Positions 1 to 64,000 of a stretch of 64,000 nt of DNA are shown piece by piece. This stretch comes from Gelidibacter salicanalis. Lineage in GTDB: Bacteria > Bacteroidota > Bacteroidia > Flavobacteriales > Flavobacteriaceae. Within the stretch, counting starts at the first letter, position 1. Every line of letters starts with the position of its first letter. The notes under the pieces are model-generated. The model was not told the DNA's origin. It worked only from the letters and a program-made list of their open reading frames with translations, and made no database searches. The translations under genes were made by a program, and so were the position numbers. The DNA lies in NCBI RefSeq assembly GCF_007997285.1, contig NZ_VORX01000005.1, forward strand, positions 124,001 through 188,000. Direction: 5' to 3'.

Positions 1-2
1 GC

Positions 3-395
3 TATATCCAACATTGGGCCTATAAACACCCACAGCCTAATGATTTCTTTAACCATATGGAAAATGTAGCCGGAGAGAACTTGTCCTATTTCTGGAAAGG
101 ATGGTTTTATGGGAATGGCAATATTGATATGGGCATTGCTTCCGTGAAGGAATATCAAGGCAACTACTTGATTACCGTTGAAAATCATGGAGAAATCCCG
201 ATGCCTGTTGAGATGCAAGTGGTTTATACAGATAATACTACCGAAAACGTGAGACTACCTGTTGAAATCTGGCAGCGTGGAAATACTTGGAGTCATCTAT
301 TGAAAACGACTAAACAAGTTCAACGCGTCGTTCTAGATCCAAACAAAATGGTGGCAGATGTCAATATGTTAAATGACACTTGGAATAAATTGTAA
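3..395 (+). CDS. M1-family metallopeptidase, C-terminal fragment
   Basis: The reading frame is open from the window edge (position 3) to the stop at 393-395, giving the last 130 residues of a longer protein. The stretch FWKGWFYGNGNIDMGI followed by a short beta-rich tail resembles the C-terminal end of exported M1-type (gluzincin) aminopeptidases of Bacteroidota. The catalytic HExxH and GxMEN motifs would lie upstream of the window, so activity cannot be judged here. An ATG at 57 is internal and not a likely start. Assignment is by resemblance of a short tail only. Confidence 0.6.
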   Translation, partial: YIQHWAYKHPQPNDFFNHMENVAGENLSYFWKGWFYGNGNIDMGIASVKEYQGNYLITVENHGEIPMPVEMQVVYTDNTTENVRLPVEIWQRGNTWSHLLKTTKQVQRVVLDPNKMVADVNMLNDTWNKL

Positions 396-428
396 GGTTT
401 AATTCTTAAATCATTTGTTGTCCGATAA

Positions 429-482
429 AGAATTAAGACCCTGCCTCGCCGGCAGGCAGGCGCTGCGCTTCTAGAATTAAGA
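429..482. repeat. GC-rich palindromic element with flanking 10-bp direct repeats
   Basis: CCTGCC (440-445) and GGCAGG (451-456) form a GC-rich hairpin, followed by CGCTGCGCTT (461-470), in otherwise AT-rich DNA. The 34-bp core is bracketed by the direct repeat AGAATTAAGA at 429-438 and 473-482. The inverse of CGCTGCGCTT recurs at 1087-1096, just before the next gene. The look is of a small mobile palindromic element with a target duplication, but only one copy with flanks is visible. Confidence 0.5.
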
Positions 483-1122
483 ATAAAGATATGCTTGCAT
501 CTAACTGACAAACAACGATAATTTAAATTGCAATCACCCAATCAATTTGGTAAGAAATATTTTCTAAAAAGCAAAGTCAGATTCAGAAAGTGTTAAAATG
601 TCTTTTTCTTTAAATGGGTTTGTTACATTATCATTTGTTTTTACTGGACACTAAATGATTATTAATAATAAAATGTCTCTATGATCTTTTGAACGTAGAG
701 GTGTTTTTTTGTTTTTAAATTTTTAGGTGATTGAAGTATCCATGTGAAACTTGTAATTTCATTTTTTAAAACCTGCAATTTAGGGATGCAACTGAGATTT
801 AATTCTAAATAACTTTTGCCATGTTCAATAAACAGAATATCTTTATAAGTTAAGTCAATGTTAGCTGGCTTTATGACCTCCTTGTGTTGTAAGAAATTAT
901 AAAAAATTTTTAGGAATGTTAGGTGAAAACAAGGATATAATTCCCAATTTTATTGGCTGTTGATTTGGTATGGAATCGTGAATTGATTCTTTGCTTTACC
1001 ATAGCATGTGAATCTATAATGGATTTTAATATTAATGACAAGTGTTTCTTAATCAGTTCTCAGCAAGTCTATGTTCTTTGTTCTATAAGCGCAGCGGTCT
1101 TAGATCTGATAAAAAATCATAA
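483..1122. other. Long intergenic region, no gene recognised
   Basis: This is AT-rich DNA of about 640 bases between the peptidase end and the GH109-type gene. It holds a terminator-like hairpin at 674-711 and the short inverted copy AAGCGCAGCG at 1087-1096. I see no convincing reading frame or RNA gene. The promoter of the following gene is presumably in the second half, but no clear TAnnTTTG box with a spaced TTG was found. Confidence 0.5.
674..711 (+). terminator. Rho-independent terminator-like hairpin
   Basis: CTCTATG (677-683) can pair with CGTAGAG (694-700) through one G-T wobble, and a run of seven T follows (704-710). It lies about 280 bases after the peptidase stop codon, far for a terminator of that gene but on the right strand. 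Confidence 0.45.
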
Positions 1123-2559
1123 ATGAAAACTAATACCTATACGATGAGTAATTCAAACAACAGAAGAAATTTTTTAAAACTAACTGGATTAGCAGGACTT
1201 GGTGTCGCAACCGGCGGATTTGTAAGTTGCAGTTCTACTTCAGGAATTATAGCGCCACCAAATATGGGGACTTCTCGTTTTAACATGTCAGGCTACGCAG
1301 CGCCGAAAATTGAAACCGTAAAGATTGGCTTCATCGGATTGGGAATGCGAGGTCCATCGGCGGTTAAAAGAATGAGTTATATAGACGGTGTTGAAATAAA
1401 GGCTTTGTGTGATTCTAGAACTAAACAAGCGGAAAGTTCCAAAAAACTATTGGACGGTACAAAGCATAACCCAAAAGTGTATAGTGGCAGTGAAGACGCT
1501 TGGAAGCAAATGATAGACACTGAAGATCTTGACTTGATTTATATTGCTACGCCGTGGGATTTGCACGTGCCGATGGCTGTATATGGGATGAATGCAGGGC
1601 GCCATGTAGCGGTTGAGGTGCCCGCAGCAAAAACAATTGATGAATGCTGGGAATTGGTAGAAACTTCGGAACGTACCAAGATGCACTGTATGATGCTTGA
1701 AAATTGTTGTTATGACTTTTTCGAATTATTAACGCTTAATATGGCGCGCCAAGGCTATTTTGGCGACATTGTACATGGTGAAGGTGCCTATATCCATGAT
1801 TTGGTGGATTTAAATTTTGATAAAAACGCTTACGAAAATATGTGGCGTTTAAAAGAAAACATTGGTCGTGACGGGAATCTGTATGCCACGCACGGATTAG
1901 GGCCTATCTGTCAGATTATGAATGTGAACAGAGGGGATCAAATGGATTATCTGTCTTCACTTTCTAGTGCAGATTTTTCGATGCATAAACGAGCAACCAA
2001 ATTGGCTGGGGAAGATCCGTTTTTCAACGAATTTAAAAACAAAAAATTTAGAGGCAATATGAACACGACCATGATTAAAACTAAGAATGGTAGAAGTATG
2101 ATGATCCAGCATGACGTGAGTTCGCCAAGACCTTATTCACGAATTCATATGGTAAGTGGTTCTGAAGGTTTTGCGCAAAAATATCCAGAACCAGGAAAAA
2201 TTTCAAAAGGACACTCGTGGTTAAACGAGCAAGACTATAGAGCTGTAGAAGAAAAGTATACCCCAGAAATTGTGAAAAAAGTAGGCGATCTCGCTAAACG
2301 TGTTGGAGGCCATGGCGGCATGGACTTTATTATGGACTGGCGATTAATTGACTGTTTGCGCAACGGACTGCCGTTAGATCAAGACGTGTACGACGCGGCG
2401 CTTTGGAGTGCAGTAACACCTTTAAGCGAACAATCTGTGGCCAACCGTTCTAATTCTATAGATGTGCCTGACTTTACACGCGGGCATTGGAAAACGAATG
2501 CGCCTGTAGATATCAGTTTAACGGGTGGAGGGACAACTAATGTTCTTCTAGCGGACTAG
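1123..2559 (+). CDS. Gfo/Idh/MocA-type oxidoreductase, glycoside hydrolase family 109-like
   Basis: The 478-residue product begins with a twin-arginine signal (NRRNFLKLTGLAGLGVATGG) and is probably exported folded, which fits a protein that binds NAD(H). The Rossmann motif GFIGLGMRGPSAV is near residue 68, and the EVPAAKT and MMLENCCYDFFELL stretches are typical of GH109 alpha-N-acetylgalactosaminidases, which cleave through a transient NAD-dependent oxidation. A Cys in FVSC after the hydrophobic stretch may be a lipidation site, though the box is not canonical. ATG at 1144 (MSNSNNRR) is an equally reasonable start. It is a single-gene unit ending before a strong hairpin. GH109 specificity is inferred; other exported Gfo/Idh dehydrogenases are possible. 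Confidence 0.82.
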   Translation: MKTNTYTMSNSNNRRNFLKLTGLAGLGVATGGFVSCSSTSGIIAPPNMGTSRFNMSGYAAPKIETVKIGFIGLGMRGPSAVKRMSYIDGVEIKALCDSRTKQAESSKKLLDGTKHNPKVYSGSEDAWKQMIDTEDLDLIYIATPWDLHVPMAVYGMNAGRHVAVEVPAAKTIDECWELVETSERTKMHCMMLENCCYDFFELLTLNMARQGYFGDIVHGEGAYIHDLVDLNFDKNAYENMWRLKENIGRDGNLYATHGLGPICQIMNVNRGDQMDYLSSLSSADFSMHKRATKLAGEDPFFNEFKNKKFRGNMNTTMIKTKNGRSMMIQHDVSSPRPYSRIHMVSGSEGFAQKYPEPGKISKGHSWLNEQDYRAVEEKYTPEIVKKVGDLAKRVGGHGGMDFIMDWRLIDCLRNGLPLDQDVYDAALWSAVTPLSEQSVANRSNSIDVPDFTRGHWKTNAPVDISLTGGGTTNVLLAD

Positions 2560-2584
2560 GTTTTAATAAGCTTACACTTGATAT

Positions 2585-2625
2585 AAAGCATCCTTCTCCA
2601 TAATACTATTGGGGAGGGATGCTTT
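2585..2625. terminator. Bidirectional terminator hairpin
   Basis: AAAGCATCC (2585-2593) pairs perfectly with GGATGCTTT (2617-2625) in the gap between two convergent genes. A- and T-rich flanks on both sides would serve transcription from either direction. Confidence 0.7.
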
Positions 2626-2668
2626 ATTTATCTACTGAAATAAATAGTCTTCTAAAAAGCTGAAGTTC

Positions 2669-4525
2669 TTATTCTTCTGTTTTATGACTATCAATGGCGC
2701 TACTGCTAATATTAAGATCACCTTCCAACACCTTTTCCTGCATGGCCATTTCTTCGCGGGCTTGAAAGATGTATTCTTTTCTATTGGATGAGGTCTTGGC
2801 CAGGCGTTCAAAACTTTCCATATCCAATTTAATAAACTTTTGCGCTTGCTCTTCAGTGGCTTTTTTGTCGAAACCCATATTGTAAAGCAAATCACTGGCC
2901 AGTTTAACGGATGTTTCAAAAGATTCTCTATAAATATGCTTTACGCCCATATTATAAAATTCATAGGCGTCAAATCGGTTTTTTGCCCTGACCATCAATT
3001 GTAAATTAGGGTATTTGGTTTTCAATTTTTTCATTAAACTCATACTGACATCCGGATCATCTATGGCCGAGATCAAAAAATCAGCATCGGCTATGCCCGC
3101 AGATTCCAACAAATCAATCCTGGAAACATCACCGTAAAACACGTCAAAGCCCATTTCCCTAAGGTAATCCACCCGATTAGAATTAGAATCGATTACCGTA
3201 GACTCAATGCCGTGGGCACGTAAAAATCGGCCAATGGTGCTGCCAAAATGCCCAAAACCTAGAAGAATGATCTTATGGTGTTTTTCAATGTGGTCCATGG
3301 ATTTATCAATTTCCTTAGTTCCAATCCGTGGTAAAACCAAGCGTTCATTCATGATCCATAAAATAGGAGTGAGGGTCATGGTCAGTGCTGTAACAACTAA
3401 GAGAATATCGTGTTCTTCTTGCGAAAAGATATTCAACTGAAATGCAAAAGATAAAAGGACAAAAGCAAATTCACCAATTTGTGCCAGACCAACAACGAGT
3501 AACAAACGTTGGTCTATTTTTAATTTGAAAATCCAACCCACCATAAAAAGGACTAGGGCTTTAACGACAATCACCCCAAAAACCAGACCCGCAATTAAAA
3601 AAGGCTGCTCTGCGATGACTAAGAAATTGATAGAGGCGCCCACGGCCATAAAGAACAAGCCTAACAATAGTCCTTTAAAAGGATCCAGTGAACTTTCAAG
3701 TTCATGCTTAAATTCACTCGTTGCCAAAACCACACCGCCTAAGAAAGCTCCTAAGGCCGGACTCAAGCCAGCTAATTCCATTAAAAAGGATATGGAAAAC
3801 ACGATTAGCAGGGCGGACGCCACTAATAGTTCCCTCACGCCAGTTCGAGACACCAATCGCAGCATGGGTACAATTAGGTAACGACCCGAGACGATAATGA
3901 GAACAATTGGAACAAAAATAGCCAAGGCATGGAGTGCGATGGGAAGACTATCCAAAAGATTTGCGGAAGATGCCGCCACGCCTTCTTCAGTTTTTGTTGC
4001 TTCAGGGACTACGGAAAGTAATGGAAGCGCAGCAATCATGAAAATGACAATAATATCTTGGAATAATAAGATGGAAAAGGAGGACGCGCCGTAAGTGGTT
4101 TTCATCAAACCTTTTTCCTTATTGGTCTGGAGGGTGATGGCGGTTGAAGATAAAGACACGGCCATCGCTGCGGTCAACGCCATTTTCCATTCCAATCCTA
4201 TAAAGTAACAGATGATAAAAGTGAGTGCCATGGTCGCAAACACCTGAAGCGCACCAAGGCCTAAAATGGACTTGCGCATTTTCCAAAAACTTTTAGGATC
4301 GATTTCGAGTCCAATTAAAAACAGCATCATAACCACTCCAAAATCTGCAAAGGCCAAAATGTCCTCACCTTCGTGTCTCATAAATCCCAGGATAAATGGC
4401 CCAATAACCATCCCAGCCAATAAGTAGCCAATAACGGAGCTCAACCCTATTTTTTTGGCAATGGAAACACATATCACACCACCGGCAAGAAAAACAATAG
4501 CTTCTAAAAGAATATTTCCACTCAT
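2669..4525 (-). CDS. Kef-type monovalent cation:proton antiporter (CPA2) with RCK domain
   Basis: The 618-residue protein has about twelve hydrophobic segments in the first 400 residues (Na+/H+ exchanger fold), including SSVIGYLLAGMVIGP and FLIGLEIDP, typical of the KefB/KefC branch. After residue 415 comes a cytoplasmic nucleotide-binding TrkA-N (RCK) domain with LLGFGHFGSTIGRFL, the GxGxxG fold, and an Asp-containing second strand (VIDSN). It should exchange K+ or Na+ for protons across the inner membrane under ligand control. The glutathione-linked regulation of enterobacterial Kef systems need not apply. It stands alone, converging on the GH109-type gene. The ATG at 4525 precedes a good first membrane segment. 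Confidence 0.88.
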   Translation of the reverse strand: MSGNILLEAIVFLAGGVICVSIAKKIGLSSVIGYLLAGMVIGPFILGFMRHEGEDILAFADFGVVMMLFLIGLEIDPKSFWKMRKSILGLGALQVFATMALTFIICYFIGLEWKMALTAAMAVSLSSTAITLQTNKEKGLMKTTYGASSFSILLFQDIIVIFMIAALPLLSVVPEATKTEEGVAASSANLLDSLPIALHALAIFVPIVLIIVSGRYLIVPMLRLVSRTGVRELLVASALLIVFSISFLMELAGLSPALGAFLGGVVLATSEFKHELESSLDPFKGLLLGLFFMAVGASINFLVIAEQPFLIAGLVFGVIVVKALVLFMVGWIFKLKIDQRLLLVVGLAQIGEFAFVLLSFAFQLNIFSQEEHDILLVVTALTMTLTPILWIMNERLVLPRIGTKEIDKSMDHIEKHHKIILLGFGHFGSTIGRFLRAHGIESTVIDSNSNRVDYLREMGFDVFYGDVSRIDLLESAGIADADFLISAIDDPDVSMSLMKKLKTKYPNLQLMVRAKNRFDAYEFYNMGVKHIYRESFETSVKLASDLLYNMGFDKKATEEQAQKFIKLDMESFERLAKTSSNRKEYIFQAREEMAMQEKVLEGDLNISSSAIDSHKTEE

Positions 4526-4990
4526 CTGAAATTTTTTGTAAAATTAAACTTTTAAAAAAGATAGGGAACGAACGCTCTGCTTTTTGACTAAAATCTCCTA
4601 ATTGAATTTTTTTAGAGACCCTAATTTGATAGCAAGTAGTGGACGTTGAACGTGCTAAAATTCCCTTTTCCCGATGCATAATTGTCATTTTCATCGAAAA
4701 AAGAATGCATTTTAACGGAAATAGGGACGAAATTTCGTGCATTTCGTCGAAAAAACTGACAATTTTTTTTTTGATAATTATCTTAACGTCTTCACATATA
4801 GATTGTTAGTTCTAAAAATTATTATGAAACTGGCGTTCTTTATGTTTTATTTAACATAAAGCTTGTATAGATATAAAATTCAGTATATTTTTGATACGTA
4901 ATCTTTGAAGATGATCCTATTGGATTTTGACTTGGGGTTTACTCAAATTTAGTGCATTCAATAAAAATTATAATAAGAACATTTCTCACT
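4526..4990. other. AT-rich intergenic region upstream of collagen-like gene
   Basis: This separates the divergent antiporter and collagen-like genes. It contains a small perfect inverted repeat, GACGAAAT (4726-4733) and ATTTCGTC (4741-4748), and a candidate flavobacterial promoter at 4863-4893. No gene is supported; open frames here are antisense extensions of the antiporter. Confidence 0.5.
4863..4893 (+). promoter_or_regulatory. Candidate Bacteroidota promoter (TTG-N20-TATTTTTG)
   Basis: TTG at 4863-4865 and TATTTTTG at 4886-4893 match the -33/-7 consensus (TTG, about 19-20 bases, TAnnTTTG) used by the Bacteroidota primary sigma factor. Transcription would start near 4900, leaving a leader of about 90 bases before the ATG at 4991. 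Confidence 0.4.
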
Positions 4991-6949
4991 ATGAAAAAAC
5001 TATTACTACTACTTACTTTTCTAACAGGTAACTTTATTTTCGCGCAAGTCGGTATTGGTACGGATGTACCCAATGCTTCCTCACAATTAGAAATTAAATC
5101 TTCTAACAGAGGGGTTTTGATACCACAAATAGCATTAAAAGGGACTACAGATCAAGAGACTATTACAGCAGGTAACGTCGAAAGTTTACTGTTGTATAAC
5201 ACGACTAGCACTAACGGAATGACTCCAGGTTATTATTATTGGAGTCAAGACAGCTGGAAAAAATTATCAACTGGTATTGATGTGCCAGATAACATTGTGT
5301 ATTATGATGTTGTAAATAATCAATTTACACGTATTGATCAAGATGGAGATGTTATCATCATTGGAGATCCAAATCTTCAAACACTGACATTCTTACGTCT
5401 TAATGCCGACGGGTTTACTTTAGAGTATTCTGATGAAGATGAAAATCTATCAAAAATAGATTTAAAAGCTGTTGTTCAGAATTTCCAAAGTATCACGTCG
5501 CTTGTCGCTAATACCGATGGGACTGTTACATTTACTAATGAGAATAAGGAGACGGTAACTATCGATTTACCTAAAGGTTTACAAGGACCCCAAGGTATTC
5601 CAGGCGTTGCAGGTCCAAAAGGAGATAAAGGTGACCAAGGTGTTGCAGGTCCAGTAGGTCCATTAGGTCCAATTGGAGCTACGGGAACTTCAGGTCCAAA
5701 AGGAGATAAAGGTGACCAAGGTGTTGCAGGTCCAGTAGGTCCTGTAGGTCCTCAGGGTATTCAAGGTCCAGTAGGTCCTAAAGGAGCTGACGGTGCTAGT
5801 ACTGGTATTGCCGGTCCTAAAGGTGACAAGGGAGATCCAGGTGTTGCAGGTCCAGCAGGTGCTACAGGTCCAGCTGGAGTCCAAGGTCCTGTCGGTCCAA
5901 TGGGTCCTGTAGGTCCTAAAGGCGCAGATGGCTCTAGCACTGGAATTGCCGGTCCTAAAGGAGACAAGGGAGATCCAGGTGTTGCAGGCCCAGCAGGTCC
6001 TTCTGGTATTCAAGGTCCAAAAGGAGATATAGGTGCTATAGGTCCAGAAGGTCCATCTGGTATTCAAGGTCCAAAAGGAGATATAGGGGCTTTAGGTCCA
6101 GTAGGTCCATCTGGTATTCAAGGGCCAACAGGAGAACAAGGTTTAGAAGGAGTTCCAGGTGTTGCGGGTGCAGTAGGTCCAGCCGGTCCAGCGGGTCCAA
6201 AAGGTGATACCGGTTTAACCGGTCCTGAAGGTATTGAAGGTCGTCAGGGTCCACAAGGTGCGACAGGTCCAATTGGTCCAACAGGTCCGGATGGAGCAAG
6301 AGGTGAAAAAGGTGAACGTGGTTTAAAAGGTGATGAAGGTGCTAAAGGTGATACAGGTTTAACAGGTCCAGCTGGTGCAGTTGGTCAACCAGGTAAACAA
6401 GGTCCAATAGGTTCAGTGGGACCTCAAGGTCCAAAAGGTGATCAAGGTGTACCAGGTCCAATAGGTCCAGTGGGACCTCAGGGTGTAAAAGGTGATCAAG
6501 GTGTACCAGGTCCAATAGGTCCCGTGGGACCTCAAGGTGTAAAAGGTGATACAGGCGTTGCAGGTCCACAAGGTCCAGTAGGTCCAGCAGGTCCTAAAGG
6601 AGATAAAGGTGACAAGGGAGATACAGGGTTTTCTGCTCCAGCATATTTATATTTGCCACCAGTTACTGTGTATACTGATCAAAGCCAGGTGCCATCAGGG
6701 CAAACGCTTGGTTCTGTAGATGTTTACGCTATCTACCAAAAGCAAGGTGCTCCAATGGTTAAAAATCCGGGTTCTACTACTACAATTCCTGTAGTTCCGA
6801 GCAACCAATTAGATTATTTCATTACATGGTATGATACAGCTAAATTTTCAAACGTTAGTATTAGCAATAGTGGTATTTTAACCTATACTGTTATTGGTAA
6901 TGGAGGTAATCTATCGTCTTATATGACTGTAGTCGTTGCTAAAAAATAG
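4991..6949 (+). CDS. Exported collagen-like (Gly-X-Y repeat) protein
   Basis: The 652-residue product has a clear signal peptide ([19 protein letters not shown]), so the ATG at 4991 is preferred to one 13 codons upstream. Residues 20-195 start with [16 protein letters not shown], a pattern of Bacteroidota surface and fibre proteins. Residues 196-545 are about 116 uninterrupted Gly-X-Y triplets, rich in GPKGDKGD and GPVGP, broken only twice by an extra Thr (GAST/GSST). A 105-residue beta-rich C-terminal domain follows. This should form a triple-helical stalk on the cell surface. I see no canonical type IX C-terminal sorting domain, although the next three genes are of that system. Near-identical DNA blocks show the repeat grew by duplication. 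Confidence 0.85.
5576..6625 (+). repeat. Gly-X-Y coding repeat tract
   Basis: About 1,050 bases of 9- to 54-base tandem units encode the collagen-like stalk. Examples of near-identical blocks are the segments starting near 6006 and 6060 (same 33 bases, coding [11 protein letters not shown]) and those near 6438 and 6492 (54-base period, coding [16 protein letters not shown]). Such a tract can change length by slippage or recombination. Antisense open frames here are artefacts of the repeat. Confidence 0.9.
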
Positions 6950-6962
6950 TATTTATTTACTG

Positions 6963-7009
6963 GGAATTTGACGCTTGCGTCGTCAACATGATACAAGCGT
7001 CATATTTCC
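6963..7009 (+). terminator. Hairpin after the collagen-like gene
   Basis: GACGCTTG (6970-6977) pairs with CAAGCGTC (6994-7001), and outer GGAA/TTCC bases extend the stem. There is no strong T-run afterwards, so it may be an mRNA 3' end stabiliser rather than an efficient terminator. Confidence 0.4.
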
Positions 7010-7143
7010 AAATTACCTAACGAAGCGAGGGTTCTTAAAAACCTTAGAGCAAATTCTTATGAAGTTTTAAATGGGAAAGTTTTAATGGATTTCCATTCAG
7101 AGGTTACAAGTAAACACCATGCTAATAAAAATATTATAGCTTA

Positions 7144-8388
7144 ATGAAAAAATCTTTACTCCAATTAAGTGCCTTTTTACTGTTTACCGGGGGTATGATG
7201 GCACAGACCACCAATGCAGGGATGCTTTACGTAAGTGAAGGCACCCAATTATCTACATTGGAACGTTTTAATAACCTCACATCCGGTACATTTTATAATG
7301 ACGGAGATGTATTGATCTATAGCCACTTTCAAAATGATGGTACTGTAGATTTTTACAAAAATTCGGGTCTTACCCGTTTTATCGGAACTGCCAGTCAAGA
7401 AATCAGTGGATCTAAAACCAGTTTTCTTTACAATGCATTTTTTGACAACAGAAGTAACCGTGTTCCTTTTAATATTTCCGGTAATTTAGATATTAGTGGA
7501 CAAGCCAATTTATTTTCTGGAATCCTCGACAATGATAATTTTGGAGGAGAAATCACTTTCAATACCAACGGTACGCATATCAATACTTCTAACGACAGCC
7601 ACGTAGATGGTGCCGTTAATAAAGTAGGCAATACAGCTTTCACATTTCCTATTGGAGATGGCGGATTTTATCGGTTAAGCGGTATTTCAGCACCGGCAAA
7701 TGCTTCGGCTATTTTTGAAAGTAAGTACTATTTTGAAAACAGCAATAACCTATTTTCCCACGATTTAAAAGCTGGGGTGATCTTAGAAATTGATAACCAA
7801 GAATATTGGACCATCACTAAGCAATCTGCAGCTGATGAGGATATGATGATTACCCTGTCATGGAATGCGGCTACTACGCCCCAATCGCTTTTGGATGCTG
7901 CAGCTGAAAAAGCACTTACAATTGTGCGTTGGGATGAAGCAAACAACATGTGGGTAGATGAAGGAGGCGCTATAGATCTTAACAACAATACGGTAACTAC
8001 TGCTGTAAATGGCTTTGGTGTAGTAACATTAGGCCGTGTGGAATCTGACTTAATATTGCCATGTGGTCTTGTGATCTATAATTCTGTCACTCCTAATGGT
8101 GATGGTCTTAACGACTTCTTCTTAATTGATCAATCCAATAATGATAACTGTGCTAAGAATATTAAAGTGCAAGTTTTCAATAGATGGGGGGTTAAGGTTT
8201 TTGAAACCAATGATTATGGTATGAATGGAAATGTCTTCAGTGGTTATTCTTCAGGACGTTTAACGCTAAAGGATTCTGAATATTTACCATCTGGAACTTA
8301 CTTCTATATTATTGAATATCAATATGGACCTGATGCAGAGAATAATTTTCACAAACAAGCTGGATATTTATATTTAAGTGCCAACTAA
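7144..8388 (+). CDS. Exported protein with gliding-motility-associated C-terminal (type IX secretion) domain
   Basis: The 414-residue protein has a signal peptide (MKKSLLQLSAFLLFTGGMMAQ), a beta-rich middle part and a C-terminal 90 residues reading ITP-like SVTPNGDGLNDFFLI, then VFNRWGVKVFET and a final GTYFYIIEY...GYLYL. This is the type B C-terminal domain used for export by the type IX secretion system and surface display. Its gene ends 1 base before the preferred start of a PorP/SprF gene, the usual partner of type B cargo. The middle part resembles no enzyme I recognise; adhesion is an inference. Confidence 0.85.
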   Translation: MKKSLLQLSAFLLFTGGMMAQTTNAGMLYVSEGTQLSTLERFNNLTSGTFYNDGDVLIYSHFQNDGTVDFYKNSGLTRFIGTASQEISGSKTSFLYNAFFDNRSNRVPFNISGNLDISGQANLFSGILDNDNFGGEITFNTNGTHINTSNDSHVDGAVNKVGNTAFTFPIGDGGFYRLSGISAPANASAIFESKYYFENSNNLFSHDLKAGVILEIDNQEYWTITKQSAADEDMMITLSWNAATTPQSLLDAAAEKALTIVRWDEANNMWVDEGGAIDLNNNTVTTAVNGFGVVTLGRVESDLILPCGLVIYNSVTPNGDGLNDFFLIDQSNNDNCAKNIKVQVFNRWGVKVFETNDYGMNGNVFSGYSSGRLTLKDSEYLPSGTYFYIIEYQYGPDAENNFHKQAGYLYLSAN

Positions 8389-8389
8389 A

Positions 8390-9334
8390 ATGAATCGACT
8401 TCTAATGACTTATAAAACTACAAATTTATTATTACTTGCACTCTTTGTGAGTTTGTTCTTTAGTGGCTTTACCACCCAAGCGCAGCAAGACTCGCAATAC
8501 ACGCAATACATGTACAATACGGTATCTGTTAACCCCGCTTATGCTGGCTCGAGAGGCTCGCTTAGTATGATGGGTATTTACAGAAACCAATGGGCTGGTT
8601 TAGACGGTGCTCCAGAAACGCTTAATTTTACACTGCATTCTCCTATTGGGGTTAGAGGTGTCGGATTGGGACTCGGGTTTGTCAGTGACAAAATCGGACC
8701 TTCTGATGAAAGCATGGTAACTGCCGATTTTTCGTACACGCTTAATTTGGCGCAAGATGTCAAACTTTCTTTTGGTTTAAAAGGTGGTGTATCCATCTGG
8801 AATCTCAATCCTGACAAGTTGAATATCTTTAATCCTAACGATTATAATCTGCGTCGGGAAAACAACACGTCTCCTGTAATAGGCACTGGAATGTATCTGT
8901 ATACTCAAAAATGGTACGTAGGTCTTTCTTCTCCTAATATTTTACAAACGGAGCATTATGATGACGTTCAAGTATCTACTGCAACTGAAAAGACCCATAT
9001 TTATTTAATGGGTGGGTACGTTTTTGATATCAATCCTAACCTAAAACTGAAACCTGCTTTTATGGCAAAAGCGGTGGTTGGTGCGCCGTTAGCTATTGAT
9101 GTTTCTGCTAATGCCTTAATGTACGATACCGTAACCTTTGGGTTAGGATATAGAGTGGATGCCGCTGTGAGTGCAATGGCAGGATTCCAAATTTCAGAAC
9201 AAATTATGATGGGGTATGCCTATGATTATGATACCACTGAATTTGGTAACTACAACAACGGTTCTCATGAAATATTTTTGCGCTTTGAATTGGGAACACG
9301 ATTAAGAGCAAAAGTTAATCCGAGATTCTTTTAA
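8390..9334 (+). CDS. PorP/SprF family type IX secretion-associated outer-membrane protein
   Basis: The 314-residue protein has a signal peptide ending ...FTTQAQ, directly followed by QDSQYTQYMYNTVSVNPAYAGSRG, the hallmark N terminus of the PorP/SprF family, and then alternating beta strands to a terminal aromatic residue (RFF), as expected for a 14-strand barrel. SprF-like proteins pair with a type B-domain cargo and help its delivery to the surface. A GTG at 8378 would overlap the previous gene by 11 bases; the ATG at 8390 is preferred and 8405 is possible. Tight spacing to both neighbours indicates an operon of three genes. Confidence 0.9.
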   Translation: MNRLLMTYKTTNLLLLALFVSLFFSGFTTQAQQDSQYTQYMYNTVSVNPAYAGSRGSLSMMGIYRNQWAGLDGAPETLNFTLHSPIGVRGVGLGLGFVSDKIGPSDESMVTADFSYTLNLAQDVKLSFGLKGGVSIWNLNPDKLNIFNPNDYNLRRENNTSPVIGTGMYLYTQKWYVGLSSPNILQTEHYDDVQVSTATEKTHIYLMGGYVFDINPNLKLKPAFMAKAVVGAPLAIDVSANALMYDTVTFGLGYRVDAAVSAMAGFQISEQIMMGYAYDYDTTEFGNYNNGSHEIFLRFELGTRLRAKVNPRFF

Positions 9335-9353
9335 CTATCTTAAAAAAGATTTG

Positions 9354-11297
9354 ATGAAAAATAAAATTACTACCTATAGTTTCTTTTTGCTTTTATTTTG
9401 TTTTTCCAATATTGCATTGCTCCATGGGCAAGAACGCAAGATGGAAAAAGCGGCAGAAAGTTATGAGCAATTGAATTATGTCAATGCTCAAAAAATATAT
9501 TTGGATGTAGCTGCAAAAGGCTATGAGTCTGAAGAGCTTTTTACTAAGTTGGCCAACAGCTATTACTTTAATGCCCAATATGACCAAGCGGTAAAATGGT
9601 ATGAGCGTTTATTTAAGTTAAACGCAACTCCAGAAGAGGATATAATTTATTTACGCTACTCTCAGTCCTTAAAAGCGACTGGACAAGTAGATAAAGCAGG
9701 TACTTATTACGATACCTACATTGTAAAAAACGGTTCTAAAATGTACTTGCGCAATTCGGCCGATTATTTAAAATTGATTGAAGCAAATTCAGGACGTTAC
9801 CAAATGGAAACTCTTGAACGTCTTTATGATGAAGGTAAAATCACTTTCGGTCAGTATAAACTTGGCAATACCCTGTATTTTGCATCTACGGATGATACCA
9901 ATACCTTTTATAACCGTAGAAGTGCTTGGGATGGTCTTAGCTTTTTATCCTTGTACACCATTACTTTAGATTCTTTAAATAAAGCCACCAATGGTCCTAA
10001 GAGATTAACTACTAATTTGGACAGTAAATACCATGAGTCTTCTCCAGTTATGACTGCTGACGGTAATACTATTTACTTTACCAGAAGTAATACTACAAAC
10101 CGAACTGAAAAAGATGATCGCAAATTAAAAATCTATAAGGCTGTTAAAAAAGACGGAGTCTGGCAAGATGGCGAAGAGTTAGCTATTAATGATGATTATT
10201 TTTCATCGGCGCATCCCGCATTAAGCGCAGATGGGACAAAGTTATACTTCTCATCAGATCGTCCTGGAGGATTTGGAGAATCTGATCTTTATGTGTCAGA
10301 TATTAATGCTGATGGTAGCTTAGGGACACCAGTAAATTTAGGTCACAGAATAAACACACGAGGAAAGGAAACTTTTCCTTTTGTATCTACAGACAACGAA
10401 TTATATTTTTCTTCAGATGGCCATTTTGGTTTAGGAGGATTAGATGTCTTTTATGTAAAAATTTACGATTATGGCTATGGGAATTTAATTAACGTAGGGA
10501 AACCTGTAAATTCATATGCGGACGATTTTTCATTCGGGATTGATTTTCATTCCAAAAGAGGATTTATCAGTTCTAATCGCTCGGAGAACGTAGGAGAATT
10601 TGTTCATGATAACATTTATTCGTTTCTTGAAACCGCTCCTATTGTAGATGTTTATGCAGGACAAATTGAAGGTACCGTGACAGATAAACAGTCCGGTTTA
10701 CCATTGTCAGGCGCTGAGGTTACTTTAACTGATTCTAATAATATGTTATTTAGAAAAGTTACTACGGATAGTGTTGGTCATTATTTGGCTGAAACAAATA
10801 AATTCGATTCGTATTTGGTAAGAGTGACTAAAGATACCTATGATGCTGATGAAGTCATGTCAAAACCAAATCTAGAACATCAGACAATTGATTTTCAATT
10901 ACAACCTAATGAAGTTGCTCTAGAAACGGGAATAGACTTATCTAAAGTGCTGAACATCCCAATGATTTATTTCGATTTTGACAAGGCAACCATTAGACAA
11001 GATGCTAAAGTTGAATTAGAAAAAGTATTGGCAGCATTAAACCAATATCCACAATTAAATTTAGAAATCCGTGCACATACAGACAGTAGAGGAAATGATG
11101 CCTATAACCAAGCATTATCTCAACGTCGTGCTACGGCCACTTTAAAATATTTGGTAGATAATGGTGTGTCTGAAACACGTTTAAGTGCCATTGGGATGGG
11201 AGAGACCAACCCGGTTAATAAGTGTACTAACGGTGTAAGTTGTTCTAGAGATGAACATCAGAAAAACAGACGTTCTGAATTTATAATAAAAGACTAG
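9354..11297 (+). CDS. OmpA-family protein with TPR and PD40 repeats
   Basis: The 647-residue product has an N-terminal signal peptide, TPR-like helices (residues 30-140), a stretch of WD40-like PD40 strands (YFTRSN, LYFSSDRPGGFGESDLY, LYFSSDGHFGLGGLDVFY), a carboxypeptidase-regulatory-like beta domain near residue 440 (IEGTVTDKQSGLPLSGAEV), and a C-terminal OmpA peptidoglycan-binding domain (IYFDFDKATIRQDAK, AHTDSRG, NRRSEF). This domain order is common for proteins coded behind PorP/SprF genes and likely anchors the secreted cargo system to peptidoglycan. ATG at 9354 is chosen over the TTG one codon before. It ends the operon at a strong terminator. Confidence 0.9.
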   Translation: MKNKITTYSFFLLLFCFSNIALLHGQERKMEKAAESYEQLNYVNAQKIYLDVAAKGYESEELFTKLANSYYFNAQYDQAVKWYERLFKLNATPEEDIIYLRYSQSLKATGQVDKAGTYYDTYIVKNGSKMYLRNSADYLKLIEANSGRYQMETLERLYDEGKITFGQYKLGNTLYFASTDDTNTFYNRRSAWDGLSFLSLYTITLDSLNKATNGPKRLTTNLDSKYHESSPVMTADGNTIYFTRSNTTNRTEKDDRKLKIYKAVKKDGVWQDGEELAINDDYFSSAHPALSADGTKLYFSSDRPGGFGESDLYVSDINADGSLGTPVNLGHRINTRGKETFPFVSTDNELYFSSDGHFGLGGLDVFYVKIYDYGYGNLINVGKPVNSYADDFSFGIDFHSKRGFISSNRSENVGEFVHDNIYSFLETAPIVDVYAGQIEGTVTDKQSGLPLSGAEVTLTDSNNMLFRKVTTDSVGHYLAETNKFDSYLVRVTKDTYDADEVMSKPNLEHQTIDFQLQPNEVALETGIDLSKVLNIPMIYFDFDKATIRQDAKVELEKVLAALNQYPQLNLEIRAHTDSRGNDAYNQALSQRRATATLKYLVDNGVSETRLSAIGMGETNPVNKCTNGVSCSRDEHQKNRRSEFIIKD

Positions 11298-11609
11298 AGA
11301 GTTTTGCTTTAGTAACAACTTTTAAATAGTATGGGAAGCCGAAGATTCATCTTCGGCTTTTTTGTGTTTTATAGGTAGTGCAAATGGGCTCGCTTGGGTT
11401 GAGGCGTATAATCCTGTATGCCTTATGTGAACTGTGTAAATGTGTGTATACGCCCCAGTGAATGTGTGTAAATACTATACAGTTTTTTTCTGTTTTGGAT
11501 CCTTTTAGGGCATTAACCTACTGTTGGGACATTGGCATAAGTGTTGCTTATTAGAGGTAACATCATAATTCATTAATAAACGCATCGCAACGTAACTTGC
11601 AAAAATTCT
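11298..11609. other. Intergenic region with terminator, upstream of glycosyltransferase
   Basis: After the hairpin at 11336-11363 there are about 250 bases without a supported gene. The promoter of the glycosyltransferase gene must lie here, but no box matching the flavobacterial consensus stood out. Confidence 0.5.
11336..11363 (+). terminator. Rho-independent terminator of the collagen/type IX block
   Basis: AGCCGAAGA (11337-11345) pairs with TCTTCGGCT (11350-11358), followed by a T-run. It lies 40 bases after the OmpA-family stop codon. Confidence 0.85.
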
Positions 11610-13085
11610 ATGACTACTGAAACACTTACATCAACAGCTTCCAAAGACTTGAAAACGTCTACTAATACTAACATAAATACAAATCTTAACTCTGTGGATC
11701 AACATAAAGAACCTCATAAAGGCTCGTTTTTTAATAGCATCGCTACCAAAAACGCCATTAACCCTTGGGGTGTAGTGGTCTTGCTCAGCACCTTTTTACT
11801 GATGATTGGCTCGGCATTTTTAGTGTTCGATCTTCAGAACGATTTCCAAGACTTTAGAGCGGAACGGATCAATTCGACTTTTGGACTTATCTTTTTAGTT
11901 GTGGCCACTGGACTTTTTATTTTTAAAGCTGGATTTTTTATCTACAACCTTTTTCTTTATTACAAATACAAAGCTGTCGCTTCAGTTTCTGATAGTGAAT
12001 TGCCAACCTGTACAGTGATTGTGCCGGCTTATAACGAAGGGAAACAGGTTTGGGACACGCTGATGAGTTTAGCGGATAGTGATTACCCTGAGGGTAAACT
12101 AGAGCTTTTAGCCATTGATGATGGTAGTAAGGATGATACTTGGTACTGGATGCAAGAGGCTAAAAAGAGATTGGGCGACCGATTATCTATTTATAAGCAA
12201 CCTAAAAATAAAGGGAAACGTCATGCATTATACCGTGGTTTTAACTTGGGTATGGGTGATGTGTTCGTCACTGTAGATAGTGATTCTGTAGTAAAAAGTG
12301 ATACCTTAAGAAATTTAGTGAGCCCCTTCGTAACTAACGAGAATTGTGGCGCTGTCGCTGGGAATATTCGCGTGTTGAATAATGAAAAAGCGTTGTTGCC
12401 TAAAATGTTAAACGTAAGTTTCGTATTGAGTTTTGAGTTTGTACGTTCCGCTGAGAGTGCTTTAAACTCTGTATTGTGTACGCCAGGTGCTCTAGCCGCT
12501 TACCGTAGAACAGCAGTATTTGCATGTTTGGAAGATTGGATCAATCAAACCTTTATGGGGCAACCTTCAGATATTGGTGAAGATCGCGCCATGACCAACA
12601 TGATCTTGAAGCAAGGTAAACATGTATTGTTCCAGAAAAACGCATACTGTTACACGAATGTTCCTGAGCAATACAAAGGATTGTACAAAATGTTTATCAG
12701 ATGGGGCAGAAGTAATGTTCGTGAGAATATTCAAATGTCAAAATATGTATTTACAGACTTTAGAGAAGGTTCTAAATTAGGAACGCGATTGTTATTTATC
12801 AGCCAGTCGTCTAAAATTATTATGAGTTATCCATTTTTGGTGTTCATGTTATTTTTCATCGTGATGCATCCTATCTTGTTTATCAGCTCTACCATTTTTA
12901 GTATTTTGATTTTATCGAGTTTTCCCGTATTGTTTTACGCGAAAAACTATAAATTATCAGAATCCTTTTGGGCGTATTCATACAGTATCCTATATACATT
13001 CGGGTTGTTTTGGATAACCCCTTACGCTATTGCAACTGCAAGTAGAAGAGGATGGTTAACCAGAGAGATAACGGAGAAAAAATAA
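11610..13085 (+). CDS. Processive family-2 glycosyltransferase (membrane, polysaccharide synthase type)
   Basis: The 491-residue protein has two membrane segments in the first 115 residues, a GT-A catalytic domain (VIVPAYNEG at 136-144, IDD at 169-171, DSD at 223-225, GEDR at 323-326, RW at 364-365) and more membrane segments at the end. The D, DxD, (G)ED and RW set is that of hyaluronan, chitin-oligosaccharide and poly-N-acetylglucosamine synthases, which polymerise a sugar nucleotide and pass the chain through the membrane. The usual QxxRW is seen as MFIRW. It is a single-gene unit with its own terminator; the product sugar cannot be told from sequence. Confidence 0.85.
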   Translation: MTTETLTSTASKDLKTSTNTNINTNLNSVDQHKEPHKGSFFNSIATKNAINPWGVVVLLSTFLLMIGSAFLVFDLQNDFQDFRAERINSTFGLIFLVVATGLFIFKAGFFIYNLFLYYKYKAVASVSDSELPTCTVIVPAYNEGKQVWDTLMSLADSDYPEGKLELLAIDDGSKDDTWYWMQEAKKRLGDRLSIYKQPKNKGKRHALYRGFNLGMGDVFVTVDSDSVVKSDTLRNLVSPFVTNENCGAVAGNIRVLNNEKALLPKMLNVSFVLSFEFVRSAESALNSVLCTPGALAAYRRTAVFACLEDWINQTFMGQPSDIGEDRAMTNMILKQGKHVLFQKNAYCYTNVPEQYKGLYKMFIRWGRSNVRENIQMSKYVFTDFREGSKLGTRLLFISQSSKIIMSYPFLVFMLFFIVMHPILFISSTIFSILILSSFPVLFYAKNYKLSESFWAYSYSILYTFGLFWITPYAIATASRRGWLTREITEKK

Positions 13086-13117
13086 AGTCTGTTCTTAAGA
13101 ATGAGTATTTAAAATTT

Positions 13118-13158
13118 AAGGGATTGCGGCTTCAGATGAAGTCGTGATCCCTTTTTTT
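13118..13158 (+). terminator. Rho-independent terminator
   Basis: AAGGGAT (13118-13124) pairs with ATCCCTT (13146-13152), with GGCTTCA and TGAAGTC pairing inside (one G-T), and a run of T follows. It lies between the glycosyltransferase gene and the convergent formylglycine-enzyme gene. Confidence 0.8.
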
Positions 13159-13169
13159 TATACCTCCTT

Positions 13170-14279
13170 TTAATCTTTGAGCATTGCGACGGTTGTCATA
13201 GTTCTAAAGCCCACATGGTCAGAGGCAGAGTCTATGCTGGTACTCATTCGTGCAGATATTCTATAACTGGCGCAATACGACTCGTGACACAAAAACGAAC
13301 CGCCTTTAATGACGTGTTCCTTTTGATAAGGGTTATTGGGAGAGTGTGCAGTTTCGGCGCCTGTAGGATTAATGAGTGGTTTAGAGCTGTCAATTTGCTT
13401 GTAATAGCTTTCATTATACCAATCTTGAGTCAATTCCCAAACATTTCCGAGCATATCGTAAATTCCGATACTATTCGGCGGGAAAGATTTTACGGGTGAC
13501 ACTAATTTAAACCCATCCACACTTTGGTTTTCTACAGGAAAAGTTCCTTGCCAAGTGTTTGCTGAGGCGTTTAATTGCTCCGGATCACTACCCCACGTAT
13601 AAATACTGTTGTCATTTGTGCCTTGTGCTGCGGATTCCCATTCAGCCTCTGTAGGTAATCGTCTATTGGCCCATTCACAATACGCGAGTGCGTCATCATA
13701 GGCAATATGCACCACAGGAAAATTATCCTTGCCTTCAATTGTGCTTCCCGGACCCATTGGATGTTTCCAGTTGGCCCCAATTTTCCAGGTCCACCATTGT
13801 TGATAGTTGTGCATATTAGCCACAGCATTTACATCTTTATTAAATATTAAACTCCCCGGTTGTAAGATGCTATCCGCCGGTTTTGGAGTGCCTTCCGGAA
13901 GATCATTTTTCATGACCTCCCAATCAATGGGACGTTCAGCAATGGTGACATAGCCTGTGGCGTCTATAAATTTTTTAAACTGTGCGTTCGTGACTTCTGT
14001 AACGTCTATAAAAAATCCATCTACGGTCACTTCATGTGCTGGTTGCTCTCTGGGCATTACGTAAGCATCGCCTGGTTTTGCACCTTGAGTAAACGTTTTG
14101 CCCTCTACCCAAACCATGCCCTCTGGAGTTTGAATGTCATAGGGTTTTTCTTTTAATAATACGTGAGAAGGAGTAGTTTTGGCGACGTCTTCTGATTTAG
14201 GGGATGGATTTTTACAGCTGACAAAAATCAGCGAAGTGAGGGTGAAAAATAAGGTGTGTTTTAGAAGGGCGTAGCGCAT
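13170..14279 (-). CDS. Formylglycine-generating enzyme (SUMF1 family), predicted lipoprotein
   Basis: The 369-residue protein has a lipoprotein signal (LTSLIFVSC, Cys22) and one FGE-sulfatase domain starting at MVWVEGKTF. The active-site segment GGSFLCHESYCASYR carries both catalytic cysteines, Cys331 and Cys336, with the spacing of the human enzyme, and is followed by ARMS and VGFR. Such enzymes oxidise the Cys of a C-x-P-S-R site in sulfatases to formylglycine using copper and oxygen. This distinguishes it from the many SUMF1-fold proteins without the cysteines. An exported sulfatase with that site is coded at 19178-20737. The lipid anchor implies it acts outside the cytoplasm. Confidence 0.87.
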   Translation of the reverse strand: MRYALLKHTLFFTLTSLIFVSCKNPSPKSEDVAKTTPSHVLLKEKPYDIQTPEGMVWVEGKTFTQGAKPGDAYVMPREQPAHEVTVDGFFIDVTEVTNAQFKKFIDATGYVTIAERPIDWEVMKNDLPEGTPKPADSILQPGSLIFNKDVNAVANMHNYQQWWTWKIGANWKHPMGPGSTIEGKDNFPVVHIAYDDALAYCEWANRRLPTEAEWESAAQGTNDNSIYTWGSDPEQLNASANTWQGTFPVENQSVDGFKLVSPVKSFPPNSIGIYDMLGNVWELTQDWYNESYYKQIDSSKPLINPTGAETAHSPNNPYQKEHVIKGGSFLCHESYCASYRISARMSTSIDSASDHVGFRTMTTVAMLKD

Positions 14280-14382
14280 AGCAGGGATTTGGTAAATTTA
14301 GAAGGCTAAATTTACTCAAATAATAATCAATTTTACGTGCTTGTAATAACTAGCCTAATGAAGTAGAAAAGTCTGGGTGTCG

Positions 14383-14766
14383 TTATAAAACAAATGTTTT
14401 AAAGAGATGTTCCAATTCTGCCTCGGGATCCATACATAAACCAGAGTGCGTTTTTGAACTTTGAATAATGGTGCTCCTACAGGCCGCTAACCATCTGAAT
14501 CGGTCCGAGACTTCAAATTGACCAATAGCACCACTATCTTCAGCACCTTCACATATATTTTGCCACGCTGCTAAATGGTCTTTTAGCATTTGCAGATCTA
14601 TCTCGTCGGAAAAAGCTTCCAACTTTTTTTTGTCAATTTTAAATTTAACCCCTAAATAATTTTTGCGTTTGGAAAATAGCAACACCCCGACGTTAAAGAA
14701 TTCTTCCCGTTCAACTTTAGGAACCACCCTAATGATGGCATATTCATAAGTAACTTTATCTTGCAT
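14383..14766 (-). CDS. DUF3037 family protein
   Basis: The 127-residue protein has the YEYAIIRVVPKVEREEFFNVGVLLFSKRK opening (in two parts, residues 6-34) that marks the DUF3037 family, whose function is unknown. Its start overlaps the end of the upstream HipA-like gene by 11 bases, so the two are translated from one message. DUF3037 genes are often found next to HipA-type kinase genes; joint function is inferred from that and from the overlap. No membrane segment or signal peptide is seen. Confidence 0.8.
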   Translation of the reverse strand: MQDKVTYEYAIIRVVPKVEREEFFNVGVLLFSKRKNYLGVKFKIDKKKLEAFSDEIDLQMLKDHLAAWQNICEGAEDSGAIGQFEVSDRFRWLAACRSTIIQSSKTHSGLCMDPEAELEHLFKTFVL

Positions 14767-15535
14767 CTTGAGCTTCTTTTGCTAATACTTCAATCATAGA
14801 GAGCTTAGTGGTTAAAAAACGCTTGTAAGCAATTCTGATAGCGTCAGGAGACATTGTGTCCACGTCGCTTAGCAACCAATCTTCCGGAATGCTTTCAATA
14901 ATGGAATTGATGATGGCGTCGTCCAAGGTCAACTCAATACTTTTAGCCGCCGCAGGTAATTGCGTGGCTTGGGCTAATAACACATGATCTTTGATTAATG
15001 GGAAGGTCCTGATCAAATGGTTTTCCCAGGTGGGCCAATTGTGGTGAAAGTAAAAACTAGCACCATTATCAATGATCCACAATTCCTTATTCCAAAAAAG
15101 TAAGTTCGGATTTTTTGGGGTGCGGTCGATGTTGCTGATCAGACTGTCCAATAATACCACTTTGGAGGCAATAAGGCCGTCAATTTTTGTGACCAACGGA
15201 TCGATGGTTATCGCTCCTGAAAGAAAGTGCAGTCCCAGATTAAGACCCACACTAAATTTTAATAAATCCTGAATTTCTTCATCCGGTTCCGTTTTGCTAA
15301 AGGAATCGTCCAGATTCATAAACACCACTTCCGGAACTTTTAAGCCTATGGCACGTGCCAATTCGCCACCGATAAATTCGGCAATTAATGCTTTTTTGCC
15401 TTGTCCGGCACCTCTAAATTTTAAGACATATAAAAAGCCATCGTTGGCTTTCACAATGGCGGGCATGGAGCCGCCTTCACGCAATGGCGTCACATATTGC
15501 ACAACATCTACGGTGCGAATATCAAGTGCATTCAT
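14756..15535 (-). CDS. HipA-like kinase-fold protein
   Basis: The 259-residue protein keeps kinase-fold landmarks: a glycine-rich GGSMPAIVK with Lys29, VLKF with Lys39, a catalytic loop SNIDRTPKNPNLL (Asp137, Asn144) and a metal-binding IIDNGASF (Asp156). This resembles the HipA and phosphatidylinositol-kinase-like branch, but it lacks the long N-terminal domain of HipA toxins and has no HipB antitoxin beside it. Its partner is the overlapping DUF3037 gene. The substrate is unknown; phosphorylation of a protein or small molecule in the cytoplasm is inferred. It is preceded by arsM, 101 bases upstream on the same strand. Confidence 0.75.
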   Translation of the reverse strand: MNALDIRTVDVVQYVTPLREGGSMPAIVKANDGFLYVLKFRGAGQGKKALIAEFIGGELARAIGLKVPEVVFMNLDDSFSKTEPDEEIQDLLKFSVGLNLGLHFLSGAITIDPLVTKIDGLIASKVVLLDSLISNIDRTPKNPNLLFWNKELWIIDNGASFYFHHNWPTWENHLIRTFPLIKDHVLLAQATQLPAAAKSIELTLDDAIINSIIESIPEDWLLSDVDTMSPDAIRIAYKRFLTTKLSMIEVLAKEAQDAR

Positions 15536-15636
15536 AAGGACGAAGGTACTAAAAAAGGAAATTGCTCAGGCACCGAAAGGGACAATATTAAGATCAGTAG
15601 TTTTTCCGTGCCCAAAGCAATCATCTTATAGGGGTC

Positions 15637-16524
15637 TTAGCAACAGCCCGTATAAGGTTCGCAAGATGAGCCTGTTGAAAGTTCAGAAAAATTCAATTTA
15701 GGTTTGTCGGCTGTGGAGCCTTGTTTTTCCGCATAAACCGTAATGCTAAAAATACCGGTAGCTGCAGTATTAAAGGTGTTGACCTCTGCTTCAGAAAGAT
15801 ATTTAATTAAGATATCATCTGGAATGGTGATAGGTTTTTCCTTTTGGATGGTGACGTTTTGAAACCCCTGATCTGTAATCATTTGCAGGTACTCTGATTT
15901 TTGAATCGCGCCAGCTACACAACCTGCATACATTTCAGCATCATTTTTTAAGGCCTCAGGAAGATCTCCGACCAAAACGATATCTGAAATACTAAAGTGT
16001 CCTCCTGGTTTTAGAACGCGGTATATTTCTTTAATTACCTGTTCCTTGTCCGGCACAAGGTTCAAGACGCAATTACTAACAATAACGTCAGCAACCGCAT
16101 CATTCACGGGCATCGCGTCAATATCACCTTCTCTGAATTCCACATTATTGTAGCCCAGTTTTTCAGCGTTGTTTCGCGCTTTTTCAATCATAATGGGCGT
16201 AAAATCGATACCAATCACTTTCCCTTCTACACCTGTTTCATGACGTGCTACAAAGCAATCATTTCCGGCGCCTGAACCTAAGTCGATCACGGTGTCTCCT
16301 TTTTTTATTTTTGCAAATTGTGTTGGAAGTCCGCATCCCAATCCCAAGTCTGCAGCTTCATTATAGCCTTGGGTTTCAGAATAATCATCCATCATGATGT
16401 TATAAATTTTATTGGACGGCGTTGTAGCTCCACAACAGGATGCTGCATTTTCAGCCTTACCTTGCTCCGCAATTTTAGCGTAACGTTGTTTGACGATGTC
16501 TTTTAATTCCTGTGATTTATTCAT
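15637..16524 (-). CDS. arsM: Arsenite S-adenosylmethionine methyltransferase
   Basis: The 295-residue enzyme has the SAM-binding motif VIDLGSGAGNDCFVA near residue 80, preceded by GLGCGLP (Cys64), and further cysteines in SNCVLNLVP and MYAGCVAGAI, matching the three conserved Cys that hold As(III) in ArsM. It methylates arsenite to methylated and volatile arsenicals in the cytoplasm. A Cys pair SCCG near residue 30 and a C-terminal tail SSCEPYTGCC add possible metal ligands. It lies 37 bases downstream of arsR on the same strand and is probably induced by arsenite. No arsenite efflux or arsenate reductase gene is in the window. Confidence 0.92.
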   Translation of the reverse strand: MNKSQELKDIVKQRYAKIAEQGKAENAASCCGATTPSNKIYNIMMDDYSETQGYNEAADLGLGCGLPTQFAKIKKGDTVIDLGSGAGNDCFVARHETGVEGKVIGIDFTPIMIEKARNNAEKLGYNNVEFREGDIDAMPVNDAVADVIVSNCVLNLVPDKEQVIKEIYRVLKPGGHFSISDIVLVGDLPEALKNDAEMYAGCVAGAIQKSEYLQMITDQGFQNVTIQKEKPITIPDDILIKYLSEAEVNTFNTAATGIFSITVYAEKQGSTADKPKLNFSELSTGSSCEPYTGCC

Positions 16525-16561
16525 TTTAATATGTTTTTTAAGGATTAAGCAATCTTTTTAA

Positions 16562-16894
16562 TTAACAGCATTCGGTGCTAATCGCAACGTCTTGATTTAA
16601 GAACTCCAACAATAGTTGTTTCATTTTACTCCAATTGTTATGATCTATACAATAACACACACGGGTGCCTTCAATAGTTCCTTTAATCAATCCCAAATGC
16701 TTTAGTTCCTTTAAATGTTGGCTAATAGTAGGTTGTGCTAACCCAATTTCGTTCACCAAATCTCCACAAACACAGGTGTCAATTTTGAACAAATGTTGTA
16801 AAATCGCCACTCTGGCGGGGTGACCAAAAACTTTGGCGAATACCGAAATTTCGTTCTGTTGGTCTGTAAAGATTTCGGTTTTAGAAAGTCCCAT
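16562..16894 (-). CDS. arsR: ArsR-family metalloregulator
   Basis: The 110-residue winged-helix repressor has the metal-sensing segment DTCVCGDLV (Cys41, Cys43) in the first recognition region, as in As(III)/Sb(III) sensors, then the DNA-recognition helix QPTISQHLKELKHLGLI and a beta wing (GTRVCYCI). It ends in TECC, giving two further cysteines that could complete a site. It is the first gene of an arsR-arsM unit and should repress it until arsenite binds. A short AT-rich dyad just upstream is a possible operator. Confidence 0.9.
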   Translation of the reverse strand: MGLSKTEIFTDQQNEISVFAKVFGHPARVAILQHLFKIDTCVCGDLVNEIGLAQPTISQHLKELKHLGLIKGTIEGTRVCYCIDHNNWSKMKQLLLEFLNQDVAISTECC

Positions 16895-16912
16895 AAGTTG
16901 TTTGATTGCTTC

Positions 16913-16928
16913 ATTGCAATATTACGAT
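16913..16928. promoter_or_regulatory. Possible ArsR operator
   Basis: ATTGCAATATTACGAT starts 19 bases before the arsR start codon and has imperfect dyad symmetry around AATATT. Position and symmetry fit autoregulation by ArsR; nothing else in the sequence proves it. Confidence 0.3.
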
Positions 16929-17031
16929 GAATATGAAAAACAGCAAAATTATCTTGGGATTATTTTTTTGTACGCTTGCATTATATGTGAAGACTTTTCG
17001 AATTCCAAATGAACCGATTTTATTAGCGTAC

Positions 17032-17823
17032 TTAAGAATCTTTCTTGTAAAACCGAGGTTTGACCTTCTTTTTGGAGAGAATGGACGTTTTGGTTTGTCG
17101 GCGATATCGTCTTTTTATAGTGATTAATTTTAGCCGAAAGTCATCAAAGAATAGGCTGATGATCAGTATGAAAGCCCCTAGTAAAAGCGTATTCATTTTC
17201 AAATTAAACGAGGTATACAGCAATCCTCCAATAATACCACCCATAAAAAAGAAGCAAATGATGAAAAGGCGGAGTTTAATATTAGCCTTTAAATGTTTTC
17301 TGTTGGGATGGGATTTGGGAAAGAAAAGTTGTGATAATTCGATGCCTAAATCGGTGAACAAGCCGGTTAAATGCGTTGTTCTTACAACAGCATCGGAGAT
17401 TTTTGTAACGAGCGAATTCTGTAATCCCATTGCGAATAACAATAAACATACGGTGAGGTGCGGGGTGACGGTGTGATTGAAATTGCTAAACACAGCAATC
17501 CCAATAAGTATGGCGGATTCCAAGAGAGTTGGCAGTACAAAAACGTTCAATTTCCTATTTTCTTTATAGTTCTCTATCAGCACACTTGAAACAAAGGATC
17601 CAAAAAGGAATGCAAAAATATAGAGAAAATAGATGGTGCCCTGCCACCATTTAAAGTCGGCAACATCTCTAATAAATAACGCAAAGTGGCCAGTAACATG
17701 TGTGGTCAATTCTTGGTAGGCCAGAAATCCTGTGACATTTACAATGCCCGCAACGAAGGACAGGATGGTAGCAATGCGCAAATTGTGTTTTAGGGTCCTG
17801 CTTTTTCCTTGATGTTTGAACAT
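17032..17823 (-). CDS. YoaK/DUF1275 family membrane protein
   Basis: The 263-residue protein has about six hydrophobic segments and the opening LSFVAGIVNVTGFLAYQELTTHVTGH, the signature of the YoaK (DUF1275) family of inner-membrane proteins of unknown function. VVRTTHLTGLFTDLGIEL in the middle is the repeat of that signature. A basic tail (FRLKLITIKRRYRRQ) is probably cytoplasmic. It sits between arsR and an acetyltransferase gene on the same strand with gaps above 90 bases, so co-transcription is uncertain. Confidence 0.85.
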   Translation of the reverse strand: MFKHQGKSRTLKHNLRIATILSFVAGIVNVTGFLAYQELTTHVTGHFALFIRDVADFKWWQGTIYFLYIFAFLFGSFVSSVLIENYKENRKLNVFVLPTLLESAILIGIAVFSNFNHTVTPHLTVCLLLFAMGLQNSLVTKISDAVVRTTHLTGLFTDLGIELSQLFFPKSHPNRKHLKANIKLRLFIICFFFMGGIIGGLLYTSFNLKMNTLLLGAFILIISLFFDDFRLKLITIKRRYRRQTKTSILSKKKVKPRFYKKDS

Positions 17824-17919
17824 GTTATAATGTGATTAAGAATCAGCTGATAACTTAAGTTTTTATTTTCGATTAAATGTTGTAATCTCCAGTTTTATAT
17901 TTGTTTTTATGAGGTCAGA

Positions 17920-18483
17920 TTATAGAACGGAATGTTTCATTTTAAAGGCCAAAGCGACGTAGTTATTTTGATTAAACTCAAAAGTATCGATAACCTCCCA
18001 ACCTAATTTTTGAGTATGTGCGCGTTCAGAAACAACATTTACGGCATTTATAAACGTAATGGATAGGGGATAATTTTTTGAGAATTCAATGCGCATCACC
18101 TCAAAAAGTCTTTGCAACAGACCTGTTCCCCGATAAGATTCTTCAATACAAATGGGACCGTATTGAAAACTATTATAGGTTGTAATAGTTTTGGCTCTAA
18201 AGTTCAGTTGAGGGAAACGAGAGATCATCACATTAAAGATTTCCCACTGTTTAAAGTAGGTCCAACTCCCAGCAAAAGCGTAGCCAATAATGACTTTCTT
18301 TTCATTCTCAGCTATAAGAAGACCATTTTGTTTGAGAATGTCCTCAATTTGATTGGAAGTGAAAGGGGTGGTGACAAATCCTTTTTGCCGCTGCACTTCA
18401 TTCAAATTTCTGAATAAATAGCGCTCCTGTAAAGCAAGTACGCCTGGAATATCCTTGTCGGTTCCACTTCTGGTAGTGATCAT
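17920..18483 (-). CDS. GNAT-family N-acetyltransferase
   Basis: The 187-residue protein has the GNAT order of secondary structure, with the acetyl-CoA-binding motif A as GPICIEESYRGTGLLQRLFEV (Arg-x-x-Gly-x-Gly-like RGTGLL). It should transfer an acetyl group from acetyl-CoA to an amine; the substrate is unknown. It is a soluble protein with no signal. A second, unrelated GNAT gene follows upstream at 18598 on the same strand. Confidence 0.75.
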   Translation of the reverse strand: MITTRSGTDKDIPGVLALQERYLFRNLNEVQRQKGFVTTPFTSNQIEDILKQNGLLIAENEKKVIIGYAFAGSWTYFKQWEIFNVMISRFPQLNFRAKTITTYNSFQYGPICIEESYRGTGLLQRLFEVMRIEFSKNYPLSITFINAVNVVSERAHTQKLGWEVIDTFEFNQNNYVALAFKMKHSVL

Positions 18484-18597
18484 TGGCGAATGCGTTTAGG
18501 AAGTCATAAAGAATTTATTGAAAGTATTTAGCACCCCTAATTTAATACTTTTTTGATCAGTGTAGATTGCAGTTCTGAATGTAAAATCTGGTGGTGA

Positions 18598-19158
18598 CTA
18601 GTCGGGCTTTATTTGAAGGTGTATCATCCTTTTTCCGACCAAAAGCTTTTCTCCAATAGGTTTGAATCCGAGTTTCAAATACAGGCGTTTTGCGTTGGGA
18701 TTATCGGCATCTACTAAAAGTCCCACAGTTTGTTTCTGTTGGTGCACATAGGTGTCTATAACGTATTGAAGCAGTTTGGTTCCAATCCCTTGGCCTTGAT
18801 GTTCAGGACTGACCCCAAAGGAATCGATATAATATTCGCCAGCCTGTGTTTCATCTTCAGGATTAAATGGTTGTTTAAGTTCCGTTTTAATATAATTTGC
18901 AATGGGAGCTCGTAGCTGTTCCAGATGGGCCCCATCATAAATATTGAGCGCTGCGATCACCTGGAGGTCTTCTTCCGCTACAAAACAGTTTTGATAAGAA
19001 TATTGGTTGTTTATATTTTGAACAAAATGCAACAAAAATGCTTGAGCACTTTTAGGATTATGTTCTCCGATAAATTCAAAGAGTATATCCTCCATGGCCA
19101 ATTGTAAATAGTTGGTTATGGCGCTAGCGTCTGATGCTACGGCTTTTCTGATGATCAT
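18598..19158 (-). CDS. GNAT-family N-acetyltransferase
   Basis: The 186-residue protein opens with MIIRKAVASDASAITNYL and has the motif A stretch DSFGVSPEHQGQGIGTKLLQ (Gln-x-x-Gly-Ile-Gly), the acetyl-CoA site, followed by VDADNPNAKRLYLKLGFKPIGE, typical of the GNAT C-terminal half. Substrate unknown. It starts 19 bases from the stop of the sulfatase gene upstream on the same strand, so the two may share a transcript; a functional link is not evident. Confidence 0.82.
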   Translation of the reverse strand: MIIRKAVASDASAITNYLQLAMEDILFEFIGEHNPKSAQAFLLHFVQNINNQYSYQNCFVAEEDLQVIAALNIYDGAHLEQLRAPIANYIKTELKQPFNPEDETQAGEYYIDSFGVSPEHQGQGIGTKLLQYVIDTYVHQQKQTVGLLVDADNPNAKRLYLKLGFKPIGEKLLVGKRMIHLQIKPD

Positions 19159-19177
19159 AACTGATAGTATTTCTTCC

Positions 19178-20737
19178 TTATTTTGGCAAAATAGGTCTTA
19201 GAGGCTGTTGATTCTTTTCAGGATAGAGTGCTTTTTTATCTTCTAATTCCTTTGACAACAAAGCCATCATCATCTTGAGTTGTTCGGGGTGGGTATTGGC
19301 AACATTTGTGGTTTCAAAGGGATCACTATTTAAATTGAAAAGTTCATATTTGGGAGTGCCATCCGATTGATAATGATATATGATTTTCCAATCAGAATTT
19401 ACCAAGCTTGTAAAATAGCTGCTGCGATGCTCATGCGGAAAATGATTTAGAAACATCTCATCGCGTTCCAAATTTTGGCTGCCCGTAAGTTGTTGATGAA
19501 GTTGAAAGCCATCTATAGGGTGATTTTCAGGAGTTTTAGCGCCACTGAGTCTAATTAGGGTGGGGAAGATATCTAGAATAGAACCAAGTTGCGTTTGCAC
19601 TGCATTCTGGTTGATAGGCAACGATTGTTGTGCCAATTGATGCTGGTCTGGGGAGACCCAAGAGGCAATAAAGGGTACGCGCATACCACCTTCCCAATGG
19701 TTGCCTTTCTTTCCTTTTAATGGAGAAGCGCTGCTATAATTGTCAATGATTTGCAATGGCGCGTCAGAACCATTATCTCCCAAAAATAAAATTAAAGTGT
19801 TATTGCCTAAACCTAAATTTTTAACATGTTGCACAATATCACCTAATGATTTGTCTATACCTTCCACTAAGGTAGCGTAAGCTTGAGCGTTTTCGGATTT
19901 TCCTGAGTGACTATAGTGCTCTTTGAATCGGGCGTCAGAATAAAATGGTGCATGTACAGCATAATGCCACATATTCAGATAAAATGGTTTACCTGCTTCT
20001 TTTGCCTGAGAAATGGCCTTATTGGCTTCTAAGGTTAAAGCTTCAGTTAAGAATACATCTTTACCGTGATAGTTTTCCAAACCGGGTACTGCCCGGTGTT
20101 TATCTCCTCCTGTAAGGCCGTAAGCCTCCGTGCCCAAATAACTTCCAGGTTGGCCAATGGCGCTGCCACCAATATTAACATCAAATCCGATGTTGGAAGG
20201 ATCTTCACCATCACTGTTTAAAGGACCAAAATGTGCTTTGCCAACATGTATGGTGGTATAGCCTTGAGCCTGTAATAAACGTGGGAAGGTAACTGATGAT
20301 TTATCGAGCCCTTTCCAATTCCAGCCGGGCGGCCCTAGAGGTGTCTTATTATTACTTTCTGGATGTACCCAGTTAGTGACGCCATGTCGTGCAGAATTTT
20401 GTCCCGTGAGTATTGAAGTTCGGGAAGGTGAGCACACGGAATGCGCATAAAAATTAGTGAAGCGCATGCCCTGTGCTGCCAATTTTTCCATATGCGGCGT
20501 TCGGTAATACTCATTTAATGGATATTTTATTAATGAACCATCAGAATCCGTCAAAAATGGAACGGATGAGTCCATTATTCCCATATCGTCCACTAAAAAG
20601 ACAATGATGTTGGGCGGTTTATGGTCAATTGTCTGAGCACCTACACTACTTATATTAGCGATAATAAGAAATGCTGAAATTAAAATTTTAAGTGTATTTT
20701 TAAATTTTGATAATGTATCTAAAGATTTTAATGTCAT
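19178..20737 (-). CDS. Exported type I (formylglycine) sulfatase
   Basis: The 519-residue hydrolase has a signal peptide ending near VGAQ (residue 35), the metal-binding VFLVDDMG (Asp50, Asp51), the modified-residue site HSVCSPSRTSILTG with Cys102 in C-x-P-S-R, GKAHFG, the FLGDNGS metal ligands and LKGKKGNHWEGGMRVPF. Cys102 must be turned into formylglycine, presumably by the enzyme coded at 13170-14279. It should remove sulfate esters from a polysaccharide or glycan in the periplasm or outside the cell. It is not inside a polysaccharide-utilisation locus here, so the substrate cannot be guessed. Confidence 0.92.
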   Translation of the reverse strand: MTLKSLDTLSKFKNTLKILISAFLIIANISSVGAQTIDHKPPNIIVFLVDDMGIMDSSVPFLTDSDGSLIKYPLNEYYRTPHMEKLAAQGMRFTNFYAHSVCSPSRTSILTGQNSARHGVTNWVHPESNNKTPLGPPGWNWKGLDKSSVTFPRLLQAQGYTTIHVGKAHFGPLNSDGEDPSNIGFDVNIGGSAIGQPGSYLGTEAYGLTGGDKHRAVPGLENYHGKDVFLTEALTLEANKAISQAKEAGKPFYLNMWHYAVHAPFYSDARFKEHYSHSGKSENAQAYATLVEGIDKSLGDIVQHVKNLGLGNNTLILFLGDNGSDAPLQIIDNYSSASPLKGKKGNHWEGGMRVPFIASWVSPDQHQLAQQSLPINQNAVQTQLGSILDIFPTLIRLSGAKTPENHPIDGFQLHQQLTGSQNLERDEMFLNHFPHEHRSSYFTSLVNSDWKIIYHYQSDGTPKYELFNLNSDPFETTNVANTHPEQLKMMMALLSKELEDKKALYPEKNQQPLRPILPK

Positions 20738-20845
20738 AATGAATTGAATATAGTTTTAAGCCTAGGACCTACTTAAATAACAATTATAAAAATAGCCAAT
20801 TTAAGGAAAGCGACTGTTCATACTGCATTTAAATACTTACGCCCT

Positions 20846-21895
20846 TTAAAGGTAATGAAGATTAATAATTTTTTGCGCCGTGGCATTTCCTACATGTACT
20901 GCGCCATCCATATAACCTGGGAATTTAGACGCTACTTCAGCACTGGATATGAATAGACGCTCATCGTAATAGGGTGGTCTAAAGATCTCATGACCATTGT
21001 GTTGATGGGGAAGCAGAGGCGGGTCTGAAGTTTCAAAAGTATGCACTTCGTTACTCCAAATACATTCCTTATAATCCAAAAATTGAGCTGCTTGAGTTCC
21101 AAAAACGGCTTTTAATTGCGCCACAATTTGCGATTTCCGATCCTCAACACTTAAATTTTTATAGGCTGGATTGATGAATCCACAAAGCGCAAACTCAGAT
21201 ACATCCTGATTGCAATGGTCATAAAACTCCGTGATAGGCCCAGCATTACTGAATAATGCTCCAGCAAAGTCTTGGTGTCGCCAAAAGGGTTTGGGGTAGG
21301 TGAGTGCTACTTTTATCGCATCTTCCATCCAAGTATGGGTTTCCTCAGCGATGCAGGTAAGTGGCTTGGGTAGGGGCGGACTAAAAATTATTTTTTTAGA
21401 CCATAATTTGGGCGGCAATGCTAATACGACTCGGCTGGCCGTAAAAACCTCAGCAGCTTGAACTTTGAGGGTGTTGTTTTGATAACTAATGTTTGTTACT
21501 TCCTGATTGCACAAGACGTCCGCAGGATCCAATTTTTGGGATAAAATAGTTATCAAGTGCGACGTGCCACCAGAAATTCTGTAGCTTGGAGGCTGACTTG
21601 GCAGTTGTATTTCTTGCGCAGGAGCGTTGGCTAGAGGTTGATAAAAAACCGTGCCTTGCATGTATTGCTCGTAATAGTTCAGATCTAATTCCTTTAGTAA
21701 GACCATGAGGTTAGTGTGGGAATCACCAAACCAAGTGGCACCCATTTCAACCGGCGTGTTTTGCGCGCTTTCCACAGTGTGTATTCGGCCCCCAATACGC
21801 GCTCGCGCTTCCAATACTTTAAACGGTATTCCCGCAGATTTTAAGCGGTATGCGGTTAAAAGTCCTGAAAGTCCTGCTCCAATTATGATGATCAT
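20846..21895 (-). CDS. Flavin-dependent amine oxidase family protein
   Basis: The 349-residue protein starts with the FAD-binding motif MIIIIGAGLSGLLTAYRL, then VLEARARIGGRIHTVE, and ends with SSAEVASKFPGYMDGAV, the second FAD contact of monoamine-oxidase-like enzymes. It is about 100 residues shorter than typical members, mainly in the substrate domain. It should oxidise an amine or a related C-N or C-C bond using FAD in the cytoplasm. The short leader upstream contains no clear promoter. Confidence 0.82.
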   Translation of the reverse strand: MIIIIGAGLSGLLTAYRLKSAGIPFKVLEARARIGGRIHTVESAQNTPVEMGATWFGDSHTNLMVLLKELDLNYYEQYMQGTVFYQPLANAPAQEIQLPSQPPSYRISGGTSHLITILSQKLDPADVLCNQEVTNISYQNNTLKVQAAEVFTASRVVLALPPKLWSKKIIFSPPLPKPLTCIAEETHTWMEDAIKVALTYPKPFWRHQDFAGALFSNAGPITEFYDHCNQDVSEFALCGFINPAYKNLSVEDRKSQIVAQLKAVFGTQAAQFLDYKECIWSNEVHTFETSDPPLLPHQHNGHEIFRPPYYDERLFISSAEVASKFPGYMDGAVHVGNATAQKIINLHYL

Positions 21896-22121
21896 CTTCT
21901 TATGAAAAAGGAAGCTTCACTGTAAAAACAATGGCACTTCTGTAGGTTAATAAACTATTAAATTATAAAGAATCAAAGGTAATCTGTCTGTTAGAAATAG
22001 TCTGAATTATTCCATCATGTTTTATTTTTTAGTTGATATGAACGTTATTATCTTAATGATTATAAGGTTTCATTATGTTCACAAGATGTATTAATTTCAC
22101 AAGTTAAAGTAATTGTTTTAT

Positions 22122-23045
22122 ATGAAACGCCAAAAGAACAATCGTTGGATCATCATTTACGGAATAATCGTTGCCTTGTTGGTAACGCTTCATTATGTCA
22201 TAGATTTAGCTTTTTTTGACCGATGGGAGGCCTATGTGCCGATAGTGAAAAAATTGAGTTTGAGCCTGTTCCTAATCGCTTTAATATTTTTAATTAGCCG
22301 CATCATTGCTAAATTTGTGAGTAATCATGATTATCTCGAAGGCGACCGCTATAACCTGCTACGGATTATCAGGTTTCTTTCTATTGTCTTCAGTTTAATT
22401 GTAGTCACCTCATTTGTGTTTCAAAACTTACTCGCGGCAGCGGTGAGTTTTGGTTTGATTTCTTTGGTAATAGGTTTCGCGTTACAGGCACCCATTGCCT
22501 CATTTATTGCTTGGATTTATTTGATCTTGAGACGTTCGTATTTGGTAGGCGATCGGATTCAAATAAAGGATTTTAGGGGTGATGTCGTTGAAATTAGTTA
22601 TTTAGACACCTCCATTTTAGAGTGTAGTGGCGATTATTTGGGCAATGATAGGATGAGCGGCCGCGTGATCCGATTTCCGAACAGTATGATTTTGAGGGAA
22701 GAAGTGATTAATTATTCAGGGCCTCAAATTCCTTTTATATGGAATGAAACCGCCATACAGGTTGCTTATACTTCTAATTTACATTATTTGGAAACCTGTC
22801 TGTTGAAAGCCGCAAAAGAAGACTTCAACAAGCGTTATCCTCAAATTGCAGAACATAATTATGAGCATTGGCATCCTGCCGTATATTTCAGAAACAATCA
22901 ATATGCCTGGATGGAAGCTGTGATTTCATATCCTGTAGAACCAAAAGATACTACAGAAAGGCGCAATCGGATTTTAAGATTGGCATTGCCTATGCTCAAT
23001 GCAGACCCTGAGAAAGTGCAGTTTCCTGAAGGTGTCAGACGTTAG
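22122..23045 (+). CDS. MscS-family mechanosensitive ion channel
   Basis: The 307-residue protein has four membrane segments, the last being AAAVSFGLISLVIGFALQAP, the pore-lining TM3 with Gly and Ala packing, then SFIAWIYLILRRSYLVGDRIQI, the start of the MscS beta domain, and RVIRFPNSMIL. It releases solutes when the membrane is stretched by hypo-osmotic shock. ATG at 22122 is preferred over a TTG three codons before. It is a single-gene unit convergent with the next gene. Confidence 0.9.
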   Translation: MKRQKNNRWIIIYGIIVALLVTLHYVIDLAFFDRWEAYVPIVKKLSLSLFLIALIFLISRIIAKFVSNHDYLEGDRYNLLRIIRFLSIVFSLIVVTSFVFQNLLAAAVSFGLISLVIGFALQAPIASFIAWIYLILRRSYLVGDRIQIKDFRGDVVEISYLDTSILECSGDYLGNDRMSGRVIRFPNSMILREEVINYSGPQIPFIWNETAIQVAYTSNLHYLETCLLKAAKEDFNKRYPQIAEHNYEHWHPAVYFRNNQYAWMEAVISYPVEPKDTTERRNRILRLALPMLNADPEKVQFPEGVRR

Positions 23046-23074
23046 CTTTACAAAGTACAAGAGTAGCCATTTAA

Positions 23075-23482
23075 CTATTTAAAGTTTTTCTCCAATTTCC
23101 AGAATGAAATTTCAGGTGGACCATTTAAGAAGTTCCTAGAATCGGCAATGAATTGTTGCAAATGATCTGTCTGCATATGTTCCGTCTGGTAATAGTTTGC
23201 ATCGTCCCATTCTTCATACAGGAGAATGTTTGCAGAGTCTTTTGCATTGACATGAAGTCTTATAGAGATAAAATGGGGTTCGTTTTTTACACGTTCGACT
23301 AATTTGGTTAACTCGTTATAAGTCTGAGCTTCCTTATTTGGCTGTGATTTATAGGATACTAAAACGACCATATGATCTTCGTTTCCCGAATCTGTCGGCT
23401 TAGTGTTTGCATTGCATCCCATGAGCAAAACAACAGAGCTTAGGAGCATTAATTTAACGGATAATACGAATCGTGCCTTCAT
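23075..23482 (-). CDS. Antibiotic-biosynthesis-monooxygenase-fold lipoprotein
   Basis: The 135-residue protein has a lipoprotein signal (SSVVLLMGC, Cys23), then a dimeric alpha-beta barrel domain (VVLVSYKSQPNKEAQTY, ILLYEEWDDANYYQTEHM, PPEISFWKLEK) as in YgiN-type quinol monooxygenases and heme-degrading relatives. The lipid anchor is unusual for this fold and puts it in the envelope. ATG at 23482 gives a good signal peptide; a TTG three codons upstream is less likely. The reaction is unknown. Confidence 0.75.
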   Translation of the reverse strand: MKARFVLSVKLMLLSSVVLLMGCNANTKPTDSGNEDHMVVLVSYKSQPNKEAQTYNELTKLVERVKNEPHFISIRLHVNAKDSANILLYEEWDDANYYQTEHMQTDHLQQFIADSRNFLNGPPEISFWKLEKNFK

Positions 23483-23648
23483 AAAAATCAAATTTAATAG
23501 AGACCTATTAAATTTAGTGATTTCTTTGATGCTCTAAGTGTTAAAATCTTAAGTGAAAGTTGATTATTTTATGAGTTAGATCGTTCGATAGAATTTTAGA
23601 TTATTAAATGCGAAAACTTTCCTTATAAATAATATAACGGTTGCTCAA

Positions 23649-24647
23649 TTACTCCTTCAAGAACATCACAAGAGGCTTTATAAATTGATCAAACACTTCA
23701 ATATGCGGTAAATGTCCCACGTCTTTTAATTCCACTAATTGAGAGCCAGATATGCTTTTTTGCGTTTCTTTTCCTAATTTATCATAGAGCCCCATGGTTT
23801 TACTAACGTCATCAGTTACTAATGGTTTTCCCAGTGCTGTTCTGTCTCGCGTGCCAATAATTAATAAAGTTGGTGTTGTGATGTTTTTAAATTCATAAAA
23901 AACAGGTTGCGTAAATATCATATCATAGGTGAGCGCAGCGTTCCAAGCGATGGTTTTATAATCAGAATTTAAGGTCCATCCGGCCAATAAATTGACCCAT
24001 TGGTCATATTCAGACTTCCATTTATTGTCATAATAGTTGACGAGTTGATATTTTTTAATGCCTTCATAACTTGATTTTAGTTCATTTTCATACCACCATT
24101 CCACAGGTTTGTACGGCACCTTTAGTTTCCAGTCTTCCAATCCTATAGGGTTTTCTAAGATGAGTTTTTCAGTGGTGTTAGGATACATTAAGGCAAACCG
24201 TGTTGCTAACATACCGCCCATTGAATGTCCTAATACGGCCGTTTTAGAAATGTTTAAAGTATCCAAAAGCATTTTAGTGTTTTGAGCAAGTTGCTGAAAT
24301 GTATAGTGAAAATGGTCTGGTTTTGAAGACTTACCAAATCCTATTTGATCTGGCGCGATAACACGAAATCCTTCTTTAGCTAATGCTTCAATAGTTGTTT
24401 TCCAATAGGCACCGTTAAAGTTTTTACCGTGTAAAAGCACAATATTTTTTCCATTATAATGTTCTGGTTTGACGTCCATATACGCCATTATTAATTCTTG
24501 ATTTTGATTCTTCAAATTTAAAGTTGACACTTTATAGGGGTATTGGTAATTCGCCAATTCAAGATCAAGCCATTGTAAATTACCATCTTGAGCAATTGAG
24601 TTGCAAACGGTAAATAAAACTGTTAGTATAGTGAAAATGTTTTTCAT
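23649..24647 (-). CDS. Exported alpha/beta hydrolase
   Basis: The 332-residue protein has a signal peptide (MKNIFTILTVLFTVCNSIAQ), an oxyanion-hole LHGKNFNGAYW, the nucleophile elbow GHSMGG, an acid in GTRDRTA and the catalytic His in DVGHLPHIEVF. It is a serine hydrolase of the periplasm or outside; ester, epoxide or C-C substrates are all possible. It is followed upstream on the same strand by a DUF2200 gene with a 55-base gap. Confidence 0.88.
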   Translation of the reverse strand: MKNIFTILTVLFTVCNSIAQDGNLQWLDLELANYQYPYKVSTLNLKNQNQELIMAYMDVKPEHYNGKNIVLLHGKNFNGAYWKTTIEALAKEGFRVIAPDQIGFGKSSKPDHFHYTFQQLAQNTKMLLDTLNISKTAVLGHSMGGMLATRFALMYPNTTEKLILENPIGLEDWKLKVPYKPVEWWYENELKSSYEGIKKYQLVNYYDNKWKSEYDQWVNLLAGWTLNSDYKTIAWNAALTYDMIFTQPVFYEFKNITTPTLLIIGTRDRTALGKPLVTDDVSKTMGLYDKLGKETQKSISGSQLVELKDVGHLPHIEVFDQFIKPLVMFLKE

Positions 24648-24702
24648 GATGTTGTATCGAGATTAATTATAGTTTCTTTGTCCATCCATGCGAACTTTAA
24701 AG

Positions 24703-25068
24703 CTATTTAATGCGTAAAATAGTTTCCATTTTACGTCTTTTTGCTAATTCGTCCACTAATTTATCTAAGTATCGCACTTGTTGGGTTAACGGCGTTTCAA
24801 TAGCTTCTATCCGATATCCACAAATGACGCCCTTAATGAGGTGCGCATTCGGATGTAGGGTTGCTTGTTGAAAAAAGCTCTTAAACGTTGCTTTTTCCTC
24901 AATAAACTGCTGCAGCTTCAATTCATTAAAACCAGTTAGCCAGGAAATTACTTCGTGTAACTCTTCTTTGGTGCCACCTTTCTTTTCAACTTTTGCCACA
25001 TATTGAGAATATACAGAAGCAAAGGTCATTTTCGCTATGCGCTCGTCATGTTCAGGTGTGGTGGTCAT
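24703..25068 (-). CDS. DUF2200 family protein
   Basis: The 121-residue protein has the opening RIAKMTFASVYSQYVAKVEKKG and a middle ITWLTGF-like VISWLTGFNE and GVICGYRIEAIETPL, all typical of the small cytoplasmic DUF2200 family of unknown function. No signal peptide. A TAnnTTTG box on the minus strand (25088-25095) lies 19 bases upstream and may be its promoter. Confidence 0.82.
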   Translation of the reverse strand: MTTTPEHDERIAKMTFASVYSQYVAKVEKKGGTKEELHEVISWLTGFNELKLQQFIEEKATFKSFFQQATLHPNAHLIKGVICGYRIEAIETPLTQQVRYLDKLVDELAKRRKMETILRIK

Positions 25069-25087
25069 AATTTTGGAGTTGGCTGTT

Positions 25088-25095
25088 CAAACTTA
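25088..25095 (-). promoter_or_regulatory. Candidate -7 box TAAGTTTG
   Basis: Read on the minus strand this is TAAGTTTG, matching TAnnTTTG, 19 bases before the DUF2200 start. No TTG at the expected upstream spacing, so support is modest. Confidence 0.3.
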
Positions 25096-25296
25096 AAAAG
25101 TAAATCTGTTTTTTAGGAATCAGACCTAAACAAAGATAACTTTTTAGACGTTTTTGAAGAATTATTTGGATGTTTTGGTAAAAAATCGCCCTGTTATCGA
25201 AGTCTAAACCTTACTTTTTAGAGTTATAGTTCTGGAAAATAACTTTAATCTTCTAATTAGGAGTTGCTATTTATAAAAGCATAATCTTACAATGCA

Positions 25297-25304
25297 TATC
25301 TTTG
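25297..25304 (+). promoter_or_regulatory. -7 box TATCTTTG immediately before a start codon
   Basis: TATCTTTG matches TAnnTTTG and is separated from the ATG at 25309 by only CAGC. Transcription would begin at or next to the start codon. The same 4-base spacing is seen before rarA and rlmB. Confidence 0.4.
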
Positions 25305-25308
25305 CAGC

Positions 25309-27186
25309 ATGCATTCAAAAATTCTTTTTATTACCCCTCCATTTACGCAGTTAAACACTGCTTATCCGGCATCTGCTTATCTCAAAGGGTTTTTGGAAGA
25401 ACATCAGATTGCAGTGGCACAGTGCGATTTAAGTATTGAGCTGTTTACCTCCATTTTTACCAGCGATTTTTTGCGTGTCATTTTTGCAGAAGCAAAGGCA
25501 TTAAAGAATTTACATTATCCCGAGGTGAGTAAGATGAAAACCTTGTACATCTCTAGAGTTGATGTGGTCATTGGTTTTCTACAGAAAGAGAATCTTCAAG
25601 CCGCACATCAAATTTTGGAGACTGGGTTTTTGCCAATAGGTCATCGGTTAAAAAAGGTTAATACAGACATAGTTTGGGCAGAGGGCGACTTGGGAATTAT
25701 TGATAAAGCCAAGCATTATGCCACACTTTTTGTTGAAGAAATAGGCGATTTTATTCAAGCAAATGTCGATGAGTTTTTTGCGTTCACAAAATATGCAGAA
25801 CAAATTGCAACTTCGGCCAGTAGTTTTGATCAACTCGATGATTTTTTGAGTTACCAGCCCACGATCATAGAAGAACGTATGTTGGATATTTTAGTGCAAC
25901 GTATTGAAGAACAGGAACCTCATTTGGTGTGTTTCACCATTCCGTTTCCGGGAAATCTTTTTGCAGCCTTGCGCTGTTCGCAATTTGTAAAACAACTCTT
26001 TCCTGACCTTTCGGTAGCCTTTGGAGGTGGCTATTGCAATACTGAATTGCGTTCACTTAAAGATCCAAGAATTTTCGAATTTGTCGATTTTATTTCTTTG
26101 GATGATGGCGAAGGTCCTTTGTTGAACATCGTACGCTATTTGGAAGGCAAGGTAGGGCTAGATCAATTGGAACGGACCTATGTGTTGGAAGCGGATCAAG
26201 TTGTATATAAAAACAAACTGCCAAATACCATTTACCATCACAGAAATCTCCCGGCGCCCAATTATTCTGGTTTGCCATATGATAAATTTGTGTCCTTCTT
26301 GGATGTGGTCAACCCCATGCATAGGATGTGGACCGATGCCCGCTGGAATAAGATGACCATTTCTCATGGCTGTTATTGGAAACAGTGTTCGTTTTGCGAT
26401 GTGAATCTCGATTATATCAGCAATTACCAAAACACTACGGCAGTAGATTTGGTCAATAAAATTGAGAAAATAATGGCAGATACGGGCATTACAGGTTTTC
26501 ATTTTGTTGACGAAGCCGCGCCTCCAAAAATGCTCAGAGCTTTGTCTAACGAATTAATTGCAAGAAATCTAACTATAACCTGGTGGACCAACATTCGGTT
26601 TGAAAAAACATTTGATGCAGCTCTGTGTCAGTTGATGGCAACATCGGGATGTATTGCGGTAACTGGCGGATTAGAGGTGGCTTCTGATCGCTTGTTAGGG
26701 AAAATGAAAAAAGGGGTGGATATTGCCCAAGTGACTAGGGTGACTCACAATTTTTCAGAAGCGAAAATTATGGTGCATGCCTATTTAATGTATGGATTTC
26801 CAACTCAAAACGAGCAAGAAACTATTGACTCCTTAGAAGTGGTGAAGCAGCTTTTTGAAAAGAACTGCATTCAATCCGCTTATTGGCATCAATTCACCAC
26901 CACCATTCACAGTCCGATAGGGCAGAATCCGGAAGATTTCGGAATTGAGATTACCGGTCCAGAATTTGAAGGATTTGCTCAAAATGATTTATACCATATC
27001 GATCCTTCAGGCGCTGATCATCCAAAATATACGACAGGTTTAAATACCGCTTTGCATAATTATTTAAATAACGCAGGGTATGATAAAGAGTTGCAGTATT
27101 GGTTCGATTTTCCAGTTCCAGCTCCCACCCATCCCAGGAATTTAATTGAAAGTTTTTTAGTTCCTAAACCGATACTTAGCGAATGA
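25309..27186 (+). CDS. B12-binding-type radical SAM protein
   Basis: The 625-residue protein has an N-terminal region ending in a cobalamin-binding-like fold (VCFTIPFPGNLFAALRCSQF, residues 205-285; no DxHxxG seen) and a radical SAM domain from residue 350. The cluster motif is GCYWKQCSFC, with Cys355, Cys360 and Cys363, that is C-x4-C-x2-C, not the common C-x3-C-x2-C. VDEAAPP, TGGLEVASD and YLMYGFPTQNEQET fit the SAM barrel. It should reductively cleave SAM for a radical modification or methylation; the substrate is unknown. It is a lone gene. The start is set by the promoter box next to it. Confidence 0.82.
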   Translation: MHSKILFITPPFTQLNTAYPASAYLKGFLEEHQIAVAQCDLSIELFTSIFTSDFLRVIFAEAKALKNLHYPEVSKMKTLYISRVDVVIGFLQKENLQAAHQILETGFLPIGHRLKKVNTDIVWAEGDLGIIDKAKHYATLFVEEIGDFIQANVDEFFAFTKYAEQIATSASSFDQLDDFLSYQPTIIEERMLDILVQRIEEQEPHLVCFTIPFPGNLFAALRCSQFVKQLFPDLSVAFGGGYCNTELRSLKDPRIFEFVDFISLDDGEGPLLNIVRYLEGKVGLDQLERTYVLEADQVVYKNKLPNTIYHHRNLPAPNYSGLPYDKFVSFLDVVNPMHRMWTDARWNKMTISHGCYWKQCSFCDVNLDYISNYQNTTAVDLVNKIEKIMADTGITGFHFVDEAAPPKMLRALSNELIARNLTITWWTNIRFEKTFDAALCQLMATSGCIAVTGGLEVASDRLLGKMKKGVDIAQVTRVTHNFSEAKIMVHAYLMYGFPTQNEQETIDSLEVVKQLFEKNCIQSAYWHQFTTTIHSPIGQNPEDFGIEITGPEFEGFAQNDLYHIDPSGADHPKYTTGLNTALHNYLNNAGYDKELQYWFDFPVPAPTHPRNLIESFLVPKPILSE

Positions 27187-27192
27187 TGCTTT

Positions 27193-27867
27193 CTAGTTGG
27201 AAACTTTAAATCTCCAAAATTTATTATCTGGCATTGGAGCTTCAAAGGCTTGTTGAAGATTATTCGAATCGGGAAGTTGAAAGCTGATGGTATACGAGTG
27301 TAAACCCACAGATAATGGTAAATATGCTTCATCTGACCCATATTTTTCGTCACCAATAATTGGACATCCAATATAGGCCAATTGGGCTCTAATTTGATGA
27401 AATCTGCCCGTTTTTGGCTGCACTTCCAGTAAATAGCCAAATTCATTTTCGCCAATCACTTCATAAGTCAGACTACACTCTTGAGCTTCCTTGGATTTTG
27501 TTTCTACGATATCAGCACGCTTTTCAAGCCTGTTCTTAACCAGAAAATGATTTAGCGTTGCCTTAGCTTGTGCAGGTTTATTTTTGACAATTGCTAAATA
27601 GGTTTTCTGAATTTGACGGTCACTGAATAAATTATTAAACGCCACAAGTATACTTTTCTTTTTCGCGAAAATTAAAACGCCACTGGTCACACGGTCCAAA
27701 CGATGAATAACCCCAATATAAGGTTTTGGTTTCGTCTTTAATAAGTGACTAAGTACCTGAGTTTCAACAGTGCATTCTTCATATGAGCTTTTTTCGCTTA
27801 TGAGTCCCGCGGCTTTATTCACAACTATATAATCATTGTTTTCATGTACTATGTTCAGATTTTGCAT
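27193..27867 (-). CDS. RluA-family RNA pseudouridine synthase
   Basis: The 224-residue protein is a single catalytic domain with the pseudouridine synthase motif GVIHRLDRVTSGVLIFAK, which contains the catalytic Asp, and RFHQIRAQLAYIGCPIIGDEKYG. There is no N-terminal S4 domain, as in short RluA-like enzymes acting on rRNA or tRNA. The target base cannot be told. It converges on the radical SAM gene with only 6 bases between stops. Confidence 0.9.
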   Translation of the reverse strand: MQNLNIVHENNDYIVVNKAAGLISEKSSYEECTVETQVLSHLLKTKPKPYIGVIHRLDRVTSGVLIFAKKKSILVAFNNLFSDRQIQKTYLAIVKNKPAQAKATLNHFLVKNRLEKRADIVETKSKEAQECSLTYEVIGENEFGYLLEVQPKTGRFHQIRAQLAYIGCPIIGDEKYGSDEAYLPLSVGLHSYTISFQLPDSNNLQQAFEAPMPDNKFWRFKVSN

Positions 27868-28315
27868 TTAATATATTTTTAAGGGCTTTTTAATTGGCAG
27901 TTCTGTTCCATGATTTTTCAGGAAGGTTGCTTCCGTTAGCGTTTGAGTCTGAAAAATGGAGTGGGCAAAAATATTACTTTTTATCCGAGTGGTAGCTATA
28001 ATCAGACAAACGATTTTGCTTTCAAATTTAGATGGTATCAAGTGTTTTGGGACATGTGATGATGAAGACAGCTACTGTTTGACCTCTTGAGTGTTCCATC
28101 CCTGTAATCGATCCAAATGCAAATAGGATTCCACGAATTTCCGATGCGTCGCGCGTCACAATGGCAAGAATTAAAATCGAGACGAGCAAATTGCCTAATT
28201 TTTATCCTTTTTACGTAATGAGGTTAACCAAGTTATTTTTCAAAGATGGCAATGATACGCGTTTATGCAGAGACTGTATTTCCTCGGAACTTATTTAATA
28301 ATTAAAGTAAAAGAA
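27868..28315. other. Intergenic region of 448 bases, possible decayed sequence
   Basis: This stretch lies between two minus-strand genes. The only open frames are 43-45 codons long, for example plus strand 28161-28298 (MARIKIETSKLPNFYPF...), and resemble nothing I know. The base composition is less AT-biased than other spacers of the window, so it could be the remnant of a lost gene. Confidence 0.4.
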
Positions 28316-28909
28316 TTAAAAAACACGCTCTAAAAGTGCTTTAATACTTTCCTGATTGGCGCGGATCAGTTCATTTTTAGCCCGTTCAATATCTTTTGGT
28401 GTTTTATCCTGTGACAGTTTGAATTTCCCTTCCCAAGTTGCAATGTCAATTTCAAAACCCTGTACATAATTAATAAACTGGTGCATTCGAGGGTTGTCAG
28501 ATTCTAAGGTATACCGGTGATCGGGGGCTTCCAAAAAAGAGGTCATAGCAATCATGGATTGCATAATGATTTCAGGATCTGTAATTTCTTTGACATTTCC
28601 TGTGGTATGAACCATAATATAATTCCATGTAGGTAGTTGTGTGGTCGTATAAATGCTTGGAGAAATATAACCTTGCGGCCCAGAAAACAGCACGGTAACT
28701 TCCTGATTGTTCCTTAGCAGTTCTGCCTGAGGATTGTTTTTGTCCAAATGCCCGATTAACTTTCCTTCAGCATATATCAGTGGCAAATGTGAAATTAGAG
28801 GCTTGTTTTCGTCTACAGAAATAACTGTGGCTAAAGGGTAAGCTTTTATGACCGCAATCATATGGTCGTGATCGTTATCTTGATGGTGTTGTGGTGGGTA
28901 GACTGTCAT
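28316..28909 (-). CDS. PaiB-like FMN-binding protein
   Basis: The 197-residue protein belongs to the PaiB family (called FMN-binding negative transcriptional regulators), with the split-barrel flavin fold. Landmarks are the start MTVYPPQH, LATVISVDENKPLISHLPL, GHLDKNNPQ, and PTWNYIMVHTTG. In Bacillus PaiB affects sporulation and degradative enzyme genes; whether this protein regulates anything or works as an oxidoreductase is open. Lone gene on the minus strand. Confidence 0.85.
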   Translation of the reverse strand: MTVYPPQHHQDNDHDHMIAVIKAYPLATVISVDENKPLISHLPLIYAEGKLIGHLDKNNPQAELLRNNQEVTVLFSGPQGYISPSIYTTTQLPTWNYIMVHTTGNVKEITDPEIIMQSMIAMTSFLEAPDHRYTLESDNPRMHQFINYVQGFEIDIATWEGKFKLSQDKTPKDIERAKNELIRANQESIKALLERVF

Positions 28910-29008
28910 GGTTTTATTGCACGCAAAAACGAAATGGATTATAAAATATAGAAATGAAAATAATAATAAAAAATGCGTTGACAGATGAGGTGTTCTGGCA
29001 TTAAACTT

Positions 29009-29461
29009 CTATACTCCAAACTGCCTTAAATGATGATCTAAGTGCTTAAATTGCATCTTGCCCCATTGGTCGGTGCTGAATTTACCAAAATAGGGATGAT
29101 GAGGCCAATGTATATTGTACGCTTTATTGTGAAAATCATTTACGGTGGCGATCAGTTGGGCTCTTTCATTTTCAAAATCGAAAGTGCCAATTACCAAAAA
29201 ATCCTTGGAGGTGGTCACGCTTTCCGGCCATGGTTTATCATTGTACATAATAGGTTTATAAAGTTTAAGCACCAGTTTTTTTAACACACCCACATTTTCG
29301 GTTAACTCCATTTTTCCTGTAGCTACCAATAATGGCATCTGACAATGTTTGACCATTTGTGATACGTTCATTTTTCCCCATTTTGGGGTAGCATCTTCTG
29401 TGAGTTGTTCTAAACGTCTCAATATCTCCTGATGTGCTTTTTGGTCAAATAAAGTCTGCAT
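29009..29461 (-). CDS. DUF1569 (DinB-like) protein
   Basis: The 150-residue protein is helix-rich with the conserved KMNVSQMVKHCQMPL, HPYFGKFSTDQWGKMQFKHL and a final DHHLRQFGV. These histidines resemble the metal site of DinB/YfiT-like four-helix proteins, and the family is known as DUF1569. It is cytoplasmic and of unknown reaction. No partner gene is evident. Confidence 0.82.
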   Translation of the reverse strand: MQTLFDQKAHQEILRRLEQLTEDATPKWGKMNVSQMVKHCQMPLLVATGKMELTENVGVLKKLVLKLYKPIMYNDKPWPESVTTSKDFLVIGTFDFENERAQLIATVNDFHNKAYNIHWPHHPYFGKFSTDQWGKMQFKHLDHHLRQFGV

Positions 29462-29597
29462 GGCGTTTCCAGTATGTAATGGGTTCTGAAATTTACAATT
29501 TTTATCTTTTTATTTGGTGAATAGTACATCTTTTTCTGATTGAAAAATGACCAATATATGCAATTATCATTAACTTTATAAGTACTTAAATTTCACT

Positions 29598-30305
29598 ATG
29601 GTGGCTATGTCAGAAAAAAACCCTTCTTTTTCCATTAAAAACTGGTCACAACACGACCAACCTCGAGAAAAACTAAGAGACAAAGGCAAGGCCGCATTAA
29701 GTGACGCCGAATTAATGGCCATTTTGTTAGGCTCAGGAAGCAGAAATGAAAGCGCTGTAGAACTTAGTAAACGTATTTTGGCCAGCACTGACAACAATTT
29801 AAGCGCTTTAGGAAAGTTATCCCTTAAACAGCTTATGCATTTTAAAGGTATTGGAGAAGCCAAGGCGTTAACGATTGTGGCTGCATTAGAACTGGGAAGA
29901 CGTCGTAGAGGTGAAGAAGCCCTTCAGCATTATAAAATTGAATCGAGCCAATCTGTTTTTGAACTCATGCAACCTCTAATTGGCGAATTGCCGCACGAAG
30001 AGTTTTGGATCATCTATTTGAATAATTCCAATAAGGTCATTCAAAAAATACAATTGAGCAAAGGGGGTATTACCGGCACGTTGGTCGATGTGCGTTTGGT
30101 GCTCAAAACAGCTATTGAGGTTGGTGCAGTAGGCATAATATTGGCGCATAATCATCCTTCGGGGACGCTTAAGCCCAGTGAAGCGGATAAACAGATTACC
30201 CAGAAATTGAAAACCGCGGCACAAAGTCTGGATATAAAAATTTTAGATCATCTCATCATTACTGAAAATGCTTTTTATAGCTTTGCAGACGAGGGCATCC
30301 TGTAA
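29598..30305 (+). CDS. radC: RadC family JAB/MPN+ domain protein
   Basis: The 235-residue protein has an N-terminal helix-hairpin-helix part (LMHFKGIGEAKALTIVAALEL) and a C-terminal MPN+ domain with the metal-binding motif HNHPSGTLKPSEAD. Despite the name, a direct DNA-repair function is doubtful; the domain resembles metalloproteases. The ATG at 29607 (MSEKNPSFSIKNW) fits family members better than 29598 and may be the true start. Lone gene. Confidence 0.92.
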   Translation: MVAMSEKNPSFSIKNWSQHDQPREKLRDKGKAALSDAELMAILLGSGSRNESAVELSKRILASTDNNLSALGKLSLKQLMHFKGIGEAKALTIVAALELGRRRRGEEALQHYKIESSQSVFELMQPLIGELPHEEFWIIYLNNSNKVIQKIQLSKGGITGTLVDVRLVLKTAIEVGAVGIILAHNHPSGTLKPSEADKQITQKLKTAAQSLDIKILDHLIITENAFYSFADEGIL

Positions 30306-30439
30306 TCTGAACTTCAAAAATTTAAACCTAATAGCAGTTACTTTGACCCGATATGATCAAAACCTGAATGAAAACTTACGGGTCACATGATTCTTCGATT
30401 ATATTCCAAAGAATATCAAACCTAGGAATTTAAAATTTT

Positions 30440-30447
30440 TAACTTTG
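30440..30447 (+). promoter_or_regulatory. Candidate -7 box TAACTTTG
   Basis: TAACTTTG matches TAnnTTTG and lies 16 bases before the ATG at 30464. No TTG at the standard upstream distance was found. Confidence 0.3.
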
Positions 30448-30463
30448 GACTTTACAAAATCGA

Positions 30464-31765
30464 ATGCTACTAGTTTATACTCCTAAAATTACACCGCGTT
30501 TAACCTATGCTTTTAAGCATATCAGTTTGCGTATTCTTAATGTTCCTGTGAGTTTTACCACCACTGTGGAGGAGTTTATTGCCCATGACAGCATGAAAAT
30601 CTCCTACGCTAAGCAGCCCTTGAGCAGTGAGTTGTTTGTACGCAGTCATGAACTATTGTTTGAACAAGGCATTTCTGATTTAGATATCAATGTGCAAGAT
30701 TGGGGCAATACCAAATGTTTTTTTTCAACCTCTGATAAAAGTAGTCTGCCGTTCGATATTTTTGCCGCGACCTTTTATTTGTTAAGCAGATATGAAGAAT
30801 ATCTCCCCCACGTAAAAGATGACTATGGCCGATTTTTGGCCACAGAGAGTTTGGCTTTTAATAAGGGATTTTTGCATCAGCCCGTCGTCGATATTTGGGC
30901 CTATAAATTTAAAGACATGTTGCAGGCCCAATTTCCTGACTTCGATTTTCCGGAAAGAACTTACAATATTCAGCCAATAATTGATGTGCCGGTAGCTTAC
31001 TATTTTAAAGACAAAGGATTGTTGCGTACTTTAGGGGGCACCGTAAGTGATATTGCCAGCTTAAAATTCAAACAACTTTACCAGCGTTACCAATCTTTAA
31101 TGGGATTTAAGAGAGATCCGTACGACACGTTTAAGTGGATTGTTACCAAGCAAAAAAAGACTAAAGTCAAATTTATCGTATTTTTTCTGATTGGCGAATA
31201 TTCCACCTTTGATAAGAACATCAACATTAATAAAAAACGATTTGTATCGCTTATAAAATATGTTGGGGATTATTGCAAAATTGGTTTGAAAGTATCGTTT
31301 TTGGCTTTGGATGATTTTGCCATGTTGAAAAAGGAAAAATTAAAGATGGAGTCCACCACCAATAATCCTTTAGAAGCGTCTAGGCATTCATTTTCAAAAT
31401 TGAACCTGCCTGAAACGTACCGTAACCTCATAGAATTAGAAATTAAACAGGATTTTACCATGGGTTATATCAACCATATGGGCTTTAGGGCGGGTACCTG
31501 TACACCTTTTCAATTTTATGATTTAGATTATGAAGTACAAACCCCACTGCAAATCAATCCGTTTCATTGTGTTGATTATGCGTTATTAAAGCGGCAGTCC
31601 TATTTAGATAAAAAAGAAGATTTACTGCGCTTAATGGACACTGTAAAAAGCGTCAATGGCACGTTTACTCCAGTGTTCCATAATTACGCATTTAGTAATT
31701 TGGACCGTTGGAAAGGGTTTAGAGATTTATTCCGTATAGTATTAGAGTCCGTAGATGAAAAGTAG
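30464..31765 (+). CDS. Polysaccharide-deacetylase-like protein (DUF7033 N-terminal domain)
   Basis: The 433-residue cytoplasmic protein matches a Bacteroidota family with an N-terminal DUF7033 region (PFDIFAATFYLLSRYEEYLPH) and a deacetylase-like barrel (RHSFSKLNLPETYRNLI, DFTMGYINHMGFRAGTCTPF). In members I remember, a D-I-D near residue 180 and a G-x-H-P-S carry the metal site; here they read IIDVPVAYYF and IGLKVSFLAL, so one Asp and the His appear replaced. Catalysis may be lost. The gene overlaps the next by 11 bases, so the two are co-translated. Confidence 0.72.
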   Translation: MLLVYTPKITPRLTYAFKHISLRILNVPVSFTTTVEEFIAHDSMKISYAKQPLSSELFVRSHELLFEQGISDLDINVQDWGNTKCFFSTSDKSSLPFDIFAATFYLLSRYEEYLPHVKDDYGRFLATESLAFNKGFLHQPVVDIWAYKFKDMLQAQFPDFDFPERTYNIQPIIDVPVAYYFKDKGLLRTLGGTVSDIASLKFKQLYQRYQSLMGFKRDPYDTFKWIVTKQKKTKVKFIVFFLIGEYSTFDKNININKKRFVSLIKYVGDYCKIGLKVSFLALDDFAMLKKEKLKMESTTNNPLEASRHSFSKLNLPETYRNLIELEIKQDFTMGYINHMGFRAGTCTPFQFYDLDYEVQTPLQINPFHCVDYALLKRQSYLDKKEDLLRLMDTVKSVNGTFTPVFHNYAFSNLDRWKGFRDLFRIVLESVDEK

Positions 31766-32444
31766 AGACATAAAACACGTTTTTTTCGATTTAGATCATA
31801 CCCTTTGGGATTTTGATAAAAATTCCGCATTGACATTCGATAAAATTTTTAAACAGCACCAAGTTGAGCTTCGTTTAGAAACGTTTTTAGACGTGTATGA
31901 ACCGGTCAATTTGCAGTACTGGAAACGGTATCGCGATGATGAAATTGATAAATTAGAATTGCGCTACGGCCGATTACGGGACACGTTTGATGCCGTCAAT
32001 TTCACCATTGAAGACAGATTGATTGAACAACTCTCCCACGCCTATATTGAACATTTATCCAGTTTCAGCCATCTTTTTGAAGGGACAATGGACGTCTTAA
32101 ATTATTTGCAACCTAAATATCAATTGCATATTATAACCAACGGTTTTGAGGAAGCGCAATTACGAAAGATGAATTCGTCCGCCATAACGCCTTATTTCAA
32201 AACCATTACAAATGCTGAAATAGCTGGAGTAAAGAAACCGAACCCGATCATTTTTGAATATGCCCTTAACCTCGCCAAGGCCCAACCTCATGAAAGCATT
32301 ATGATTGGCGATAATTACGAAGCGGATGTCTTAGGGGCCTTAAATGTAGGATACGATGCCATCTTTTTCAATTATAGAAATGACCCATCTGAACCTCATG
32401 TCAAACAAATCAATCATTTGTCACAGCTAAAAACTTTTATTTAA
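31755..32444 (+). CDS. HAD-superfamily nucleotidase, YjjG type
   Basis: The 229-residue protein has HAD motif I as FFDLDHTLWDFD, motif II IITNGF, motif III Lys in GVKKPNP and motif IV MIGDNYEADVLGA. DHTLWDF with the following helical cap is characteristic of YjjG, a 5'-nucleotidase that removes non-canonical pyrimidine nucleotides. The gene begins inside the end of the deacetylase-like gene. Soluble, cytoplasmic. Confidence 0.88.
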   Translation: MKSRDIKHVFFDLDHTLWDFDKNSALTFDKIFKQHQVELRLETFLDVYEPVNLQYWKRYRDDEIDKLELRYGRLRDTFDAVNFTIEDRLIEQLSHAYIEHLSSFSHLFEGTMDVLNYLQPKYQLHIITNGFEEAQLRKMNSSAITPYFKTITNAEIAGVKKPNPIIFEYALNLAKAQPHESIMIGDNYEADVLGALNVGYDAIFFNYRNDPSEPHVKQINHLSQLKTFI

Positions 32445-32535
32445 TGCGGCCAATTTGGGCATCAATATGACCGATTCTAATGCTGTTTTCGTACTTTGTC
32501 GTATCTTTAAAAAATTAATTTATTCAAAAAAGTTT

Positions 32536-33423
32536 ATGAAATCTATCGTTACTATATTGGCCTTTATCATGTTGTTCAGCAGTAAAGGCTTCGCTCAAGA
32601 AAATTTAAATGCTTACAAATATGTTGTTGTCCCAAATTCTTATGGTTTTTTAAATGGGCCTGACCAATATAAAGTCAACTCTCTAACTAAGTTTTTATTT
32701 GAAAAATATGGTTTTACAACGCTTATGGCTGATGATGATTACCCAAATGATCTAACCAACAATCGCTGTTTGGGTCTTTTTGCTGATGTAGAAAAATTGA
32801 GCGCATTTTTTAATACAAAATTGCAAGTGCATTTAAAGGATTGCAATAATAAGGTGGTCTATTCTTCGGCAGTAGGAGAATCAAGAGAAAAAGATTACGA
32901 TAAGGTCTATCATCTTGCTTTACGTGATGCATTCAACAGTTTTCAATCGCTAAATTACACGTATCAGCCCAGTGAGAAAGTAGTTTCAGCTCCGTTGCAG
33001 GCGCCGGCAAAGGTGGCAGATACTTCAGAAGCACAAGAAGAAATTTTGCGTTTGCAAAGAGAAGTGGAGGCGTTAAAAGTGAGCCGGACCAATGAGGAAC
33101 GGGACTTGAGAGAAGCGGCAAAATCTAAACAACTTCAAGACGTACAACCAGAAGTAAAGGCACAAGTTAAAAAAGTGATTATTGCTGATGCGGGATCGGT
33201 CGAAAAAATCCAAGGTTTATTTGCCAATCCGGTGGAAAACGGATACACCATTACCGATGCCTCTTCTAAAGTGTTGTATCATTTGGTGTTTTCAGGTAAA
33301 GAAGATGTCTATATTGTAAAAGGCCAGGACGCTATTCTCTATAAAATGAACACTACGTGGATTATTGCCACGGCGACTGATGCAGGTGTCTCAATGAAAA
33401 CACTTAACGTGACATTTAATTAA
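32536..33423 (+). CDS. Exported protein of unknown function
   Basis: From ATG 32536 the product has 295 residues with a clean signal peptide (MKSIVTILAFIMLFSSKGFAQ); an ATG 27 codons upstream would bury it. The first half is compact (YKYVVVPNSYGFLNGPDQY, LGLFADVEKL), a middle part is charged and coiled-coil-like (EEILRLQREVEALKVSRTNEERDLREA, split here at residues 167-195), and the end is beta-rich. It is of a type common in Flavobacteriaceae, but I recognise no function. Its stop is 1 base from the convergent rarA stop. Confidence 0.7.
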   Translation: MKSIVTILAFIMLFSSKGFAQENLNAYKYVVVPNSYGFLNGPDQYKVNSLTKFLFEKYGFTTLMADDDYPNDLTNNRCLGLFADVEKLSAFFNTKLQVHLKDCNNKVVYSSAVGESREKDYDKVYHLALRDAFNSFQSLNYTYQPSEKVVSAPLQAPAKVADTSEAQEEILRLQREVEALKVSRTNEERDLREAAKSKQLQDVQPEVKAQVKKVIIADAGSVEKIQGLFANPVENGYTITDASSKVLYHLVFSGKEDVYIVKGQDAILYKMNTTWIIATATDAGVSMKTLNVTFN

Positions 33424-33424
33424 A

Positions 33425-34705
33425 TCAATACCCGTATTTCGATTTCCAGCGCTGTTTTAAAAACTCACGTTGCGACTGTTCTCTGGCGTTATTGCCGGGG
33501 TTATAAAGTTTGGTGTTTTTAATTTCGTCGGGCAGAAACTCTTGAGGTGCAAAGTTGTTTTCATAGTTATGGGCGTACTGATAGTTGTCGCCATAGCCTA
33601 ATTCCTTCATTAATTTGGTGGGCGCATTTCTTACAGATAGCGGCACTGATAAATCGCCGGTTTCCCTGACCAATTGCTGCGCTCTCCCTATAGCTTCATA
33701 TGCCGAATTACTTTTGGCCGATGTCGCTAAATACGTGGCGCATTGGCTTAAGATAATACGAGATTCAGGATGTCCAATTACGGAGACTGCCTGAAAAGTA
33801 GTATTCGCTATTACTAAGGCTGTTGGGTTGGCGTTGCCAATATCCTCACTGGCTGAGATTAACATACGTCGGGCAATAAATTTAACATCTTCACCACCTT
33901 CAATCATACGCGCTAGCCAATATACAGCCCCATTAGGATCACTCCCACGAATCGATTTTATAAATGCGGAGATGATATCATAATGTTGCTCGCCCGTTTT
34001 GTCGTAGCGTGCCGTATTGCTTTGCACTTTCTTCAGCACCGCTTCATTGGTAATTACAATCTTCTCAGATTCGTCGTAGGAAGAAATAATCAGTTCAAAA
34101 ATATTTAAAAGCTTGCGGGCGTCACCTCCTGAAAGTCGCAATAAGGCTTCAGTCTCTTTAAGGGTGATGTCCCGTTGAGATAACAAGTCATCTTCGGTAA
34201 TTGCCCGTTGTAATAAGGCTTCCAAATCTTTCTTATCAAATGATTTTAAAACATATACTTGTGCACGGGAGAGTAGGGCAGGAATGACTTCAAAACTGGG
34301 GTTTTCAGTAGTGGCGCCAATTAAGGTTACCCAACCTTTTTCTACAGCTTCCAATAAAGAATCTTGTTGCGATTTGCTAAAACGATGAATCTCATCAATA
34401 AACAATAACGGATTTTTAGCCGTAAACAGGCCGCCACTATGTTTGGCTTTATCAATGACTTCTCGGATATCTTTGACACCAGAATTGATGGCACTCAGCT
34501 TGTAAAACGGCCGGTTAGATTCGTTGGCAATGATATTGGCCAAGGTTGTTTTTCCTGTGCCAGGAGGTCCCCAAAATATCATTGACGGAATTACCCCTTG
34601 TTTAATGTGCTGCGTCAAAACCCCTTGATCTCCAATTAAGTGGGATTGACTTAAATAATCCTTCAAGTACTTTGGCCGTAATCGTTCTGCTAATGGTGCG
34701 TTCAT
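33425..34705 (-). CDS. rarA: Replication-associated recombination ATPase
   Basis: The 426-residue AAA+ protein (RarA/MgsA, WRNIP1 homologue) has Walker A FWGPPGTGKTTLA, Walker B LLFIDEIHRFSK, sensor GATTENPSFEV and the family tail IARRMLISASEDIGNANP. It acts at stalled forks with SSB. A TAATTTTG promoter box lies 4 bases before the start codon on the minus strand, which fixes the start. Confidence 0.95.
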   Translation of the reverse strand: MNAPLAERLRPKYLKDYLSQSHLIGDQGVLTQHIKQGVIPSMIFWGPPGTGKTTLANIIANESNRPFYKLSAINSGVKDIREVIDKAKHSGGLFTAKNPLLFIDEIHRFSKSQQDSLLEAVEKGWVTLIGATTENPSFEVIPALLSRAQVYVLKSFDKKDLEALLQRAITEDDLLSQRDITLKETEALLRLSGGDARKLLNIFELIISSYDESEKIVITNEAVLKKVQSNTARYDKTGEQHYDIISAFIKSIRGSDPNGAVYWLARMIEGGEDVKFIARRMLISASEDIGNANPTALVIANTTFQAVSVIGHPESRIILSQCATYLATSAKSNSAYEAIGRAQQLVRETGDLSVPLSVRNAPTKLMKELGYGDNYQYAHNYENNFAPQEFLPDEIKNTKLYNPGNNAREQSQREFLKQRWKSKYGY

Positions 34706-34709
34706 TATG

Positions 34710-34717
34710 CAAAATTA
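34710..34717 (-). promoter_or_regulatory. -7 box TAATTTTG next to rarA start
   Basis: Read on the minus strand, TAATTTTG is followed by CATA and then the ATG of rarA, so the transcript would have almost no leader. Confidence 0.4.
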
Positions 34718-34754
34718 CATCAAATCCTTTACAAAGCGGAAACTCCATCTACAA

Positions 34755-34845
34755 TTTTGGGCATGCCATTTTTGTGAAGAACAAAAATGTCGTGCTCTCG
34801 CGGCTCAATCTTTTTGTTGAAAAAACAAAAAGGATTTCACACAAA
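34755..34845. repeat. Pair of inverted repeats in rarA-rhomboid spacer
   Basis: CATTTTTGT (34767-34775) and ACAAAAATG (34781-34789) form a perfect 9-bp hairpin, and ATCTTTTTGTT near 34808-34818 pairs with AACAAAAAGGAT near 34824-34835 with one bulged G. The spacer codes for nothing recognisable. The sequence style resembles interspersed repeats of flavobacterial genomes, which I cannot verify here. Confidence 0.45.
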
Positions 34846-34933
34846 CCGCTCCATCACTCATGCACCTACGTGACAATAGTTCATATCTTCAACAATTGGC
34901 TAGTAATTTGATGAGAAACCTTTAAATTTAACC

Positions 34934-35812
34934 ATGAGTAATCCGCAGCATTTCAGATATTCAACAGGCGTTGTGGGCTACCCCATCTTTTTTTTGATGT
35001 TAATCTGGGTCGTCTTCTGGTTGCAGGTCCGATTTTTCCCCGTCATCAAAACCTGGGGAATAGTACCAGAAACTTTAGTAGGATTACGGGGGGTGGTTTT
35101 AAGTCCGTTCATTCACGCCAACATTGAGCATATTTATCACAATAGTATTCCGTTAGTAGTCCTATCAATGGCCTTGTTTTATTTCTACAGGCCCATTGCT
35201 TGGAAAGTGTTGGTTTATGGTATATTACTTTCCGGAATGATCACGTGGTTTATCGGGAGACCTTCCAATCATATTGGCGCTAGTGGCCTTATTTATGTCC
35301 TAGTCAGTTTTATTTTTTTTAAGGGCATATTTGCCAAACATTTTCGGTTAGTAGCTCTTTCGCTATTGATTATTTTTCTTTACGGAAGTATGATTTGGTA
35401 TGTGTTCCCGATCAAGGATGGGGTGTCGTGGGAAGGGCATTTAGGGGGACTTATTACTGGGTTTGTCTTTGCCGTAATTTTTAGAAAGGCCATTGCCAAA
35501 CCTGATCGTTACGTGTGGCAGGAACAAGCATACAACGAAGATGATGATCCGTTTTTGAGACATTTTGATGAAAACGGGAATTTTATAGAAAATTTAGAAC
35601 CGGAAATTGAACTTGAATTTGAACTTGAAAATGAAGTTGAAGTTGAAAGTGAAAGTGAAATTGAATTTGAAAGTGAAATTGAAGATGAAAGTGAAATTGT
35701 AGATGAAAATGAAATAAAGGCGAAAGATACCACTGAAACCCCAATTGCAAATCGGTCGAACTTAAATCCATCGAAGATCCACTATATTAATAAGGAAACT
35801 CCTAAGTCATGA
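34934..35812 (+). CDS. Rhomboid-family intramembrane serine protease with acidic tail
   Basis: The 292-residue protein has six or so membrane segments, the catalytic serine motif GASG (Ser117), the catalytic His in EGHLGGLITG (His169) and the HANIEHIYHN loop (oxyanion region). It cleaves membrane proteins within the bilayer. After residue 220 a cytoplasmic tail of about 40 residues is almost only Glu alternating with other residues, coded by a 6-base repeat (35602-35712). The tail is not part of the rhomboid fold and may vary in length. Confidence 0.88.
   Translation: MSNPQHFRYSTGVVGYPIFFLMLIWVVFWLQVRFFPVIKTWGIVPETLVGLRGVVLSPFIHANIEHIYHNSIPLVVLSMALFYFYRPIAWKVLVYGILLSGMITWFIGRPSNHIGASGLIYVLVSFIFFKGIFAKHFRLVALSLLIIFLYGSMIWYVFPIKDGVSWEGHLGGLITGFVFAVIFRKAIAKPDRYVWQEQAYNEDDDPFLRHFDENGNFIENLEPEIELEFELENEVEVESESEIEFESEIEDESEIVDENEIKAKDTTETPIANRSNLNPSKIHYINKETPKS
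35602..35712 (+). repeat. Hexamer coding repeat (GAANNT) in rhomboid tail
   Basis: About eighteen consecutive 6-base units of the form GAA-NNT code the Glu-x tail. As a multiple of three, length change by slippage would keep the frame. Confidence 0.8.
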
Positions 35813-35819
35813 TGATTTT

Positions 35820-35843
35820 GTCACACTGAGCGCAGTCGAAGTG
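35820..35843. repeat. Interspersed repeat with dyad ends
   Basis: The 24 bases have the ends CACT and AGTG around GAGCGCAGTCGA. A near-identical motif (TGAGCGCAGTCGAAG) is one I recall as a frequent intergenic repeat of Bacteroidota. Only one copy is in this window. Confidence 0.45.
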
Positions 35844-35884
35844 CTTTTTAAAATCAAATAGGTGAGGGGCTAGGTTCTAGTTAG

Positions 35885-36282
35885 CAGTGTGCAGTCTTCA
35901 GTTGGCAGTCTGAATGTTGGCAATCTACAGTCTTCAGTTGGCAGTCTTCAGTTTTCAGGCTTCAGTTGGCAGTCTTCAGTTTTCAGCTGACAGTCCTCAG
36001 TCCTCAGTTTTCAGCTGGCAGTCTGCAGTCATCAATCTACATTCGTCAATTCACAATTTCATTTTTAGAATCTCGAATCCTCCCGTATCGAGAAGTGATG
36101 TATGGGTGGGTCAACAATCAACAATCAACAATCAACAATCCGCAATCCGCAATCCGCAATCTCCAATCTTCAACTTGCCCGTACCGAAAAGACACGTTCG
36201 GGCGGGTCAACAATCTTCAATCCACAATCTCCAATCTTCAACCCGCCCGTACCGAAAAGGTACGTTCGGGCGGGTCTCCAAT
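35885..36282. repeat. Composite array of 7-bp repeats and three 31-bp hairpins
   Basis: From 35885 to 36060 there are 25 units of 7 bases in phase (consensus CAGTCTT/CAGTTGG, later CAATCTA), with one 8-base unit. Then come three copies of a 31-base hairpin (36081-36111, 36177-36207, 36245-36275; the last two read GCCCGTACCGAAAAG at the 5' side and CGTTCGGGCGGGT at the 3' side) separated by 9 and 5 more heptads (CAACAAT, CCGCAAT, CTTCAAT), each run being 7n+2 bases. One heptad after the last hairpin, the rlmB stop codon begins. Open frames in all three plus-strand phases arise because the units contain no stop. Confidence 0.9.
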
Positions 36283-37017
36283 CTAAAGTCGTTGTCGCAC
36301 TACTTCGTATAGGAACGCACCACATGCTACTGAAACATTTAACGATTCAATATCTCCTAAGATTGGAAGTTTTGCCTTTTCATCTACAACTTTTAGGATG
36401 GAGGGATTGATGCCTTTTCCTTCTGAGCCCATAATGATGGCACAAGGTTCAATAAAGGAAACATCATAAAGGTTTTTGTCAGTTTTCTCTGTAGCAGCAA
36501 TAACTTTTATTCCAGAAGCCTGCATGTAAAATACCGCATCCTTAATATGGTCTACTTTACATATTGGAATTTTAAAAATGGCACCGGCGCTCGTTTTAAT
36601 GGTATCACCATTAACTGGGGCACCACCCTTTTTCTGAATAATAATTCCAGAAACTCCAGTACATTCTGCAGTTCTTATAATTGCGCCAAAATTACGCACA
36701 TCACTCAATTGGTCTAGGAGCAGGAATAGGGGTGTTTTGCCAGATTCGAGGACATTGGCTACCAATTCTTCAATAGGGTAGAAACTAATGGGGGCAATTT
36801 GCGCCACAACGCCTTGATGGTTCTTATTGGTTAGACGATTCAGTTTTTCAACTGGCACGTAAGAAGAATTCAAACGCTCTTTATGTAGCAATTGTTCAAG
36901 TTCTGTAAAAAGTTCCCCGCGAAGACCTTTTTGCAAAAATATCTTATCGATGTTTTCGCCAGATTTGATTGCTTCAATCACTGCTCTGATTCCAAAAATT
37001 GTAGTTTCGTGTTCCAT
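36283..37017 (-). CDS. rlmB: 23S rRNA (guanosine-2'-O)-methyltransferase, SpoU family
   Basis: The 244-residue enzyme has an N-terminal L30e-like RNA-binding part (TTIFGIRAVIEAIKSGENID) and a C-terminal knotted SpoU domain with LLDQLSDVRNFGAIIRTAE, IIMGSEGKGI and LNVSVACGAFLYEVVRQ, which binds SAM. It should methylate G2251 of 23S rRNA. The ATG at 37017 is preferred over one 31 codons upstream, because MEHETTIFG matches the family and a TACCTTTG promoter box ends 4 bases before it. Its stop touches a heptamer array. Confidence 0.93.
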   Translation of the reverse strand: MEHETTIFGIRAVIEAIKSGENIDKIFLQKGLRGELFTELEQLLHKERLNSSYVPVEKLNRLTNKNHQGVVAQIAPISFYPIEELVANVLESGKTPLFLLLDQLSDVRNFGAIIRTAECTGVSGIIIQKKGGAPVNGDTIKTSAGAIFKIPICKVDHIKDAVFYMQASGIKVIAATEKTDKNLYDVSFIEPCAIIMGSEGKGINPSILKVVDEKAKLPILGDIESLNVSVACGAFLYEVVRQRL

Positions 37018-37021
37018 GCCG

Positions 37022-37029
37022 CAAAGGTA
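37022..37029 (-). promoter_or_regulatory. -7 box TACCTTTG next to rlmB start
   Basis: Read on the minus strand, TACCTTTG is followed by CGGC and then the ATG of rlmB, implying a transcript with little or no leader. Confidence 0.4.
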
Positions 37030-37109
37030 TAAAATAAACGTTCGTATTTTGAGAAGGTTTATAAAAATTGATGTGGATATTTCGTACAGAAATTTTTGAA
37101 TTGATTGCA

Positions 37110-37146
37110 TAAAAAAACCTCTTAAGTATTAGACTTAAGAGGTTTT
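37110..37146 (-). terminator. Terminator of the susCD unit
   Basis: AAAACCTCTTAAGT (37114-37127) pairs perfectly with ACTTAAGAGGTTTT (37133-37146); on the minus strand a run of T follows. It lies 22 bases past the susD-like stop codon. Confidence 0.85.
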
Positions 37147-37167
37147 AGAATTTTAAAAACTATTTAA

Positions 37168-38604
37168 TTAGTTAACATCCCAGAACAACTTGGTAGTTTG
37201 TTCGTCACCACCAATTGCTGCTGATGCCGCTGACCAATTAACCTCATTAAGATTTTGCTCATTAACAGGGTATGTGTAGCGGGTTGGAACGGGAAGTCCA
37301 GATTCTGCTGGTAAATTAAGCGTAGGTACATCATAAGTTCTCCATGCAGTCCATGCCTCATAACCTCTGTTATACATTGCTAACCAGAATTGTTTTCCAA
37401 TTTTTTCTTTCCAAGTACCAGGAGCAGTAGTGTATTTTACTGCCGGTTTAGCTAAGTAAGCTTCAACACCAGGAGCGCCCCATTCATTAAATGATGCTCT
37501 GATTCCTTCGTTGTAAAATTCTGCAGCCATTGCTGGAGTTCCAGATAAGGATCGTTCCGCAGCATCAGCCAGATAGAAAGATACTTCAGAATAATCAAGT
37601 ATGGATGCAGGGTTTGTTGGGTCTAACATTCTATCACCAAGATGAGTGTAAAGACTGTAACTGTTGTTGTCTCCATAAGGTCCGCCTTTGTATATACCAG
37701 CACCTAAATTCTGATCAAAGTAAAAAGGTCTTCTTGGATCTTCTAAGGCATTCATGATGTCAACTAAAGTATTAGCAGCAATAAAATCAGAACGACCAGA
37801 TTGCACTAAATCAACCCACACTGGATTTGTATTTGGTGTTGTACCTGAATACACTAAAGATGCATTATCGTCATTAGAAGTAAATACGCCACCACTTACA
37901 GCAGTAGTTACAGCTGCTTGAGATAGAGTTGAAAATCCTGGAGCGTCAGCAATTCTGATTCCCATTCTTAAAAGTAATGAGTTTCCAAATTTTTGCCATT
38001 TCGCCGAATCACCACCGTAAATAGGATCTGCTGCACCAAAACCTGAATCAGTAATGTTAGGAATGGCTGCAGTTAAACGCGCTAGCAAGTCAGTGTATAT
38101 TGTTGCAGCGTCATCATAAGCGGGTAATACAAACTCATTTGGGCTTAAGGCTTGAGTATAAGGAATATCTCCGTAAGTCTCTACTAAGTGTGCCCAAGTG
38201 TATACCATAAGTATTTCTATTTGCGCATTTCTTGTATCCTTTTCAACTTGAGTTAATACAGCGTCGTTATTGGTGTTTTCACGCGCAGTTGTTAAATCTA
38301 AAAGAACATCTCTGTACAACTCTGACCAATGGTTTTGAGTGATATTTCGTCCGTTCAAGTCAAAATTCGCTTCATCGGTATACGTAGTTTCAGTCCAGTG
38401 TTGCCCTAACATTCTGAAAACGTTAGTATTCACATTGGTGCTCGTCATCTGATCATACAAACTTTTGGTAGCAGCGGTAAATAAAAAGGCTGCTTCTACT
38501 TGAGTAGGATTTTTAGGATCTCTATTTAAATCTTCGTAAGCCTCATCTGTCTGACAAGAAACTAGTGCTACGAAGGTAAAAACGGTTAATATTATTTTTT
38601 TCAT
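37168..38604 (-). CDS. SusD/RagB-family outer-membrane lipoprotein (SusD-like 2)
   Basis: The 478-residue protein has a lipoprotein signal (FVALVSC, Cys17) followed by the DEAYEDLNRDPKNPTQV start of the SusD-like 2 subfamily, TPR helices, and a C-terminal EQTTKLFWDVN. It should cap the SusC barrel at the cell surface and bind the nutrient. It is 12 bases downstream of the SusC gene. No glycoside hydrolase or regulator is beside it, so the ligand could be a peptide, glycan or other compound. Confidence 0.93.
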   Translation of the reverse strand: MKKIILTVFTFVALVSCQTDEAYEDLNRDPKNPTQVEAAFLFTAATKSLYDQMTSTNVNTNVFRMLGQHWTETTYTDEANFDLNGRNITQNHWSELYRDVLLDLTTARENTNNDAVLTQVEKDTRNAQIEILMVYTWAHLVETYGDIPYTQALSPNEFVLPAYDDAATIYTDLLARLTAAIPNITDSGFGAADPIYGGDSAKWQKFGNSLLLRMGIRIADAPGFSTLSQAAVTTAVSGGVFTSNDDNASLVYSGTTPNTNPVWVDLVQSGRSDFIAANTLVDIMNALEDPRRPFYFDQNLGAGIYKGGPYGDNNSYSLYTHLGDRMLDPTNPASILDYSEVSFYLADAAERSLSGTPAMAAEFYNEGIRASFNEWGAPGVEAYLAKPAVKYTTAPGTWKEKIGKQFWLAMYNRGYEAWTAWRTYDVPTLNLPAESGLPVPTRYTYPVNEQNLNEVNWSAASAAIGGDEQTTKLFWDVN

Positions 38605-38616
38605 AATTTTTTTTAT

Positions 38617-41600
38617 TTAAAACTGTAGTTTAAGACTTGCACCTATTTCTCTAATAGAAGGGTAAGAACCTGATTGGTAACCTTGAACGTTACCAGAACT
38701 TAAACCTGCTTCAGGATCAGCATAAGGTGTGTTTTTATCAATGATCCATAAGTTTCTTCCTATAAGTGAGATGGAAACTCCTGTAAATGCCATTTGCTCT
38801 AATACTTTAGGGCTAAGGTTGTAAGATAAACTTGCCTCACGTAACTTTACATAACCTGCATCATAAACGTGTGCAGCATTTGGTGTTCTCACGTAACCCC
38901 AAGGATTTCCGTAAGTAGTTGCGCTAGCTCTCACATTGTTTGTTGATCCGTCAGCTTGTACACCAGCTAAAACAACACCACCACTTGTAGCATCATAATT
39001 TCCAGGAGTACCAACTACTGGGTTTCTTACTGGGTTTCCAAGATCGTTATTAGCAGCAGTAAAGTCATAAAGACCTGTAGCATACCCATACCATGTGTCT
39101 AATGAGAATACATCACCACCTTTTTGGATGTCAATTAAGAAATTGAAGTTGAAGTTTTTGTATTTAAAGTTGTTAAATACACCACCTTTCCAATCAGGAT
39201 TGACATCTCCAATAACATTATTGTTAGTGCCAGTTGCTTGGTAATAGCCGTTAGTTCTAACTGTTCTTTCACCGTTGGTATATACAAAGTCAGTTCCTCT
39301 GATAGTTCCGTAAGGTTCACCTGGAGTTGCGTTGATGGAAATACCACCTTGTAGGGCAGCTAATTGTAAGTTGTCGATCCCGTTCAACAATTCAACCACT
39401 AAACTTTCGTTTTTCGACCAGTTAGCTGTGATATCCCACTGGAAATCTTCACTTTTAATTGGCGTTAAGTTCAATTGAACCTCTACACCCTTATTTTCAA
39501 TTGTACCTGCATTTAATACTGCTGAGGTATAACCAGTAGCCGTAGATAATGGAATGGCTGTAATTTGGTTAATGTTTTCAGTATTATAGTAAGAAACATC
39601 AAACCCAACACGTCTATCAGCAAATTGCATTTCTAAACCAAACTCATAACTGTTTTGTCTTTCTGGTAATAAGTTCAAGTTAGCTTGAGCGCCTGGATTA
39701 GAAGCGATTCCATTACCGTTAAAAGGGGTTCCAATACCAAAAGTATTAAATACTCTGTATGGGTTAGTGTCATTACCTACTTCAGCGTAATTAGCTCTTA
39801 CTTTACCAAACGATAACCATCTAGCATCAATTAATTGAGAGAATACTAAACTTCCAGAAACTGAGAAATACTCATATCTGTTGTTGTCTTTTGGAAGAGT
39901 TGAAGATCGATCAGATCTAAAAGATCCTTCTAAATATGCGAAATTGTCATAACCTAAACTTGCACGAACAAATTGACCGTCTACCATGCTAGTTGCATCG
40001 TATTCAGCAGGAGCGTTGATAGGACTTACACTGTTAGACAATGCATAAAGCCCTGCCAAGTTTAAACCACCGTTGGTTGCAGCAAAAATACTATTTTGTT
40101 TGTTTTGTCTAATGTTAGCTCCTATGTTACCTTCTAAGTTTAATTTATCAGATAAATCTTTGTTGAACGTGAACATTAAATCGTAGTTATACTCAGCAAC
40201 GTTATTGTTGTATCGTGTATATTCAGATACATCAGCACTACCTACGTTAGTTCTTTCTTCTTGTAACTCACTGTAGCTATCATAAGAAAATCTTGTCATA
40301 ACACTTAACCAATCCGTTATTTCATAGTCTAAGGCAAAGTTACCAAAGTATCTAGAACGGGTATCAGTCTCATAGTTTTCATAAAATGTCCAGTATGGGT
40401 TGTCTGAATAAATAGGACTCAAGTTATCTGGACCGTTTGGATTCCATGTAATGTTATCCCCAGTCGCAAAATAGGCATCTCCTTGTTCTTTGAAATCGAC
40501 GTTAGTTTGGAACCATTGTCTAAACTGTTGCATCACGTTTTTTGAACTATATCCAGTTCCGTAACGACCTTTACCATCAGTTTTGATGAAGTTAAAAGTA
40601 GTTGACGCAGTCAATTTATCACTTAAATCGTGAGATCCAGAGAAGTTGATTGTGTTTCTCTTAATTTTACTATTCGGTAAGTTACCTTCTTGTAATAAGT
40701 TGGTGAAACCTAATCTAAAAGAGCTAGTCTCATTTCCACCATCCAATGATACAGAGTTTACAGCTGTAATAGATGCTTTGTAGATCGAGTTAGGATCATT
40801 TTTACCTGCTAACCATGGAGAAGCTTGTTGGTATGTGTTTTCCAATTGTGGATAGATTGAGTTCCATTGGTAAACCATCAAACTTGGGTCAAATGCCCCA
40901 CCGTAAGATGCATCTTCCGTAAATGGAGTGATAAGATCATCAACACCATCACCGTCAACATCAAATAATTCAAAATATCCATCCTCAGAAGAATAATATG
41001 GTCCGTAACCTGCACCGTATTTCTTTTGGTAAGTTGGTAGCGTTGAAGAATCAGCAGTACCCATCGTTAAACTAGAGCTGATTGTTACACCCACACCTTT
41101 TTTAGAAGTACCTTTTTTAGTTGTGATCATGACCACACCGTTAGAAGCACGAGAACCGTAAAGCGCTGTAGCAGCGGCACCTTTCAAAACGTTGATAGAC
41201 TCAATGTCATCAGGGTTAATGTCTGATGCAGCATTCCCGTAATCATACCCACCTCTACCTGATTTTTGACCAGAAGAGTTAGAGTTGCTGTTATCAACAG
41301 GTACACCATCAATAACAAATAAAGCCTGGTTGTTACCAGCAATAGAGTTGTTACCTCTAATAACCACGTTGGTAGAACCACCTAAAGTACCAGATGTTTT
41401 AATATCTAGACCAGCAACCTTACCGGATAACGAGTTAACGAAGTTTGAACTTTTCACGTTAGATACAGCCTCCCCTTTAACTTCTTGGGTAGCATAACCT
41501 AAACTTTTCTTCTCTCTTTTAATACCTAGCGCTGTCACAACAACTTCGTCTAATACAGACGCGTCTTCTTGCATTGTTACATTAATAGTATTAGAAGCAC

Positions 41601-41856
41601 CCACGGTAACTTCTTGGGCTTTCAACCCTACATATGTAAATGATAACACATCTCCTGACTTAGCGGTGATGGTATAATTACCATCAAAATCCGTTTGCGT
41701 GCCAGTGGCAGTGCCTTTTACAATGATATTAACCCCAGGAAGTGGCAGACCAGATTTATCTGATACCATCCCTGAAATTGATTTTTCTTGTGCAAACGAT
41801 ATCTGCACAAATAACGCTAGTAATAGCGTTAGAATTCCACTAAACTTTGTTTTCAT
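38617..41856 (-). CDS. SusC/RagA-family TonB-linked outer-membrane transporter
   Basis: The 1079-residue protein has a signal peptide (MKTKFSGILTLLLALFVQISFAQ), a carboxypeptidase-regulatory-like domain (ISGMVSDKSGLPLPGVNIIVKG, split at residues 27-48), a plug (VLDEVVVTALGIKREKKSLGYA, VLKGAAATALYGSRASNGVV) and a 22-strand barrel ending in ASLKLQF. Import is driven by TonB. It forms one operon with the SusD-like gene; the upstream 334-base spacer must hold the promoter. Full length, with no frame break. Confidence 0.95.
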   Translation of the reverse strand: MKTKFSGILTLLLALFVQISFAQEKSISGMVSDKSGLPLPGVNIIVKGTATGTQTDFDGNYTITAKSGDVLSFTYVGLKAQEVTVGASNTINVTMQEDASVLDEVVVTALGIKREKKSLGYATQEVKGEAVSNVKSSNFVNSLSGKVAGLDIKTSGTLGGSTNVVIRGNNSIAGNNQALFVIDGVPVDNSNSNSSGQKSGRGGYDYGNAASDINPDDIESINVLKGAAATALYGSRASNGVVMITTKKGTSKKGVGVTISSSLTMGTADSSTLPTYQKKYGAGYGPYYSSEDGYFELFDVDGDGVDDLITPFTEDASYGGAFDPSLMVYQWNSIYPQLENTYQQASPWLAGKNDPNSIYKASITAVNSVSLDGGNETSSFRLGFTNLLQEGNLPNSKIKRNTINFSGSHDLSDKLTASTTFNFIKTDGKGRYGTGYSSKNVMQQFRQWFQTNVDFKEQGDAYFATGDNITWNPNGPDNLSPIYSDNPYWTFYENYETDTRSRYFGNFALDYEITDWLSVMTRFSYDSYSELQEERTNVGSADVSEYTRYNNNVAEYNYDLMFTFNKDLSDKLNLEGNIGANIRQNKQNSIFAATNGGLNLAGLYALSNSVSPINAPAEYDATSMVDGQFVRASLGYDNFAYLEGSFRSDRSSTLPKDNNRYEYFSVSGSLVFSQLIDARWLSFGKVRANYAEVGNDTNPYRVFNTFGIGTPFNGNGIASNPGAQANLNLLPERQNSYEFGLEMQFADRRVGFDVSYYNTENINQITAIPLSTATGYTSAVLNAGTIENKGVEVQLNLTPIKSEDFQWDITANWSKNESLVVELLNGIDNLQLAALQGGISINATPGEPYGTIRGTDFVYTNGERTVRTNGYYQATGTNNNVIGDVNPDWKGGVFNNFKYKNFNFNFLIDIQKGGDVFSLDTWYGYATGLYDFTAANNDLGNPVRNPVVGTPGNYDATSGGVVLAGVQADGSTNNVRASATTYGNPWGYVRTPNAAHVYDAGYVKLREASLSYNLSPKVLEQMAFTGVSISLIGRNLWIIDKNTPYADPEAGLSSGNVQGYQSGSYPSIREIGASLKLQF

Positions 41857-42190
41857 ATTTAAATTAATTTGAATTAGCCTACCGTAAAAATGCTAATAAT
41901 AAGTTAAATAAGCAATTAAATCAATGTGGATTTTGTCCGTGTCATGCAAAATGCCACTAGCAACAGTGACGTAATTTATTTATATGTACAATATAAATGT
42001 TTGTAATACAGTTGATTATTCTAAAAACAGTCAAGGAAATCCTGAATATTTCTTTTTTAGTTTTGTTGGGTTATTTTATGAGTTTCCGTGAATAAAACGT
42101 TAAATCGTCTTAAAATCTATTGCACATGATAACTATCAGTTTTTAGTTTTACAGAATTTCTTATCAAAATATGATCTTTAATTGTGCTAT
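41857..42190. other. Intergenic region upstream of susC-like gene
   Basis: The 334 bases are AT-rich and separate two minus-strand genes. I see no reading frame, RNA gene or clear TAnnTTTG box on the minus strand, nor a strong hairpin after the BamA-like gene. Confidence 0.45.
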
Positions 42191-43876
42191 TTAAAATGAG
42201 GCTGATATACTCAGATGCACTTTTGAATCAGATAATTTTATGGACTGTTGTCTTGAGCTTCCGTTGCTGTAATTTAGTTTAAAAAGTCCTGCTTGGGTAA
42301 GCATGCCAAATCCAAACCCTAACCCTAAGAGATTATCTTTGGTTACATTGTTTTGATTCTCGTAGTAAGCAACATCAATGATGGAATGTACATATAGGGT
42401 GTTGGATACATTATACCGGTATTCGGTATTTAAGACAGTATATAAATTGGCCATCAAACTTTGCTCTTCAAAACCTCTGATGGAATTGATGCCGCCAAAC
42501 CTAAACAATTCGTTGTTTAAAAATTGCTCTGAATTTAAGAGCGCTCCATTCAGATGGGCATAGACGCTATTGCGCGCATTCAATGTAAATATATTAAAAG
42601 TTGTAAGTTCGATTTTGGTTTGTGTGGTTTCAGAATTTTCAAGGGTTCTTTGACCTAATCCACCAGATATTTCAAACAGAAATTGTATTGGGAATAGGTT
42701 GTCTTGCAATCGTGGCCTGCTATGGACATAGCTGAGGTTATAAAAATGAGATCTAAAATCAGTGGTGTTTACAATGGGAACCTCTAAAAGTGTTGCAGAG
42801 TTTACAGCATTGATGCCTACGGTCACAGCGTTTCTAGGATTTATGTAGTAGTCAATTTTCGCAAATTGTGATGTGCTAATATATGAAGAGTCCTTTTTGA
42901 AAATATGCAATCCAAATTGCGTGCCTATAGGCGACCCAAACAAAAAGGGGAGCTTTGCTGTGACATCGAAAGTTTTCTGATCATTTTCATCGCTTTTGTA
43001 GAGCACTCTAAAAGATTCCCCATAATGTAACGTATTGATCAGTTTTAGATTTAAATACCCATCAAATTCAAGTTTGTTTGTTTCAGCGTTAGTTCCGAAA
43101 CCTATAAAACCGTCAAACGTGTTGCTCTTTTGTTTGTCAACATATATATAGAGTAGGGTAGAGTCTTTTGTAAACAAAACTTCAGGAGCTTTTATTTGTG
43201 TAGCAAACCTTAGGTTTTCTAACGCTTCCGTTTTTAAAGTAATGGCCTTTAAATTAAAAACCTGCTTTGGTTTTAATTTCAAATACTGTTTGATAAAAGA
43301 TTTGGGGAATTTTTCATAACCCTTCACTATAATAGCATCAATTTTTCTAGTTTTATTTCGGTCAACTTGCAATTGTGCAGTAAGCATCCCATCTTCCGTT
43401 TTGATATTGGTAAGGTGAAGCGTAGAGAATGGGGCGCCTTGTGCTATAATTTCAGAATTGAGTCGTTGTAAAGTTGATTCGAGTGTAGAAACATCCACCT
43501 CAAAATACGTTTTAGTAATTGCAGTACTGACTAATTTTAAATGTGACGTGTTAAAATCTGCATCAAAATTAATACGGGCGGTTGTGTATAACCTGCCTAA
43601 ATTATAAGATGCCAAAAAATTATTCTCTGGATGTTTCTGGATGGCTACAATAGCGCTTTCTAGATACCCAATGGTGTGCAATGTTTTTTGAAGGTTTTGT
43701 AACTCATTTTGGAGCTCTTTATAATTTTTAAAAGAAGATTGATAATTAAGATTGGCAATAATTTTTGTTTCTGCTGTCGAGGTGCCTTCCGCTTTTAAGT
43801 ACACGGTTTGGGCCAATAGGATTGGAGATGAGACCCATCCGCAAACAAACAAAAGGAAGAATAGTTTTAAAGACAT
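42191..43876 (-). CDS. BamA/TamA-superfamily outer-membrane protein
   Basis: From ATG 43876 the product has 561 residues with a signal peptide (MSLKLFFLLFVCGWVSSPILLAQ); an earlier ATG 31 codons upstream would hide it. There is a POTRA-like domain (IDAIIVKGYEKFPKSFIKQYLKLKPKQVF, split at residues 187-215) and a 16-strand barrel with the conserved FRFGGINSIRGFEEQSL (RGF loop) and a final aromatic HLSISASF. It may insert or export proteins at the outer membrane, but the genome should have a separate essential BamA. It is divergent from rpsL across 174 bases. Confidence 0.82.
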   Translation of the reverse strand: MSLKLFFLLFVCGWVSSPILLAQTVYLKAEGTSTAETKIIANLNYQSSFKNYKELQNELQNLQKTLHTIGYLESAIVAIQKHPENNFLASYNLGRLYTTARINFDADFNTSHLKLVSTAITKTYFEVDVSTLESTLQRLNSEIIAQGAPFSTLHLTNIKTEDGMLTAQLQVDRNKTRKIDAIIVKGYEKFPKSFIKQYLKLKPKQVFNLKAITLKTEALENLRFATQIKAPEVLFTKDSTLLYIYVDKQKSNTFDGFIGFGTNAETNKLEFDGYLNLKLINTLHYGESFRVLYKSDENDQKTFDVTAKLPFLFGSPIGTQFGLHIFKKDSSYISTSQFAKIDYYINPRNAVTVGINAVNSATLLEVPIVNTTDFRSHFYNLSYVHSRPRLQDNLFPIQFLFEISGGLGQRTLENSETTQTKIELTTFNIFTLNARNSVYAHLNGALLNSEQFLNNELFRFGGINSIRGFEEQSLMANLYTVLNTEYRYNVSNTLYVHSIIDVAYYENQNNVTKDNLLGLGFGFGMLTQAGLFKLNYSNGSSRQQSIKLSDSKVHLSISASF

Positions 43877-43974
43877 GTAGAACTTTAAGGAATTCAAAGT
43901 TAAAGGAAAATGAGAACTGAATACGTGTACAATGTTAAATAATTCAGCAAAGATTTGAAAATTAATCATTTTAC

Positions 43975-44006
43975 TTTTGAATAAGCGAATTTATTTTCTA
44001 CCTTTG
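43975..44006 (+). promoter_or_regulatory. Promoter of the ribosomal supercluster (TTTTG-N19-TACCTTTG)
   Basis: TTTTG at 43975-43979 and TACCTTTG at 43999-44006 with 19 bases between are an excellent match to the Bacteroidota primary promoter (TTTG, 19-20, TAnnTTTG). Transcription would start about 44012, 39 bases before rpsL. Confidence 0.75.
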
Positions 44007-44050
44007 CAGCCCTCAAAAGCGAGGAGTAAAACAAATTTATATAGAAATAT

Positions 44051-44425
44051 ATGCCAACAATTTCACAATTAGTACGAAAAGGAAGAACCAAAATAGCCAA
44101 GAAGAGTAAATCGGTTGCCCTTGATTCGTGTCCACAAAGACGTGGTGTGTGTACTCGTGTTTATACGACGACACCTAAGAAACCTAACTCAGCAATGCGT
44201 AAGGTAGCAAGGGTTCGTTTAACAAACGGAAACGAAGTTAACGCATACATCGGAGGTGAAGGTCACAATCTACAGGAACACTCGATAGTATTGGTTAGAG
44301 GTGGAAGGGTAAAAGATTTGCCAGGAGTTAGATATCACATTGTACGTGGTGCCTTAGATACCGCAGGTGTTACAGGTAGAACGCAACGTAGATCTAAATA
44401 CGGAACAAAACGCCCTAAAAAGTAG
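44051..44425 (+). CDS. rpsL: 30S ribosomal protein S12
   Basis: The 124-residue S12 starts [13 protein letters not shown] and has the decoding-centre loops [18 protein letters not shown] and [13 protein letters not shown], in which the lysines linked to streptomycin resistance when mutated are the wild type. It is the first gene of the str-S10-spc-alpha cluster. Its TAG stop is part of a 20-bp palindrome (44426-44445 and the GTAG before it). Confidence 0.98.
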
Positions 44426-44445
44426 AGATGTAACATGTTACATCT
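44422..44445. repeat. Palindrome overlapping the rpsL stop codon
   Basis: AGATGTAACATGTTACATCT (44426-44445) is a perfect 20-bp palindrome. With the preceding GTAG, which contains the stop codon, the left arm reads GTAGAGATG, like the left arm GTAGAGACG of the first palindrome after rpsJ. Confidence 0.75.
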
Positions 44446-44471
44446 GATTAGTGACGCAAATTAGTGCGACA

Positions 44472-44495
44472 TTAATTTTAATGATTTAAAATTAA
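44472..44495 (+). promoter_or_regulatory. Hairpin in rpsL-rpsG spacer
   Basis: TTAATTTTAA (44472-44481) and TTAAAATTAA (44486-44495) are perfect inverted repeats with a 4-base loop, 10 bases before rpsG. In E. coli S7 binds the S12-S7 spacer to control translation; a similar role here is only inference. Confidence 0.4.
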
Positions 44496-44505
44496 CAAAG
44501 AAGAC

Positions 44506-44982
44506 ATGAGAAAAAGAGCAGCAAAAAAGAGACCGCTTTTGCCAGATCCACGTTTTAACGACCAGTTAGTAACTCGTTTCGTTAATATGATGATGTGGGA
44601 TGGTAAGAAGTCCGTAGCTTTTAAAGTATTTTATGATGCTATTGACATTGTAGAAGCAAAAAAAACTGACGAAGAAAAAACAGCCTTGGAAACATGGAAA
44701 GATGCTTTATCTAACGTAATGCCTCACGTAGAAGTACGTAGTCGTCGTGTAGGTGGTGCAACATTTCAAATCCCAATGCAAATTCGTCCAGACCGTAAAG
44801 TATCTACAGCTATGAAATGGTTGATTAGCTACTCACGTAAAAGAAATGAGAAATCTATGCCAGCAAAACTTGCTGCTGAAATTTTAGCTGCGGCCAAAGA
44901 AGAAGGTGCAGCAGTTAAAAAGCGTTTAGATACTCATAAAATGGCAGAAGCTAATAAAGCATTCTCACACTTTAGATTCTAA
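44506..44982 (+). CDS. rpsG: 30S ribosomal protein S7
   Basis: The 158-residue S7 begins [17 protein letters not shown] and has the beta-hairpin [16 protein letters not shown] and the conserved RWLI-like [11 protein letters not shown]. It starts assembly of the 30S head by binding 16S rRNA, and in other bacteria also represses its own operon. It follows an 80-base spacer with two hairpins and ends 3 bases before fusA. Confidence 0.98.
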
Positions 44983-44985
44983 TAT

Positions 44986-47112
44986 ATGGCAAGAGATTTA
45001 TTACTTACAAGAAATATAGGAATTGCAGCACATATTGATGCTGGGAAAACAACAACTACAGAACGTATCTTATTTTATACTGGTGTAAACCATAAAATTG
45101 GTGAGACTCACGAAGGCGCATCAACTATGGACTGGATGGAGCAAGAAGCTGAAAGAGGTATTACTATTACTTCTGCAGCAACTACTTGTGATTGGACGTT
45201 TCCAAAAGAAAATGGTGAGCCTACTGAAGATGCACAATCTTACCATTTCAATATTATCGATACTCCAGGTCACGTTGACTTTACGGTAGAGGTAAACCGT
45301 TCATTACGTGTTTTAGATGGTTTAGTATTCTTGTTTAGTGCAGTTGATGGTGTTGAGCCACAATCTGAAACTAACTGGAGACTTGCTGATAATTATAAAG
45401 TTCCTAGAATTGGTTTTGTTAACAAAATGGACCGTCAAGGTGCTAACTTTTTAGAAGTTAACAAACAAGTTAAGGAAATGCTAGGTTCTAATGCGGTGCC
45501 AATTGTATTGCCAATCGGAGACGAGGCAGACTTTAAAGGTATTGTTGATTTAGTTAGAAATAGAGCCGTAGTTTGGCATGATGATAATTTTGGTGCTACT
45601 TATGATATTGTAGCAATACCAGAAGACATGAAAGACGAAGTTCGTGAATACAGAGCTGCATTAATTGAAGAGGTTGCTAGTTATGACGAAAATCTTCTAG
45701 AGAAATTCATGGAAGATGAAGAGTCAATTACAGAAGAAGAAGTGCACGCTGCACTTAGAGCTGCTGTAATGGATATGGCTATCATTCCTATGGTATGTGG
45801 TTCTTCATTTAAAAATAAAGGAGTTCAATTCTTATTGGATGCCGTTTGTCGCTACTTACCTTCTCCAATGGATAGAGAAAGTGTGATTGGGGTGAATCCT
45901 GATACTGATAAAGAAGAAAGACGTAAACCAAGTGTTCACGAACCATTTTCTGCTTTAGCATTTAAAATTGCTACGGATCCTTTTGTTGGTCGTTTAGCAT
46001 TTTTTAGAGCTTATTCTGGTCGTTTAGATGCAGGTTCTTATATCTTGAACAACCGTTCAGGTAAGAAGGAGCGTATTTCTCGTATTTACCAAATGCACGC
46101 TAACAAACAAATTGCTTTAGATTTTATTGAAGCAGGAGATATTGGAGCGGCAGTTGGATTTAAAGATATTAAGACTGGTGATACCATGTCTGATGAGAAA
46201 CATCCAATTGTTTTAGAATCAATGAACTTCCCTGATCCAGTAATTGGTATCGCGGTAGAACCTAAAACGAAAGCTGATGTTGACAAATTAGGTATGGCGC
46301 TTTCAAAATTAGCTGAAGAAGATCCTACTTTTACAGCACGTACAGATGAAAATTCAGGACAGACTATTATTTCTGGAATGGGTGAGCTTCACTTAGATAT
46401 TATCGTAGACCGTTTACGTCGCGAATTTAAAGTGGAAGTGAATCAAGGTGCACCACAAGTAGAATACAAAGAAGCAATTACTAGAGCGGCACAACACAGA
46501 GAAGTTTACAAAAAACAATCTGGTGGTCGTGGTAAATTTGCGGATATCCAATTTACATTGGAGCCAGCTGAAGAAGGTAAAACAGGTTTAGAGTTTGTTT
46601 CTGCTATTAAAGGTGGTAACGTTCCTAAAGAATTTATCCCTTCAATTGAAAAAGGATTCAAAATGGCTATGGTCAATGGTCCTTTGGCAGGTTACGAAGT
46701 AGATGCAATGAAAGTAACTTTAACGGATGGATCTTACCACGATGTGGATTCTGATCAATTATCGTTTGAGTTGGCTGCAAAAATTGGATTCAAAAATGCT
46801 GCGAAAGCTGCAAAAGCCGTTATCATGGAACCAATCATGAAGATTGAGGTGATTACACCTGAAGAAAACATGGGTGATATTGTTGGCGATTTGAACCGAA
46901 GAAGAGGTCAAATGACTGATATGGGTGATAGAGCTGGTGCAAAAACTGTAAAAGCAACTGTACCATTATCTGAAATGTTTGGATATGTAACCACATTAAG
47001 AACATTATCTTCAGGTCGTGCGACATCAACAATGGAATTTTCACATTATGCTGAAACGCCTTCAAACATATCTGAAGAAGTGATTAAAGCAGCAAAAGGC
47101 ATCGAAGCTTAA
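44986..47112 (+). CDS. fusA: Elongation factor G
   Basis: The 708-residue translocase has the GTPase motifs [28 protein letters not shown] and [10 protein letters not shown], and the later domains with TGEDVLTD-type regions and [12 protein letters not shown]. It drives tRNA-mRNA translocation using GTP and ribosome recycling with RRF. Position between rpsG and rpsJ is the classical str-operon order, with only 3 and 11 bases to its neighbours. Confidence 0.98.
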
Positions 47113-47123
47113 ATTTTAAGAAA

Positions 47124-47429
47124 ATGAGTCAAAAAATCAGAATAAAACTAAAATCTTACGATCACATGTTGGTGGACAAGTCTGCTGATAAGATTGTTAA
47201 AACGGTAAAAAGTACGGGTGCAGTTGTAACTGGTCCAATTCCTTTGCCAACAAATAAGAAAATCTTTACGGTTTTACGTTCTCCACACGTTAACAAGAAA
47301 GCTAGAGAGCAGTTCCAATTAAGTTCTTACAAAAGACTTTTGGACATCTATAGTTCTTCATCAAAAACAATTGATGCTCTAATGAAATTGGAGTTGCCAA
47401 GTGGTGTAGAAGTAGAAATCAAGGTATAG
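47124..47429 (+). CDS. rpsJ: 30S ribosomal protein S10
   Basis: The 101-residue S10 starts [21 protein letters not shown] and contains the loop [29 protein letters not shown], split at residues 34-62, which reaches the 16S rRNA. It belongs to the 30S head. It is the first gene of the S10 unit; a 339-base spacer with a palindrome ladder follows it, instead of the usual short gap before rplC. Confidence 0.98.
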
Positions 47430-47440
47430 ATCAAAAGATA

Positions 47441-47602
47441 TGTGGTAGAGACGCATAATCATGCGTCTCCACAAATGGCATTGATGCAAAATTTTGCGTC
47501 TCCACAAATGGCATTGATGCAAAATTTTGCGTCTCCACAAATCGCATAGACGCAAAATTTTACGTCTGTACAAACAATCAGAAACACATAATTATGTGTC
47601 TC
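47441..47602. repeat. Ladder of five palindromes with 33-bp period
   Basis: Palindromes lie at 47448-47469, 47483-47500, 47516-47533, 47549-47566 and 47581-47602, with centres 33, 33, 33 and 34 bases apart. Units 2-4 are GATGCAAAATTTTGCGTC or close; the first reads GAGACGCAT-AATC-ATGCGTCTC and the last GAAACACAT-AATT-ATGTGTCTC. Spacers of 13-15 bases are also alike (TCCACAAATGGCATT). It is too short and too symmetric for CRISPR. Confidence 0.9.
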
Positions 47603-47645
47603 AACATGTCCCGAGCTGCGTGCGAGGGAAAAACGGTAAAAATAC

Positions 47646-47676
47646 ATTCAGGGCTGAAGTATTTTCGGCCCTGAAT
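47646..47676 (+). terminator. Strong hairpin between rpsJ and rplC
   Basis: ATTCAGGGC (47646-47654) pairs perfectly with GCCCTGAAT (47668-47676), and inner TGAA/TTCG bases extend it. An A/T-rich stretch without a strict T-run follows, so it may attenuate transcription or mark an RNA processing site. Confidence 0.45.
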
Positions 47677-47768
47677 ATTTTAAAAAATATAGGTAACTCA
47701 CGGATTATCTATCTAAAAAACAAAGCGGACAACGTCGTGAAGTGTCCATAACAAACAAATTAATATTT

Positions 47769-48386
47769 ATGTCTGGGTTAATTGGAAAAAAAATCGGTAT
47801 GACCAGTATCTACGACGAGAACGGAAAAAATATTCCGTGTACCGTTATTGAAGCAGGTCCATGTATCGTTACCCAAGTCAGAACCGAAGAGGTTGACGGG
47901 TATAGTGCTCTTCAACTTGGTTTCGATGACAAGACAGAGAAAAGCGCCACTAAAGCTGAAGCAGGTCATGCTAAGAAAGCCGGTACTTCTGTTAAAAGAA
48001 AAGTCGTTGAATTCCAAGGGTTTGGAGAAGATTACAAATTGGGTGATGCTATTACAGTAGAACATTTCATTGAAGGTGAATTTGTTGATATTGCTGGTAC
48101 ATCTAAAGGAAAAGGATTCCAAGGGGTTGTAAAACGTCATGGTTTTGGTGGAGTTGGTCAAGCTACGCATGGTCAGCATAACCGTTTAAGAGCTCCTGGT
48201 TCTATTGGTGCGGCTTCATATCCTGCAAGAGTATTTAAAGGAATGAAGATGGCCGGAAGAATGGGTGGCGAAAGAGTTAATGTTGAAAATTTAAGAATTT
48301 ACAAAATAGTTCCTGAAAAGAACTTATTGGTGGTAAAAGGATGTGTTCCTGGTCATAAAAATTCTTATGTAATTATTCAGAAATAA
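47769..48386 (+). CDS. rplC: 50S ribosomal protein L3
   Basis: The 205-residue L3 starts at ATG 47769 ([19 protein letters not shown]); nine codons upstream another ATG is open but not conserved. It contains [19 protein letters not shown] and [16 protein letters not shown], the extension reaching the peptidyl-transferase centre. Its stop overlaps the rplD start by one base (TAATG), so translation is coupled. Confidence 0.98.
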
Positions 48387-49015
48387 TGAAAGTAGCAGTT
48401 GTAGATATAAACGGAAAAAGCACAGGTAGAGAGGTTGAACTTTCTGCAGATGTGTTTGCTATTGAGCCTAATAATCATGCAGTATACTTAGACGTTAAGC
48501 AATATCTTGCTAACCAACGTCAAGGAACGCATAAGGCTAAAGAAAGAGCAGAAATCTCTGGAAGTACACGTAAGATCAAGAAACAAAAAGGTACCGGTAC
48601 AGCACGTGCAGGTTCTATCAAGTCTGGTGTATTTAAAGGTGGTGGACGTATGTTTGGTCCTAGACCAAGAAACTATAGCTTCAAATTGAACAAAGGTCTT
48701 AAGCGTTTAGCGCGTAAATCAGCCTTATCAATGAAAGCTAATGACGATGCGATTGTGGTTTTAGAAGATATCACTTTTGATTCTCCAAAGACCAAAAACT
48801 TCACTAACCTATTGAAAGCGTTGGGTGTTGAGAATAAAAAATCTTTGTTTGTGTTGGGTGCCTCAAATAATAATGTATATTTGTCGTCACGTAATTTAAA
48901 AGGCTCTGATGTTGTAATGAACTCAGAATTAAGCACTTACAAAATTTTAAATGCAAATAAACTAGTTCTTCTAGAGAGTGCTTTAGAAGGAATTGAAACG
49001 AATTTAAGTAAATAA
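48386..49015 (+). CDS. rplD: 50S ribosomal protein L4
   Basis: The 209-residue L4 has the loop [32 protein letters not shown] (residues 42-73 region) that lines the exit tunnel, and [15 protein letters not shown]. In E. coli it also controls S10-operon transcription; nothing in the sequence proves this here. It starts in the last base of rplC and is followed 6 bases later by rplW. Confidence 0.98.
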
Positions 49016-49021
49016 GGAAAC

Positions 49022-49312
49022 ATGAGCATCTTAATTAAACCTATAATCACTGAAAAAGCGACAGCTAATAGCGAGTTAAATAACTGCTATAGCTTCCAAG
49101 TGAATACGAAGGCGAACAAGGTTGAAATAAAAAAAGCGGTGGAAGCTGCTTATGGCGTTTCCGTTGAAAAAGTTCGCACTATAAATGTCCGTCCAGATAG
49201 AAGAACCCGTCACACAAAGACAGGTATTCAGAATGGTAAAACAAATGCTGTTAAAAAAGCAATTGTACAACTGGCGGAAGGTGAATCAATTGATTTATAC
49301 ACTAACATGTAA
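49022..49312 (+). CDS. rplW: 50S ribosomal protein L23
   Basis: The 96-residue L23 starts MSILIKPIITEKATANSE and has NKVEIKKAVEAAYGV, the core that sits at the tunnel exit and docks SRP and trigger factor. The sequence AAGGAAAC before the ATG is a weak Shine-Dalgarno-like site. Confidence 0.97.
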   Translation: MSILIKPIITEKATANSELNNCYSFQVNTKANKVEIKKAVEAAYGVSVEKVRTINVRPDRRTRHTKTGIQNGKTNAVKKAIVQLAEGESIDLYTNM

Positions 49313-49322
49313 TTAAAGACAA

Positions 49323-50150
49323 ATGTCAGTAAGAAAATTAAAACCGATCACAGCAGGTCAGCGATTTAGAGTAGTTAATGGATTTGACGCCATTACTACT
49401 GATAAGCCGGAAAAGAGTTTACTCGTTCCGAACAAAAGATCTGGTGGTAGAAACAGTCAAGGAAAAATGACCATGCGCTATATTGGTGGTGGTCATAAAA
49501 GAAAGTATCGTGTAATCGATTTCAAACGTAACAAAACTGGAATTCCAGCTGAAGTTGCAACAATCGAGTACGATCCAAACAGAACAGCATTTATCGCTTT
49601 ATTGAACTATCAAGATGGTGAAAAACGCTACATGATTGCTCAAAATGGTTTACAAGTTGGGCAAACAGTAGTTTCAGGTGCTGAAGGGATTGCTCCAGAA
49701 ATTGGAAATGCAATGCTTTTAAAACACGTTCCATTAGGAACTATTATTTCTTGTATTGAGTTGCGTCCTGGACAAGGAGCAATTATGGCAAGAAGTGCTG
49801 GTTCATTCGCACAGTTAATGGCGAGAGATGGAAAATTTGCATCTATTAAATTACCTTCTGGTGAAACACGTTTGGTACTTGTAGAGTGTATGGCAACAAT
49901 TGGAGCGGTATCTAACTCTGATCATCAATTGACCGTATCTGGTAAAGCAGGTAGATCAAGATGGTTAGGTAGACGTCCACGTACAAGACCAGTAGTTATG
50001 AACCCTGTCGATCACCCAATGGGTGGTGGTGAAGGTAAGTCTTCAGGTGGTCATCCACGTTCTAGAAATGGTATACCTGCTAAAGGTTATAGAACCCGTT
50101 CTAAAACAAAAGCGAGTAATAAATATATTGTAGAACGTAGAAAGAAATAA
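49323..50150 (+). CDS. rplB: 50S ribosomal protein L2
   Basis: The 275-residue L2 begins [20 protein letters not shown] and carries the catalytic-centre-near segment [19 protein letters not shown] with the conserved His. It joins the two subunits and is needed for peptidyl transfer. Ten bases from both neighbours. Confidence 0.98.
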
Positions 50151-50160
50151 TTGAGATAAT

Positions 50161-50439
50161 ATGGCACGTTCATTAAAAAAAGGACCTTACATCCATTATA
50201 AATTGAGTAAAAAAGTTGAAGACAATGTAGCTTCAAACAAAAAGACGGTTATCAAAACGTGGTCAAGAGCCTCTATGATTTCACCTGATTTTGTTGGACA
50301 AACAATTGCTGTTCACAATGGTCGTCAATTTGTACCAGTTTTTGTAACTGAGAACATGGTAGGTCACAAATTAGGAGAATTTTCACCAACACGATCTTTT
50401 AGAGGTCACGCTGGTGCTAAAAATAAAGGTAAAAAATAA
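50161..50439 (+). CDS. rpsS: 30S ribosomal protein S19
   Basis: The 92-residue S19 begins [18 protein letters not shown] and contains [23 protein letters not shown] and the final [14 protein letters not shown]. It forms a complex with S13 in the 30S head. It lies 8 bases before rplV. Confidence 0.98.
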
Positions 50440-50447
50440 GTAGAGCT

Positions 50448-50855
50448 ATGGGAAGTCGTAAAAAACAAATGGCAGACGCTATTAAGGAAGAAAAAAAGCA
50501 CATCGCTTTTGCTAAGCTTAATAACTGTCCTACATCACCGAGAAAAATGCGCTTAGTTGCGGATTTGGTAAGAGGACAAAAAGCTGAAATGGCTCTAAAT
50601 ATCTTAAGATTTAGCCCAAAAGAAGCATCTCGTCGTTTAGAGAAGTTGGTGCTTTCAGCAATTGCCAATTGGCAAGCAAAAAATGAAGATGCAAGCATTG
50701 AAGATGCTGACTTGTTCGTTAAAGAGATCAGAGTAGACGGTGGCGCAATGTTGAAGAGACTACGCCCTGCACCTCAAGGTCGTGCACACAGAATTAGAAA
50801 ACGTTCTAACCACGTTACCGTGGTTATTGGAGCAAACAATAACACACAAGCTTAA
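50448..50855 (+). CDS. rplV: 50S ribosomal protein L22
   Basis: The 135-residue L22 has [17 protein letters not shown] and, at the end, the tunnel loop [33 protein letters not shown], split at residues 93-125. The N-terminal extension ([18 protein letters not shown]) is somewhat longer than in E. coli, as usual in the group. Confidence 0.98.
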
Positions 50856-50863
50856 ATAGAGAT

Positions 50864-51598
50864 ATGGGACAAAAGACAAATCCAATCGGAAATCGTTTAG
50901 GAATTATCAGAGGATGGGAATCTAACTGGTACGGTGGCAATGATTATGGAGATAAACTTGCTGAAGACGATAAGATTAGAAAATATGTTCACGCTCGTTT
51001 ATCTAAAGCAAGTGTGTCAAGAGTAATTATTGAGCGTACGCTTAAACTTGTAACCGTTACTATCACAACTGCAAGACCTGGTATCATTATCGGTAAAGGT
51101 GGTCAAGAGGTAGACAAGTTAAAAGAAGAGCTTAAGAAAATTACAGATAAGGAAGTTCAATTGAACATCTTCGAGATTAAGAGACCAGAATTGGATGCAT
51201 TTTTAGTTGCATCTAGCGTTGCTCGTCAAATCGAGAATCGTATTTCTTACAGACGTGCCATCAAAATGGCAATTGCTGCAACAATGCGTATGAATGCTGA
51301 AGGGATCAAGATTCAAATTAGTGGTCGTTTAAACGGAGCTGAAATGGCACGTTCTGAACACTACAAAGAAGGAAGAATTCCATTATCAACGTTTAGAGCC
51401 GATATTGACTATGCTTTAGTTGAGGCACATACTACTTATGGTAGACTGGGTGTTAAAGTGTGGATTATGAAAGGTGAAGTTTATGGTAAAAGAGATCTTT
51501 CCCCGCTTGTTGGTTTATCCAAAAAGCAAGGTGGCAAAGGAGGGTCTGAAGCACCAAGACGTGGTGGGAACGCTAATAAGTCCCGTCGTAGAAAGTAA
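50864..51598 (+). CDS. rpsC: 30S ribosomal protein S3
   Basis: The 244-residue S3 begins [20 protein letters not shown] and has the KH motif [20 protein letters not shown] at the mRNA entry. The end is a basic tail rich in Gly and Arg ([19 protein letters not shown]). With rplV it forms a pair 8 bases apart. Confidence 0.98.
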
Positions 51599-51617
51599 TT
51601 TTTAAAGTTAAAGAAAA

Positions 51618-52043
51618 ATGTTACAACCTAGAAAGACAAAATTCCGTAAGCAGCAAAAAGGCCGCATGAAAGGAAATGCTGGTAGAGGTACAGAACTTTC
51701 CAACGGAATGTTTGGTATTAAATCAGTACACGAAACGGGAATGTTTTTAACATCTCGTCAAATAGAGGCAGCTCGTATTGCAGCTACACGTTTTATGAAA
51801 AGAGAAGGGCAACTTTGGATCAAAATATTTCCGGACAAGCCTATTACCAAAAAGCCTCTTGAAGTACGTATGGGTAAAGGTAAAGGTGCTGTAGAATATT
51901 GGGTAGCTGTAGTGAAACCAGGTAGAATTATGTTTGAAGTAGGTGGCGTGCCATTAGACGTTGCTAAAGAAGCATTACGTTTGGCAGCACAAAAATTACC
52001 TGTAAAAACAAAATTCTTAATCGCTAGAGATTACGAAGCTTAA
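51618..52043 (+). CDS. rplP: 50S ribosomal protein L16
   Basis: The 141-residue L16 starts [19 protein letters not shown] and has [29 protein letters not shown]. It organises the A-site of the 50S subunit. The conserved Arg in [11 protein letters not shown] is the site hydroxylated by YcfD in E. coli; no such enzyme is seen here. Confidence 0.98.
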
Positions 52044-52056
52044 TACATAAGATATT

Positions 52057-52248
52057 ATGAAGCAATCAGAAATTAAACAGCTTTCTACAGCTGAATTACA
52101 AGATAAGTTAGGTGAAACTAAAAAGAGTTATGCTGACCTGAATATGGCACATGCTATCTCGCCTTTAGAAAATCCGATTCAATTACGCAACGTGAGACGT
52201 TCTGTAGCAAGAATTGCAACCGAATTAACTAAAAGAGAAGTACAATAA
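52057..52248 (+). CDS. rpmC: 50S ribosomal protein L29
   Basis: The 63-residue L29 has the two-helix form MKQSEIKQLSTAELQDKL and NPIQLRNVRRSVARIATEL. It sits next to L23 at the tunnel exit. It lies between rplP and rpsQ, the usual order. Confidence 0.97.
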   Translation: MKQSEIKQLSTAELQDKLGETKKSYADLNMAHAISPLENPIQLRNVRRSVARIATELTKREVQ

Positions 52249-52266
52249 TTTGTATTCCGCTGAAAG

Positions 52267-52524
52267 ATGGAAAAAAGAAATTTAAGAAAAGAACGTATAG
52301 GGATTGTTACCAGTAACAAAATGATGAAATCAATTGTGGTTTCTGAAGTTAAGAAAGTAAAACACCCTATGTATGGTAAATTCGTGTTGAAAACGAAAAA
52401 ATACGTTGCACACGATGAGACAAATGACTGTAACATTGGAGATACAGTAAAGATCATGGAAACACGACCTTTAAGTAAATCTAAAAGTTGGAGATTAGTA
52501 GAAATAATTGAAAGAGCGAAGTAA
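52267..52524 (+). CDS. rpsQ: 30S ribosomal protein S17
   Basis: The 85-residue S17 begins [19 protein letters not shown] and has the OB-fold core [28 protein letters not shown], split at residues 43-70. It binds helix 11 of 16S rRNA. Two bases from rplN. Confidence 0.97.
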
Positions 52525-52526
52525 TT

Positions 52527-52895
52527 ATGTTACAACAAGAATCAAGATTAAAAGTAGCTGATAACACTGGAGCGAAGGAAGTTTTGACTATCCGCGTTTT
52601 AGGTGGTACTAAAAGAAGATATGCTTCTGTAGGCGACAAGATAGTTGTTTCTGTAAAAGATGCAACACCTAATGGTAACATCAAGAAAGGTGCTGTTTCT
52701 ACAGCCGTTGTTGTACGTACCAAAAAGGAGGTAAGACGTCCTGACGGATCTTATATCAGATTTGATGACAATGCTTGTGTACTTTTAAATCCGCAAGGAG
52801 AAATGAGAGGCACACGTGTTTTTGGACCTGTTGCAAGAGAACTTCGTGACAAGCAATTCATGAAAATTGTATCATTAGCACCTGAAGTGCTTTAA
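52527..52895 (+). CDS. rplN: 50S ribosomal protein L14
   Basis: The 122-residue L14 begins [20 protein letters not shown] and ends [19 protein letters not shown], both fully conserved. It takes part in an intersubunit bridge. Its stop codon TAA shares a base with an ATG at 52895, but the L24 start is probably 12 bases later. Confidence 0.98.
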
Positions 52896-52906
52896 TGACT
52901 AATAAG

Positions 52907-53218
52907 ATGACAAAGTTTAAAATAAAATCGGGAGATACAGTACAAGTAATAGCTGGAGACCATAAAGGTACAGAAGGTAAAGTTGTAAAGATCTTAAAAG
53001 ATAAGAACAAAGCGATCGTTGAAGGCGTGAACATGGTTAAGAAACATACTAAACCAAGTGCACAAAGCCCACAAGGTGGCATTGTAGAGAAAGAAGCGCC
53101 TATTCATATTTCCAATTTATCACTTTTAAGTGGTAAAGGTGAAACCACCCGTGTTGGTTATAGAATGGAAGGCGATAAAAAAGTGAGATTTTCTAAAAAA
53201 TCAAATGAAGTAATTTAG
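52907..53218 (+). CDS. rplX: 50S ribosomal protein L24
   Basis: The 103-residue L24 begins [20 protein letters not shown] and has the KOW motif ([10 protein letters not shown]). It starts 50S assembly. I chose ATG 52907, because family members begin MxKxKIKxGD; the ATG at 52895, overlapping the rplN stop, would add MTNK and cannot be excluded. Confidence 0.95.
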
Positions 53219-53220
53219 TT

Positions 53221-53772
53221 ATGGCTTATATTCCAAGATTAAAACAAGAGTACAAGGACAAAGTAGTTTCTGCTCTTACAGAAGAATTCGGATATAAAAA
53301 CGTAATGCAAGTTCCTAAACTTCAAAAGATAGTAATATCTAAAGGAGTTGGTGCTGCAGTTGCCGATAAAAAATTAGTAGACCACGCTGTGGATGAATTG
53401 ACCAAAATTTCTGGTCAAAAAGCTGTAGCAACATTGTCTAAGAAAGATATCGCAACGTTCAAATTACGTAAAGGTATGCCAATTGGTGCAAGAGTAACAT
53501 TACGCGGTGAGCAAATGTATGAGTTCTTAGACCGTTTGGTAACTTCAGCGTTACCTCGTGTAAGAGACTTTAACGGTATTAAAGCTACTGGCTTTGACGG
53601 AAGAGGAAACTACAACTTAGGTATTGTTGAGCAAATTATCTTTCCAGAAATAGATATTGATAAAGTTAACAATATTTCAGGAATGGATATTACCTTTGTC
53701 ACGACGGCTCCTACAGATAAAGAAGCAAAATCGCTATTAACAGAATTGGGTTTACCTTTTCAAAAGAACTAA
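53221..53772 (+). CDS. rplE: 50S ribosomal protein L5
   Basis: The 183-residue L5 has [30 protein letters not shown] and [20 protein letters not shown], the P-site tRNA-contact loop. It binds 5S rRNA with L18. Two bases after rplX and three before rpsN. Confidence 0.98.
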
Positions 53773-53775
53773 GAT

Positions 53776-54045
53776 ATGGCTAAAGAATCAATGAAAGCCC
53801 GTGAGGTGAAGAGACAAAAAATGGTAGATAAGTATGCTGACAAACGCAAAGCTTTAAAAGAAGCTGGCGATTACGAAGCACTACAAAAATTACCAAGAAA
53901 TGCTTCACCAGTACGTTTGCACAACCGTTGTAAATTGACCGGAAGACCAAGAGGATACGTGCGTATCTTTGGAATCTCTCGTGTAATGTTGCGCGAAATG
54001 GCAAACCAAGGTTTGATCCCAGGAGTTAGAAAAGCATCCTGGTAG
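53776..54045 (+). CDS. rpsN: 30S ribosomal protein S14 (zinc-free form)
   Basis: The 89-residue S14 reads [20 protein letters not shown] at its start and [20 protein letters not shown], with one Cys only, so this is the long form without a zinc ribbon. It is part of the 30S head. Its TAG stop forms the beginning of a hairpin element (54042-54067). Confidence 0.97.
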
Positions 54046-54114
54046 AAACGCAATACCTTGTGTTTCTGATATAACGCGATTGATCGCGTTGTAAAGATGC
54101 GACATTTCGCATCT
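54042..54114. repeat. Three successive palindromes in rpsN-rpsH spacer
   Basis: Hairpin 1 is AGAAACGCAA/TTGTGTTTCT (54044-54053, 54058-54067) and its GTAG beginning contains the rpsN stop codon. Hairpin 2 is AACGCGAT-TG-ATCGCGTT (54073-54090), perfect. Hairpin 3 is AGATGCGA/TCGCATCT (54095-54114), perfect. Their centres are 26 and 23 bases apart. They share the GACGC-like core of the ladder behind rpsJ. Confidence 0.8.
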
Positions 54115-54213
54115 ATGTAGATGTTTAAGATTTTATGTTTGCATCTCAATTAAAAGTATGAACTGGATGTAGGTTTGGGGAGAACCAAAAACCACGTCCG
54201 CAATTTAATATAA

Positions 54214-54612
54214 ATGAATACAGATCCAATCGCAGATTATCTAACACGCGTTAGAAATGCAGTAATGGCCAACCATAGAGTTGTCGAGATTCCTGCATCA
54301 AATCTGAAAAAAGAAATCACTAAAATATTATTCGACCAAGGATATATTTTAAGTTACAAGTTTGATGACTCTTCAGTACAAGGCACTATCAAGATAGCGC
54401 TTAAATACAACAAAGAGACTAAAGAGCCTGTCATCAGAAAAATTCAAAGATTAAGTAAACCAGGTTTACGTAAATATGCAAGCTCTAGCGAGATGCCAAG
54501 AATCCTTAACGGACTTGGAATTGCAATCGTATCAACTTCTCACGGAGTAATGACAGGAAAGCAAGCGCATAAAGAGAATGTTGGTGGTGAATTATTGTGC
54601 TACGTTTACTAA
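54214..54612 (+). CDS. rpsH: 30S ribosomal protein S8
   Basis: The 132-residue S8 starts MNTDPIADYLTRVRNAVMA and ends LGIAIVSTSHGVMTGKQAHKE then GGELLCYVY. It binds the central domain of 16S rRNA and in E. coli also represses the spc operon. It is separated from rpsN by an unusual 168-base spacer with three palindromes. Confidence 0.98.
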   Translation: MNTDPIADYLTRVRNAVMANHRVVEIPASNLKKEITKILFDQGYILSYKFDDSSVQGTIKIALKYNKETKEPVIRKIQRLSKPGLRKYASSSEMPRILNGLGIAIVSTSHGVMTGKQAHKENVGGELLCYVY

Positions 54613-54614
54613 AA

Positions 54615-54620
54615 AAGGAG
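54615..54620 (+). promoter_or_regulatory. Shine-Dalgarno-like site before rplF
   Basis: AAGGAG ends 4 bases before the rplF ATG. Most genes of this cluster have only A-rich leaders, so this site stands out, although the spacing is short. Confidence 0.45.
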
Positions 54621-54624
54621 AGAT

Positions 54625-55167
54625 ATGTCAAGAATAGGAAATAATCCAGTAGCAATCCCTGAAGGGGTTACAATAGACGTCAAAGACAACGTAATTACTG
54701 TAAAAGGTAAATTGGGTGAGTTGAGTCAGAAATTCGAAAGTGTTGAAATTACTGTAAAAGATGGTGAAGTGTCAGTGGCACGTCCATCAGATAGTAAAGA
54801 AGCAAGAACTAACCATGGTCTTTACAGATCATTGGTAAAGAATATGGTTGAAGGAGTATCTCAAGGCTGGACCAAGCAATTAGAATTGGTTGGTGTTGGT
54901 TATAGAGCTTCAAACCAAGGACAAAAATTAGATTTAGCCTTAGGGTTTTCTCATAATATTGTATTAGAAGTTGCTCCAGAAGTTACAGTGGAGACTATTT
55001 CTGAAAAAGGAAAGAATCCAATCGTAAAATTAACTTCACATGACAAACAATTGGTTGGTCAAGTGGCAGCTAAGATTCGCGGCTATAGAAAACCTGAACC
55101 TTACAAAGGAAAAGGTATCAAGTTTGTTGGAGAAGTATTAAGAAGAAAAGCAGGTAAATCAGCATAA
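54625..55167 (+). CDS. rplF: 50S ribosomal protein L6
   Basis: The 180-residue L6 begins [19 protein letters not shown] and ends [19 protein letters not shown] plus a basic tail. It sits near the factor-binding site. An AAGGAG before its ATG is one of the few Shine-Dalgarno-like sites of the cluster. Confidence 0.98.
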
Positions 55168-55177
55168 TCGTATAGTT

Positions 55178-55534
55178 ATGGCATTGACAAAAAATCAAAG
55201 TAGATTAAGAATTAAAAGCAGGATACGTAAGGTTGTTTCTGGAACAGAAGCAAGACCTCGTTTAGCTGTATTTAGAAGCAATAAAGAAATTTATGCTCAA
55301 ATAATTGATGATGTAACTGGTAATACTATTAGTGCTGCATCTTCAAGAGATAAAGACATTAGTTCTGCTAAAGGGACCAAATTAGAAATAGCTGCCTTAG
55401 TTGGTAAAGCTGTTGGCGAAAGAGCTTTGAAAGCAGGTGTTGAGACTATTGCTTTTGATAGAGGTGGTTATCAATATCACGGAAGAGTAAAATCATTAGC
55501 AGATGGTGCTAGAGAAGCAGGACTAAAATTTTAA
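55178..55534 (+). CDS. rplR: 50S ribosomal protein L18
   Basis: The 118-residue L18 starts [19 protein letters not shown] and ends [21 protein letters not shown], both conserved. It binds 5S rRNA together with L5. Ten bases after rplF, six before rpsE. Confidence 0.98.
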
Positions 55535-55540
55535 GACATT

Positions 55541-56065
55541 ATGTATCAAAAATATAAAAACGCAGAATTAGTAAAACCTAGTGGATTAGACCTTAAAGAT
55601 CATCTTATAGGTGTACAAAGAGTTACTAAAGTTACTAAAGGTGGTAGAGCATTCGGTTTTTCTGCTATTGTAGTAGTTGGAGATGAAGCAGGTGTTGTAG
55701 GACATGGTTTAGGGAAATCTAAAGATGTGGCTACTGCAATTGCAAAAGGCATTGAAGACGCTAAGAAAAATTTGGTAAGAATTCCTATCCAAAATAAAAC
55801 ATTACCTCACGAACAAAAAGGGAAGTATGGTGGTGCAAGAGTAAATATCATTCCAGCATCTGAAGGTACTGGTGTTATTGCTGGTGGAGCTGTAAGAACG
55901 GTTTTAGAGGCTGTTGGTGTACATGATGTACTATCAAAATCTCAAGGATCTTCTAATCCTCATAACGTAGTTAAAGCAACTTTTGATGCTTTATTGCAGT
56001 TGAGAAATGCAGGTTCTATCGCTAAAGAAAGAGGTATTTCACTTTCAAAAGTATTTAACGGATAA
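55541..56065 (+). CDS. rpsE: 30S ribosomal protein S5
   Basis: The 174-residue S5 has [39 protein letters not shown] and [20 protein letters not shown]. It is at the mRNA entry and affects accuracy. A 107-base spacer with inverted heptamers follows, before rpmD. Confidence 0.98.
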
Positions 56066-56083
56066 ATAAGTATGGAGTACGAC

Positions 56084-56166
56084 GTATTAAGTACAAAGTA
56101 ACAAGTGATTTTTAATGCACTTTGAGCTAGATTCTTAATACCTAATACTAACTACTTAATACTATA
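56084..56166. repeat. Inverted 7-bp repeats between rpsE and rpmD
   Basis: On the left AAGTA/AAGTG recurs at 56089, 56096 and 56103; on the right TAC(T/C) recurs at 56139, 56146, 56153 and 56160, all with 7-base steps. The two halves are reverse complements: GTATTAAGTA (56084-56093) pairs perfectly with TACTTAATAC (56153-56162), and CAAAGT (56094-56099) with ACTTTG (56119-56124). Confidence 0.8.
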
Positions 56167-56172
56167 AAAACA

Positions 56173-56355
56173 ATGGCAAAAATTAAAGTAAAAAAAGTAA
56201 AAAGTGCTATCAACCGCACGCTAACCCAAAAGAGAATTTTAGAGTCTTTAGGGTTGCACAAAATGAACCAGGTTGTTGAGCATGATGACACGCCAAGTAT
56301 CCTTGGAATGATTAATAAAGTTCAACATTTAGTTTCTGTAGAGGGAACAAAATAA
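56173..56355 (+). CDS. rpmD: 50S ribosomal protein L30
   Basis: The 60-residue L30 reads [20 protein letters not shown] then [19 protein letters not shown], the complete short bacterial form. It is a peripheral 50S protein. Twelve bases before rplO. Confidence 0.97.
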
Positions 56356-56367
56356 TACAGCAGAATA

Positions 56368-56820
56368 ATGGATTTAAGTAATTTAAAACCGGCTGAAGGG
56401 TCAGTTAAAAATCAAGGCAAGAGAATAGGTAGAGGACAAGGTTCTGGTAAAGGTGGTACGGCAACTCGTGGTCACAAAGGAGCAAAGTCTCGTTCTGGTT
56501 ACTCTAAAAAATTAGGATTTGAAGGTGGGCAAATGCCTCTTCAAAGACGTGTGCCTAAGTTTGGATTTACAAATATCAACCGCGTAGAGTATCAAGGTGT
56601 AAATCTTGATAAATTACAAGCATTGGTAGATGATCAAATCATTAAAGACACTGTAGATTTCGTAACGTTATTAGAACTAGGTCTTGTTGACAAGAATGAT
56701 CTTGTTAAGATCTTAGGTCGTGGCGAATTGAAATCGAAATTAAAAGTTACTGCTCATAAATTTACCGCTTCAGCAAAAGCTGCTATTGAAGCTGCCGGAG
56801 GAGAAGCTGTAACTTTATAA
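56368..56820 (+). CDS. rplO: 50S ribosomal protein L15
   Basis: The 150-residue L15 has MDLSNLKPAEGSVKNQGKRI, GRGQGSGKGGTATRGHKGAK and FEGGQMPLQRRVPKFGF, its extended 23S-binding part. Full length. Thirteen bases before secY. Confidence 0.98.
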   Translation: MDLSNLKPAEGSVKNQGKRIGRGQGSGKGGTATRGHKGAKSRSGYSKKLGFEGGQMPLQRRVPKFGFTNINRVEYQGVNLDKLQALVDDQIIKDTVDFVTLLELGLVDKNDLVKILGRGELKSKLKVTAHKFTASAKAAIEAAGGEAVTL

Positions 56821-56833
56821 GACCTTTTAGAGA

Positions 56834-58180
56834 ATGAAATTTATAGAGACTTTAAAAAATGTTTGGAAAATAACAGAACTAAAAGATAGAATCATGCTTA
56901 CGCTTGGTCTACTTTTAGTTTACCGTTTTGGTGCGCAGGTAGTTTTACCTGGTATTGATGCAAGTCAGTTAGGTGCTTTGGCCAGTAACACGGATCAGGG
57001 TATTTTAGGACTTCTTAATGCCTTTACAGGTGGAGCTTTTGCAAATGCTTCGGTATTTGCTCTGGGTATTATGCCTTACATTTCGGCTTCAATTGTCGTT
57101 CAATTAATGGGTATCGCTATTCCTTATCTTCAGAAATTACAGAAGGACGGGGAGAGCGGACGTAAAAAGATCAATCAAATTACACGTTGGTTAACCATCG
57201 CTATCTGTTTGGTGCAAGCACCAGGTTATTTGGCAAGTTTACCAGCTTTAGGTATTCCTTCATCAGCATTCTTATTGGGTACAGGAACAATGTTCTACGT
57301 GTCTTCAGTAATTATCTTGGTAACTGGTACTGTATTTGCAATGTGGTTAGGTGAGAAAATCACTGATAAAGGTATCGGTAACGGTATTTCTTTATTAATT
57401 ATGGTTGGTATCATCGCAAACATGCCAGCGTCTTTCCTATTAAACTACGCTTCTAGATTAGAAGGTGGTGGTAACGGTGGATTGATGATGGTACTTATTG
57501 AATTGGTCATCTGGTTCGTCATCATTCTTCTATCAATTATGTTGGTCATGGGTGTTCGCAAGATTGCTGTCCAATACGCGCGTCGTACTGCTTCTGGTGG
57601 TTATGAAAAGAATGTATTTGGATCAAGACAGTTCTTACCTTTAAAATTGAATGCTTCTGGTGTAATGCCAATCATCTTTGCTCAGGCAATTATGTTTGTG
57701 CCTACATTAATAGGTAAAGGTTTAGGTGAGGGTGCTGTTGGCGTGTGGCTACAAACAAATTTCTCTGACATTTTTGGTCTTTGGTATAATGTTGTGTTTG
57801 CATTGTTGATTATCGTGTTTACATATTTCTACACGGCAATTACGGTTCCTACCAACAAAATGGCTGACGATTTAAAACGTAGTGGTGGCTTCATTCCAGG
57901 TATTAGACCAGGAACTGAAACCTCAGAATACTTAGACAAAATTATGTCTCAAATAACCTTACCGGGGTCTATCTTCTTAGCTATGATTGCTGTTTTTCCA
58001 GCGGTTGTTGTAAAATTGATGGGTGTTCAGCAAGGTTGGGCATTGTTCTTTGGAGGGACTTCGTTATTAATTATGGTTGGTGTTGCGATTGATACAATGC
58101 AACAAATCAATTCATATTTATTGAACAAGCACTACGATGGCTTAATGAAAACCGGGAAAAATAGAAAAGCAGTAGCTTAA
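56834..58180 (+). CDS. secY: Preprotein translocase subunit SecY
   Basis: The 448-residue channel protein has ten membrane segments, the plug region after TM1 and the conserved [18 protein letters not shown] and [15 protein letters not shown] loops. With SecE and SecG it forms the inner-membrane pore. Position after rplO is universal; adk and map, present between secY and infA in many other bacteria, are absent here. Confidence 0.98.
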
Positions 58181-58187
58181 TATTATT

Positions 58188-58403
58188 ATGGCAAAACAAG
58201 CATCAATAGAACAAGACGGATCCATAATTGAAGCATTATCCAATGCTATGTTCCGTGTTGAATTAGAAAATGGACATATAGTCACCGCGCATATTTCTGG
58301 TAAAATGCGTATGCACTACATTAAATTGTTACCAGGAGACAAGGTCAAATTAGAAATGAGCCCTTATGACTTGTCTAAGGCTCGAATAACTTATAGATAT
58401 TAA
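58188..58403 (+). CDS. infA: Translation initiation factor IF-1
   Basis: The 71-residue OB-fold protein has [39 protein letters not shown] and [14 protein letters not shown]. It binds the A site of the 30S subunit in initiation. Seven bases after secY and 12 before rpmJ. Confidence 0.98.
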
Positions 58404-58415
58404 TAAATAGAACAG

Positions 58416-58532
58416 ATGAAAGTAAGAGCATCAGTTAAAAAAAGAAGTGCTGACTGTAAGTTGGTACGTCGCAAAGGAAGACTTTACGTCATTAACAAAA
58501 AGAATCCTAGATTCAAACAAAGACAAGGTTAA
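58416..58532 (+). CDS. rpmJ: 50S ribosomal protein L36 (cysteine-poor form)
   Basis: The 38-residue protein runs from [17 protein letters not shown] to NPRFKQRQG. The start and end are those of L36. Of the usual zinc ligands (Cys11, Cys14, Cys27, His33) only Cys14 remains; the others are Ser, Asn and Phe, so it is a zinc-independent form. It ends 2 bases before rpsM. Confidence 0.95.
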
Positions 58533-58534
58533 TT

Positions 58535-58909
58535 ATGGCAAGAATCGCAGGTGTAGATATACCAAAACAGAAAAGAGGAGTGATCTCTTTAACTTACATC
58601 TATGGAATAGGTGCAAGCAGAGCAAAAGAAATTTTAGCACAAGCTAAAGTTGACGAAAACACAAAAGTTCAGGACTGGACAGATGACGAAATTAGTAATA
58701 TTCGTGAAGCTGTAGGTGCCTTAACTATTGAAGGTGAGTTGCGTTCTGAAATTCAATTAAACATCAAACGTTTAATGGATATCGGATGTTACAGAGGTAT
58801 TCGTCATAGAGCTGGACTTCCATTAAGAGGTCAACGTACTAAAAACAACTCTAGAACGAGAAAAGGTAGAAGAAAAACTGTTGCTAACAAGAAAAAAGCA
58901 ACCAAATAA
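58535..58909 (+). CDS. rpsM: 30S ribosomal protein S13
   Basis: The 124-residue S13 begins [20 protein letters not shown] and has [14 protein letters not shown] and the tail [20 protein letters not shown], which touches P-site tRNA. It forms the head bridge with S19. A 100-base spacer with heptamers follows. Confidence 0.98.
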
Positions 58910-58913
58910 AAAA

Positions 58914-59007
58914 TAGTCTTTAGTCTATTAGACGTTGGAAAGAATCTGTTTGAAATTTAACGGTTTAGGATTCTAGCGACTATATACTAATACTAAAAAC
59001 TAAATAC
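58914..59007. repeat. Inverted 7-bp repeats between rpsM and rpsK
   Basis: TAGT recurs at 58914 and 58921 on the left, and its complement ACTA at 58979, 58986, 58993 and 59000 on the right, in strict 7-base steps. The arrangement is like that between rpsE and rpmD. Inner AGAATC (58941-58946) can pair with GATTCT (58969-58974). Confidence 0.7.
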
Positions 59008-59009
59008 AT

Positions 59010-59399
59010 ATGGCAAAGTCAAGTACAAAAGTTAAAAAACGTAAGGTTATTGTTGAAGCTAACGGAGAGGCACACATTGCAGCTTCATTCAACAACATCA
59101 TTATCTCTTTGACAAATAAAAAAGGTGATGTCGTTTCTTGGTCATCAGCAGGTAAGATGGGCTTTAGAGGTTCTAAAAAGAACACTCCTTATGCTGCCCA
59201 AATGGCCGCTGAAGACTGTGCTGCAGTAGCAAGAGAAGCTGGACTGAAAAAAGTAAAAGTTTATGTTAAAGGACCAGGTAACGGTAGAGAATCTGCTATC
59301 CGTTCTATCCACAATGCAGGTATTGAAGTAACAGAAATTATTGATGTTACGCCATTACCACATAATGGATGTCGCCCTCCAAAACGTAGACGTGTATAA
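59010..59399 (+). CDS. rpsK: 30S ribosomal protein S11
   Basis: The 129-residue S11 has [37 protein letters not shown] and the end [18 protein letters not shown]. It is part of the platform that holds the E-site codon region. It is followed by a strong terminator, before rpsD. Confidence 0.98.
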
Positions 59400-59415
59400 T
59401 TTATAACGTAAGTAG

Positions 59416-59458
59416 AACTAATATCAACTGTTTTAAATGGTTGATATTAGTTTTTTTA
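59416..59458 (+). terminator. Strong terminator inside the alpha operon (rpsK-rpsD)
   Basis: AACTAATATCAAC (59416-59428) pairs perfectly over 13 bp with GTTGATATTAGTT (59440-59452), directly followed by a T-run to 59457. This is a complete intrinsic terminator between two ribosomal-protein genes. Confidence 0.88.
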
Positions 59459-59470
59459 TATGTAAATTTG
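59441..59470 (+). promoter_or_regulatory. Promoter for rpsD-rpoA-rplQ (TTG-N19-TAAATTTG)
   Basis: TTG at 59441-59443, within the right arm of the terminator, and TAAATTTG at 59463-59470, 19 bases later, fit the flavobacterial consensus. A transcript from about 59476 would have a leader of 100 bases. Confidence 0.5.
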
Positions 59471-59502
59471 CAGACTCAAAAAAAAATAATAATCAAGTAT
59501 TA

Positions 59503-59563
59503 ACGAGAGATCACTGTTTATCGAAGGATGAGATTAAGACCTTAATTCATAGACGCTCTCATA
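59503..59563 (+). promoter_or_regulatory. Possible structured leader of rpsD
   Basis: ATTAAG-AC-CTTAAT (59533-59546 region), extended by ATGA and TCAT, forms a hairpin, and outer GAGAG (about 59505) can pair with CTCTC (about 59558). S4 represses its operon in other bacteria by binding the leader; here this is only a suggestion. Confidence 0.3.
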
Positions 59564-59577
59564 ATTAAATTTAAGAA

Positions 59578-60183
59578 ATGGCAAGATATACTGGTCCTAA
59601 AACTAAAATAGCCCGAAAATTCGGTGAAGCTATTTTTGGAGATGATAAAGCTTTCGAGAAAAGAAACTATCCTCCAGGTCAACACGGTGCTAACAAGCGT
59701 CGTGGAAAGAAATCTGAATACTCACTCCAGTTAATGGAAAAGCAAAAAGCTAAATATACTTACGGTATTTTAGAAAAGCAATTCAGAAACATGTTTAAAA
59801 AAGCAACAGCTGCACGTGGTATTACCGGTGAAATTTTGCTTCAATTATGTGAATCTCGTTTAGATAACGTTGTTTTCAGATTAGGCTTATCACCTTCACG
59901 TAGTGGAGCGCGTCAATTGGTTTCTCACAGACATATTACTGTTAATGGAGAAATCGTAAATATCCCATCTTATCAATTAAGAGCTGGAGACGTTATTGCG
60001 GTAAGAGAGAAATCTAAATCTCTTGATATCATTCAAAATTCTTTATCTAACTCTAGCACAGTTTATGAATGGATGACATGGAATAACGAAACTAAACAAG
60101 GAACGTTTGTTTCTATTCCTGAAAGAGTTCAAATTCCAGAAAATATCAACGAACAATTTATCGTTGAATTGTACTCTAAATAA
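59578..60183 (+). CDS. rpsD: 30S ribosomal protein S4
   Basis: The 201-residue S4 begins [20 protein letters not shown] and has an S4 RNA-binding domain ([33 protein letters not shown], in residues 95-127). The N-terminal part has no cysteine cluster, so no zinc. It starts 30S assembly. It is the first gene after an intra-cluster terminator and probably leads its own transcript. Confidence 0.98.
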
Positions 60184-60277
60184 TAATTAATCATATTGGG
60201 AGTTAGCCAAAGGGTTTATTCGTCTTCTTCATACTTATAATCCGCGCAACTAATTAACAATTAAAAAGAAGAATAGT

Positions 60278-61270
60278 ATGGCAATATTAAATTTTCAGAA
60301 GCCTGATAAAGTAATCATGATTGATTCAACACCTTTTGAAGGGAAGTTTGAATTTAGACCTTTGGAACCTGGCTACGGATTAACAGTAGGGAATGCTTTA
60401 AGAAGAGTATTATTATCTTCTTTAGAAGGATTTGCTATTACATCTGTCAGAATTGAAGGTGTAGATCATGAGTTTTCTACAATTGCAGGTGTAGTTGAAG
60501 ATGTTACTGAAATTATTTTGAACTTAAAGCAAGTTAACTTTAAGCGTCAAATTGATGAAATTGATAACGAAACTGTTACCATTTCTATCTCAGGACAAGA
60601 TCAAATTACTGCTGGCGATTTTCAAAAGTTCATATCAGGATTTCAAGTGCTTAACAAAGATTTGGTCATCTGTAATTTAGATTCCAAAGTGAGCATCAAT
60701 ATGGAATTGACTATTGAAAAAGGTAGAGGTTATGTTCCTGCTGAAGAAAATAAAAAAGCTTCTGCACCAATTGGAACCATCTTTACAGATTCAATTTACA
60801 CGCCAATAAAAAATGTGAAATACGGGATTGAAAACTTCCGTGTTGAGCAAAAGACGGATTACGAGAAATTGGTTTTTGAAATCCAAACAGATGGATCAAT
60901 CAATCCTAAGGATGCGTTAACTGAAGCGGCTAAAATCTTAATTCATCACTTTATGCTATTCTCTGATGAGCGTATCACATTAGAAGCTGATGAAATTGCG
61001 CAGACGGAGACTTATGATGAAGAATCCCTTCACATGAGACAACTATTGAAAACCAAATTGGTTGATATGGATCTTTCTGTACGTGCATTAAACTGTTTAA
61101 AAGCTGCAGAAGTTGATACTTTAGGTGACTTAGTATCTTTCAATAAAAATGATTTAATGAAATTCAGAAACTTCGGTAAAAAATCATTAACTGAACTAGA
61201 AGAACTAGTAAATGTTAAAGGTTTGAACTTCGGAATGGACTTAAGTAAATACAAATTAGATAAAGACTAG
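60278..61270 (+). CDS. rpoA: RNA polymerase alpha subunit
   Basis: The 330-residue protein has the dimerisation domain ([28 protein letters not shown]-like [14 protein letters not shown]) and, after a linker near residue 240, the C-terminal domain [20 protein letters not shown] and [16 protein letters not shown], which binds DNA and activators. Expected length. 94 bases after rpsD. Confidence 0.98.
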
Positions 61271-61279
61271 TTAATTTAC

Positions 61280-61314
61280 GATTGTAGATTTTTGATTTGC
61301 GATTGATGATTATT
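61280..61314. repeat. Five 7-bp repeats (GATTNNN) before rplQ
   Basis: GATTGTA, GATTTTT, GATTTGC, GATTGAT and GATTATT follow each other without gaps at 61280, 61287, 61294, 61301 and 61308, in the 134-base rpoA-rplQ spacer. GATT is the complement of the AATC that occurs in the array next to rlmB. Confidence 0.7.
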
Positions 61315-61404
61315 CTAATTTTTTCAAAATAAATAATTACTAACGACTCATAATTTGCTCTCCGAAGGGATATGGCAGCAAGATGATGTCAAATTTAAAA
61401 TGTC

Positions 61405-61896
61405 ATGAGACACGGAAAAAAAATAAACCATTTAGGTCGTAAAACCGCACACAGAAAATCAATGTTGGCAAACATGGCTTGTTCTTTAATTGAGCACAAG
61501 CGAATCAACACTACAGTTGCAAAAGCAAAAGCTTTAAAGCAATTTGTTGAGCCATTGATTACAAAGTCTAAAGAAGATACTACACACAACAGACGTATTG
61601 TGTATAGCAGAATCAGACAAAAAGAAGCGGTAGCTGAATTGTTTAGAGATGTTGCACCAAAAGTTGGCGATCGTCCAGGAGGATACACACGTATCATCAA
61701 ATTAGGAAATCGTTTAGGTGATAACGCTGATATGGCAATGATCGAATTAGTGGATTTCAACGAAATTTACAATGTTGATAAGCAACCTAAAAAGAAAACT
61801 ACTCGTAGAGGTCGTTCTAAAAAGTCTGACGCTGATGTTGCCCCTGTTGCAGCGCCAGTTGCTGATAAGAAAGCCAAAAACGAAGAGGAAGAATAA
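61405..61896 (+). CDS. rplQ: 50S ribosomal protein L17
   Basis: The 163-residue L17 begins [20 protein letters not shown] and has [22 protein letters not shown]-terminal extension of about 40 residues (Lys/Arg, then Ala/Pro/Val, then Glu-rich NEEEE) is common in Bacteroidota and not part of the core fold. It ends the supercluster at a terminator. Confidence 0.98.
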
Positions 61897-61916
61897 ATGG
61901 GTTTACATTTATAATA

Positions 61917-61951
61917 TAAAAGGGGATAAACAGTTTGTTTATCCTTTTTTT
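61917..61951 (+). terminator. Terminator of the ribosomal supercluster
   Basis: GGATAAACA (61924-61932) pairs with TGTTTATCC (61936-61944) and a run of T follows. The same GGATAAAC stem is used again after the next gene. Confidence 0.88.
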
Positions 61952-61988
61952 GTATATTAACTTCTCAAAATATGTAATCTGCTCCGAT

Positions 61989-62639
61989 ATGAAAACCCTA
62001 TTTTTTATAATTTTATTAGCGTGCAGTGTTTGTACGCAGGCACAAACAAATATTAGTTACAGTCCTTCATCTGGAACTAGTGGTGTAGCCACTATGAATG
62101 CGACCTTGTCTGGTGAGAATACTATTGGTGGAAGTGTTTATCTGTTTAAAGAATGGGACCAACCTGCCAAAGTCTTTACCGCTGACAACAAGGTGATCAA
62201 TGTACCAAACATTAACTACAATGCTAAAAATTCATTTTTTGCTTCTAAGATGACCAATGATTCTATATTTATTTTTCACGGAATAAATAAAGTTGAAGCG
62301 CAAGGCAAACGGTTTGATAAAATTGGAGATAAATTTTATGAAGTCTTGTATACTTTTGATGATGACAAGATGTTTTTAAAAGAACACATTGTAGTAGAAA
62401 AGCCGGAGTTACATCATATAACTAGTACAGTTATTGGACCTGGGAAATATGTTTTTGAAGAGAAGTATTATCTTTTCACTAATGATGAACTCCTGAGCTT
62501 CTGGCCAAGTAAGAAAAATATCCTTGATGCTGTAGATTCTGAAAAATCTGCTGTCAATAAACAAGTAAAAACTCAAAAATGGTCCTTTTCAAAAGAGGAA
62601 GACATTATTAAAATTTTTAAGTACTATGACACTTTATAA
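61989..62639 (+). CDS. Small exported protein of unknown function
   Basis: From ATG 61989 the product has 216 residues and a signal peptide (MKTLFFIILLACSVCTQAQ); an earlier ATG 18 codons upstream is unlikely. The mature part is beta-rich (GTSGVATMNATLSGENTIGG, SVYLFKEWDQPAKVF, FDKIGDKFYEVLYTF) without a motif I recognise. It resembles proteins of unknown function in flavobacteria. It has its own terminator and stands between rplQ and carA, bracketed by two nearly identical terminator hairpins. Confidence 0.7.
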   Translation: MKTLFFIILLACSVCTQAQTNISYSPSSGTSGVATMNATLSGENTIGGSVYLFKEWDQPAKVFTADNKVINVPNINYNAKNSFFASKMTNDSIFIFHGINKVEAQGKRFDKIGDKFYEVLYTFDDDKMFLKEHIVVEKPELHHITSTVIGPGKYVFEEKYYLFTNDELLSFWPSKKNILDAVDSEKSAVNKQVKTQKWSFSKEEDIIKIFKYYDTL

Positions 62640-62651
62640 ACAAACACCTTA

Positions 62652-62689
62652 AAAAAAGGATAAACATTTTAGTTTATCCTTTTTTTTAT
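62652..62689 (+). terminator. Terminator after the small exported protein gene
   Basis: GGATAAAC (62658-62665) pairs with GTTTATCC (62672-62679) and nine T follow. Both stem and A-rich/T-rich flanks repeat those of the rplQ terminator. Confidence 0.88.
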
Positions 62690-62716
62690 GCAATTTTGCC
62701 AAACTCTTTTCGAATT

Positions 62717-63820
62717 ATGAAATATAATAAGCGTCAAAAAGCCATCATTTTACTTTCAGATGGTACAATATTCCACGGTAAATCAGTAGGTAGAGAAGGT
62801 TCTGCCTTTGGAGAAGTTTGTTTTAACACGGGAACTACTGGTTATCAGGAGATTTTTACAGATCCTTCCTATTATGGTCAACTAATGGTTGCCACCAACG
62901 CCCATATTGGTAATTATGGCACCCATGCTGACGAAGTAGAATCAGATGATATTAAGATCTCTGGACTCATTTGTAAAAATTTTAGTTATAACTATTCAAG
63001 AGCTTCGGCGGAAGGTTCTTTAGAGGATTTTTTCAATAAAAATAACCTATTGGCGATTTCAGATGTTGATACGCGTGCTTTAGTGACCTATATCAGAGAA
63101 AATGGGGCTATGAACGCGGTCATTTCAACAGAAGTGGACAATGTTGAAGGGTTGAAAAAACAATTGGCAGAAGTGCCTGAAATGGACGGTTTGGAACTTG
63201 CTTCTAAAGTGAGTACGACTGAACCTTATTTTGTGGGCGATGAAAACGCAACCTACCGCATTGCCGCTTTAGATTTAGGAATAAAGAAGAATATTCTCAG
63301 AAATTTCGCCAAACGCGATGCGTACATTAAAGTGTTTCCATACAATGCCACTTTTGAGGATATGAAGGCATTTAATCCAGATGGTTATTTTCTTTCTAAT
63401 GGTCCTGGAGATCCTGAACCTTTAGAGAATGCTATTGCTTTGGCTAAAGAAATAATCGATCATAATTTGCCGCTTTTCGGAATTTGTCTCGGTCACCAAG
63501 TAATCGGGTTGGCAAACGGCATTTCAACTTACAAGATGCACAATGGTCATAGAGGGATTAATCATCCGGTTAAGAATTTAGTGACTGGTAAAGGAGAGAT
63601 TACCTCTCAAAATCATGGATTCGCCATTAACAAGGAAGAAACAGAACAGCATCCTGATTTTGAAATAACGCACATTCATTTAAATGACCACACGGTTGCT
63701 GGGATGCGTATGAAATCTAAAAATTGCTTTTCGGTACAATACCATCCTGAAGCAAGTCCGGGTCCGCAAGACGCCTCGTATTTGTTTGATCAGTTTATCG
63801 AGAATATAAAAAATAAATAG
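62717..63820 (+). CDS. carA: Carbamoyl-phosphate synthase small subunit
   Basis: The 367-residue glutamine amidotransferase subunit starts at ATG 62717 (MKYNKRQKAIILLSDGTIFHG), seven codons after a less likely ATG. It has CFNTGTTGYQEIFTDPSYYG and the class I triad, with the nucleophile in FGICLGHQVIG and the final His/Glu in VQYHPEASPGP. It feeds ammonia to CarB for arginine and pyrimidine synthesis. carB is not next to it in the window. Confidence 0.97.
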   Translation: MKYNKRQKAIILLSDGTIFHGKSVGREGSAFGEVCFNTGTTGYQEIFTDPSYYGQLMVATNAHIGNYGTHADEVESDDIKISGLICKNFSYNYSRASAEGSLEDFFNKNNLLAISDVDTRALVTYIRENGAMNAVISTEVDNVEGLKKQLAEVPEMDGLELASKVSTTEPYFVGDENATYRIAALDLGIKKNILRNFAKRDAYIKVFPYNATFEDMKAFNPDGYFLSNGPGDPEPLENAIALAKEIIDHNLPLFGICLGHQVIGLANGISTYKMHNGHRGINHPVKNLVTGKGEITSQNHGFAINKEETEQHPDFEITHIHLNDHTVAGMRMKSKNCFSVQYHPEASPGPQDASYLFDQFIENIKNK

Positions 63821-63825
63821 TGTAA

Positions 63826-63859
63826 AAACCTCAAAGATCCGCAGTGTTCTTTGAGGTTT
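63826..63859 (+). terminator. Hairpin after carA
   Basis: AAACCTCAAAG (63826-63836) pairs perfectly over 11 bp with CTTTGAGGTTT (63849-63859). The T-run afterwards is short, but position and strength fit a terminator. Confidence 0.75.
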
Positions 63860-64000
63860 CTTCATAGCGCAAACAATATCGCTCTTTTTAAATGTAAATC
63901 TGAAAACTGAGTGGGCAATTAGAGTAACAATTTCGTAAATTAGCAAAGCTCGGCATTACCGGAAACGACAGAAGAATCTAATGCTGACTATAAAAATTAT

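Follow-up and report, generated by a model that had tools for sequence, protein, structure and literature searches.

The intergenic region between a rhomboid gene and rlmB of the marine bacterium Gelidibacter salicanalis carries about 41 heptads of the form CARTYNN together with three hairpins (positions 35885-36285 of the window, that is, of the whole 64,000-nucleotide stretch of DNA analysed here). We consider it likely that this array is a heptanucleotide simple sequence repeat which arose by slippage, and that the hairpin, a thing apart from it, is a mobile element of REP-like type. The arguments come from the register of the array, the junctions of the hairpins, the distribution of both elements in other genomes and the comparison of orthologous sites within the genus.

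Architecture of the array

The features of the region and of its two neighbouring genes are collected in Table 1. The initial annotation had described about forty phased heptads with three embedded hairpins, a unit core shifting from CAGT to CAAT and a 7-base phase kept with one exception. All of this was borne out at the positions described: the units are of the CAGT type at the start of the array and of the CAAT type at its end, and the phase list contains a single slip, of +1, between 35906 and 35921. The last unit had been rightly placed at the rlmB stop, except that it contains the complement of the stop codon instead of touching it.

Table 1. Coordinates of the array, its components and the flanking genes (positions in the window)
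Feature	Position	Strand	Basis and remarks
Rhomboid-family gene	34934..35812	+	ORF and Pfam PF01694 (E 3.7e-14); upstream convergent neighbour of the array
Four CAGT heptads	35885..35912	+	Phase list; one base off the register of the remaining units
CAGTYNN to CAATYNN heptads	35921..36077	+	Phase list and frame test; degenerate towards the end
Hairpin 1, 33 bp, diverged copy	36078..36110	+	By-eye alignment to hairpins 2 and 3; removal of 33 bp restores the heptad frame
CAAT heptads, 63 bases	36111..36173	+	Phase list and frame test; nine units, counted across junctions
Hairpin 2, 33 bp	36174..36206	+	Inserted at CAA^TC; folding, frame test, junctions
CAAT heptads, 35 bases	36207..36241	+	Phase list and frame test; five units, counted across junctions
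Hairpin 3, 33 bp	36242..36274	+	Inserted at CAA^TC; folding, frame test, junctions
End of array	36275..36285	+	The complement of the rlmB stop lies within the last unit, CAATCTA (36279-36285)
rlmB-like SpoU-family 2'-O-methyltransferase gene	36283..37017	-	ORF; Pfam PF00588 (E 4.6e-37) and PF08032 (E 7.4e-19); the ORF listing starts from an upstream ATG at 37110

The hairpin (CCCGCCCGTACCGAAAAGGYACGTTCGGGCGGG) is GC-rich and measures 33 bp, and not 31 bp as had been annotated. Indeed, when three hairpins of 33 bp are removed, 33 of the 37 consecutive heptads from position 35921 begin with CAA or CAG in one frame, whereas removal of any other length (28-32 or 34-39) leaves only 19-23 of the 37 in one frame. 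With these borders the hairpins are separated by 63 and 35 bases, which are exact multiples of seven (9x7 and 5x7), as expected if they had entered, or had been copied within, a pre-existing array. The spacing of 7n+2 that had been reported arose because the hairpins were taken as 31 bp. For hairpin 1, folding alone gives weak support (z -0.66).

Adjacent units of the window resemble each other above chance (4.92 matches of 7, against 4.26 after shuffling; none of 2000 shuffles reached 4.92), and their likeness is highest at separations 1 and 2. This pattern of likeness and the kept register are what local duplication of units predicts. Three frames of 132, 106 and 102 aa are open across the array, which probably codes for no protein.

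Several other repeats were noticed in the window. A REP-like palindrome (GTCACACTGAGCGCAGTCGAAGTG) lies directly ahead of the array, at about 35819-35843; the related locus L143 also has one copy, and L144 has three that are related to it. GAAATT-type repeats of 6 and 18 bases (35603-35715) were seen in the acidic tail of the rhomboid gene; their length varies across species, and L146 and L147 have a GC-rich insert at this place. Collagen-like repeats of 54 to 138 bases, together with a 33-base repeat, were found at 5609-6611 and 47462-47574. A comparison with Rfam gave no match above the gathering score, and its two sub-threshold matches both lie outside the array.

Distribution and insertion sites of the hairpin

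The 15-base core of the hairpin is present in 14 copies in the G. salicanalis genome at no more than one mismatch (control 0), and it was found in all nine genomes of the genus (9/9). A search of other genomes for the hairpin, which the initial annotation had proposed, was positive: with a pattern of 20 fixed bases, it was recovered from 46 stretches of other records belonging to Bacteroidota, counting one Chlorobiota MAG. The hosts are Gelidibacter, Leeuwenhoekiella, Maribacter, Arenibacter, Psychroflexus, Gillisia, Bizionia, Mesonia and Cerina, to which are added several Bacteroidetes MAGs and the Chlorobiota MAG. Positions left free in the search pattern are nevertheless conserved (A at position 21 in 89/92 copies and G at position 19 in 86/92), while position 20 varies.

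In other genera the hairpin also lies outside heptads, and outside the genus it is often located inside 5' fragments of tRNA-Ala or tRNA-Leu genes. At all nine loci with an intact tRNA gene nearby (9/9), the tRNA fragment runs on across the 33-bp hairpin with neither gap nor duplication, the match at L113 being short and weak. These nine belong to the ten loci at which ARAGORN found a tRNA, of 16 given, and the tenth, L116, was omitted as its hairpin is not in the tRNA. By eye, L105, L130 and L173 look tRNA-like as well; the stretches of L105 and L130 contain no intact tRNA. Elsewhere in the same tRNA fragment, L097 and L173 carry a second inserted hairpin (CCCGCCTGAACGAATTCATTCGGGCAGG, with one variant), two kinds of hairpin occurring together.

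Within the Gelidibacter group, 45 of the 58 copies are inserted at AA^TC (15/17 in the G. salicanalis genome and 30/41 at the other loci of the genus), compared with only 2 of the 34 copies in other genera. This preference may reflect either a choice of target or spread by exchange between arrays. Hairpin and CAAT lie on the same strand in the copies inspected. An automatic phase test, in which eight copies were evaluable and 69 were not, placed six in phase and two (L038 and L040) out by 3; in our reading by eye these two are in phase, the script having picked a second CAAC register.

Among the ORFs common to the 46 hairpin loci, the most frequent is a GIY-YIG-like ORF, present at seven loci (L095, L096, L097, L109, L113, L131 and L137), with the domain confirmed at L095. 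It sits between the hairpin-bearing 5' fragment of the tRNA gene and the intact tRNA gene (full reading for L095), an arrangement that is possibly that of a tRNA-targeting homing element.

Candidate movers of the hairpin

The size, the palindrome, the extragenic position and the multiple copies of the hairpin would fit a classical REP whose mobility depends on a resident RAYT (Y1) transposase. Moreover, the Y1 subclass 2.6 of Bacteroidetes is said, in the parts of PMC6006769 consulted, to have flanking atypical structures, and some Y1_Tnp match exists in 9 of the 15 hairpin-bearing genomes, with one match in the G. salicanalis genome. However, the six other genomes have none, and the hairpin was absent from all Y1 loci (0/31), even with up to 4 substitutions allowed. 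The borders of the hairpin, both dinucleotides and flanks, carry neither of the tags, GTAG and CGTC, by which the two large REP super-families are marked according to the excerpt of PMC3733652. No RAYT transposase was found near the hairpin, and the ORFs of the Y1 locus of G. salicanalis gave no match at 1e-3 when searched among the 46 hairpin loci. We therefore regard a classical REP with its resident transposase as rather unlikely and retain a REP-like element in the wider sense.

Heptads in the genome and in the Flavobacteriales

The search for heptads in other genomes, also suggested initially, was equally productive, a four-unit heptad pattern being present in 67 of 296 Flavobacteriales genomes. 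The G. salicanalis genome (3.78 Mb) has the highest count of all, with 137 matches against 8 for the reversed control, the next genome having 101. The reversed control matches many Flavobacteriales genomes too, at times above the true pattern, and these matches are taken to be other heptad arrays.

Thirty-four stretches of the G. salicanalis genome around heptad matches or hairpins contain arrays of CAGT and CAAT units, many of them free of hairpins, as well as other units of period 7 (CAACTTC, CAACACC, TGTTCTT, TTCACTT, CTTCACA and AAGTATT). In 464 kb of this genome, made up of 20 stretches picked irrespective of repeats and the window, the tandem repeats outside ORFs have periods of 7 (4 cases), 14 (7), 21 (2) and 28 (1), none has a period of 5, 6 or 8, and each remaining period was seen once or twice. 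The repeats of period 7, 14, 21 and 28 occur in unrelated sequences. Period spectra of four further Flavobacteriales genomes cover little sequence (100 kb each): G156 gave lag 7 in two windows of the scan and lags 14 and 21 in one each, and three shuffles of it as a control gave lag 7 once; G038 and G171 gave none, and G299 gave lags 6 and 16 once each.

No orientation bias towards neighbouring genes was found among 32 arrays outside ORFs (13 ++, 13 --, 3 +-, 2 -+ and 1 undetermined). In this count the genes are ORF-based, three arrays inside ORFs were omitted, one array has no left neighbour, and the scan rules for arrays differ slightly from those used in reading the 34 stretches. In L063, L065 and L088, CAGT arrays form facing inverted pairs, which are potential long hairpins.

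Turnover at orthologous sites

The site downstream of rlmB was compared in the nine genomes of the genus, one genome per species. The genus is taken as Gelidibacter, since the named Gelidibacter records L100, L120 and L126 closely resemble loci of the genome analysed here. It holds three hairpins in G. salicanalis, two in L143 and one in L144. In L145 it consists of about twenty TAGCATC units, in L146 of plain CAAT units, in L147 of CAAT mixed with TAATCGT and in L148 of TAATCCC, and the array is nearly absent from L149 and L150. Four more sites (S67, S81, S86 and S85, named after the G. salicanalis loci L067, L081, L086 and L085) show a like turnover of units and of hairpin number. Altogether, 22 of the 43 orthologous segments are periodic, and 21 of these 22 have their best lag at 7 or 14; the five sites were picked for their arrays or hairpins in G. 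salicanalis, and shared ancestry can preserve a period. The exception, with a lag of 3, is L259, where there is a long T run, and only 1 of 860 shuffled segments was periodic at all. The test omitted L285, whose start is not aligned, and S85 is represented in eight of the nine genomes, G008 having no clear orthologue. Between species, the 7-base period thus stays, while the sequence of the unit and the number of hairpins turn over.

Misassembly often results from tandem repeats, and an assembly error was the concern raised at the outset. The worry is reduced because in the close relatives L143 and L144 the corresponding site also has such hairpins within heptads, two and one respectively; one frame is also kept throughout the array. 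An error of assembly is accordingly extremely improbable.

At S81 and S86, G. salicanalis shares the hairpin with its two nearest relatives; some copies are therefore old and could be under selection. At S67, the G. salicanalis genome is free of hairpins and L260 and L264 contain apparent decayed relatives of the 33-bp hairpin, so that its absence in G. salicanalis may be a loss and not an empty site. Two further kinds of palindrome were observed at orthologous sites. In L275, upstream of a start codon, a CAGT heptad array is broken up by a GC-rich hairpin of another kind, and the palindrome ATTCCTGCGAAGGCAGGAATC or variants of it are found in L291, L293, L294 and L281, in several genomes of the genus.

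Two functional explanations can be weighed against these data. As the array is located between two convergent stops and its stems are stable (-15.5 and -15.7 kcal/mol), it might act as a transcription terminator or as a stabiliser of mRNA ends between the rhomboid and rlmB genes. This role is very improbable: no site combining a stem and a T run was found in 35700-36400, the hairpin lies shortly ahead of a start codon wherever it is present at S67, S81, S85 and S86, and the array is almost missing from two relatives, as described above.

The other explanation, a composite regulatory module in which the heptads would be bound by a protein along DNA or RNA and the hairpins would belong to the same device, develops the proposal of the initial annotation that hairpin and heptads behave as one unit. 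Hairpins and heptads do often adjoin in the genus, the hairpin is kept in three species at some sites, and both have been amplified together: a hairpin plus one heptad forms tandems of 40 or 41 bp in the G. salicanalis locus L078 and in Gelidibacter gilvus (L101), the five copies of L078 being spaced by 40, 40, 40 and 47 bases (33 + 7 or 33 + 14). Hairpin and heptad can thus be copied together; a joint function is not required. The many hairpin-free arrays of the genome and the hairpins outside heptads in other genera speak against such a module, as do the complete replacement of the unit at the same site (TAGCATC in L145) and the lack of orientation bias. The fixed spacing from which the module had been deduced would follow from 33-bp insertions into the array and from slippage by whole units. 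We consequently hold a composite module to be improbable. More generally, the absence of orientation bias and of a terminator-like site, the replacement of units and the near absence of the array in two relatives speak against a required function.

Proposed mechanism

Slippage in the heptads and mobility of the hairpin, which remain our preferred reading, could be combined as follows. The 7-base unit would have been multiplied by replication slippage or unequal exchange in a nearly neutral sequence. Local duplications would homogenise adjacent units, the sequence drifting from CAGT to CAAT with the 7-base register kept. The 33-bp hairpin would have been inserted into the array at CAA^TC with no duplication of the target, and its extra copies may derive from fresh insertions or exchange among arrays. 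Subsequent slippage would have shifted whole units, so that every hairpin stays 7n from the next. The mover would most likely be a single-strand REP-type process, acting in trans or since lost.

We also put forward, tentatively and as a view that we hold to be possible but still somewhat doubtful, that the hairpin is a mobile element of its own: having no gene, tag or target duplication and being nearly invariant across Bacteroidota, it would insert in single-stranded or structured DNA, namely tRNA arms (at at least three positions and in both orientations) and slipping heptad arrays used as landing pads, as a bacterial counterpart of the mobile hairpins of mitochondria.

A text search of the open-licence literature found no description of the 33-bp hairpin, although one may exist in print, and no prior description of its precise insertion into heptads and tRNA fragments was found in the literature searched. 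Because the heptads keep a 7-base register, the array is an internal ruler by which insertions can be sized to a single base: the hairpin adds exactly 33 bp, with no duplication. The series of nine species separates the period, which is kept, from the sequence, which is replaced, a distinction relevant to the question of why bacterial intergenic repeats favour units of seven bases. It would also be worth tracing a hairpin that is conserved between Flavobacteriaceae and distant records of the Bacteroidota and has no evident transposase.

Comparison with known systems

The STRR (short tandemly repeated heptamers) of cyanobacteria are heptamer arrays, a likeness noted here by name. In the excerpts of the papers on which the rest of this comparison draws, heptamers are reported to be the most frequent type of long simple repeat in the majority of bacterial genomes, and slippage is proposed as their cause (Mrazek and colleagues 2007, cited in PMC4679880 and PMC4692102), and GGGNATC heptanucleotide repeats are described in Xanthomonas and Nostoc (PMC4692102). 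The present array shares with these repeats a 7-base intergenic unit, degenerate units, length variation between relatives and inverted pairs of arrays (PMC4692102, PMC4679880). Like a simple sequence repeat, it has a tandem 7-base period, and both the number and the sequence of its units vary among close relatives. It differs by its CARTYNN unit, by the occurrence of several unrelated heptamers per genome or site and by the interrupting hairpins.

The TAACTGA repeats are known from Beggiatoaceae, Cyanobacteria and five Bacteroidetes, in arrays of up to 43 copies (MacGregor 2015, PMC4679880), and long arrays with other heptamers alongside occur in Gramella and Aequorivita (PMC4679880). Their shifted complement reads CAGTTAT, which fits CARTYNN; however, the CAGTTAT/TAACTGA unit is absent from the array units listed here. 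These repeats lie mostly just before start codons and in forward orientation (PMC4679880), whereas our 32 arrays show no such preference, and the consulted part of that paper reports no hairpin element with them.

Regarding the hairpin, its 33 bp fall within the 20-40 bp of REP palindromes, and it resembles them in being extragenic and present in several copies, some in tandem (PMC3733652, PMC6006769). Unlike REPs, it has no GTAG or CGTC tag and no RAYT nearby, and its copy number is low for a REP. Mitochondrial hairpins, namely the GC clusters of yeast (PMC4478555) and the repetitive hairpin elements of sponges (PMC2800124), are likewise short, gene-less, intergenic and present or absent between relatives. 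The yeast GC clusters are flanked by a target duplication of AG or ACT (PMC4478555), whereas the hairpin described here shows none at the tRNA junctions (9/9). These elements belong to other genomes, and we claim no common origin with the bacterial hairpin. By analogy, the hairpin may behave as REPs or the GC clusters of mitochondria do, although two defining features of REPs are lacking. The heptad array, for its part, belongs to an already known kind of repeat, of which it is a good example, and bears a mobile hairpin within it.

Follow-up and report, generated by a model that had tools for sequence, protein, structure and literature searches.

A ladder of RAYT-associated palindromes in Gelidibacter salicanalis adjoins a conserved leader RNA, a candidate regulator of rplC in Flavobacteriaceae

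Between rpsJ and rplC, most Flavobacteriaceae carry a short conserved RNA that most likely attenuates the rplC-rplD operon, and in Gelidibacter salicanalis this leader directly adjoins a ladder of five evenly spaced palindromes. Known kinds of mobile palindrome account for the ladder; the worthwhile find is the leader beside it. We regard as probable an explanation of the whole locus in which the ladder is a RAYT-associated tandem repeat and the adjoining RNA is a conditional terminator ahead of rplC. The leader has apparently not been described in detail before in the open-licence literature, where the control of the rplC-rplD operon in Flavobacteriaceae likewise seems undescribed. Throughout, the window denotes the whole 64,000-nucleotide stretch of DNA that was analyzed, and the features of the rpsJ-rplC locus lie on its forward (+) strand unless stated otherwise.

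RESULTS

The genes of the locus run in the order rpsL, rpsG, fusA, rpsJ, spacer, rplC, rplD, rplW, and further genes. Its open reading frame and comparison with relatives place rpsJ (S10), the cistron upstream of the ladder, at 47124..47429; the identity of the RpsJ protein is 100% with Gelidibacter algens (L038, on a contig shared with G001) and 98% with G. pelagius (L039). An open reading frame together with the comparison of leader loci places rplC (L3), the first gene past the leader, at 47769..48386. The spacer from the rpsJ stop codon to rplC measures 342 bases, and the five palindromes occupy its first half. The initial annotation took rpsJ and rplC to be normally close neighbors that the ladder had interrupted, which is wrong for Flavobacteriaceae: the median spacer at 85 leader-bearing loci of the family is 175 nt, and loose spacing is normal there because the spacer holds the conserved RNA that we find here at 47606-47681.

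The ladder is real and lies beyond chance. An independent scan for palindromes whose arms match perfectly over 6 bp or more and whose loops are no longer than 4 returned centers at 47458.5, 47491.5, 47524.5, and 47591.5; the fourth in order along the array, at 47557.5, has four perfect inner pairs, one C.A mismatch, and more pairs outward. A repeat search of the array recovered five copies at spacings of 33, 33, 33, and 34, and Tandem Repeats Finder assigned it a period of 33 with a score of 184; the dyad centers and spacings first read from the letters were thus confirmed. The whole array covers ~165 bp (47441-47605) and is the only chain of at least three palindromes spaced 32 to 35 bp apart in the 64-kb window.

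Unit 1 (47441..47475), defined by repeat search, folding, and the palindrome scan, is the best-preserved palindrome, with its arms set around 47458.5. Units 2 (47476..47508) and 3 (47509..47541), each 33 bp long by repeat search and Tandem Repeats Finder, are identical to one another and need a T.G wobble to be self-complementary. Unit 4 (47542..47574; repeat search, folding, and palindrome scan) has a stem with one mismatch, and unit 5 (47575..47605; repeat search and congener comparison), with its dyad at 47591.5, has a counterpart in the congener G004. The earlier statement that every unit is self-complementary therefore stands in part: the units do form hairpins, but units 2 and 3 need wobble pairs and unit 4 is mismatched. 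The string of hairpins that had been foreseen for the transcript is consistent with these hairpin-forming units, and the RNA strand of the ladder is predicted to fold far better than its dinucleotide shuffles (z = -6.0, 0/200). Elsewhere, the window holds a coding-type array of collagen-like Gly-X-Y repeats at 5609-6627 (AGGTCCAGT and longer 54-, 81-, and 138-bp units) and, at 35603-36284, a tandem-repeat cluster composed of a GAAATT hexamer array, 7/14/28-bp TCTTCAG units, and a 68-bp repeat with a GC-rich hairpin.

On sequence evidence, the ladder unit is a GTAG-tagged, REP-like palindrome that is linked to RAYT genes. Its consensus, GTAGAGACGC-n6-GCGTCTCTAC, is an imperfect palindrome in the ~20- to 40-bp range expected of REPs and capable of forming a stem-loop, and the GTAG tag stands on unit 1 (47445-47448) and on most of the dispersed copies, units 2 to 5 being without it. 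Outside the ladder, just two copies exist in this genome; they are located on contig C8 at a distance of 276 bp, and both fall inside one 244-codon open reading frame that matches the NCBI RAYT model NF047646 (E 8.8e-9) and bears the HUH-type motif MPNHLHGI. In four other genomes (L121, L129, L132, and L137; congeners and G071), a RAYT frame likewise contains the palindrome, which falls in the variable linker joining MPNH(L/V/F)H to an FGPQSKN-like stretch and is translated there as ETQNFAS-like or DAMHCVS sequence. Copies are thus found inside the RAYT open reading frames of five genomes and, by coordinates, also in G003 C23; further copies, those of L124, L126, and L130 among them, have no RAYT nearby. 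Eleven of 120 Flavobacteriaceae genomes were positive, and copy numbers of 0 to 7 per genome in relatives, with two beyond the array here, fall short of the dispersal in many copies that is expected of REPs; because of this low copy number, we call the palindrome REP-like rather than a REP family. We infer that a RAYT mobilized the palindrome in the past, and its presence inside RAYT frames would naturally tie a transposase to the sequence that is its likely substrate.

The RAYT-like gene on contig C8 (L005:3977-4711), which holds the two palindromes, also has low-complexity stretches, a (CAA)28-type polyglutamine run among them, inserted between the HUH part and the C-terminal part. A TAA stop interrupts another RAYT-like frame of this genome (L007:1483-1869 and L146).

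The proposal that pairing rather than sequence is kept is supported across palindrome copies at unlinked loci. Six of the eight pairs free of the search pattern have changed on both sides, the covariation score over pairs not forced by that pattern is 0.47 versus 0.16 in shuffles, and 84% of cells are paired versus at most 59% when the pairing is slid. This conservation is a property of a mobile-type repeat rather than evidence for local function. The flavobacterium G018 has another ladder built on this core, at a different locus. That array (L125:1468-1796), a ladder of GACGCATCGCATGCGTC palindromes, runs for 5.7 copies at a 34-bp period and then for 6.5 copies at a 24-bp period, and it sits upstream of a paaA-like gene.

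The GTAG tag defines one REP super-family (PMC3733652), and the resemblance of the ladder palindrome to GTAG-tagged REPs and their RAYTs (Di Nocera et al. 2013, PMC3733652; Nunvar et al. 2010, PMC2817692) spans several features: a short GTAG-ended stem-loop, pairing that is kept as the sequence varies, frequent clustering, and a link to IS200-like RAYT genes with an HUH motif. Unlike those elements, however, the ladder palindrome is present in very low copy, its ends are nearly symmetric, and its copies lie within the RAYT reading frame, which REPs flank.

The even spacing and similar spacers of the ladder are best read as products of tandem duplication, because units 2 and 3 are identical and the middle units are absent in G004. 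At this site in G004 (L009), AACAATCAGA lies between the counterpart of unit 1 and that of unit 5, and all three middle units are missing. The comparison of units and congeners indicates clearly that the 33-bp ladder grew by tandem duplication. Orthologous sites in congeners hold from none to about five ladder-type palindromes, these differ from one another, and the 33-bp phase does not recur: L016 carries one palindrome and L013 two, L011 shows a series of differing TGCGTCT-type hairpins, and L008, L014, and L015 have another hairpin in place of any palindrome of ladder type. The congener slots were mostly unalignable with MAFFT, and the alignment served only for the comparison of the window with L009.

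These comparisons bear directly on the earlier suggestion that the DNA ladder could bind dimers on one helical face. As an operator array, with a dimeric regulator on each palindrome controlling the operon, the ladder would make good use of its symmetric sites and of a phase close to three helical turns; we nonetheless consider this reading very improbable, and the suggestion was not supported. The phase is explained by tandem duplication and is absent in congeners, the array is confined to this species (at the site, other species of the genus show no palindrome, one, or different ones), and the identical palindrome type is found inside RAYT genes. The wobble and mismatch pairs, moreover, spoil the DNA symmetry but leave RNA or single-strand pairing intact. 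We give almost no credence to the idea that the five units are an assembly artefact, with a short repeat collapsed or expanded: the assembly is a draft and units 2 and 3 are identical, but units 1, 4, and 5 differ, the array is short enough at ~165 bp to tell against it, and the counterparts of units 1 and 5 in G004 keep their order.

Past the tandemly duplicated ladder lies the leader RNA, which covariance model R1 identifies at 47606..47681 with 87.8 bits. Its 76 bases adjoin the hypervariable palindrome slot, and both its sequence and its structure are kept in the aligned spacers of relatives from most of the family, in the order AUGUC, hairpin P1, AAAACGG, an A-rich strand ending in AAAAUAC, a terminator stem with the loop GUAUU, and a U tract. 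P1 (47609..47629; spacer alignment and covariation) has tandem G.A/A.G mismatches in this species and is followed by the invariant AAAACGG. The putative antiterminator or pseudoknot strand AAAAUAC (47639..47645; permutation test) has its partner at 47659-47665. In the terminator stem (47646..47676; covariation and folding), 47646-47658 pair with 47664-47676 around the loop GUAUU, and the U tract that follows in the sequence, AUUUU (47677..47681), is short. Three forms of P1 can stand in for one another: most sequences (62/84) have tandem R.A/A.R mismatches, 10 have an uninterrupted stem around GAUG, and 11 have a CACCG form. P1 also resembles the CTGAGC...CGAAG repeat hairpins that fill the slot in L056, L061, L077, L081, and L098.

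Covariation supports this conserved structure. Of the 21 pairs in the two helices of the leader, 12 have changed on both sides, as have 7 of the 13 pairs of the terminator stem. The two helices score 0.305 for covariation versus 0.164 in shuffles, which ignore relatedness, and at most 0.091 when slid, a control that corrects for kinship in part; 85.6% of their cells pair versus at most 55% when slid. A third helix, AAAAUAC/GUAUUUU, joins the A-rich strand to the loop plus the start of the terminator 3' arm. Its summed pairing score is 873 versus 733 (sd 13) after permutation of the loops among species (0/1000), and it takes the form AAGAAAA/UUUUCUU in Allomuricauda (L090) and AAAAAUUA/UAAUUUUU in L033. 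Because it overlaps the terminator arm, this helix would be either an antiterminator or a termination-coupled pseudoknot; RNAfold favors the terminator stem over it. A terminator stem and an overlapping, covarying helix together make a structure capable of a regulatory mechanism. A leader peptide starting at the conserved ATG was considered and rejected, since the frame is not kept and 35 of 84 sequences would stop after two codons.

Model R1 finds the leader, nearly always in single copy, in 201 of the 250 Flavobacteriaceae genomes sampled and in 183 of the 211 of good quality. In 85 spacers recovered by an rpsJ-anchored search and at 29 of 29 further loci recovered by the model, it lies directly between rpsJ and rplC. 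Among 198 genomes of the class, only three R1 matches were sound, and all three were from Flavobacteriaceae. The other eight matches were terminator-like, lacked the P1 sequence, and stood before other genes with no rplC nearby; we rejected them as signs of spread beyond the family.

The distribution of promoter elements speaks to whether the leader is merely the plain terminator of an rpsL-rpsG-fusA-rpsJ unit, with rplC served by a promoter of its own. The strong terminator-like stem and the U tract present in most species fit such a reading, as do flavobacteria without the leader: it is missing from Flavobacterium-like spacers, and TAnnTTTG, a Bacteroidetes promoter element, occurs in 6 of 11 leader-lacking spacers examined. 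We hold the plain terminator to be decidedly unlikely, however, because TAnnTTTG was found between the U tract and rplC in none of the 85 leader-bearing spacers, 45 of which have at most 60 nt from leader to rplC, and because P1, AAAACGG, and the third helix, none of which a plain terminator would need, are all conserved. Since no TAnnTTTG follows the U tract, transcription must cross the terminator to reach rplC, which argues for attenuation. Comparison among relatives shows that the leader has a conserved fold, a conserved position, overlapping helices, and no promoter consensus past its terminator.

A Bacteroidetes promoter just before the leader was seen at 5 of 85 loci versus 1.0 (sd 1.0) expected from shuffles, and L085, L087, and L101 have a promoter-like site 36-37 nt ahead of it. 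As a general feature, a promoter immediately upstream was rejected, since the signal is convincing in few lineages, Aquimarina and Maribacter among them.

The slot from the rpsJ stop codon to the leader folds better than its shuffles across the family (median z of about -3.35, 72% below -2), despite slot sequences that are unrelated from species to species; for the stretch past the leader, the median z is 0.1, with 34% below -2. In the mRNA, the ladder would be a string of hairpins tolerated in this hypervariable slot, where it may do no more than shield the 3' end of rpsJ or insulate the transcript. The hairpin excess might reflect selection rather than mere tolerance, hairpins being useful in the slot, or else a preference of REP-type elements for such sites. 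That slot hairpins of any sequence are selected, guarding the 3' end of the rpsJ message or insulating the leader from ribosomes, with REP-type palindromes recruited to the task, is a possibility, if an unlikely one. It would account for the folding of unrelated slots in most species and for the several unrelated palindrome types that occupy the slot, but in about ten species the slot measures only ~12 nt and is free of hairpins, palindromes enter the post-leader stretch too, and an insertion bias would look alike.

Past the leader, the window holds a degenerate second palindrome of the GGACAAGTCGCGACTTGTCC type (47727..47747, no strand assigned; sequence and congeners). This palindrome and its variants lie between leader and rplC in L013, L015, L016, L040, L050, and L065, and it also flanks RAYT genes in G005 C23 and G003 C37. 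Another large palindrome, GTAGGCACGCGATTAATCGCGCGCCTAC in L026, fills the slot in the Aequorivita group (L026 and L093).

DISCUSSION

Flavobacteriaceae, and Bacteroidota generally, lack Shine-Dalgarno initiation. In the mechanism that we propose for their rplC leader, the RNA at 47606-47681 would conditionally terminate transcription ahead of rplC-rplD-rplW and the genes that follow. The AAAAUAC/GUAUUUU helix would compete with the terminator stem or knot onto it, and P1 with the invariant AUGUC and AAAACGG would form the sensing site, probably for a ribosomal protein of the operon. An excess of that protein on P1/AAAACGG would favor the terminator over the AAAAUAC/GUAUUUU helix and so reduce transcription from rplC onward. 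We infer both the switching and the identity of the ligand, for which L4 is the likeliest candidate by analogy with Escherichia coli only. The terminator may be weak or of modest efficiency in this genome, where the U tract is short. A search of a relative's 23S rRNA with simple descriptors gave no convincing match that the leader might mimic, and the 23S rRNA of this genome was not found in the draft assembly.

In E. coli, L4 brings about premature termination in the S10 leader (PMC10931766). The flavobacterial leader shares with that system the rplC-rplD operon and a Rho-independent-type terminator as the expected control point. Unlike the E. coli S10 leader, however, it lies inside the operon, after rpsJ rather than before it; it is much shorter, at 76 nt; and no Rfam similarity between the two was found. 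The leader had no match in Rfam 15 at gathering score, and the spacer gave nothing credible in Rfam at E up to 10; the matches at that threshold, mostly eukaryotic miRNA and snoRNA models responding to palindromes, fell far below gathering scores and were set aside.

A survey of 20 new ribosomal protein leaders reported those of S4, S15, and S16 for Flavobacteria and none for rplC there, the rplC leader in its table being that of Archaeoglobi (Eckert and Weinberg 2020, PMC7247131). Like the flavobacterial S4, S15, and S16 leaders and the L19 examples in that survey, the rplC leader described here is lineage-restricted, backed by covariation, and positioned upstream of ribosomal protein genes. 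The known S4-Flavobacteria ribosomal leader RF03141 is present in the window at 59516-59554.

Part of P1 might already have been noticed as the GUCCY-hairpin, which might overlap the first hairpin of the leader. Table 1 of Weinberg et al. (2010, PMC2864571) places that motif, one of 104, in Bacteroidetes and Proteobacteria; it is rated uncertain both as an RNA and as a cis-regulator and has no Rfam entry. Its name and its occurrence in Bacteroidetes would fit the AUGUCCY hairpin P1; its occurrence in Proteobacteria as well sets it apart from the P1 leader.

A wider claim, that the slot functionally needs a hairpin beside the attenuator and that unrelated mobile REP-type palindromes have repeatedly been recruited to supply it, strikes us as rather unlikely; if it were true, transposase-borne hairpins would be working parts of ribosomal protein gene control in Flavobacteriaceae. 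The leader, being short, present in single copy, and furnished with a clear switch prediction, is directly testable. It is a candidate regulator of a large ribosomal protein operon, from rplC-rplD onward, in most of a major marine family of Bacteroidota.
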